The notes beneath the pieces are model-generated. The model was not told the DNA's origin, ran no database searches, and worked only from the letters and a program-made list of their open reading frames with translations. Both the position numbers and the translations under genes were made by a program. From a bacterium (GTDB lineage Bacteria; Planctomycetota; UBA11346): 31,642 nucleotides of DNA. The stretch spans positions 1 to 31,642 of the forward strand of contig JAIFKN010000274.1 in NCBI GenBank assembly GCA_020049615.1. Reading direction: 5' to 3'. Shown here one piece after another: positions 1 to 31,642 of this stretch; within the stretch, counting starts at the first letter, position 1; the number at the start of each line of letters is the position of its first letter.

Positions 1-159
1 CAGCCCACCTGGCTGGGCCCCGTACCATTTAAGCATCTCCGGGAACAGCGGAAATACGACGCTGAAACCGATCAGATCGACGAAGAGGACGAGGAAGATC
101 GAGCCCAGGCCGCTGGGGCGGGAGCCGGCGGCGGCAGGCTGGGGACCGTGCGGGCTCAA
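1..159 (-). CDS. MFS transporter, N-terminal fragment
   Basis: This is the first 53 codons of a gene that runs off the left edge of the window. It begins at a TTG codon one base after the coxC stop; the frame is closed by a stop at 168-166, so no earlier start is possible. After a Pro/Gly/Ala-rich stretch of about 17 residues comes a hydrophobic segment (SIFLVLFVDLIGFSVVFPLF), which resembles the first membrane helix of major facilitator proteins of the TCR/Tet type. Such proteins are inner-membrane secondary transporters, often efflux pumps, but the substrate cannot be read from this fragment. The gap to coxC suggests the same transcript. The TTG start is inferred from the absence of alternatives. 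Confidence 0.6.
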   Translation of the reverse strand, partial: MSPHGPQPAAAGSRPSGLGSIFLVLFVDLIGFSVVFPLFPEMLKWYGAQPGGL

Positions 160-160
160 T

Positions 161-1027
161 TCAACTCAGCACGTACACGGTGATGAACAGCAGGACCCAG
201 ACGATGTCGACGAAGTGCCAGTACCAGCTCGCAGCGGTCAGGGTGAAGGTGCGTCCATCGCGGAAGCTGCCGGCCTCGAGGCGGAACCAGGCCATGCACA
301 GCATGACCAGGCCGATGGCGACATGCAGGCCGTGGAAGCCGGTACCGGTGTAGAACGCCGCGGCGAAGCTGGATGCGCCTCCTTCGGCGATGTTCTGCGG
401 ATAATACCCGCGCTGGATGAACTCGCCCCACTCGAAGCCCTGGAAGCCGAGGAACACCGCGCCGAGTACGATCGTGCCGATCAGCAGGAAGCGGCCCAGC
501 GCAAGGCGACCGTGCTCGACCGCATGGTGGGCGAACTCACAGGTCACCGAACTGGACAGCAGCAGGAAGGTGGCGATCGCAGCCTTGGCTCCGCCGAAGT
601 GGAAGCCATCGATGTGCGGAGGACCGAAGGTTTCATCGTAGTAATTGCGGTGGAAGATGAAGCCGAATACCGCACCGAAGGCGGCGAGTTCGCCGACCAG
701 GAAGAGCAGGACGAAGAGTTGCAGATCCTTCTGCTGCGCCGCCGGATCATGCGACAGCTTCTTCTCGGAGATGATCTGGTGCGCCCAGCCCATCAGTCCG
801 ACCAGGAACACGGCGAATCCACCGAGCATCACCAGCAGGCCGACGCTGGGACTGGACAGGACCGGCCAGCCTTTCAGGCCGCCCAGCACCGAGACGATGC
901 CGAACGGAGCGGCCATCAGACCGGCGGAGACGATGAGCGGCCACGGGCTCGGCGGCGGCACATGGCTCATGGGGTCGACGTGGCCAGGGGAGACCGGGGC
1001 GTGGTTCTGATCGTGGGATTCGCTCAT
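161..1027 (-). CDS. coxC: Cytochrome c oxidase subunit III
   Basis: This is the third core subunit of the heme-copper oxidase, an integral membrane protein that supports proton uptake and stability of subunit I. The 288-residue product starts with a short polar N-terminus and then about seven membrane segments. Family signatures include an acidic helix (LFLVGELAAFGAVFGFIF), the FYTGTGFHGLHV stretch and the C-terminal WYWHFVDIVWVLLF. I chose the ATG at 1027 because it overlaps the stop of the upstream small gene by one base (TAATG). An upstream in-frame ATG at 1072 would add 15 residues that do not resemble the family. The gene is the last oxidase subunit of the cluster and is followed by the MFS gene. 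Confidence 0.93.
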   Translation of the reverse strand: MSESHDQNHAPVSPGHVDPMSHVPPPSPWPLIVSAGLMAAPFGIVSVLGGLKGWPVLSSPSVGLLVMLGGFAVFLVGLMGWAHQIISEKKLSHDPAAQQKDLQLFVLLFLVGELAAFGAVFGFIFHRNYYDETFGPPHIDGFHFGGAKAAIATFLLLSSSVTCEFAHHAVEHGRLALGRFLLIGTIVLGAVFLGFQGFEWGEFIQRGYYPQNIAEGGASSFAAAFYTGTGFHGLHVAIGLVMLCMAWFRLEAGSFRDGRTFTLTAASWYWHFVDIVWVLLFITVYVLS

Positions 1028-1194
1028 TATTTGGCTTCCGTTGCTGAACGCTGCTGCTCGATGCGGCGCCATTCCTTGGGATCCATGGGCAGACCGCTGC
1101 GGCTGAACACCAGCATCAGGAGGATGATCAGGGCGACCACGGCGGCGCCGATGGCCAGACCCAGCTTCTTGGGATCGATACGGGCGTCGCTCAT
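1027..1194 (-). CDS. Small single-span membrane protein of the oxidase cluster
   Basis: The 55-residue product has a polar N-terminus (MSDARIDPKK), one hydrophobic helix at about residues 11-30, and a charged C-terminal tail ending in EQQRSATEAK. It lies between ctaG and coxC. Its ATG overlaps the ctaG stop (ATGA) and its stop overlaps the coxC start, so it is almost certainly translated as part of the operon. I do not recognise a family. Small one-span subunits (subunit IV-like) and small assembly factors occur at this position in other oxidase operons, so a structural or assembly role is the likely guess, without sequence proof. Confidence 0.75.
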   Translation of the reverse strand: MSDARIDPKKLGLAIGAAVVALIILLMLVFSRSGLPMDPKEWRRIEQQRSATEAK

Positions 1195-1853
1195 GGCTTT
1201 GCCTTCGCTTCTTCCTGGCGCAGCCGCTCGATCTCGGACTCGGTCATGATGCGGAAGCCGGGCGAGACCACGCCGCCAGCGGCCTCGACCTCCTTCTGGA
1301 TGCGCAACTGGTCCTCGGACCGCGGCGCACCGGGCCGGATCGAGAACAGGCTGTAGCACACCGACACGGTGGCCGTGCGCGGATCGAGCTTGGGCGAGAA
1401 GGTGAAGGCGACCGGGAACTCCTTCTTCTCGCCGGCCAGGATGACCTGGTCGTTGAAGCAGAAGCACAGGCGCATGCCGAAGTGGGGTGTGGCAGAGATC
1501 GGGCTGACCTGGTGGATCGGGCGGATGTGCAGCGCTTCGCTGCCGGTGTTCTCGAGGTAGTAGGTGTTGAAGGCCTCGCGGCCGACCTCGACCTGCACCG
1601 ACGGCTGCTCGCTCCAGAACTTCACCGGCAACTGATCGTAGGTCCGCGACTCGAAGAAGACCTCGACGAAGCGCCCGGTCGGCGCCGGGGCTGCCACCGC
1701 CAACGCGGCGTTGTTGGGGTTCATCCCGGTGCCGGTCAGGGTGCACCACAGCGAATACAGGCGCGGCATGGCGAAGAACGCGAGCAGTCCCATGGTCACC
1801 GGCAGCCCGGCGACCAGAAGGACCAGGCTCCAGCGCGAGCGGATGGCGATCAT
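1191..1853 (-). CDS. ctaG: Cytochrome c oxidase assembly protein CtaG (Cox11 family)
   Basis: CtaG/Cox11 delivers copper to the CuB site of subunit I. The 220-residue protein has one N-terminal membrane anchor (about residues 8-30), the conserved cysteine in LWCTLTGTG (C37), and a periplasmic immunoglobulin-like domain with the copper-binding CFCF motif (C130 and C132) in the family setting RLCFCFNDQVILAGE. The C-terminal tail after about residue 175 is longer than in many relatives and ends in a charged helix (ESEIERLRQEEAKAKP). The ATG at 1853 overlaps the ctaB stop (ATGA). Its place between heme synthesis genes and coxC fits assembly of the oxidase encoded here. Confidence 0.93.
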   Translation of the reverse strand: MIAIRSRWSLVLLVAGLPVTMGLLAFFAMPRLYSLWCTLTGTGMNPNNAALAVAAPAPTGRFVEVFFESRTYDQLPVKFWSEQPSVQVEVGREAFNTYYLENTGSEALHIRPIHQVSPISATPHFGMRLCFCFNDQVILAGEKKEFPVAFTFSPKLDPRTATVSVCYSLFSIRPGAPRSEDQLRIQKEVEAAGGVVSPGFRIMTESEIERLRQEEAKAKP

Positions 1854-2743
1854 GCTGCCACCCTGAAGATGAAGCTGTCGATGATCAGGGCGAGGAACAG
1901 CAGGGCGAGGTGGACGATGGTGAAGCGGAACAGAGGCATGGTCTGCGGCACCGGTCGCCGCACATGCACCAGCACGCACCAGACCAGGAAGATCGCACCA
2001 AGTATGCAGGCCAGCGCCAGGTAGATCCAACTGCGGCTGAAGGCGGGAAGCAGCGGCAAGGCGATGGTGAAGGCCACCAGCACGACGCCATAGATGAGGA
2101 TCTGCCGTGTCGTCGCATCGATGCCGCGCACCACCGGCAGCATCGGGATGCCGGCGCGGGCGTAATCGTCCTTCAGCCTGATGGCCAGGGCCCAGACGTG
2201 CGGCGGCGTCCACAGGAAGATCAGGGCGAACAAGGCCCAGGCCGCCGGCGGCAGGGCGTTGTCCACCGCCGCCCACGCGATCATCGGGCCCATCGCCCCG
2301 GGCACGCCGCCGATCACGGTGGCGATCCAATAGCGTGGCTTCAGCCACAGGGTGTAGATGAAGGCATAGTATACGACGGTGACGACCGAGCACAGCACCG
2401 CCAACCAGCTGCCGTAGAAGTGCAGTTCCAGGAACGCCGCGATGCCGAGCATGCAGACCGAGAACGTCACCGCTGTGACCATGCCGATGCGGCCGGAAGG
2501 CAGCGGCCGGCGCTGCCGGGTGCGCGCCATGGCCGCGTCCTTGTCGCGCTCGAACATCTGGTTGAGTGCGTTGGCCGAGGCGCCGGTGGTGAACAGGGCG
2601 ATGATCAGCGGCCACAGCTGACCGAGGTCGGTGGCATAGCGCCCATGCACGGCCACCGCGGCGTAGCCGGTGAACACCGCCACCAGGGTGATACGGAACT
2701 TGGCCAGCCGCAGCAGGTCCAGGAGGAATGAGCCCAGACTCAT
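1850..2743 (-). CDS. ctaB: Protoheme IX farnesyltransferase (heme O synthase)
   Basis: This UbiA-family membrane prenyltransferase attaches a farnesyl group to protoheme IX to make heme O, the substrate of the neighbouring heme A synthase. The 297-residue product has about nine membrane segments. The first Asp-rich active-site loop is seen at about residues 58-82 (NALNQMFERD, then RTRQRRPLP), matching the CtaB pattern N-x-x-x-D-x-x-x-D-x-x-M-x-R-T. The second loop lies in the WTPPHVWALAI region with K-D-D-Y after it. The ATG at 2743 overlaps the ctaA stop by four bases, and the gene's own stop overlaps ctaG. The name cyoE is used for the same enzyme in other genomes. Confidence 0.94.
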   Translation of the reverse strand: MSLGSFLLDLLRLAKFRITLVAVFTGYAAVAVHGRYATDLGQLWPLIIALFTTGASANALNQMFERDKDAAMARTRQRRPLPSGRIGMVTAVTFSVCMLGIAAFLELHFYGSWLAVLCSVVTVVYYAFIYTLWLKPRYWIATVIGGVPGAMGPMIAWAAVDNALPPAAWALFALIFLWTPPHVWALAIRLKDDYARAGIPMLPVVRGIDATTRQILIYGVVLVAFTIALPLLPAFSRSWIYLALACILGAIFLVWCVLVHVRRPVPQTMPLFRFTIVHLALLFLALIIDSFIFRVAA

Positions 2744-3891
2744 GCCGGCAGCCTCTGCGCCTGCATCTGCTCCTGGCCGTGCTTCAGGTCGTGGGCGGCC
2801 AGGACCAGGGCGAGGAACAGGACATGGCCGAGGAACAGATGGGCCAGCGGTACCGCCACCTCGCCGCGCGGCATCACCGCGGCGGCGATGCCCAGCACCG
2901 CCTGCAGGGCGACGAAGGTACCCGCCACCGACAGCGCCAGCCGGACGCGCTCGGGAGCACCACGGCGGTGGGCGACGACCACGGCCCAGACCACCAGCCC
3001 GGCGACCAGCACGGCCCCGAGCCGATGCACCAGATGGTGCAGGCTGGCGTTGTCGAGGATGTTGGTGGAGAACGAGGCGGCCGGCCACCACATCGGCCCG
3101 GCATCGAGGCCGAGCAGTCCGCCGGACGGCAGGTTGTGCCTGCTGGCGGCAAGCAGGCCGCCAAGCATCAGCATGAGCCAGACGCAGGCGGCGGCAGCGA
3201 CCACGAGCCTCCTGGGACCGACGAGCTCCAGATCGTCGGAACGCCGCTTGCCGGCGATCTGGAACTCGTCGGTCCCAGGTCCGAGCAGGCGCAGGATGGC
3301 GACCAGCACGCAGCCGAGGATCAGCGCAGCGTTGCCCTGGTGCAGGAACAGCCAGCGCGTCGAGGTGCCCTGCCCGATCAGCGCAGCACCGAGGACAGCC
3401 TGGGTCGCGATCAGCAGCACCGCCAGACCGACCGGCACGCCGATGCGCGCACGCAGGCTGCGGTCGGCGAGCACGGTGCCGAGGCACGCCAGCGCGAGCA
3501 GGCCGACAGCGGCGGCAAGCAGGCGATGGAACCATTCGATCAGGAACATGCCGCGGAAGTCGCCGATCGACTCCGGCTGCCGGCCGAGGGCTGCTCCGTG
3601 GATCTCACCAGCATCGATCTTGGCGCGCAACGTCGCCTGATGCGACGCCCAGGCGGCGTGCGCTGCGGTCCAGCCCGCCTCGGAAAGCGGCGGGAGCAGG
3701 GTCTTGCGGCCCTCGTCGAGCTCGATCACCGGCCAGTGCGGGATGGCGACCCCGGCTCCGGACAGACGCACCCAGCCGCCAGCGGTGTTCAGGCAGAACA
3801 GGCCGGTGAGCAGGACGGTGAGCCAGCCGGCCAGCACCACGCGCGGCGCGGTGGCTTCCACGCACTGCTGCGGCGCGGCCAGGCTGGTCAT
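2740..3891 (-). CDS. ctaA: Heme A synthase
   Basis: CtaA oxidises the C8 methyl of heme O to a formyl group, giving heme A for subunit I. The 383-residue protein has the expected two four-helix halves. Putative heme-ligand histidines are H122 (EWFHRL) and H184 (LHQGNA) in the first half and H289 (LVHRLGA) plus H351 or H356 in the second. The ATG lies three bases after the stop of the coxA tail frame. Odd feature: residues 205-227 (PGTDEFQIAG to VGPR), in the linker between helices 4 and 5, are encoded by a nearly perfect 69-bp palindrome, listed separately. The linker is strongly charged and looks like an in-frame insertion, though the rest of the protein is intact. Confidence 0.92.
   Translation of the reverse strand: MTSLAAPQQCVEATAPRVVLAGWLTVLLTGLFCLNTAGGWVRLSGAGVAIPHWPVIELDEGRKTLLPPLSEAGWTAAHAAWASHQATLRAKIDAGEIHGAALGRQPESIGDFRGMFLIEWFHRLLAAAVGLLALACLGTVLADRSLRARIGVPVGLAVLLIATQAVLGAALIGQGTSTRWLFLHQGNAALILGCVLVAILRLLGPGTDEFQIAGKRRSDDLELVGPRRLVVAAAACVWLMLMLGGLLAASRHNLPSGGLLGLDAGPMWWPAASFSTNILDNASLHHLVHRLGAVLVAGLVVWAVVVAHRRGAPERVRLALSVAGTFVALQAVLGIAAAVMPRGEVAVPLAHLFLGHVLFLALVLAAHDLKHGQEQMQAQRLPA
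3211..3279. repeat. 69-bp in-frame palindrome inside ctaA
   Basis: The left arm 3211-3239 and right arm 3251-3279 are each 29 bp and are reverse complements except at two positions; 11 bases separate them. Read on the minus strand the element is exactly 23 codons, beginning at the first base of ctaA codon 205 and ending at the last base of codon 227, so it leaves the frame intact. The encoded segment is hydrophilic and sits between membrane helices 4 and 5. This resembles what an in-frame palindromic insertion element would leave, but I found no second copy of this arm sequence in the window. Confidence 0.85.
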
Positions 3892-3894
3892 CGC

Positions 3895-5548
3895 TTAATG
3901 CTTGCCCATCTGGTCGGCGACCGGGATGGGCGGGGTGGTCTCGAATCGCCCACTCGAACGACTGCTGCACCTCGTTGACCTGCCAGGGGTCGTCTTCGGT
4001 CACCTTGGGCCGGCCGTAGCTGCGCAGCAGGTCGATGACGAACCACACCGAAGCGATGAAGGTCAGTGCGTAGCCCATGGTGGTGACGTGGTTGAGGACC
4101 AGGAAGTCCTTGAAGTACACCGGCACGCGCCGCGCCATGCCGAGTGCACCGGTCAGATGCATGGTCATGAAGGCGAGGAAGATGCCGACCAGCATGATCC
4201 AGAAGATCCAGTTGCCCTGCTTCTCGCACAGCATGCGGCCGGTCATCTTCGGCCACCAGTAGTAGGTCATCGCGAACAGCAGCATCACCGAGCCGCCGAC
4301 CATGGCCATGTGGAAGTGGCCGACCACGAAATAGCTGTCGTGCATCGACATGTCGATCGGAGTGAGGGCGAGGAAGAGGCCGCCGAAACCGCCGAAGACG
4401 AACATGCTGATGAAGCCGCACGCGAACTTCATCGCCGTGGTGAAGCGGAGGGTGCCGCCCCACATCGTCGCCAGCCAGGAGAAGATCTTGATGCCGGTCG
4501 GCACGGCGATGACCAGCGAGGCGTACATGAAGAAGGCCTGCAGCCAGGTCGGCATGCCGACCGTGAACATGTGGTGCGCCCAGACCATGAAGCCGATGAA
4601 GCTGATGATGCCGACGGCGATGACCATGCCGAGGTAGCCGAATATCTTCTTGTGGCTGAAGGCGGCGAAGACGTGGCTGATCGCGCCGAAGCCGGGCAGG
4701 ATCATGATGTAGACCGCCGGATGGCTGTAGAACCAGAAGATGTGCTGATACAGGACCGGATCGCCACCCTGGCTCGCCTTGGTGAAGGTGGTGCCGAAGT
4801 TGCGGTCCATCAGGATCATGGTCACGGCGGCGGCCAGCACCGGGGTGGCGATGAGCTGGATGATCGAGGTGAAGAACGTCGCCCAGACGAACAGCGGCAT
4901 CTTCAGCCAGCCCATGCCGGGAGCGCGCAGCGAGATGATGGTGACGATGAAGTTGATCGCGGCGAGGATCGAGGAGACGCCGACGAGATGCACGCCGAGG
5001 ATCCACATGTCCTGGCCCGGTCCGGCGCTGGCCTCCTTGAGCGAGAGCGGCGGATAGGCGGTCCAGCCCGAGGCGGCGGCGCCACCGACGACGAAGAAGC
5101 TGGACAGCTGCAGCACCGCAGCCGGGATCAGCAGCCAGAAGCCCAAGGCGTTCAGCTTGGGGAAGGCCATGTCGCGTGCGCCGATCATCAGCGGAACGAT
5201 GTAGTTGGCGAAGCCGATGAAGCCCGGAATGAGGACGAAGAAGATCATCACGCTGGCATGCATGGTGACCATCTGGTTGTACAGGTGGCGGTCGCCGAAC
5301 ATGCCGTTGGCGTCGGAGAACAGGCTGACCGCGTTGGTGCCGGTGAGAGCGGCCTGCTGCAGTGCCTCGACCGTGGCGCCGGGCATGGCCAGCTGGACGC
5401 GGATGGCGCCGGCCATCGCCCCGCCGACCAGGGCGCTGAAGATGACCAGCCAGAAGTACATCAGGCCGATCTTCTTGTGATCGACCGTGGTCAGCCAGTC
5501 CATCACGCCGGTATAGCGCTTGATCGGCGGCATCGGGGAATCGCTCAT
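3895..5548 (-). CDS. coxA: Cytochrome c oxidase subunit I, A2-type, frameshifted near its 3' end
   Basis: This is the catalytic subunit with heme a, heme a3 and CuB, reducing oxygen and pumping protons. About 12 membrane helices are seen. Ligand positions are H97 (TMHAS), H276 and Y280 (FYSHPAVY, the His-Tyr pair), H325-H326 (AHHMF), H411 and H413 (VGHFH). Y274-S275 in place of the helix-VI glutamate is the A2-type signature known from caa3 oxidases of Thermus and Rhodothermus. The frame from the ATG at 5548 is sound to about 3950 (QQSFEW). After this it runs on through ctaA to a stop at 3605 with Arg/Pro-rich nonsense. One frame over, the sequence reads FETTPPIPVADQMGKH and stops at 3897-3895, three bases before ctaA. 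I take that as the true end, so a shift lies near 3945-3950. Confidence 0.9.
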
Positions 5549-5558
5549 GGAGACGGCC

Positions 5559-6668
5559 TCAGTTCGCGGCGGCGGACGGCGCCGCGCCCAGACGGTTGAT
5601 CACGGAGTCGAGCGTGGCACGGCGGGCGGGCAGCGCAGCCGGCAGATCGCCAGGCTTGCGCGCCACCGAGGCGGCGTTGCTCGCGACCCAGTAGCGCAAG
5701 GCGAAGGTCCGCCACGGATCGGCGCCCTTCTTCAGGTAGGCCGTCACGGCCTCGTCGAGGGCCTTGGAGTCGACCTCGGCCCCGGACAGCGCCGACCACA
5801 CCCGCACGCTGTCGCCGCGATGGCGCTGCAGTTGGGTCCACACCGCGAAGTCGGGTTCGTCGATGACCAGGGCGCTGATCAGCATGATGCCGTGACCCTG
5901 GCCGCAGAGTTCGGCGCACTGGCCCTTGAAGAAGCCGAGTCGCTCGGGGGTGAACCAGGTGTTGGTGTAGCGGCCCTTGATCGTGTCCTTCTTGACCCCG
6001 AAGGCGGGGATCCACCAGGCGTGGTTGACGTCGTTGCTGGTCAGGTTGAGGATCACCCGGCGGTCCTTCACCAGCACCAGGGGCTCCTGCACGCCGACCA
6101 CGTCCTGGCCGACCTCGAACTGGTCTTCGCGGCGGGTCGGCGCATCACCGCCCAGGCGCTGGTACTTGTAGTCCCAGGCGAAGCTCTTGCCGCGCACCTC
6201 GACGACCATGTCGCGGCGCTGATCGGCGGGCGGGGCCTCCATCTTCACCAGCAGGTTCCACATCGGGACACTGACGATGATGAGCGCGACGACCGGGATG
6301 GCCGTCCATACGATCTCCAGCTTGTGGTTGCCGGTGAAGGTCGCCGGGGCACGGCCGTCCTGCCTCTTGCGGTACTTCCAGATGATCCACACCAGCAGGA
6401 TCTGCGGCAGGACGAGGAAGGGCAGGAAGACGATCAGGCTGAACCAGGTGGCCTGGGCAACGTCGCGGGCGATGTCGCTGGCCGGGGCATCGAAGGCGCC
6501 GGTCATCGGCGTCAGCACGGGCCCCTTCGGACCCTTGAGGGCGAGGAGGTCCTGGTTGAACAACGCGACGTAGCGCTCGACCTCGCTGGCGGCGGGGGCC
6601 GGCGCGGTCTCGGCGGCCGGCAGCGCGGCCACGGCCAGCAGGAGGAAGGCGAGGAGCGGACGGAGCAT
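5559..6668 (-). CDS. coxB: Cytochrome c oxidase subunit II
   Basis: Subunit II accepts electrons from cytochrome c at its CuA site and passes them to subunit I. The 369-residue precursor has a signal peptide (residues 1-20, cut near AAE), two membrane helices (about 75-97 and 117-140) and a periplasmic cupredoxin domain. All CuA ligands are present: H216 (VNHAWW), C251 and C255 (CAELC), H259 and M262 (GHGIM). The Ala/Arg-rich tail after about residue 300 lacks a CxxCH motif, so this is not a fused caa3-type subunit II. The separate cytochrome c just upstream may take that role. The stop is 10 bases from the coxA start and the start is 2 bases after the cytochrome stop. Confidence 0.94.
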   Translation of the reverse strand: MLRPLLAFLLLAVAALPAAETAPAPAASEVERYVALFNQDLLALKGPKGPVLTPMTGAFDAPASDIARDVAQATWFSLIVFLPFLVLPQILLVWIIWKYRKRQDGRAPATFTGNHKLEIVWTAIPVVALIIVSVPMWNLLVKMEAPPADQRRDMVVEVRGKSFAWDYKYQRLGGDAPTRREDQFEVGQDVVGVQEPLVLVKDRRVILNLTSNDVNHAWWIPAFGVKKDTIKGRYTNTWFTPERLGFFKGQCAELCGQGHGIMLISALVIDEPDFAVWTQLQRHRGDSVRVWSALSGAEVDSKALDEAVTAYLKKGADPWRTFALRYWVASNAASVARKPGDLPAALPARRATLDSVINRLGAAPSAAAN

Positions 6669-6670
6669 GG

Positions 6671-7576
6671 TCAGGCCTTCTGCCCGGCGGCGGCGACCAG
6701 GACGCCGGCGGCGGCGTCGATGCTGGCGGCAGGTTCGAGGGCCAGCGACGGATCGCCGCTGTCCGCACTGATCAGGACGGAGGCGACGCGGACGCGGTCG
6801 CCGGTGCGGGCGGCCTCGTGCAACTGCACCAGCCAGCCGGCGCGGGGGGCCGGCGCCTTGGCGATGCGCGCCAGCAGGCGGCGTTCGGCGGTCTCCGCGC
6901 CGCCGGCGGCCTCGGTCAGCCAGGCGCGCGCAGCCTGGGCGCGGGTCTCGCCTTCGCGGGCGGCGACCGCCATCAGCGGATGCAGCTTGGCGTGCTGCTC
7001 GACCAGGTGCGGCGGGGTGCGCGGACCAGCCGCCACCGCTCCGGGCTTGGGGATCTGCGCCTGGATCTCCGACTTGTCAGCGGCGACGTAGATCGGTTCG
7101 GCCTTCTGCCAGGACTCGCGCACGAAGTGGGCGACGGCGTAGCGGTCCGCTGCGCTCAGGTTGGTGAAGCCGGGCATGCCCTGGCCCCAGCCCTTGGTCA
7201 GGGTGAGGTAGAAGCCATAGGGACCGCCGCCCCACTCGGCCTTGTACGCCTCTTTCTTCAGGTTGCGCGGCGCCGGGCTGCTGCCGGTCATGTTCTGGTC
7301 GCCATTGGGACCATGGCACGAGGCGCAGTTCTTCAGGTACAGCTGCTGGCCGCGCTCGAGCACCGCCGGCGAGCGGTCGGCGATCAGCGCGGGATGGTCG
7401 ACTGGCGCTGCGGCGGCCTTGGGGGCGAAGTCGACCTTGCCGGCGTCGCGGCCATGCAGCATGCCGACCTCCAGCCAGTGGAAGAACACCCAGCCCATGG
7501 CGCCGGCGGCGGCGAGCAGGCCGGCGGTCCACAGCACGGGATGGCTGAATTCGCGGGTCTTGGCGGGAGGGCTCAT
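6671..7576 (-). CDS. Membrane-anchored monoheme cytochrome c
   Basis: The 301-residue protein has a short cytoplasmic N-terminus, one membrane anchor (about residues 13-32), and a class I cytochrome c domain with the heme motif CASCH at 84-88 and the distal methionine M134 in GQGMPGF. The last roughly 130 residues, from about 170 on, form an Ala/Arg-rich helical-looking extension that I cannot assign. The ATG overlaps the actF stop by one base (TGATG) and the stop lies 2 bases from coxB. Lying between the alternative complex III genes and coxB, it is a strong candidate for the carrier that links the two complexes, replacing the cytochrome domain fused to CoxB in caa3 oxidases. That role is inferred from position. 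Confidence 0.85.
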   Translation of the reverse strand: MSPPAKTREFSHPVLWTAGLLAAAGAMGWVFFHWLEVGMLHGRDAGKVDFAPKAAAAPVDHPALIADRSPAVLERGQQLYLKNCASCHGPNGDQNMTGSSPAPRNLKKEAYKAEWGGGPYGFYLTLTKGWGQGMPGFTNLSAADRYAVAHFVRESWQKAEPIYVAADKSEIQAQIPKPGAVAAGPRTPPHLVEQHAKLHPLMAVAAREGETRAQAARAWLTEAAGGAETAERRLLARIAKAPAPRAGWLVQLHEAARTGDRVRVASVLISADSGDPSLALEPAASIDAAAGVLVAAAGQKA

Positions 7577-8775
7577 CAGTGGAGGTGCTCCGCATTGATC
7601 GCCGGCAGGACGCGCGGGTCATTCGGCGGCACCAGGCCGCGACGGCGCCAGTGGCGTACGGCGAGGAGGAACGAGCCGGCAAGGAAGCCGAGCGCGACCA
7701 GCGCCTCGGGGCCGAACGGCACGCGGTAGTGGTTGGGCGAGAAGGCCGGGATGACCAGCCAGTGGACCTCGAGCCAGGTGCCGAGCAGCACGCAGGCCCC
7801 GGCCACGCCCAGCGCCAGCGGATTGCCGCGCAGCGATTGGCTCATCAGCAGGGCGAAGGGGATGGCGCAGCGCACGATCACCTCGACCAGGGCCTGGGCG
7901 CCGTAGCCGTGCTGCGCCCGCATCAGGTACCAGAACGACTCCTCGTCGATGTTGGCGAAGCTGATCACGGCATACTGGACGTAGGAGATGTAGGCGACGA
8001 TGCAGGACCAGGCCACCAGCCAGGTGCCCACATCCTTCAGCAGATGCGGCCGGGCCACCTGGCGCAAGCCGCGGCCCGACAGCCAGGCCAGGGCCAGGGC
8101 GGTGGCGCCGAGGAAGGCGTGGATGGAACCGATCAGGCAGTAACCGCCGAAGACCGTGCTGACCCATTGCACATGCAGGGCCAGCAGGGTGTCCCACATC
8201 AGCAGGGTGAAGGCCGGCACCAGCAGGACCAGCGACAGCACCGACCAGCGCACCAGGCGGGCGCGGGCGGCCTCGTCGGCGGCGGCCCCGAGCCGGGCCA
8301 GCCCGCGCGACAGCACCAGCAGGATGGCGAGCACGGCGCCGACGGTGATGACCCAGCGCGTCTCCCCCATCCACCAGGCCTTGGAGCCATGCGGATCGCG
8401 GAACAGGCTGTCGCGGGCGGGATTGCCGTGCGCCCATTCGTAGAGGTACGGGATGCCGCCGGCGCAGATCGCGAGCAGGGCCAGGATGGCCAGCGGCAGG
8501 CCGGCGCCGACCCCCTGCATCACGTTCTGCAGAGGCACCGACCAGCGGGCCCCGCACAGGGCGTGGACGGCGAGGAAGAAGATCGCACCGACCGCCAGCC
8601 ACAGCGGCAGCATCAGCCCGGCGAGCAGCGACGACCAGGCGCGGGCTCCACCGCCCTCCCGGAACACCAGCATGGCGAAGGCCACGGCCGCGCAGGCGCA
8701 CACCGCCCAGGCGAACGGCTCGAGTTTCGAGCGGTGCATCACCGGGGTTTCGAGATGGTCGAGGCGATCGATCAC
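7576..8775 (-). CDS. actF: Alternative complex III quinol-oxidising membrane subunit ActF
   Basis: ActF is one of two large membrane subunits of alternative complex III, a paralogue-like partner of ActC. The 399-residue product is very hydrophobic with about ten helices; its periplasmic and cytoplasmic loops carry recognisable stretches such as PYLYEWAHG and the C-terminal LEVHWLVIPAFSPNHYRVPFG. I chose the GTG at 8775 because it overlaps the actE stop (GTGA), the same coupling used in this operon for actC; the ATG at 8739 (MHRSKLEP) would remove 12 residues and is also possible. An open frame continues upstream to 9228 but overlaps actE and is spurious. Confidence 0.88.
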   Translation of the reverse strand: MIDRLDHLETPVMHRSKLEPFAWAVCACAAVAFAMLVFREGGGARAWSSLLAGLMLPLWLAVGAIFFLAVHALCGARWSVPLQNVMQGVGAGLPLAILALLAICAGGIPYLYEWAHGNPARDSLFRDPHGSKAWWMGETRWVITVGAVLAILLVLSRGLARLGAAADEAARARLVRWSVLSLVLLVPAFTLLMWDTLLALHVQWVSTVFGGYCLIGSIHAFLGATALALAWLSGRGLRQVARPHLLKDVGTWLVAWSCIVAYISYVQYAVISFANIDEESFWYLMRAQHGYGAQALVEVIVRCAIPFALLMSQSLRGNPLALGVAGACVLLGTWLEVHWLVIPAFSPNHYRVPFGPEALVALGFLAGSFLLAVRHWRRRGLVPPNDPRVLPAINAEHLH

Positions 8776-9593
8776 TTGCCGCCCTCCGGGGTCGGCCAGG
8801 CCGGGCCGACGTATTCCGGCACCGGCGCGGGCGGCGGGATGAATTCGTGGCCGTCGCCTGCCGAGCCGAGGGCTGCGAGCGCGGCCCTGGCCTCCTCGGC
8901 CAGGCGGATCAACTCGGCGCGCCGTTCCTTCAGCGCCTGGTCGTCGGGCTTCTTGGCGATCTCGCTGTCGATGTACGGAACCAGCTTGGCTATGTCCTCG
9001 GCCGCGAGGTTGGCCAGGGCCTGGACGCGGACGAAGCGGACCACCGCCCAGCGGCTCTCCGGCGGCAACTGTGCGCGCAGATCGGCCATGCGGCCCTTGC
9101 CCCTGGTCAGGACGTGGAAGATCTCGCCTTCGCTGAGCTGCAGCACCGACAGTCCGTTGAGGCTGGGGATGCCGCCGAAGGAGGCGGCGATATAGCCATT
9201 GGCGGCGTCGCCGTCGCGCCCATGGCAAGCAGCGCAGTAGGAGAGGAAGTCGCGCTGGCCGCGCTTGAGCACCAGGGCGTCCAGCGGCAGCGGATTGCGC
9301 ATCTGACGCGCACCGGCCCAGTCGGTCGCAGCCAGCGGATAGGGCTGGAATCCGCGGGGCACGGTGCCCTCTGGAGGCGCAAGCATGGCCGGGAAGTGGA
9401 CCGTGCGCCTGATCGGCTGGCCCTGGGCGTCACGCGCGTCGATCTCCACGGTCCCGGCATCCTGGCTCTCGTAGGCCGGGGTATGGAACATGTCGGGCAT
9501 GACCTCGATGCCGCGATCCTTCTTCTCCTCGCCGCAGGCGCCGAGGGCGAGCAGCGCGGGAAGCACGGCTGCGATGCCGATCATCTTACGCAT
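8772..9593 (-). CDS. actE: Alternative complex III monoheme cytochrome c lipoprotein ActE
   Basis: ActE is the monoheme cytochrome subunit of alternative complex III and the likely exit point for electrons to the soluble or anchored carrier. The 273-residue precursor has a lipoprotein signal peptide with lipobox LGAC (C20), a heme-binding CAACH at 120-124 and a likely distal methionine in GKGRMADL. The C-terminal third is a charged helix followed by a Pro-rich end (PPPAPVPEYVGPAWPTPEGG). The ATG at 9593 overlaps the end of actD by eight bases. The longer open frame to 9752 lies over actD and is rejected. Confidence 0.9.
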   Translation of the reverse strand: MRKMIGIAAVLPALLALGACGEEKKDRGIEVMPDMFHTPAYESQDAGTVEIDARDAQGQPIRRTVHFPAMLAPPEGTVPRGFQPYPLAATDWAGARQMRNPLPLDALVLKRGQRDFLSYCAACHGRDGDAANGYIAASFGGIPSLNGLSVLQLSEGEIFHVLTRGKGRMADLRAQLPPESRWAVVRFVRVQALANLAAEDIAKLVPYIDSEIAKKPDDQALKERRAELIRLAEEARAALAALGSAGDGHEFIPPPAPVPEYVGPAWPTPEGGK

Positions 9594-10113
9594 GGTTCGC
9601 CTCGATCCGCTCCGCCTTGTGGTCGCCGAGCCAGCGCGACAGCGACTCGACGCTGTATCGCTCGCCGTCCACCGGCAGGAGCAGGCAGAACTGGTCGTCG
9701 GTGATGCGCGGGTCGGCGACCATGAGGTCGCCCGGCACCAGCTTGCAGGCATGGAAACAGGCCAGCAGGTTGACCAGCGCGCCAGCGAGCAGCGCCGTCT
9801 CGAGGATCGGCACCAGCCAGAACTGCGGCGAGAAGTACGGCTTCCCGCTGACGTTGATCGGCCACTCGTGAACCGAGGAGAGGACGAAGAAGTGCAGGCA
9901 GCCGGCGGCGCCGAGCAGCACCGCGACCATCACGGCGCGGCCGATCCAGCTGCGCTGGTGGCCCATCACCTCCTCGAAGCCGTGCACCGGCCACGGGGTG
10001 AAGGCGGTCAAGCCGGGGAAGCGGGCGTCGCGCGCGGCTCCGGCGGCGGCGGTGAACGCGGCCTCGTCGCTCCAGAAGCCGGCGACGTAGGTCTTGGGCA
10101 GCGGATCAGCCAT
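9586..10113 (-). CDS. actD: Alternative complex III subunit ActD (DUF3341)
   Basis: ActD is a small membrane subunit of alternative complex III. The 175-residue product begins with a soluble domain (PLPKTYVAGFWSDEAAF) typical of DUF3341, followed by two membrane helices (about residues 60-80 and 102-122) and a C-terminal soluble tail. The ATG at 10113 overlaps the last eight bases of actC. An in-frame GTG/ATG at 10140 would add nine residues inside actC and is less likely. Its position between the NrfD-like subunit and the ActE cytochrome matches the standard actABCDEF order. Confidence 0.9.
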   Translation of the reverse strand: MADPLPKTYVAGFWSDEAAFTAAAGAARDARFPGLTAFTPWPVHGFEEVMGHQRSWIGRAVMVAVLLGAAGCLHFFVLSSVHEWPINVSGKPYFSPQFWLVPILETALLAGALVNLLACFHACKLVPGDLMVADPRITDDQFCLLLPVDGERYSVESLSRWLGDHKAERIEANHA

Positions 10114-11455
10114 GGGCGGCACCCTCCGACTTCTTGCCACCGAGCAGGGTCGCCTTGACCTCGGCGATCGAGACCATCGGGGCGATGCGGGCGAAGACCA
10201 GGAACTGGGTGAAGAACATGCCGAACGAGCCGGCCAGGATCATGTAGTCGAAGGTGGTGAAGGCGTAGCTGGTCCACTCGCTCGGCATCTGCCCGTGCCG
10301 CAGCGACAGGGCCATGATGTTGTAGCGCTCGAACCACATGCCGACGTTGACCAGCAGGCCGATGAGGAAGATGGCGCGGATGTCGCGGCGGAAGCGCTTG
10401 AACCACAGCAGCTGGATGGGCAGAAGGTTGCAGGCCACCATCAGCCAGAAGCTCCAGCAGCTCTCGCCGGTGGCGCGCCAGAGGAACTGTTCGCGCTCCA
10501 TCGGCGACTCGCTCCACCAGGCGGCGAAGTACTCCATCCCGTAGATGTAGGTGACGACCAGGCCGGCGGCGAGGAGGATCTTCGCCAGGCGGTCGAAGTG
10601 GTCGAGCGTGATGTAGGCCTGCAGCTTCAGCATCTCGCGCATCGGCACCAGGACGACGAAGGCCATGGCCAGACCGCCGAACACCGCGCCGGTGACGAAG
10701 TAGGGCGGGAAGACGGTGGCATGCCAGCCTGGGACATGCGCCACCGCCAGCAGGATGGCGATGGTCGAGTGCATGCCGATGACCAGCGGGGTCGCCAACC
10801 AGGCGAACTGGCTGTAGGCGCGCTCGTAGTGGTTCCAGTCGGCCGAAGTTCCCTTCCAGCCCATCGCCAGCATGCCGTAGAGCATTTTCTGCCACTTCCG
10901 CGTGGCGCGGTCGCGCACGGTGGCGAAGTCGGGGATCAGTCCCAGGTAGAAGAAGACGACCGAGCAGGTGGCGTAGCCGGTGATGGCGAAGACGTCCCAC
11001 ATGATCGGCGACTTGAACTGCGGCCACATGCCGAGGTCGTTCGGCATCGGCATCAGCCAGTAATCGACCCACGGACGGCCGGTGTGGATGAGCGGGAACA
11101 ACCCGGCGATGTTGATCGCGAAGATGGTCATCGCCTCGGTGGCGCGGTTGATGCCGGTGCGCCACTTCTGCCGGAACAGCAGCAGGACCGACGACACGAT
11201 GGTGCCGGCGACCGCGACCGCGATCCAGTAGATGTAGGTGCCGATGTCGTTGCCCCAGTTGACCACGTTGTTGACGCCGAAGACGCCATAGCCGGCGCGG
11301 ATATAGACCGCGACGGCCATGAACAGCGCGCCGGCGATGCCGGCCGCAGTGAGGAAGGCGCCCCACCACTGCAGGCTGGGCACGCGGAACAGCGGGGCCG
11401 TCAGATCGTCGGTGATCTTCGCGGCGGTCAGCGGGGGCTGCGTCGTGTCGCTCAC
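10106..11455 (-). CDS. actC: Alternative complex III NrfD-like membrane subunit ActC
   Basis: ActC belongs to the NrfD/PsrC family of quinone-interacting membrane proteins and is expected to hold the quinol site facing ActB. The 449-residue protein has about ten membrane helices. Recognisable stretches include LIHTGRPWVDYWLMP and the conserved segment around RATEAMTIFAIN. The start is a GTG at 11455 that overlaps the actB stop (GTGA); no nearby ATG fits the family N-terminus. Together with ActF it forms the membrane core on which the periplasmic ActA, ActB and ActE sit. Confidence 0.93.
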   Translation of the reverse strand: MSDTTQPPLTAAKITDDLTAPLFRVPSLQWWGAFLTAAGIAGALFMAVAVYIRAGYGVFGVNNVVNWGNDIGTYIYWIAVAVAGTIVSSVLLLFRQKWRTGINRATEAMTIFAINIAGLFPLIHTGRPWVDYWLMPMPNDLGMWPQFKSPIMWDVFAITGYATCSVVFFYLGLIPDFATVRDRATRKWQKMLYGMLAMGWKGTSADWNHYERAYSQFAWLATPLVIGMHSTIAILLAVAHVPGWHATVFPPYFVTGAVFGGLAMAFVVLVPMREMLKLQAYITLDHFDRLAKILLAAGLVVTYIYGMEYFAAWWSESPMEREQFLWRATGESCWSFWLMVACNLLPIQLLWFKRFRRDIRAIFLIGLLVNVGMWFERYNIMALSLRHGQMPSEWTSYAFTTFDYMILAGSFGMFFTQFLVFARIAPMVSIAEVKATLLGGKKSEGAAHG

Positions 11456-14400
11456 GGATGCGTCTCCGCGCCATGACCCTCAAGCGCAGCCAGCTCCTCG
11501 GCCGTGGCCGGCCGATGGCGCAGCTTGCGCAGGTAGGCCACCTTGGGCCGGGTGTTCGATTCGGCATCGAGCGCGAGATAGGCGCGCGCGTCGTTGGACT
11601 GCTTGAGCACCTGGGATTCCTGGTCGTTGAGGTCGCCCCAGGTGATGGCGGCGGTCGGGCAGGCCTGGGCACAGGCGCTGGTGACATGGCCATCGGGCAG
11701 GCGGCGGGCCTGGCGCTTCTCGTCGGTGCGCCAGGTGCGCTGGCGCTGGACGCAGAAGTTGCACTTCTCCATCACACCACGGTGGCGGACCGTCACCTCG
11801 GGGTTGAGCAGCATCTGCAGCGGCTGGTGCGCCAGTTCGGCGGGCGCGGCATCGCTGCCCTCGGTCATCACGTTCTTCGCCAGGCGCAGGTCGGGCTGGC
11901 CCGAGCCCTGCGGGCCGGCGCGGAACGACGAGTACTGGTACCAGTTGAAACGGCGGACCTTGTAGGGGCAGTTGTTCGAGCAGTAGCGCGTGCCGATGCA
12001 GCGGTTGTAGACCTGGAGGTTGATGCCTTCGTCGCTCTTCACCGTGGCGTTGGCCGGACAGACCGCTTCGCAGGGCGCGTTGTCGCACTGCTGGCACAGC
12101 ATCGGCTGGTGCAGCACGCTGACGTCCAGGCGGGCGTCGGCCTCGGCGGCCGGGGCGCTGAAGTAGCGGTCGATGCGCATCCAGTGCATCTCGCGGTTCT
12201 TGCGCACCTCGTCGCGGCCGACCACCGGGACGTTGTTCTCGGCGCTGCACGCGACCATGCAGGCGTTGCAACCGGTGCACAGGTCGAGGTCGATGGCCAT
12301 GCCCCAGCGGTGGCCGGGATAGGTCTGGTGGCTGCGCCAGATCGACAGGCGACCGCCCTGCTTGCCGTCGGTGCCGTTCTCCCAGGCGTGCGCCCGGTGG
12401 TTGCGGCGGGCGGCACCGGGATCGGCGCGGTGCAGTTCGAGGACGTCGTCGATCGCGACCTGCTCGCCAGCCAGGCGGTGGTGGTGCTGGGTCTGGGCCA
12501 ACTCGTAGCGCTGCCCGGTCTTCGCCACGGTGACGGCGGCGCCCCAGCGCCGCCCACCGGCGAGCTGGTAGGCGTTGGCGCGATAGCCATCGACCGCGGT
12601 CGCCTGCGCGACCAGGCCGCCGGCCGAGCGGCCCCAGCCGAGGAACACCTCGACCGTGCCGGGATGCTGGCCGTCCTGTACCAGCGCGGGCAGCTTGACC
12701 GTGTCGCTGCCGACGGTCAGGGCGACGACGTCGTTCCCGGCGATGCCGGCGGCCTTGGCGTCGGCTGGCGAGAAGGCGGCCCAGCCGTCCCAGCACACCT
12801 TGCTCACCGGATCCGGGGTCTCCTGCAGCCAGGCGTTGTTGAGCTGGCTGCCGTCGCCGACCGTGCGGGCACCATTGCACACCAGCATCAGCGGCGCCGG
12901 CGCAGCCGCCGCGGGGGCGGGGATGGCAGTGAACCTGCGGTTGGCTGGCATCAGCCGGCGCGGCACCTCGACGAAGCCGCGCGAGAGCGCGGCACGCCAG
13001 AAGGCGTCGCCGGTGGCGGCGGTGCCGGCGGCGGCCTGCACCTCGCCTGTCCACACCTGCTGGACGAAGCTGCGCCAGGGCAGGATGCCGCGTTCGGCGG
13101 CACTCCACAACTGCTTGCGGCTGACCACGCTGACCGCGGCCTGGGCCGGGACGGCGGCGCGCGGGGTACGCAACGCGGCCACCTCGAGGCCGGCGGCGAG
13201 GACGAAAGCGGCGAGACTCTCCTCGGCTGCACGGCTATCCCACAGCGGCTGGACCACGGGCTGCTGCAACTCGACCGCGCCTGGTCCGCTGGAGGCGTCA
13301 CCCCAGCTTTCCAGATCATGCAGGCCGGGGGCATGCCACTGCGCCAGGGCGGTGGTCTCATCGCGGCTGGGATTCAGCGACACCAGCAGAGGCGCCTTGG
13401 CCAGGGCGGCGGCCGCACCCGGCAGGTCGAAGGCGGGATTGGCACCATCGGTGACGATAACCGCATCCCAGCTCTCGGTGAGCGCCTCGGCCAGCGCAAC
13501 GCGCCCGGCGTTCGGCTGCGTGCCGACCACGGCCACGCCCTCGGCACCGAGCAGGCGGTTCAGCCAGGTGACGGCGAGGTGGAGATCGAGGCTCTCCGGC
13601 CCGCTGTGAACCGCGCCGCCAGCGTAGGCCAGGCCGAGGCCATTCGCCTTGCGCGCCGCGAGCAGCCGCTCGGCGATGTAGGTTATGGCATGCGTCTCGC
13701 CGGCGGCGGTGCGCACCTTGCGCATGGCGGCGGCGATCGGCGCGATCGCGGCGGGCAGCGCGGCGGCGACGTCGGGCGGCAACTGGCCGCCAGTGGCCGC
13801 GGCGACCTCGTTGGCCACCGCCCAGGCGATCCAGGCCAGGCTGTCCATGCCGGCGCGGATGCGCACATCGGCGCAGGAGCCGAGCTGGCTCAGAGTCGAT
13901 TCGACGCAGATGACCTGGCCGGGCTCGCCGTCGGAGCCGCGGCGGAAGGCGCCGTAGGCGGCCAGGGTGGCGGTGTCGGCGTCGGCCAGCAGGTCGGAGC
14001 CGAAGGCGACCAGCGTGCGGGCGTTGCTCAGCAGCCAGCGCGGCGCGCTGCGTTCACCCAGGACCATGTCGCGGGCGGTGACGGCGCTGTCCTGCGCCCA
14101 CGGGTGGTAGGCGACGTGACGGAAGCGGTCGCCGAGGGCCTGCTTGAGCACCTCGAGATGCGCCAGACGAGCCGGACCGTCGATCGGACCGGTGACCAGC
14201 AGGATACGGCCGCTCTTGAGCCTCTCGCCCACCGCCTTGTCGAGGTCGGCCCAGGTGGTGGCGGCGAAGGCGCCGTCGACCAGACGCTTGGGACCGTCGT
14301 TGTAGACCTTGGGCTGGGCCGGATCGATGCCGCCGCGATCGGGATCGTAGAGGTCGAGCAGCGCCGCCTGGGTGCGCGCATCGCTGCGCCCGCGGACCTG

Positions 14401-14817
14401 CGGATGGTCGGGGTTGCCATCGAGCTTGATCGGCCGGCCATCGTAGGTCTTGGCCATGATCGGGCGCGCCTGGCCGTTCACCCGGATCACCGTCGAGTAC
14501 CACACGCCCTCGCCCAGGGTCGTGCCCTCGGGCTGCTGGGCGAGCGGCACCAGCGTGTCGGGATGCGGGTCGTTGCAGCCGCTGACCACCGCCAGCACGG
14601 CAGCGGCGCCGGTCAGCTGGAGGAAGCCGCGGCGATTGACCCCAGGCATGGCGAAGTGGAGCTGTTCGCGCTGCGCGTCGGCCTGCTCCGGGCAGTCCGG
14701 CGACTGGACGCCGCCTCGGGCGCGCAGGTCGGCGATCGCCGCCGCGACCTCGGGGGCGAACTCGTCACGCGCCGGCGCCTGCGTGAGATCGGCAGGATCT
14801 GACCATATCTTGTTCAT
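11452..14817 (-). CDS. actB: Alternative complex III iron-sulfur subunit ActB (molybdopterin-oxidoreductase-like)
   Basis: ActB is the large periplasmic subunit, a fusion of a molybdopterin-oxidoreductase-like domain without cofactor and a ferredoxin-like domain. The product is 1121 residues. A twin-arginine type signal lies near residues 60-85 (NRRGFLQLTGAAAVLAVVSG followed by C). The middle roughly 700 residues are the B1 domain. The C-terminal part has four cysteine groups: CTGCNACMVAC, CQQCDNAPCEAVCP, CIGTRYCSNNCP, and CNFC with CAQACP, for four iron-sulfur clusters. The ATG at 14817 overlaps the actA stop (ATGA). Electrons from quinol are thought to pass through these clusters toward the ActA hemes. 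Confidence 0.93.
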   Translation of the reverse strand: MNKIWSDPADLTQAPARDEFAPEVAAAIADLRARGGVQSPDCPEQADAQREQLHFAMPGVNRRGFLQLTGAAAVLAVVSGCNDPHPDTLVPLAQQPEGTTLGEGVWYSTVIRVNGQARPIMAKTYDGRPIKLDGNPDHPQVRGRSDARTQAALLDLYDPDRGGIDPAQPKVYNDGPKRLVDGAFAATTWADLDKAVGERLKSGRILLVTGPIDGPARLAHLEVLKQALGDRFRHVAYHPWAQDSAVTARDMVLGERSAPRWLLSNARTLVAFGSDLLADADTATLAAYGAFRRGSDGEPGQVICVESTLSQLGSCADVRIRAGMDSLAWIAWAVANEVAAATGGQLPPDVAAALPAAIAPIAAAMRKVRTAAGETHAITYIAERLLAARKANGLGLAYAGGAVHSGPESLDLHLAVTWLNRLLGAEGVAVVGTQPNAGRVALAEALTESWDAVIVTDGANPAFDLPGAAAALAKAPLLVSLNPSRDETTALAQWHAPGLHDLESWGDASSGPGAVELQQPVVQPLWDSRAAEESLAAFVLAAGLEVAALRTPRAAVPAQAAVSVVSRKQLWSAAERGILPWRSFVQQVWTGEVQAAAGTAATGDAFWRAALSRGFVEVPRRLMPANRRFTAIPAPAAAAPAPLMLVCNGARTVGDGSQLNNAWLQETPDPVSKVCWDGWAAFSPADAKAAGIAGNDVVALTVGSDTVKLPALVQDGQHPGTVEVFLGWGRSAGGLVAQATAVDGYRANAYQLAGGRRWGAAVTVAKTGQRYELAQTQHHHRLAGEQVAIDDVLELHRADPGAARRNHRAHAWENGTDGKQGGRLSIWRSHQTYPGHRWGMAIDLDLCTGCNACMVACSAENNVPVVGRDEVRKNREMHWMRIDRYFSAPAAEADARLDVSVLHQPMLCQQCDNAPCEAVCPANATVKSDEGINLQVYNRCIGTRYCSNNCPYKVRRFNWYQYSSFRAGPQGSGQPDLRLAKNVMTEGSDAAPAELAHQPLQMLLNPEVTVRHRGVMEKCNFCVQRQRTWRTDEKRQARRLPDGHVTSACAQACPTAAITWGDLNDQESQVLKQSNDARAYLALDAESNTRPKVAYLRKLRHRPATAEELAALEGHGAETHP

Positions 14818-15713
14818 TGATGGCACGTGCTGCAGTTGGTGGCGGCGTTCATCAGGCGGTGCGAGTCGGGCAGGTCGGCGGCGCGCCAGGCGGGCAGGTC
14901 CTTGACCTTGGCGGCGAAGCCGGGGTTCTCGGCCAGGAACGTGGCAAGGCGGCCGGGCTGCGCGGCGGCAGGCGCGTGGCCGGTTTCCGCTGGCGCGCCT
15001 TTGACCTGCCGTTCGCGGAAGACGACTGTCGGATCGGCGACCTCGCGGGCACGAACCGCTTCGTAGTTCGCAACGCCGACGCTGTTGGTGGTCGGATCGC
15101 CGGGCTTGGCGTCGGGGCCGCCGACATAGTTGCTCTTGCGGTGGCAGTCGAGGCACCACGACATGGTCAGGTCGGCGTGCTGGCGCACGACGACCATCTC
15201 CTCGACCGGACCGTGGCAGGTCTGGCAGGCGACGTTGGCGGCGACGTGGGCGCTGTGGTCGAAGTAGACGTGATCCGGCAGCTTGTGGACGCGATTCCAG
15301 TGCACCGTGCCGCCTTCGCGCAGCGATCCATCCGCTGCCGTATAGCTGCCGGTGGTCGCGATGCTGGCCAGGTTCTGGATCTCGGGCAGATCCGTGCCGA
15401 CGACATTGTGGCAACTCATGCACACCGACATCGGCGGAACGCCGGCGTGCTTGCCGCGCTCGGCGTTGAAGTGGCAGAAGCGGCAGTCCAGCTTCAGGTC
15501 GCCGGCATGCTGACGATGGCTGAAGGCGATCGGCTGCCGCGGCGCGTAGCCCTGGTCATGGAAGGCATGGAGGAACCACCAGGCGGCACCGGCAAGCAGG
15601 ATGGCGGCTAGAAAGAGCAGTGGCCAGAAGCGCAACACGAGGGCTGCCAGCGCCTGCGGTGCAGGCGCTGCGACGGCCGGGGGCGGGGACGGCTCGGACA
15701 ACGTGGGCTCCAT
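14814..15713 (-). CDS. actA: Alternative complex III pentaheme cytochrome c ActA
   Basis: ActA is the multiheme electron-transfer subunit. The 299-residue protein has an N-terminal Pro/Ala-rich stretch, one membrane anchor (about residues 28-50) and five CxxCH heme motifs: CRFCH at 77-81, CMSCH at 98-102, CQTCH at 163-167, CLDCH at 187-191 and CSTCH at 294-298. Additional histidines (for example FSHRQHAG, FDHSAH) can serve as second axial ligands. I start it at the ATG at 15713. A GTG at 15797 would add 28 residues rich in Arg and Gly inside the divergent promoter region and is unlikely. This is the first gene of the cluster. Confidence 0.92.
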   Translation of the reverse strand: MEPTLSEPSPPPAVAAPAPQALAALVLRFWPLLFLAAILLAGAAWWFLHAFHDQGYAPRQPIAFSHRQHAGDLKLDCRFCHFNAERGKHAGVPPMSVCMSCHNVVGTDLPEIQNLASIATTGSYTAADGSLREGGTVHWNRVHKLPDHVYFDHSAHVAANVACQTCHGPVEEMVVVRQHADLTMSWCLDCHRKSNYVGGPDAKPGDPTTNSVGVANYEAVRAREVADPTVVFRERQVKGAPAETGHAPAAAQPGRLATFLAENPGFAAKVKDLPAWRAADLPDSHRLMNAATNCSTCHQ

Positions 15714-15796
15714 GCGGCCTGCGCCGCGCCGGGGACGGTGGAAACTAGACCCGCCGGAGCCGGTACGCAAGGCGACCCCGTGTAGAAGGTTGCACA

Positions 15797-15818
15797 CCTG
15801 TACTACTATGTAGTTAGG
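15797..15818. promoter_or_regulatory. Imperfect inverted repeat in the divergent promoter region
   Basis: The 148 bases between the actA start and the plus-strand gene at 15862 are the most AT-rich part of the region. They contain ACTAC-TAT-GTAGT (15802-15814) with further matching CCT and AGG flanks. It lies where promoters of both divergent transcripts would be expected and may be an operator. No clear -35/-10 pair could be assigned to either strand with confidence. Confidence 0.35.
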
Positions 15819-15861
15819 AATTCAACGAGCATGTCTGCAGCGGCGTATGATAGGAATAGGC

Positions 15862-17130
15862 ATGCGCATCGCTTACGTACTTCTGACCTCCCTGCTCGGA
15901 GCCGCCGTCCTGGGGACATCCGAGTCCGGAGGCCCGCCGCGTCCACGCCTTGATGCGCAGGCGCACCCTGAACGACCGGCCCAGATGGCGCGGCCGCCAA
16001 GAACTCCGCCACCTGTCCCCGACGGTTCAGCAGCCAGCAAGCCGACGACGCCAGCCGAGCCGCCCCGCACAGGTCCGGCCCCGGCGGCGATCGAACACGA
16101 CACCGTCATCCTGACCAACGAGCAGCAGTTCCTCGGGACCGTCCTCAGCGACCAGCCCGATCCGGACTGGGTCGCGATCAACACCGGCAATGGCGTCCTG
16201 CGCCTGGCTCGCGCGCGCGTCGCCCGGGTCGAATACGGCCTGACGGCTCGCATGGGCAAGGTCAAGACCACCGATCTCGCCGCCCTGGTCGACCTGGCCA
16301 TGTGGTGCCGGGCCAATGCCAGGAACGCCCAGGCCTTCGACCTGCTGACCAAGGCCGTCGCACTGCCCGGCTGCGAACTCAAGACCCGGGGTCTCTACGC
16401 CCAGTTGATCGACGAGCAGCAGGGCGCTGACAAGGCGCTTCCTCTGTACATCGCCTACCGCAATGCCGGCGGCACCGATCCCGAGATCCTCGCCCGGCTT
16501 GCCGAACTGGAGACGGCCCGCGCCGCCTGGGAGGAACAGATGCGCGCCCTCGGACTGGACCCCGGGGCGTCCGCCTCCGCTGGTGCGCCGATGGCCGCCG
16601 CCACCGCCACCGCGGTCGAGGAAGGCTACGAGCGGTATAAATGGGACAGCGACTCCCTCGACTGGTCGTCGCCCGCCAAGCCCTCGTTGGTGACGTTGGT
16701 GACCCCGGAGGGTCCGCGTCGGGTCATGCAGGTCGACGTCGAGCCGCACCCGAGCAAACCCAACGTCGACAAAGGCGCCATCGTGCTCCGTCGGCCCCTG
16801 GCGCTGCGTTCCGGAGCCAAGCTGACCATGCTGGTGGCCAACCGCGGCGCCGCCGACCTGCGCCTGGGGGTCGCAGTGAAGTCGGGTGCCGAGTGGACCT
16901 ACTACGAGAGCAAGCCGCAGAACGTGGCCGCCACCCAGTCCGGCCAGGAGTTCGCCCAGCTGGTCTTCGACCTGGGCGCCAGCGACTTCAAGGCCCAGTC
17001 CACCGGCTGGGCCTACGGCGCCCGCATCGCCCACCTCGAGCAAGTGCGCGAACTCCAGATCCTGCTGCACAATGGCGCCAAGAGCGGCAGCGTATGGATC
17101 GCCGGCATCGCCTTCGAGGGCGGGGAATAG
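15862..17130 (+). CDS. Exported protein of unknown function
   Basis: The 422-residue product starts with a signal peptide (MRIAYVLLTSLLGAAVLG) followed by a Pro-rich linker to about residue 70. A small beta-rich, SH3-like stretch follows (about 78-125, VILTNEQQFLGTVL), then a helical region resembling tetratricopeptide repeats (about 130-235), and a C-terminal beta-rich domain from about 260 that looks like a jelly-roll carbohydrate-binding or adhesion fold. No catalytic motif is recognised. I chose the ATG at 15862 over that at 15847 because AGGAATAGG lies just before it. The gene is divergent from actA and two bases upstream of the LamG gene, so the pair is likely co-transcribed. Confidence 0.75.
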   Translation: MRIAYVLLTSLLGAAVLGTSESGGPPRPRLDAQAHPERPAQMARPPRTPPPVPDGSAASKPTTPAEPPRTGPAPAAIEHDTVILTNEQQFLGTVLSDQPDPDWVAINTGNGVLRLARARVARVEYGLTARMGKVKTTDLAALVDLAMWCRANARNAQAFDLLTKAVALPGCELKTRGLYAQLIDEQQGADKALPLYIAYRNAGGTDPEILARLAELETARAAWEEQMRALGLDPGASASAGAPMAAATATAVEEGYERYKWDSDSLDWSSPAKPSLVTLVTPEGPRRVMQVDVEPHPSKPNVDKGAIVLRRPLALRSGAKLTMLVANRGAADLRLGVAVKSGAEWTYYESKPQNVAATQSGQEFAQLVFDLGASDFKAQSTGWAYGARIAHLEQVRELQILLHNGAKSGSVWIAGIAFEGGE

Positions 17131-17132
17131 AC

Positions 17133-18821
17133 GTGCCGCGCGGCGACGTCCTGATCAGGCTGATCGCCATCTGCCTGGCCAGCCAGCCAGCGATGGGCGG
17201 CGACGCCACGCTGCCCTCCCTGCCGGCGCCATCAACGCCCCCTGCCCCGGCCAATCCCGCGTTGCAGCCAGTCGCCGATGCGCCGGACGAAGCAACCCAG
17301 GAACGTGTCGTCAAGGAGCTGCGCGCCCTGTACAAGGCCGAATTCGCCGGCCGCAAAAGCGACGAGCGGCTGAACTTCGCGCGCAAGCTCCTGGACCAGG
17401 GACGGGGTCCCGGGGATTCCGCCAGCCGCTTCGTCATGCTGCGCGAGTCGGCCGACGTGTCAGCTCGTCTGGGCGAGGTCGAGACGGCGATGTCCGCGGT
17501 CGACGCGCTGGTCGCCGGCTTCCGTCTGGATGCCGAGTCCGAACGACTGCGCTGGCTCGCCGCGTTGGCGCCGAACATCAGCACCATCGCCCAGGCCTCG
17601 GAAGCCGGGAGCCGCGCCGCCGACCTCGCCGACGCGGCGATGCAACGGGACGATTACGCCACCGCGATGAAGGCTGTCGGCGTGCTCGAACAGATCGCCC
17701 GCCGCACCCGTGATCCCGGCCTGATGTCCCAGGCCAAGTCCCAGGTCGAACGGGTGAAGAGCCTGGCGACGGCCTGGGAGGAACTCGGCGAGGTCGAGGA
17801 TCCGCTCGGCGGGGTCACTCCGACCGGCCATGCCCGGCTGGGCCGCTTCTACGCCCTGGCCAAGGGCGACTGGGCGGCGGCTCTCCCGCATCTCGCCGCT
17901 GGCGACGACGCCTTGCGGACGGTCGCCGCGGCTGAGCTCGCCGCCAGCGATCCGCCGGCGATGCTGGCCGCCGCTGATGCTTGGTTCGAACTCGCTGCGA
18001 AGGAACGTTCGACGGCTAAACAGCAGATGCAGCTGCACAGCGCGACGTTGTACCGCCAAGCGCTGGAAGGGCTCGGGGGTCTCGACCGCGCACGTGCCGA
18101 CAAGCGTCTGGCCGAGCTCGACCGGCTGCTCGCCGGCCTCCTCCGCGGCAATACGCGGCGCCCGCCCGGCGCAGCGCTCTACTTCAGCTTCGAGCGCGAA
18201 ACCCTCGGCCTCGAATCCGGCAAGCCGATCGCCCTCGATGGCAGCGGACATGGCCTGCGCGGGCGCATCACCGGGGCCAAGCCCGCCAGCGGCCCCTTCG
18301 GCACCGCCCTCGAGTTCGGCCCCGATGCCAGCGCGGTGGACTGCGGCAATGCCAAGGATCTGGCTATCGTCGGCAGCCTGACCATCGCCATGTGGCTGAA
18401 ACCCACAGCGCTGGGCCAGCGGCGCAATCCGTTCTACAAGAGCTACGGCTCCGAGGGCGCCATCACCCTTGAGCTGACCGGCGTCCTGACCTACTACTAT
18501 GGGGCGGTCGGAGCCGACGCCGACCCCTATCAGGGATTCAGCTGCGCCAGCCCGCTGCCGCTGAACGCCTGGACGCATGTCGCCCTGGTCCGCGACCTCG
18601 GACCGGCGAAGCAGCTGGCCTGGCACCTGAACGGCAAGCGCGACAATGCCACGCCGGCCCTCTACCCGGAATCGAAGGCGTCGACGAAGCCGCTGATGCT
18701 CGGCAGCGGCTACACCGGTTTCCCCTTCGTCGGGCTCATCGACGAAGTCGGCCTCTGGCCACGGGCGTTGAGCGAGGACGAGATCAAGTTGCTGTACGAC
18801 GCGACCTCCGCCGGGCGCTGA
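17133..18821 (+). CDS. Exported protein with C-terminal LamG/concanavalin-like domain
   Basis: The 562-residue product starts at a GTG two bases after the previous stop, with a GGCGGGGAA purine stretch upstream. The N-terminus (MPRGDVLIRLIAICLASQPA) is a signal peptide and is followed by a Pro-rich linker. Residues about 45-335 are helical, Ala-rich and TPR-like. From about 345 a LamG-type fold is seen (ALYFSFERETLGLESG, then LTIAMWLKP, LNAWTHVALVRD and the typical end GLIDEVGLWPRALSEDEIK). LamG domains of this kind bind glycans or proteins and are common in exported proteins of PVC bacteria. No catalytic site is seen. An open frame upstream to 16641 overlaps the previous gene and is not used. 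Confidence 0.8.
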   Translation: MPRGDVLIRLIAICLASQPAMGGDATLPSLPAPSTPPAPANPALQPVADAPDEATQERVVKELRALYKAEFAGRKSDERLNFARKLLDQGRGPGDSASRFVMLRESADVSARLGEVETAMSAVDALVAGFRLDAESERLRWLAALAPNISTIAQASEAGSRAADLADAAMQRDDYATAMKAVGVLEQIARRTRDPGLMSQAKSQVERVKSLATAWEELGEVEDPLGGVTPTGHARLGRFYALAKGDWAAALPHLAAGDDALRTVAAAELAASDPPAMLAAADAWFELAAKERSTAKQQMQLHSATLYRQALEGLGGLDRARADKRLAELDRLLAGLLRGNTRRPPGAALYFSFERETLGLESGKPIALDGSGHGLRGRITGAKPASGPFGTALEFGPDASAVDCGNAKDLAIVGSLTIAMWLKPTALGQRRNPFYKSYGSEGAITLELTGVLTYYYGAVGADADPYQGFSCASPLPLNAWTHVALVRDLGPAKQLAWHLNGKRDNATPALYPESKASTKPLMLGSGYTGFPFVGLIDEVGLWPRALSEDEIKLLYDATSAGR

Positions 18822-18850
18822 GGATCGGATCTCTCCTGTTGAATTGGCCG

Positions 18851-18875
18851 TTCAGGCGGGTGCGGAACGCCTGAA
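18851..18875. terminator. Possible bidirectional hairpin between convergent genes
   Basis: An 8-bp perfect stem (TTCAGGCG and CGCCTGAA) with a 9-base loop lies 29 bases after the LamG gene stop and overlaps the last codons of the convergent AraC gene. There is no T-run on either side, so it could only act as a weak or Rho-assisted terminator. Confidence 0.3.
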
Positions 18876-19721
18876 CGCGGCAGGCGGCAGGCCGTGCACA
18901 CGGCGGAAGACGCGGCTGAAGCTGAAGCGGTCGCCGTAGCCGAGACCGGCAGCGATGTCCCCGATCGGCATGCGGGTATGGCGCAACTGGTCAGCCGCCT
19001 GCAACATGCGCAGGCGATCATGGAATCGCTTGGGCGGAAGGCCGAAGGCGGCGGTGAAACCGGCGCGAAAGGCCCGTTGCCCCAGTCCGCACGGGCTGGC
19101 CATGGACGCGACCGGCAGGTCGCCAGCGAGGCGCTCGCGCATCAGGGCGAGGGCCGGGGCGAAACGTCCGCCATCCGGTCCACGCTCGCCCGCCGCCGCC
19201 GCCGCCCAGCCGATCATCAGGGCGGCGAAGCGCAGGCTGGCGGCGGCGAGGCGCCAGCGCCGTCCGTCGGCGAGGTCAAGCATGCACTGGTCGGCAGCCA
19301 AACCTTCGCCGGAGGATCCAGGCAGATGCAATACCCGCTCGACCGGAACCGGCATGTCTCCGTCGCACCAGAACTCCCACTGCCAGAGCACCCAGGCGTC
19401 CTCGATGCAGCGGAACGGCCCAAGGGCGGCCTGACGCAGCACGATCAGGCTGTCCGGGCCGAGAGCGAAACGGTCGCCGCCGTGGGTGGATATCTCTCCA
19501 CCGCCGGAAACCGTGCGCATCGCGAACCAGCGGTCGGTCGGATAGCAGTGGTCGAGGATGTCGTAACTGCGGTCGCCGCGGATATGCGCTACCCGGCGCA
19601 GCCGCAGTGGCGGCAGCGCCGGCGTCTGGTCGATCTCGACCTGGCGATGCCAGAAAGAGACGCGTCGCTTGGCCATGCCGCCAGCGTCGCTGCCGATTTC
19701 GACATGCCAGCGCCGACTCAC
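18852..19721 (-). CDS. AraC-family transcriptional regulator
   Basis: The product is 289 residues from a GTG at 19721, or 274 from the ATG at 19676 (MAKRRVSFWHRQ). The N-terminal part (about 30-150) has the beta-rich pattern of an AraC sensing domain, with YPTDRWFAMRTV and FALGPDSLIVLRQ. The C-terminal about 100 residues hold the two helix-turn-helix motifs: MASPCGLGQRAFRAGFTAAF and the signature IGDIAAGLGYGDRFSFSRVF followed by GLPPAAFRR. It is divergent from the six-hairpin enzyme gene with a 49-bp gap, so it probably controls that gene in response to a sugar or related ligand; this is inferred from layout. Confidence 0.88.
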   Translation of the reverse strand: MSRRWHVEIGSDAGGMAKRRVSFWHRQVEIDQTPALPPLRLRRVAHIRGDRSYDILDHCYPTDRWFAMRTVSGGGEISTHGGDRFALGPDSLIVLRQAALGPFRCIEDAWVLWQWEFWCDGDMPVPVERVLHLPGSSGEGLAADQCMLDLADGRRWRLAAASLRFAALMIGWAAAAAGERGPDGGRFAPALALMRERLAGDLPVASMASPCGLGQRAFRAGFTAAFGLPPKRFHDRLRMLQAADQLRHTRMPIGDIAAGLGYGDRFSFSRVFRRVHGLPPAAFRRSAPA

Positions 19722-19726
19722 GCCAT

Positions 19727-19738
19727 ATGCCTAGGCAT
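19727..19738. promoter_or_regulatory. 12-bp perfect palindrome, candidate operator
   Basis: ATGCCTAGGCAT is a perfect palindrome in the 49-bp gap between the AraC gene (start 19721) and the divergent enzyme gene (start 19771). It is followed by a second, overlapping palindrome (ATGGCCAT, 19737-19744). The site would sit over the promoter of either gene. AraC proteins more often use direct repeats, so the binding protein is uncertain. Confidence 0.35.
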
Positions 19739-19770
19739 GGCCATGGCGTAGCCTGGCAGGTGAGCCCGCC

Positions 19771-22011
19771 ATGACCCACCCTACGCAGATATTCCTCTCC
19801 AACCCCAAGGCCCTGCGCGTCGAGTACCGCCTGGATGACCAGCGGCTCGAGCTGTGGTGGTCGCCCCGCGCCGGGCGCTCCACCGACTGCTTCGACCGCA
19901 CCTACTCCAACCGCGATGCGCACCTCGACGTCTTCGAGACGATCAGCATCCCCGCCTGCGGCCTGGAGGGCTTCCAATCCTGCGACTACGACCCCTATCA
20001 CTGCGTCCTGCGCTTCGCCAGGCAGACCCTGCACCTCGCCGTGCGGCCCGACGCCGCCGCCGTGCTGGTCTGGGGCGAGCAGCCGCTCGAGGTCGACCTG
20101 AAGGCCGGTCGCCATGATACGCCGATGGCGTCCGGCGGAGGCGTCTTCGCGGTGCGTCACGACGATCCGCAGCGCAGCTTCGTCTTCGCCGCGACCATCG
20201 CGATCGGGGATGGCCGGCTGCGCGTCTCGCCTCGCAAGCTGACCGCGTTCCCCACCTACGCCCGGGCCGAGCTGGCGGCAGGGCAGATGCTCTGCGTCGG
20301 CGTCGGCGAGAGCGACGAACCGGTGGTGGAGATGGTGCGCGCGCTCGCCGCCAAGCCGTGGTCGCTGCACACCGCGGAGACCCGGACGCTGCTGACCCCG
20401 GTGCTGGCCATGGGCCGGATCAGTTCGCGTGCCCAGCCGCGCCTGGCGGCGCTGCGGGACACGGTGGTGTGCGGGCTGCACAGCATGATCGACGACAGCG
20501 GGGCCTACCGCGCCTCGCTCAAGCCGATCTACTATCTGATCTGGGTGCGGGATGGCGGCTTCAGCTTCCCGTACCAGGCCGCCGCCGGCTGGCCGCACCG
20601 GTTGCGCGAGTTCTGCCGCCTGCTGCTCGACAACCCGACCACCGTCGACGAACCGGGCCTGCCCCGCGGCCGGATGTTCGGCCAGCTCATCCATCGCCAG
20701 CTCGGCAAGCTGGAGGAGGACGGCCTGTTCTATGTCGTGTGGAGCCTGCACACGCTGTGGACGCAGACCGGCGACCTGTCGTTCCTCACCGACGCGGATT
20801 GGCGCCTGCTCGACGAGGCCCTGGCCTGGGTCGAGGCAGTGACCTGGGATGAGCAGCGCGGACTCTATGGCGAGTTCTTCGCCGATGAGACGCCTGCTCA
20901 CGGCCATCGGGATGCCTACTGGGATCATGCCATCGGGCAGCCTGTCCCCTGGGGCGGACTGCGTCGGCCCGAGGGTCCGGTGGTGCGCAACTACGACGTC
21001 TACTTCAACCTGCTCATGCACAGCACCTACAGCATGCTGGCGGCGATGCGGAGCCGCCCCGAGCTGCTCGATCGACCGGCCCGCCTGTGGCCGCAGCTGG
21101 CTGGGCTGCTGTCCCAGCGCAGCGACGGGGTGCCGGCCTACGGCGAGGCGCTGCTCGAGGACGGCAGGCGCGTCACCGTCCCCCATTGGGGCCTGGCCAA
21201 CTCGTGCTGTGTGTGGGGACTGACCCTGCCCAGCTTCGCGCCCCTCGCCGACTGGGATGCAGTGCGCGCCGCCACCCTCGACGCCATCATCGCCAAGCCG
21301 GAAATGCACTTCACCAACGGCGTATGCTCGGCGATCGCCGCGGTCGATCCGTGGATCTATCCCGAGGAACGCGCGCTCGGCATCCTCAACCGCATCGCCG
21401 ATGAGACCGAAAGACCCGGCCGCTACCTGCCGATGGGCGGAGCGATGCCCGAGAAGCTCGGGGCGCCTGAAGGGAACCTCCACCACGACATCCGCCCGCA
21501 GGGCTTCGCCATGGGCTCCTGGCTGTTCGCCTTCGCCGCACTCGGACTGCGCCGGCTGTCGTACGGAATCGCCCTGCGTCCGACCACCGCCTTCGACCGC
21601 ATCGCCGACTACCCCTGGCGCGGCTCCACCCTCGACCTGCGCTGGGACGCGCGCGGGAGGGACCTGGCGCTGGAGATCGACGGCTCGGTCGTGCTCGGCA
21701 GCCTGCAGGTGCCGCAGGCGCTGCTGTCGACGCCCGGCCCCCACTCCGTCCGCCTGATCCCGGCCGCGCCAGCCTGCCTGTGGTTGCGCAGCCATGTCCA
21801 ACTGGACGCGGTCATCGAACGGGTCGGCGGACGCAGCTATCGCTTCACCGCGCACGGCGTCGCCGAGATCACCTTGAGCCGCCAGCCAGCGAAGGCCCTG
21901 CTGCTGGATACCCAGGGGCACGCGCTGGCCTGCGTCTGGACGGATCTCGATGGCATGGCCACCTGCCGCTTCACCTGGTTCGGCGCAGGTGAATTACGCG
22001 TCGAATCCTGA
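19771..22011 (+). CDS. Six-hairpin (alpha/alpha toroid) glycosidase-like protein
   Basis: The 746-residue protein has no signal peptide and is likely cytoplasmic. Residues 1-200 are beta-rich, as in the N-terminal sandwich that precedes many six-hairpin glycosidases. From about 220 to 610 the sequence is helical with repeated hairpins; IWVRDGGFSFPYQAAAG at about 257-273 resembles the WxRDG motif at the active-site entry of glucoamylase- and amylo-1,6-glucosidase-like families, and acidic residues there (D261) and in ERALGILNRIADETER are catalytic candidates. The last 130 residues are again beta-rich. The specific family and substrate are not recognised. It is divergent from an AraC gene and convergent with the fusion gene at 22034. 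Confidence 0.7.
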   Translation: MTHPTQIFLSNPKALRVEYRLDDQRLELWWSPRAGRSTDCFDRTYSNRDAHLDVFETISIPACGLEGFQSCDYDPYHCVLRFARQTLHLAVRPDAAAVLVWGEQPLEVDLKAGRHDTPMASGGGVFAVRHDDPQRSFVFAATIAIGDGRLRVSPRKLTAFPTYARAELAAGQMLCVGVGESDEPVVEMVRALAAKPWSLHTAETRTLLTPVLAMGRISSRAQPRLAALRDTVVCGLHSMIDDSGAYRASLKPIYYLIWVRDGGFSFPYQAAAGWPHRLREFCRLLLDNPTTVDEPGLPRGRMFGQLIHRQLGKLEEDGLFYVVWSLHTLWTQTGDLSFLTDADWRLLDEALAWVEAVTWDEQRGLYGEFFADETPAHGHRDAYWDHAIGQPVPWGGLRRPEGPVVRNYDVYFNLLMHSTYSMLAAMRSRPELLDRPARLWPQLAGLLSQRSDGVPAYGEALLEDGRRVTVPHWGLANSCCVWGLTLPSFAPLADWDAVRAATLDAIIAKPEMHFTNGVCSAIAAVDPWIYPEERALGILNRIADETERPGRYLPMGGAMPEKLGAPEGNLHHDIRPQGFAMGSWLFAFAALGLRRLSYGIALRPTTAFDRIADYPWRGSTLDLRWDARGRDLALEIDGSVVLGSLQVPQALLSTPGPHSVRLIPAAPACLWLRSHVQLDAVIERVGGRSYRFTAHGVAEITLSRQPAKALLLDTQGHALACVWTDLDGMATCRFTWFGAGELRVES

Positions 22012-22033
22012 GAGCTGGCGGTCGAGACGCAGC

Positions 22034-24133
22034 CTATTCCGCCAGGTCGACTGCGCAGCGGAAGCCGATCGTGGCGCAGCGGTCCCAGCCATCGTGCAGC
22101 AGGATCTGCTTCGCCACCCAGTCGGCGGATCGCGCTCCGCCATCGAACAGCCAGGCGCTGCCCTGGCCCTGGTAGTGGCAGCCGCCCTTCAAGAGCACGT
22201 AGCGGGTGTGCCCGTCGCTACGCTCGCTCTCGGTCAGCTCCCAGACGTTGCCGCACATGTCCCAGGCGCCGATCGCGCTGCGGCCGTCGGGGTGGGCGCG
22301 CACCGGGGTCGTCCGGCCGGTCTCGGAGCCGGTGCGGCGGGCTGGATCGTCCTCGGCGCCCCACGGCCAGCAGGCGTCGGCCGGGCCGAGGGCGGCGCGC
22401 TGCCACTCCTCCTCGCGCGGCAGGCGCTTGCCGCACCACGCGGCGTAGGCGCGGGCGTCCGCCAGGCTGACATAGACCACCGGGTGGTCCTCGCTACCGG
22501 GAACCGGGCGACCATCGCACCAGTGGTCAAGGAAGCGGTGCGCGACCTGCGGACGGTAGCCGGTGGCAGCGAGGAAGCTGGCGAACTCGGCGTTGGTCAC
22601 CGGCACCTCGTCGATCGCCACCGCCCGCACCGCGGCCAGGCGCCGGTCGGTCATCACCGACTCCATCCCATCATAGACATGGCGTTCACCCGGCGTGCCG
22701 GCGATATGGCCGCATTCGCGCATGCGGAAGCGGCTCTCGAAGAGGCCGCTCCAGTCGGGGATGCGCAGCATCCCCGACTGGAGGACGGCGTTCCGGCAGG
22801 TCGCCGGGACCTGACGCAGGTGGTGCACGGCCGGCGTACGGCAGTGCTCGCCGGACCAGAGATGCGGCAGGTAGGTGCCGGCCGAGGCCCTGGCGCGCTG
22901 GGTGGCGAGGAAGGCCGCCAGATCGGCGTCGATGGCAGGCACCGCCAGCACGCCGGCAATGCCGTCGCGTTCGATCACTCCGCGCAGTGCGACCACGCCG
23001 TCCTTCACCTCGCCCAGTTCGAACTCCTGGCCGTTGATGACATCGACGTAACGGTGGCCCGGCAGGTGCGGCAGGCGCAGCACCGTGTGCTGGATCGCGT
23101 GGCCGCGGCGATTCGCCACCGTCCACAGGCTGATCCCCTGATGGGTGAAGCGGCTGGCGTACACCGCGTCGGGCCGGCCGGCGCCGACATGCGGCTCCCA
23201 GGTGCCCTTGATGAAGTGCGCACTGTAGCGGCGTATCGCCGGGCCGAACAGCCGCAGCCAGGTGCGGGCGCGCTCGCACAACGGCGCCCAGTAGCCAAAC
23301 ACGTTCTCCCACACCACGAAGCCGTGACCACCCATCCAGGCGCGCTGGATCTCCCGGATCGGATCGGGGAAGTAGCGCCGCGTCTCGTAGACCAGATGGT
23401 GCCGGTCGAGCCAGCGGTTGCGGCAGATGCCGGGGGCGGCGCTGTCGTCGGTGAACTGCTGCCAACTCTGCACCTCATGGCCGAACGGTTCGGATTTGGC
23501 CGGCGCCTCCGAGCAGAAGGCGAGACCGGCATCGACCGCCGCCAGGGTGGTGCGCAACCGGTCGCTCGGACAGGCCTGGCAGTCGAGGAAGAACCCGTCG
23601 ATGCCGCAATCTGCCGCCAACTGGGCGAAGGCCTCGGCGTCGTCGGCCATGCCTGGCGGCAACCCGGGCACCCACGGTTTGTGGTCGAGCAGGACGCGCA
23701 CGCCACGGCGGTGGAAGGCCTCGACCGCGGCCCGGAGACCGGCGCGGCCGCCCGGCAGATCGTCGAAATAGTCGAACTGGTTGCGCTGGTCCAGCCCCGA
23801 CAGCGGATAGTTGTTCCACAGCACCACCGCATCCCAGCCGCCGAAGTCGCGCTCGACCCGGTCGAGCAGCCGGTCCACCGTCCAGGCGCCGGTGGCGTGG
23901 TCGATCAGGTCCTCGTCCCACAGCATGACCCAGCCCTGGAGATAGGCGCGGCTGGCCCAGGCCTGCGCCGCACGGTCGTAGAGCGGAACGCCGCCACGAC
24001 CCGCAGTGATCTCCGCGTCGCGCCAGGCGACCAGGCGCTCGCGCCAGGCCGGCCAGTCCGCTGCGTGCTCCGGAGCCGGAATGAAGGCGTTCTTCGCGGC
24101 AGCTGGGTCGGTTGCGGTTAAGGCTTCGGTCAT
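22034..24133 (-). CDS. Fusion of a TIM-barrel-like domain and a formylglycine-generating-enzyme-like domain
   Basis: The 699-residue protein has no signal peptide. Residues about 60-310 alternate strands and helices as in a (beta/alpha)8 glycosidase; strand ends carry VVLWNNYP (104-110), VLLDHKPW (148-154), GFFLD (D184) and FCSEA (E209), so D184 and E209 could be catalytic. Residues about 325-400 look like the C-terminal beta domain of such enzymes. Residues about 468-699 match the FGE/SUMF1 (sulfatase-modifying) superfamily: VDEVPVTN-type start (IDEVPVTNAEFASFL), HPVVYVSLADARAYAAWCGKRLPREEEWQRAA, MCGNVWELTES, LLKGGCHY and the terminal IGFRC. The usual Cys pair of true FGE is not present. The stop is 22 bases from the convergent enzyme gene. 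Confidence 0.78.
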   Translation of the reverse strand: MTEALTATDPAAAKNAFIPAPEHAADWPAWRERLVAWRDAEITAGRGGVPLYDRAAQAWASRAYLQGWVMLWDEDLIDHATGAWTVDRLLDRVERDFGGWDAVVLWNNYPLSGLDQRNQFDYFDDLPGGRAGLRAAVEAFHRRGVRVLLDHKPWVPGLPPGMADDAEAFAQLAADCGIDGFFLDCQACPSDRLRTTLAAVDAGLAFCSEAPAKSEPFGHEVQSWQQFTDDSAAPGICRNRWLDRHHLVYETRRYFPDPIREIQRAWMGGHGFVVWENVFGYWAPLCERARTWLRLFGPAIRRYSAHFIKGTWEPHVGAGRPDAVYASRFTHQGISLWTVANRRGHAIQHTVLRLPHLPGHRYVDVINGQEFELGEVKDGVVALRGVIERDGIAGVLAVPAIDADLAAFLATQRARASAGTYLPHLWSGEHCRTPAVHHLRQVPATCRNAVLQSGMLRIPDWSGLFESRFRMRECGHIAGTPGERHVYDGMESVMTDRRLAAVRAVAIDEVPVTNAEFASFLAATGYRPQVAHRFLDHWCDGRPVPGSEDHPVVYVSLADARAYAAWCGKRLPREEEWQRAALGPADACWPWGAEDDPARRTGSETGRTTPVRAHPDGRSAIGAWDMCGNVWELTESERSDGHTRYVLLKGGCHYQGQGSAWLFDGGARSADWVAKQILLHDGWDRCATIGFRCAVDLAE
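22749..22783. repeat. 35-bp perfect palindrome in the linker of the fusion gene
   Basis: CTCCAGTCGGGGATGC (22749-22764) and its exact reverse complement (22768-22783) are separated by only three bases. The palindrome begins on the first base of codon 451 and covers residues 451-462 (LQSGMLRIPDWS), at the junction just before the FGE-like domain. In RNA it would form a very strong 16-bp hairpin. Confidence 0.85.
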
Positions 24134-24241
24134 GGCACGGGCTCCTGATAGGCCTGCAGATTAGCAGCACGGCAGCGGCGGGGCCATGGACTGGCGTCTT
24201 CCCTATTTGCACGAGCGTCCTGCTGGTAGTACGGTCCAGCC
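24134..24241. promoter_or_regulatory. Divergent promoter region of the fusion gene and second AraC gene
   Basis: These 108 bases separate two divergent starts and must hold both promoters. A possible plus-strand pair is TTGCAC, 17 bases, TACGGT (24207-24235), which matches the consensus only partly. No clear operator repeat was seen. Confidence 0.3.
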
Positions 24242-24988
24242 ATGCCCGCCTGCCAGATCCTGACCCACCGGCCGGCGGATCCCCGTGAAAAGCCCATGGA
24301 TACCGGCTGGCGCACCCTGCCCGCCGTGCTGATCGAGTGCCCGCAGGGCGGGAGCTGGCGGATGGATTGCGAAGGTCAGGCCCCGATAATCGCCAGCAGT
24401 GGCCAGACTTTCGCCATTCCAGCCGGCTGGCGCCACCGTCTGCGGACGTCAGGATCCCGCGGCATGATCAGCACCTGGTGCCTGCTGCGGTGGAGCGATG
24501 ACGCAGGACTGCCCTGGACCATCCCGGGACGACCGACGAGGCTGGGCGATGGCGCAGCCGACGAACTGATGCGCCTTGCACCAGGATCCGGATCCGTCGC
24601 CGAGGCCAACCGCCTGTCAGCCGCCTGGCGATTGGCGGCGCTGCTCTGCGCCGCCTCTCCGCCCGCACCTGACGCCGGCGATCCGCGCTGGCGCAGCCTG
24701 CTGGCGCATCTGCATGAACCCCTCGGACGCCAGGACGTGGCGATGCAGGCCGGTCTCAGCGCCTCCAGGCTGCACGACTGGTGCGTGTCCCGCTGCGGCC
24801 TCGCGCCGATGCGCCTGCTCGCCCGCCTGCGCATCGAACGGGCCCAGGAACTGCTGCTCTGCTCCGACCTGCCGTTGGGTGAGGTCGCCGAGCGCTCCGG
24901 GCATGGATCCCCCTTCTGGTTCTCGCGGGCCTTCCGCGCCGCCACCGGCAGGACACCGAGCGCCTGGCGGCGGAGCCAGCGCGCCTGA
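24242..24988 (+). CDS. AraC-family transcriptional regulator
   Basis: The 248-residue product has a short N-terminal sensing region (FAIPAGWRHRLRTSG resembles the cupin-like strand of AraC proteins) and a C-terminal AraC DNA-binding domain from about residue 150: VAMQAGLSASRLHDWCVSRCGLAPM for the first helix-turn-helix and LGEVAERSGHGSPFWFSRAF with RTPSAWRR for the second. It starts at the ATG at 24242, divergent from the fusion gene, which it probably regulates. Its stop lies three bases from the convergent methyltransferase gene. It is short for the family, with a compact ligand domain, and is not closely similar to the first AraC protein. Confidence 0.85.
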   Translation: MPACQILTHRPADPREKPMDTGWRTLPAVLIECPQGGSWRMDCEGQAPIIASSGQTFAIPAGWRHRLRTSGSRGMISTWCLLRWSDDAGLPWTIPGRPTRLGDGAADELMRLAPGSGSVAEANRLSAAWRLAALLCAASPPAPDAGDPRWRSLLAHLHEPLGRQDVAMQAGLSASRLHDWCVSRCGLAPMRLLARLRIERAQELLLCSDLPLGEVAERSGHGSPFWFSRAFRAATGRTPSAWRRSQRA

Positions 24989-24991
24989 GCG

Positions 24992-25759
24992 TCAGAGCTT
25001 GCCGCACATGGCCAGGAGCCGCGCCAAGGGCAGCCAGGCCTGCGGCGGGACGGCGCGCGGGTGCGCCTGCGGATCCCAGCCGTTCTCCGCCCCCTGCCGC
25101 TGCAGCTGGACCTTGGAGGCGATGCCACGCAGGGCCTCGGAGACGGTGCGGGGGCCGGCGAAGGCGCGTTCCAGCAGGGCATCTACCGCCAGCAGGCCGC
25201 GAGCATCGGCCTCCCGGTCGCGGCGGAATCGCCACACCGCCAGATCGACCCGCGCGGGTGGCGTGGTCGCCTCACGCGGCAATCGGGCGACGAAGGTGGC
25301 CTGACCGGCGCAGGCGAGCAGCGCGCCGGATCGCGTGCCGGGCGCCGAAAGCTTTTCCGCCGTCTCGTGCTGCAGGATCAGATCGAGGGCGTGCGGCGGC
25401 TGCGGACCGAGGATCCAGCCACGCACCAGCGCGGCGGTGAGATGGAAGGGCGGATTGGCGACCACGCGCCACGGCCCGACGAAGCCCGGCACCCACGAGC
25501 GCAGATCGGCCGCGACGATGTCGCAAGCCGTGCCGAAGCGCCGGCGCAGCTCCTGCAGCCGGTCGGGCGCGAACTCGGCGCAGGTCACCTGCGCCCCGAG
25601 CCGCAGCAGTTCGGCCGTGATGGCGCCCAGTCCGGCGCCGGCATCAAGCACCCGCTCACCGGCCTTCACCCGTGTTCCGGAGACGAAACGGGCAGCGACC
25701 TCGGGCTTCAGATCATGCTGCTGCGGGCCAGCAGAATCGTCAGCGGGGCGTCTGGCCAC
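24992..25759 (-). CDS. Erm/KsgA-type rRNA adenine methyltransferase-like protein
   Basis: The 255-residue protein starts at a GTG that overlaps the end of the epimerase-like gene by 20 bases. The SAM site is clear: VLDAGAGLGAITAELL (D39 to G45), acidic E62 in CAEFAPDRL and D85 in AADLRSW. Motif IV reads NPPF (102-105) where KsgA and Erm enzymes have NLPY or NIPY. The N-terminal GPQQHDLKPEVAARFV resembles the QHFL opening of Erm proteins. The family dimethylates adenines of 16S or 23S rRNA; target and any macrolide-resistance role cannot be read from sequence. Its place at the end of the nif-mod operon gives no functional link. Confidence 0.72.
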   Translation of the reverse strand: MARRPADDSAGPQQHDLKPEVAARFVSGTRVKAGERVLDAGAGLGAITAELLRLGAQVTCAEFAPDRLQELRRRFGTACDIVAADLRSWVPGFVGPWRVVANPPFHLTAALVRGWILGPQPPHALDLILQHETAEKLSAPGTRSGALLACAGQATFVARLPREATTPPARVDLAVWRFRRDREADARGLLAVDALLERAFAGPRTVSEALRGIASKVQLQRQGAENGWDPQAHPRAVPPQAWLPLARLLAMCGKL

Positions 25760-26606
25760 CGGCGGCCTCCATCATGTCGCGCAGCCAGCTGGCATCCTGG
25801 GCGATGCGCGATGGACCGAGATCGAGGCCGGTGAAATTCTCGATCGACAGCCAGCCGTGGTATCCGGCGGCGTCGAGGGTGCCGATGATGGTCGGCCAGC
25901 GCAGCGTCCCCTGCCCCAGAGGCGCAAAGCCGGTCGCGGTGCCGTTCCAGCCGGTGCCGCCGGTGCGATGCCAGACATCCTTCACATGGACGTGGGCCAG
26001 GTACGGGCCGAGCAGACCGACCGCGGTATCGAGCGGTTCGGACCCTTCGCGCACCGTGTTGGCGATGTCGTAGATCACGCCGACGCGCAGCGGATCAAGG
26101 CTGTCGATCAGGCGGAGGGCGCCGCTCGCCCCCGTCGCCAGCGTACCGTCATGCGTCTCCATCAGGAAGCGCACGCCCTCGCCCTCGGCGATCACGGCCA
26201 ACTCGCGCCAGGCCAGCCGCTGGGCCGCGATCTGCGCCTGGATGCGGCCGCGCTCGGGACGGTCGATCCAGACGCGCACGCTGGGCGCGCCGATGGTCCG
26301 CGCCGCGGCGGCGAGTCGGCGCGCGGCCGGCAGATCGGTGGCGGAGGCATAGCCTGCCAGGACCGGGCACTTCAAGCGCCATTCGCCGAGGATGCGAGCC
26401 ACGTCATGGGCGAGCACTTCGATGCGGTCGAGGTCGAGGACGGCCGCGTTGTTGTCCCAGAACCCGGGTGCCCGGGACGGATCGAAGCGATGCGGCTTGC
26501 AGGCCAGGTCCAGTCCGGCGATGCCGGCGGCGGCGACCAGCGGGGCGAGTTCGTCGAGCGGCAGCCAGGGCGAGCAAGCGGTGAAGAGCGAGACCGGGTG
26601 GCGCAT
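25740..26606 (-). CDS. Sugar phosphate isomerase/epimerase-like TIM-barrel protein
   Basis: The 288-residue protein belongs to the xylose isomerase-like/AP endonuclease 2 superfamily of metal-dependent TIM barrels. The metal-binding pattern is present: E150 (LMETHDG), D180 (IYDIAN), H206 (HVHVKD) and E256 (SIENF). Substrates in this superfamily are ketoses, inosose compounds and similar; the one used here is not known. I chose the ATG at 26606 (MRHPVSLFTA); an in-frame start at 26642 would add 12 residues unlike the family. It lies 45 bases after mop and overlaps the methyltransferase start, so it probably belongs to the same transcript. Confidence 0.82.
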   Translation of the reverse strand: MRHPVSLFTACSPWLPLDELAPLVAAAGIAGLDLACKPHRFDPSRAPGFWDNNAAVLDLDRIEVLAHDVARILGEWRLKCPVLAGYASATDLPAARRLAAAARTIGAPSVRVWIDRPERGRIQAQIAAQRLAWRELAVIAEGEGVRFLMETHDGTLATGASGALRLIDSLDPLRVGVIYDIANTVREGSEPLDTAVGLLGPYLAHVHVKDVWHRTGGTGWNGTATGFAPLGQGTLRWPTIIGTLDAAGYHGWLSIENFTGLDLGPSRIAQDASWLRDMMEAAGGQTPR

Positions 26607-26651
26607 CGCATACAACGATGGCGCCCCGGACAACAGGCGCAACGTCCGGCT

Positions 26652-26861
26652 TCAGTCCACGGCGACGAGGACGCTGGAAGCCTTGACCACGGCGCAGGCC
26701 TTGGCGCCCTTCTTCAGCCCGAGGTGCCTGACCGACCCTTTCGTGATGACGGCGGTGATGATGATGCCGGGCGCGATCTCGATCGAGACCTCGCTATTGA
26801 CCGATCCTGCTTTGATCGCCTTGACCGTACCGGGGAACATGTTGCGGGCGCTGATCTTCAT
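26652..26861 (-). CDS. mop: Molybdopterin/molybdate-binding protein Mop (molbindin)
   Basis: The 69-residue product is a single Mop domain. It shows the family line nearly complete: MKISARNMFPGTVKAIKAGS, then VNSEVSIEIAPG, ITAVITKGSVRHLGLKKG and AVVKASSVLVAVD. Such molbindins assemble into hexamers that bind molybdate and buffer it in the cytoplasm. It sits 24 bases after modC. Downstream of a molybdate transporter and next to nif genes, it probably holds molybdenum for FeMo-cofactor and other cofactors. Confidence 0.93.
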   Translation of the reverse strand: MKISARNMFPGTVKAIKAGSVNSEVSIEIAPGIIITAVITKGSVRHLGLKKGAKACAVVKASSVLVAVD

Positions 26862-26885
26862 GGTTCGGCTCCTATGGGCTGCGGC

Positions 26886-27959
26886 CTAGCGGCCGGTGAG
26901 GGATACAGCCTTGAACAGGATGTGCACCGGTGCGCCGACGTCGATGCCGAGCTGCGCGACAGTCCTGCCGCTGATCTCGACCAGCACCTCCTGGCCGATG
27001 TCGACGCTGACCACCACGCGATCCTCGGCCGCGGTGACGGCACGGACGTTGCCGGGCAGCTGGTTCTGCAACGAGATGCCGGCGACCGGACCCAGGGCCA
27101 GGGCCACATCATCCGGTTTGAGCAGCAGTTCGATGCGTCCGCCCGGAGCGATGCCGCAGCGCGGACAGATGACGCTGCCGCCGCCGTCGAGGGCGACGAT
27201 GGTGACCGGTTCACCGGTCGGCTGTTCCGCGACCGTGCCGCGCAGGATGTTGACCATGCCCGCGTCGTGCAGCAGCGGCAGCAGGGCCGGCTGGCGGACG
27301 ATGGTGCCGAGGGGGCCGTGAGCGGCGGCCCGGCCGCGGTCGAGCAGCAGCAGATCATCGCAGACATGCAGCAGCTCGCCGAGGTCGTGGCTGACATGCA
27401 GCACCGGCATGGAGAAGGCCTCGCGCACCCGGCGGAGGTAGGGCAGGATCTGCCGCTTCAGTCCGCGATCGAGGGCGGCGAGTGGCTCGTCCAGCAGCAG
27501 CAGGCGCGGCGAGCAGAGCAGCGCCCGGCCGAGGGCGACGCGCTGGCGCTGGCCGCCCGACAGGGTCGCCGGCCGGCGTGGCAGCAGGTCGGCGATGTCG
27601 AGTAGCCGCACGACGTCGCCGAGGGCGATGCGGCGCGCCGCGGGCGGCAGCAGGCGCTCACCATAGCGTAGATTGCCTTCGACGCTGAGATGCGGCAGCA
27701 GATGGCCATGCTGGAAGACGACGCCGAGGCGGCGGCGGTGCGGTGGCACATGGATGCCGGCCGCCACATCGTCGAGCACCTCGTCGTCGAGGACGATCCG
27801 CCCACGCGCCGGCCGCACCAGGCCGGCGACGAGGGCGAGCAGGGTGCTCTTGCCGGCGCCGGACGGGCCGAACACGCCGGTGGCGCCGCTGGTCAACTCG
27901 GCCGCGATGGCCAGCGCGAAGGGGCCGCGTTCGACCGTCGCATCGAGGACCAGTCTCAT
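26886..27959 (-). CDS. modC: Molybdate ABC transporter ATP-binding protein
   Basis: ModC hydrolyses ATP to drive molybdate import through ModB. The 357-residue protein has Walker A GPSGAGKST (31-39), Q-loop VFQ (Q83), signature LSGGQ (133-137), Walker B LLLLDEP (153-159) and the switch histidine H191 (HVSHD). The C-terminal part from about residue 295 is a Mop/TOBE-type domain (NQLPGNVRAVTAAEDRVVVS to APVHILFKAVSLTG) that senses molybdate or tungstate. The ATG at 27959 overlaps the modB stop (ATGA). An open frame upstream to 28265 lies over modB and is spurious. Confidence 0.94.
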   Translation of the reverse strand: MRLVLDATVERGPFALAIAAELTSGATGVFGPSGAGKSTLLALVAGLVRPARGRIVLDDEVLDDVAAGIHVPPHRRRLGVVFQHGHLLPHLSVEGNLRYGERLLPPAARRIALGDVVRLLDIADLLPRRPATLSGGQRQRVALGRALLCSPRLLLLDEPLAALDRGLKRQILPYLRRVREAFSMPVLHVSHDLGELLHVCDDLLLLDRGRAAAHGPLGTIVRQPALLPLLHDAGMVNILRGTVAEQPTGEPVTIVALDGGGSVICPRCGIAPGGRIELLLKPDDVALALGPVAGISLQNQLPGNVRAVTAAEDRVVVSVDIGQEVLVEISGRTVAQLGIDVGAPVHILFKAVSLTGR

Positions 27960-28645
27960 GCCGCCCCGATCCGCGCGCCGAGGCGCCGCGCCATCCACTC
28001 GCTGACCACCAGGGCAGCGATCGAGACGGCGACGCTGATCGCCACCAGCCGCCAGACCATCGCATCGCCATCGGGCACCTGGGTATATTGCCAGATCGCA
28101 ACCGGCAGGGTGCGGCTCTCGCCCGGGATGTTCCCGGCAAGGGTGATGGTGGCTCCGAACTCGCCGAGGCAGCGGGCGAAGGCCAGCACCGTGCCGGCAA
28201 GGACTCCGGGCAGGGCCAGCGGCAGGGTGACGGTGGCGAAGACCCTCCAGGGTGGCGCACCGCAAGTCGCAGCGGCGCGTTCGACATCACGGTCGATCAG
28301 TTCGATGGCGAGGCGGACCGAGCGTACCAGCAGCGGGAAGCTCATCGCCGCCGCCGCCACCACAGCCCCCTTCCAATCGAAGACCAGGCGCCAACCGAAC
28401 CATTCCTGGAGCAGCGCACCGAGCGGGGAGTGGCGGCCGAAGGCGACCAGCAGCAGCCAGCCGGTGACCACCGGCGGCAGGACCAGCGGCAGATGGACGA
28501 CGGCATCGACCAGCGCCTTGCCGGGAAAGCTTCGACGCGCCAGCAGCCAGCCGATGGCGACGCCGGGAACGGCCAGCAGCAACAGGGCCGAGCCGGCGAC
28601 CTGCAGGCTGAGACGCAGGATCTCCTGTTCGGCCGGCGACAACAT
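27956..28645 (-). CDS. modB: Molybdate ABC transporter permease
   Basis: ModB forms the membrane channel. The 229-residue protein has about five to six helices and the cytoplasmic EAA loop that contacts ModC (VERAAATCGAPPWRVFATVTLPLALPG region, about 120-146). HLPLVLPPVVTG and FARCLGEFGATI are characteristic of ModB/CysT-type permeases. The ATG directly abuts the modA stop (TGAATG) and its own stop overlaps modC. Confidence 0.94.
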   Translation of the reverse strand: MLSPAEQEILRLSLQVAGSALLLLAVPGVAIGWLLARRSFPGKALVDAVVHLPLVLPPVVTGWLLLVAFGRHSPLGALLQEWFGWRLVFDWKGAVVAAAAMSFPLLVRSVRLAIELIDRDVERAAATCGAPPWRVFATVTLPLALPGVLAGTVLAFARCLGEFGATITLAGNIPGESRTLPVAIWQYTQVPDGDAMVWRLVAISVAVSIAALVVSEWMARRLGARIGAA

Positions 28646-29389
28646 TCAGCGTTTCAGCACGGTGAAGCCATACTGCTCGTACACCGGCACCGCTACCGGA
28701 CTGGTGAGGAAGGCGAGGAAGGCGCGCGCCGCCGGCGAGGCGTTGGTGGTGGCGGCCACCGGATAACGCACCGGTTTGTGCAGGCCTTCGGGGAAGGTGG
28801 CCACGACCTCGACCTTGGCCGAGGTCCGCGCATCGGTGGCGTAGACCACGCCAGCATCGACCTCGGCGGTCTCCACCAGGCGGAGCGCTGCCCGCACATC
28901 GGCGGTCGGCGCCAGGCGCTTCTCCAACCAGCCCCACCAGCCGAGATTGATGAAGGCCTCCTTGCCGTAGATGCCGACCGGGACATTGGTCGGGTCCCCG
29001 ATCGCTAGGCGTCCGGTGAAGGCGGCTTCGGCCGGGAAGTCCTGCGCGATCCTGATGGGAAAGGCCTTGCCGGCCGGCGCGATCATCACCAGGGCGTTGC
29101 CGAGCAGGTCGACCCGGCTGGCAATGTCGACCTGCTTGCGTTCCGCGAGGTAATCCATCCATTTCATGTCCGCGGAGAAGAAGATGTCGGCCGGCGCGCC
29201 GTTCTCAATCTGCTTGGCCAGGGTCGAGGCGGCGGCGAAGCTGGTGACGATGCGCACGCCGGTCTTCGCCTCGTAGGCCTTGGCCAGGTCGCCCACGGCG
29301 TTGGTCAGGCTGGCGGCGGCGAAGACAGTGGGGGATTCGCCACCCATGGCAGCGGCGATGACGAGCAGCGCGGCGATCAGACGGGACAT
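28646..29389 (-). CDS. modA: Molybdate ABC transporter substrate-binding protein
   Basis: ModA binds molybdate in the periplasm. The 247-residue precursor has a signal peptide (MSRLIAALLVIAAAMGG) and family signatures VFAAASLTNAVGDLA, the oxyanion-binding serines in SFAAASTLAKQI, ADIFFSADMKWMD and DAGVVYATDA. Three consecutive ATG codons stand at the start (29395, 29392, 29389). The AAGGAGG at 29402-29396 touches the first, while its spacing to the third is six bases, so I chose the third. It lies 132 bases after nifV, a gap with two hairpins, so it may be read both from nifV and from its own promoter. Confidence 0.93.
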   Translation of the reverse strand: MSRLIAALLVIAAAMGGESPTVFAAASLTNAVGDLAKAYEAKTGVRIVTSFAAASTLAKQIENGAPADIFFSADMKWMDYLAERKQVDIASRVDLLGNALVMIAPAGKAFPIRIAQDFPAEAAFTGRLAIGDPTNVPVGIYGKEAFINLGWWGWLEKRLAPTADVRAALRLVETAEVDAGVVYATDARTSAKVEVVATFPEGLHKPVRYPVAATTNASPAARAFLAFLTSPVAVPVYEQYGFTVLKR

Positions 29390-29395
29390 CATCAT

Positions 29396-29402
29396 CCTCC
29401 TT
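29396..29402 (-). promoter_or_regulatory. Ribosome-binding site of modA
   Basis: AAGGAGG on the minus strand is a full Shine-Dalgarno match. Its spacing to the three tandem ATG codons is 0, 3 and 6 bases; only the last is normal, which decides the modA start at 29389. Confidence 0.75.
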
Positions 29403-29449
29403 GGCGGACTGTGACCGGTAAAGGCCCCTGCTCAACGGGAACGGGTACT

Positions 29450-29469
29450 CCGGCGGTTCGATCCACCGG
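29450..29469. other. GC-rich hairpin in the nifV-modA gap
   Basis: This 20-bp imperfect palindrome (minus strand CCGGTGGATCGAACCGCCGG) can form a stem of seven pairs including one G-U, with a six-base loop. It lies about 60 bases before modA. It may be a partial terminator or processing site that sets nifV and mod expression apart. No T-run follows. Confidence 0.4.
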
Positions 29470-29487
29470 ATGGGCCCTCGAAGGCGG

Positions 29488-29501
29488 TGGCGGTTCCGCC
29501 A
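29488..29501. other. Short perfect palindrome in the nifV-modA gap
   Basis: TGGCGGTTCCGCCA is a perfect 14-bp palindrome, about 20 bases after the nifV stop. It may be a protein-binding site or the foot of an RNA hairpin. It does not match the ModE site pattern that I know. Confidence 0.4.
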
Positions 29502-29521
29502 TGCGACGCTGTGCCTCCGCC

Positions 29522-30613
29522 TCAGCGCCGCAACGCCTGCACCAGATCGCACAGACCCTCGGGAGTGATCGGACCACCGGTTCTGACCGCTGCGACCACG
29601 CGCTCCAATTCGCCGGCGCGCAGTTCCAGCCCACTGCTCCGGCAGGCCTGACGCACGGCGCCCAAGCCGCTCTGCGGGCCGAGCAGGAGTTCACGGCGCG
29701 CTCCGACCGTGGCCGGGTCGAAGGGTTCGTAGGTGCGCGGATCCTTGGCCAACCCGTCGACATGCAGTCCGGAGGCGACCCGCCAGATGGCGTCGCCGAC
29801 GATCGGCGCATGCGCGTCGCAGCGACGGCCGAGGGCGCGGGCGGCGGTGCGGCAGAGTCCCGGCAGGAGATCCAGGCGGTGGGCGGTGCCGTGGCGCTGG
29901 GCGAGCCAGGCGGCGAGACATTCCGTCCGCGCCGTGCCAGCGCGCTCGCCAGCACCGAGCAGGCAGCCATCGGCCCACTCCGCGCCAGCATCCAGGGCGG
30001 ATATGGCGTTGCCGGTGGCCAGGCCGAAATCGTCGTGGCAATGCACCCCGACCGGTCCGCCGAACGCGGCGCGCGCCAGGTGCACCAGCGCGGCGATGCG
30101 CGCCGGGGAAGCCGCGCTCACCGTGTCAGCCAAACGAATCCGCACGAAACCGGCACGACCGGCGGCCTGGCACGCGGCAGCGATCAGGCCAGGGTCGGCC
30201 CGGGTCGCATCCTCCAGGCCAAGTGCCAGGCTGGTGATCCCGGCCTGCTGCGCCTCGACGGCGGCCCCGGCGATGCGGCGGAGCAGCCAGGGACGGTCGC
30301 AGCGCAGCCGGCGCTCGAGGTGCAGGTCGCTCGCCGGCAGGGAGATGTGCACCACATCGGCGCGGCAGGCCGCGGCCAGGGCGATGTCGGCGGGCAGCCC
30401 CCGGCACCACACTGACAGGCGTAGACGCGGCGCCGTACGCCGCGCAGCCGTGACCAGCGCCGGCAGGCCGCCATCGCGCGAAGCGCAGCCGATCTCCGCC
30501 TCGGCGACACCCACCGCCGCCAGACCACGCAGGATGGCCAGGCGGCTGCGGCTGGTCAGCCGCGCAGCCGGCGACTGCGCCCCCTCGCGCAACGTGGCGT
30601 CGAGCAGGAACAT
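29522..30613 (-). CDS. nifV: Homocitrate synthase
   Basis: NifV condenses acetyl-CoA with 2-oxoglutarate to homocitrate, the organic ligand of FeMo-cofactor. The 363-residue TIM-barrel protein belongs to the LeuA/homocitrate synthase family. It begins with the metal- and substrate-binding motif LLDATLREGAQSP (usual form DTTLRDGEQ, so E10 stands for the Asp and A12 for the Glu). It has the metal ligands H191 and H193 (HCHDDFGLATGNA) and GAGERAGTARTE at about 221-232. Family membership alone does not exclude a related synthase, but its place just after nifB makes homocitrate synthase the best call. The ATG at 30613 is one base after the ferredoxin stop; a longer frame to 30661 overlaps the ferredoxin and is rejected. 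Confidence 0.88.
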   Translation of the reverse strand: MFLLDATLREGAQSPAARLTSRSRLAILRGLAAVGVAEAEIGCASRDGGLPALVTAARRTAPRLRLSVWCRGLPADIALAAACRADVVHISLPASDLHLERRLRCDRPWLLRRIAGAAVEAQQAGITSLALGLEDATRADPGLIAAACQAAGRAGFVRIRLADTVSAASPARIAALVHLARAAFGGPVGVHCHDDFGLATGNAISALDAGAEWADGCLLGAGERAGTARTECLAAWLAQRHGTAHRLDLLPGLCRTAARALGRRCDAHAPIVGDAIWRVASGLHVDGLAKDPRTYEPFDPATVGARRELLLGPQSGLGAVRQACRSSGLELRAGELERVVAAVRTGGPITPEGLCDLVQALRR

Positions 30614-30614
30614 C

Positions 30615-30874
30615 TCAGGCGACCAGGTGGGCCTCGGCCGGCTTGCCCTCGGCCAAGGCATCGAGTATCTCGTCGACCGTGTCCTCGGTGATCTTGCCGT
30701 ACCACCAGCCCTCGGGATAGACGACCAGGATCGGGCCCTTGTCGCACATCTTCAGGCAGCCGGTGTTGGACACCATGACGTTCTCGATGCCGCGCTCCTC
30801 GACCCCCTCCTGGAGGTACTGGATCAGCGACGGCGCATCGCGCCGCGTGCAGGTGCCGTATGCTTGGGTTTCAT
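30615..30874 (-). pseudogene. Broken thioredoxin-like 2Fe-2S ferredoxin gene (nif-associated)
   Basis: An ATG at 30874 with GGAG six bases upstream opens MKPKH, the usual start of this ferredoxin family, but that frame ends after 16 residues at 30824. In another frame the sequence from about 30857 encodes a clear ferredoxin: GTCTRRDAPSLIQYLQEGVE, then VMVSNTGCLKMCDKGPILVV and YPEGWWYGKITEDTVDE, ending at 30615. This frame has no ATG, GTG or TTG start before the internal ATG in NVMVSN. Relatives carry about 10-15 more residues between KPKH and GTC, including the first cluster cysteine; they are missing here, leaving three of four cysteines. A deletion whose length is 1 modulo 3 would explain both. 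It lies between nifB and nifV, one base before nifV. It may be a real pseudogene or an assembly error. Confidence 0.8.
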
Positions 30875-30917
30875 GGTTGTCTCCAGGACCGTGGGCTTCA
30901 GCCCGCGTCGGTTTGGT

Positions 30918-31642
30918 TCAGGCGCATCCCTTGGCATTTCCGCCGCAGCCGTCGCCGCATGTGAACGGCTTCTTCATCCGGCGGATCTCACCACCGGCGA
31001 AGGCCTTGGGCACGAGGTCCTCTACCAGGCCCTCGGTCTCGAAGACGCGCAAGCCGCTGGCACGGAGGATCTCCTGCGGCGACGGCCCGATGCCGCTGAC
31101 CAGCAGGGCACGACAGTCTTCCAGCAGGTCCGCGAGATCATGCCAGCGCGCGGCCCCGGTGCCTGGCTCCGGCGCCTGGCGGACGCCGACCTGGATGAAG
31201 CCGCCGCCCTCGGCCTCGGCGTAGATGAGCAGTTCATCCGCTTCGCCGAGGTGCCGGTTGACGAACATGCCCTCCTGCGAAGCCACTGCGACCAGCGTGC
31301 GCCCCGGCTTGGCGGTGGCGGCATGCCGTTCCAGGACGGTGAACTGCGATGGACCCATGGGAGCACCGATGCGTCCGACCGCGTCAGCCCGGCAGCGCGC
31401 GCAGTGCTCCATCTGCGGCAGGTGCGCCGCGGCGGCGGCGCGGGCAGCGGCCATCTCCTCGGCCGAGGGCTCCGGCACATCGGCGAACTCGGCCCCGGCG
31501 ACCGGCACCAGGGCCATGCAGTTGTGGATGGTCGCGCCCAGCGCCTTGCAGGCGGCGGCGATCTCGCCGGTGTGCCCGCTGTTGATCTCCGGCACGACGA
31601 TGGTGTTGATCTTCACCACCACGCCGCGGGCGACCAGCTTGG
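30918..31642 (-). CDS. nifB: NifB, FeMo-cofactor biosynthesis protein, 3' part
   Basis: The gene enters from the right edge; the radical-SAM CxxxCxxC part lies outside the window. The visible 241 residues begin in the end of the SAM barrel (KLVARGVVVKINTIVVPEIN) and include GEIAAACKALGATIHNCMALVPV and the C-terminal NifB motif EHCARCRADAVGRIG. From about 31330 to 31000 a NifX/NafY-like cofactor-binding domain follows (TLVAVASQEGMFVNRHLGEADELLIY and LVSGIGPSPQEILRASGLRVF). The tail is cysteine-rich (CGDGCGGNAKGCA). NifB makes NifB-co, the iron-sulfur-carbide core of the nitrogenase cofactor. It heads the visible minus-strand nif-mod operon. Confidence 0.93.
   Translation of the reverse strand, partial: KLVARGVVVKINTIVVPEINSGHTGEIAAACKALGATIHNCMALVPVAGAEFADVPEPSAEEMAAARAAAAAHLPQMEHCARCRADAVGRIGAPMGPSQFTVLERHAATAKPGRTLVAVASQEGMFVNRHLGEADELLIYAEAEGGGFIQVGVRQAPEPGTGAARWHDLADLLEDCRALLVSGIGPSPQEILRASGLRVFETEGLVEDLVPKAFAGGEIRRMKKPFTCGDGCGGNAKGCA

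What the first reader, a model, noticed from the sequence alone, without database searches (positions are those of the whole stretch)
3211..3279. A 69-bp palindrome inserted in phase as exactly 23 codons of ctaA
Two 29-bp arms with two mismatches flank an 11-base centre inside a membrane-protein gene. The element begins on a codon's first base and ends on a codon's last base, and it codes for a charged segment between helices 4 and 5, where extra residues should be tolerated. Chance symmetry of this length in coding DNA is not expected. It has the character of in-frame palindromic elements such as those known from Rickettsia, and may be a copy of an undescribed family.
Basis: partly seen in the sequence, partly recalled or inferred. 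Interest (0 to 1): 0.72.

Follow-up and report, generated by a model that had tools for sequence, protein, structure and literature searches.

The report
In-frame REP doublet in ctaA
A short repeated DNA palindrome, of a kind that usually sits between bacterial genes, lies in phase inside a gene for making the respiratory cofactor heme A, where it encodes a loop of the protein; such elements inside genes are known, so this is a new example with a slightly different signature rather than something unheard of.

Summary
The palindrome is real: 3211-3279, two 29-bp arms with two mismatches, 11-nt centre, exactly codons 205-227 of ctaA; 0 of 2000 synonymous-codon shuffles reach its score. It is not peculiar to ctaA. 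Each arm is one unit of a family of tagged hairpins (CTGGGANCG + self-complementary stem) with copies between genes in two related Planctomycetota genomes (three in G001, two in G002), one of them a full doublet of nearly the same length and the same layout. Units with the same foot but other, compensating stems occur in further genomes of the family, where three Y1 (IS200-like) transposase genes carry them beside or inside the gene. This is the anatomy of REP doublets (REPINs) with RAYT transposases. In ctaA it encodes the loop between predicted membrane helices 4 and 5. Four other CtaA proteins have linkers that the unit could encode at the same place, and G002's ctaA has a decayed single unit near its start. 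A clean 23-codon insertion is not supported (net 11 codons over the nearest sequenced relative), and the element resembles REP doublets more than Rickettsia palindromes. Its own transposase was not found and the window's genome is not held.

The parts
3211..3279 (-). REP doublet (REPIN-like palindrome), codons 205-227 of ctaA
   Evidence: 29-bp arms, 2 mismatches, 11-nt centre; phase 0, 69 nt
3252..3278 (-). first REP unit in the direction of ctaA (CTGGGA foot + partly decayed hairpin stem)
   Evidence: rows of alignments A3 and A5; below the 6-of-8 pair cut, so added by hand
3212..3238 (+). second REP unit, inverted (CTGGGA foot + hairpin, 7 of 8 stem pairs)
3240..3250 (.). centre between the arms
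2740..3891 (-). ctaA, heme A synthase (383 aa), the gene that carries the element
   Evidence: Pfam COX15-CtaA, E 3.5e-32; PDB 6a2j heme A synthase, E 4.8e-8
1850..2743 (-). UbiA prenyltransferase (ctaB-like), next gene downstream
   Evidence: UbiA E 1.4e-51
3605..5548 (-). open frame holding cytochrome oxidase subunit I; overlaps the start of ctaA in another frame
   Evidence: COX1 E 5.4e-150, residues 26-493

Best explanation
The palindrome is a doublet of two REP-type units in inverted orientation (a REPIN-like element) that came to lie inside ctaA and was kept because it has no stop in any frame, its length is a multiple of three, and it falls in the loop between membrane helices 4 and 5. 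Shown: the palindrome, its relatives, the inverted-doublet layout, a stem with compensating changes across subfamilies, copies between genes in relatives, and Y1 transposase genes with same-foot units beside or inside them in other genomes of the family. Inferred: that a RAYT-like Y1 transposase moved it, that it arrived as a doublet, and that it is neutral in the protein and eroding.
For: Copies: five in G001 and G002, one (G002:C215) a complete 71-nt doublet. Their neighbours on both sides have Pfam matches (10 of 10, one, WD40, below its cut-off), while none of the 9 overlapping mechanical frames tested (of 13 listed) has one: they lie between genes. Hairpin: on 23 distinct units 6 of 8 stem pairs show changes on both sides (22 cells), 0 of 500 shuffles reach the covariation score (the units were chosen by foot and pairing, which inflates this). 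Y1 link: of 29 Y1_Tnp loci in 8 genomes, 4 have R1 hits at E < 0.01 (L257, L267, L253; L265 about 900 nt off). In L257 and L253 units lie on both sides of the Y1 domain; in L267 one unit precedes the 225-aa frame, one lies in its start and one in frame between the NHVH and YIHHNP motifs. ctaA: of 29 CtaA rows back-translated against the unit, the linkers of P0007 (29 of 29), window (28), P0001, P0002, P0003 (27 each) and the N-terminus of P0009 (26) exceed the maxima of 200 shuffles of one protein (highest 25); the 23 other rows score 23 or less. The matching N-terminus is seen in DNA in G002 (25 of 31 bases identical to each of two copies), and P0009 has 32 residues before the conserved W against 17-23 in 26 others. 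CtaA model: helix 181-203, loop pLDDT 60-75, helix 221-253.
Against: The window's own genome is not held, so copy number there is unknown. The subfamily is rare in its two relatives (three and two copies), unlike typical REPs. None of the seven Y1_Tnp genes of G001 and G002 has a convincing R1 hit near it (best E 0.035, far from the gene; nearer ones E 0.075 and weaker), so this subfamily's mobilising enzyme is not identified. The insert is not clean relative to L001. The family model was built from the window and these five copies, so their top rank is by construction. On the eight close units alone covariation is not significant (134 of 500 shuffles). P0047, a distant CtaA, reaches 25 and P0053 24 away from any linker when all 53 proteins are scanned, so 26 for P0009 is only just above background. 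A search for in-frame copies in other proteins found nothing, but it did not return the known carriers either and says little.
Confidence: 0.82

Rival explanations
1. The palindrome is selected for as a hairpin in the ctaA message or as a cruciform, for example pausing translation between the two halves of the protein or stabilising the operon transcript; its likeness to REPs is its origin, not its role.
For: Very stable fold; linkers that the unit could encode are found in four other proteins at the same place.
Against: P0001, the closest protein (91% identity), fits the unit well in one arm only (27 of 29 against 22 for the other); 23 of 26 other aligned rows lack the long linker; no expression data.
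Confidence: 0.07
2. A Rickettsia-like in-frame palindromic family specialised for insertion in coding DNA.
For: In frame, no stops in six frames; a second, decayed unit in frame in a relative's ctaA.
Against: The five confirmed copies in G001 and G002 lie between genes; foot differs from CGTC; same-foot units sit at Y1 transposase genes.
Confidence: 0.05
3. Ancestral linker that became self-complementary by codon use, without insertion.
For: The protein itself favours some symmetry: synonymous shuffles reach score 21 once in 2000; the L001 and P0003 linkers have equal length.
Against: The same sequence occurs outside genes in relatives; the G001:C148 copy pairs in all 8 stem positions.
Confidence: 0.04

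Closest known systems
REPINs / BIMEs with RAYT (TnpA-REP) transposases (Bertels and Rainey 2011, PMC3116915; Nunvar et al. 2010, PMC2817692; passages of both seen)
   Same: Two tagged hairpin units in inverted orientation, copies between genes, same-foot units on both sides of Y1 transposase genes in relatives. Pseudomonas putida REPs in Nunvar's Table 1 begin TGTGGGAGCGG, close to CTGGGAGCG plus stem here.
   Different: Foot CTGG(GA), not GTAG or GTGG; the window's subfamily is low-copy in two relatives; this copy is in a gene; its own transposase was not found.
Intragenic REP dimers of Di Nocera et al. 2013 (PMC3733652; abstract, sections 6, 15, 16 and passages read)
   Same: Section 15: more than half of the inserts in ORFs are dimers or groups that encode 20 to 30 amino acids; here 23.
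   Different: Those belong to GTAG or CGTC families; this has neither foot.
REP insertions in tnpA-REP genes and 'double foot' REPs, subclass 2.4 of PMC6006769 (passages seen)
   Different: The class of these transposases was not tested by phylogeny here.
Rickettsia palindromic elements (RPE)
   Same: Palindrome kept in frame in a protein gene.
   Different: Foot differs by the description in PMC3733652; no sequence comparison with RPEs was run.

Membership tests
REPIN (REP doublet forming a hairpin) | two REP units in inverted orientation with a spacer, folding as one hairpin | tested here: met
REPIN (REP doublet forming a hairpin) | many copies in the host genome | not testable with these tools
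   own genome not held; relatives hold three (G001) and two (G002) copies, which is low
REPIN (REP doublet forming a hairpin) | mainly extragenic | tested here: inconclusive
   5 of 5 confirmed copies in G001 and G002 lie between genes with Pfam matches; the window's copy does not
REPIN (REP doublet forming a hairpin) | a RAYT gene with the same REP type beside it | tested here: inconclusive
   same-foot subfamilies at 4 of 29 Y1 loci in 8 genomes; none for the window's subfamily at the seven Y1 genes of G001 and G002
GTAG- or CGTC-tagged REPs (Di Nocera) | foot GTAG or CGTC | tested here: not met
   foot CTGGGA in the eight close units
Canonical REP of PMC6006769 | GT[AG]G foot 5' of the hairpin | tested here: not met
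   foot CTGG
Rickettsia palindromic elements | in-frame copies in many unrelated genes of one genome | not testable with these tools
   own genome not held; the protein search found nothing but was insensitive
MITE | target-site duplication | not tested
   no close empty site; by eye no direct repeat beyond about 3 nt at the ends

The most novel reading that the evidence does not exclude
The helix 4-5 linker of CtaA is a recurrent landing place for REP doublets: proteins whose linker the unit could encode do not form one clade (p-AU 0.015, group named after seeing the tree; P0007 stands apart from window, P0001, P0002 and P0003), and a relative has a single unit elsewhere in the same gene, so the same in-frame site may have been hit more than once rather than inherited and lost.
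Probability: 0.25. Interest if true: 0.55.

Novelty: new variant of a known kind. Interest (0 to 1): 0.42.

Why it matters
It gives a worked case of a mobile-type non-coding repeat becoming protein sequence in a conserved membrane enzyme, with likely intermediates (full doublet, compact form, one-arm decay, single unit) in related proteins. It also points to a CTGGGA-footed REP superfamily with Y1 transposases in this planctomycete family, in which one could follow how such repeats enter genes.

Tried and rejected
No other copy in the window. Rfam gave seven matches, all far below the gathering scores, to microRNA families and one ribozyme, as expected of a long hairpin. Plasmid records: no match. 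In-frame copies in other proteins: none at E <= 10 among 63 candidates, but known carriers were not returned either. Exact core GACGAGCTGGAGCTCGTC in 294 genomes drawn from the phylum: 3 (G001, G002, G060); the G060 hit was not followed. The full-element search of 23 genomes of the family gave hits at E <= 0.05 in 12; outside G001 and G002 the best is E 0.0039 over 33 bases and I do not count them. Of 24 distinct units I dropped two as chance and added the window's other unit, giving the 23 rows (window and ten genomes). R1 lists matches at E <= 1 in 23 of 23 genomes, at most 150 candidates scored per genome; most are weak and not counted. An alignment of 21 units was badly gapped and not used. 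Tag control: 9 CTGGGA hairpins in 0.88 Mb of G001 against a mean of 3.0 for four other tags, 6 against 3.25 in 0.92 Mb of G002, a modest excess that includes other stems. RepRanger paper PMC12306157: passages seen, no mention of planctomycetes or intragenic REPs by those words.

Full report
Observation. The inverted repeat at 3211-3279 is as described: 29-bp arms, two mismatches, 11-nt centre, phase 0, codons 205-227 of ctaA. The gene is a heme A synthase in a cluster with a UbiA prenyltransferase and cytochrome oxidase subunits I, II and III. Neither synonymous-codon nor codon-order shuffles reach its score in 2000 trials each.

Family. No genome is held for the window, so I worked with relatives. 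One scan of the genome collection with a CtaA alignment gave 17 loci, the nearest 87% identical (L001, genome G001). The 81-nt query found copies in G001 and G002; reading them showed three partial copies in G001 and, in G002, one complete doublet of 71 nt and one compact 36-nt palindrome. The genes on both sides of each have Pfam matches (one, WD40, below its cut-off) and none of 9 overlapping mechanical frames tested, of 13, has one, so I take all five to lie between genes. At C215 a stop codon is 2 nt before the element, at C58 one is 5 nt beyond it, and at C148 the GGGGCAAT stretch joined to the unit begins at a stop codon, the unit itself 18 nt on. The shared unit is CTGGGANCGA(C/T)GAG..CCAG.TC(G/A)TCG, with small departures in some rows.

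Architecture. A covariance model of the unit was run over 23 genomes of the family. The copies it was built from came first, by construction; after them came units with the same foot but other stems. Reading 20 regions showed inverted doublets in G014, G001 and G016, one also in G012 (L222), and a tandem array in G005. On 23 distinct units from the window and ten genomes, 6 of 8 stem pairs have compensating changes (22 cells), with 0 of 500 shuffles reaching the covariation score. The units were picked by foot and by pairing of at least 6 of 8, so this is inflated; still, stems such as GACGAGC/GCTCGTC, GTCGAGC/GCTCGAC, GGCGAGC/GCTCGCC and GCCAAGC/GCTTGGC on one foot point to a kept hairpin. 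On the eight close units alone it was not significant.

Transposase. Y1_Tnp genes occur in 5 of 7 genomes first searched, G001 and G002 among them, and in 8 of 8 of a second set that shares G005. Those of G001 and G002 have no convincing unit of this kind beside them; some have other REP types, such as GTAG doublets on both sides in G002:C40. In 4 of 29 loci of the second set R1 hits at E < 0.01 occur. In G005:C7 (L257) and G011:C31 (L253) they lie on both sides of the Y1 domain, partly inside the long open frame; in G014:C52 (L267) one lies just before the frame, one in its start and one inside it, between the motifs NHVH and YIHHNP, which I name after the table in PMC6006769. In L265 the hit is about 900 nt away. 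PMC6006769 describes such in-frame insertions for its subclass 2.4.

The ctaA insertion. In an alignment of 27 rows the segment that holds the linker is 30 residues in window, P0001 and P0002, 32 in P0007 and 13-25 in the 23 others. A back-translation scan of 29 rows against a unit equal to the G001:C148 copy picks out the linkers of P0007, window, P0001, P0002 and P0003 and the N-terminus of P0009, each above the highest of 200 shuffles of P0005 (25); the 23 other rows score 23 or less. Over all 53 proteins P0047 reaches 25 and P0053 24 elsewhere in the protein. P0003's short linker scores 27 in both orientations at overlapping places, as a compact unit would. The N-terminal unit is seen in DNA in G002, where R1 gives E 3e-4 and 25 of 31 bases match each of two copies; P0009 has 32 residues there against 17-23. 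A tree without the linker puts window with P0001 (98/88) and these weakly with P0002 (84/71); the four carriers other than P0007 are together with low support (72/48), and all five as one clade are rejected (p-AU 0.015, the group named after the tree was seen). Two changes suffice on the tree, so two gains, or an early gain with losses, remain open.

Why tolerated. The predicted structure (mean pLDDT 86.9) has helix 181-203, a stretch of pLDDT 60-75 with one short helix, and helix 221-253, so the element makes the loop and the first turns of the next membrane helix. The profile aligns this place to the linker of the solved heme A synthase 6a2j.

Comparison with print. Paper searches (open-licence papers only) led to Di Nocera et al. 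2013 as the main treatment of REPs inside genes (sections 6, 15 and 16 read). It reports GTAG repeats in the superphylum of Planctomycetes, Verrucomicrobia and Chlamydiales. I found no description of a CTGGGA-footed family in planctomycetes in those searches. PMC6006769 does describe, for a planctomycete-rich class 3 of Y1 proteins, atypical hairpins with a CnGA foot; whether these are related was not tested. Filing: it works like a REPIN; strict membership in GTAG, CGTC or GT[AG]G families fails on the foot.

Noticed in passing
window 22749-22783: A perfect palindrome, 16-bp arms with a 3-nt loop, in phase in the 700-codon ORF 22034-24133 (-), from codon 451; 0 of 500 synonymous shuffles reach its score of 16. 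Not the CTGGGA family.
   Followed up: partly
window about 3900-3960: The subunit I frame (3605-5548) runs on into ctaA: a C-terminal peptide like that upstream of ctaA in G002 (PPIPVADQMGKH, L243) lies in another frame of the window just before ctaA; a frameshift or a sequencing error.
   Followed up: partly
L133, L153, L178, L207, L211 and others (G001, G002): Inverted arrays of 7-nt tandem units (AAGGCGG, GTTCGTG, AGCTTTG and similar) flank short spacers and form long hairpins.
   Followed up: no
L161, L163, L239, L240 (G001), L158 (G002): The motif GGGGCAAT stands next to REP hairpins of different subfamilies, and CATTGCC ends occur in other palindromes.
   Followed up: no
L156 603-699 and 1393-1491: Long GTAG-type REP doublets on both sides of a Y1 transposase gene in G002.
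   Followed up: partly
L230 (G005:C3:194050-194500): REP units in tandem with a 63-nt period, four in a row.
   Followed up: no
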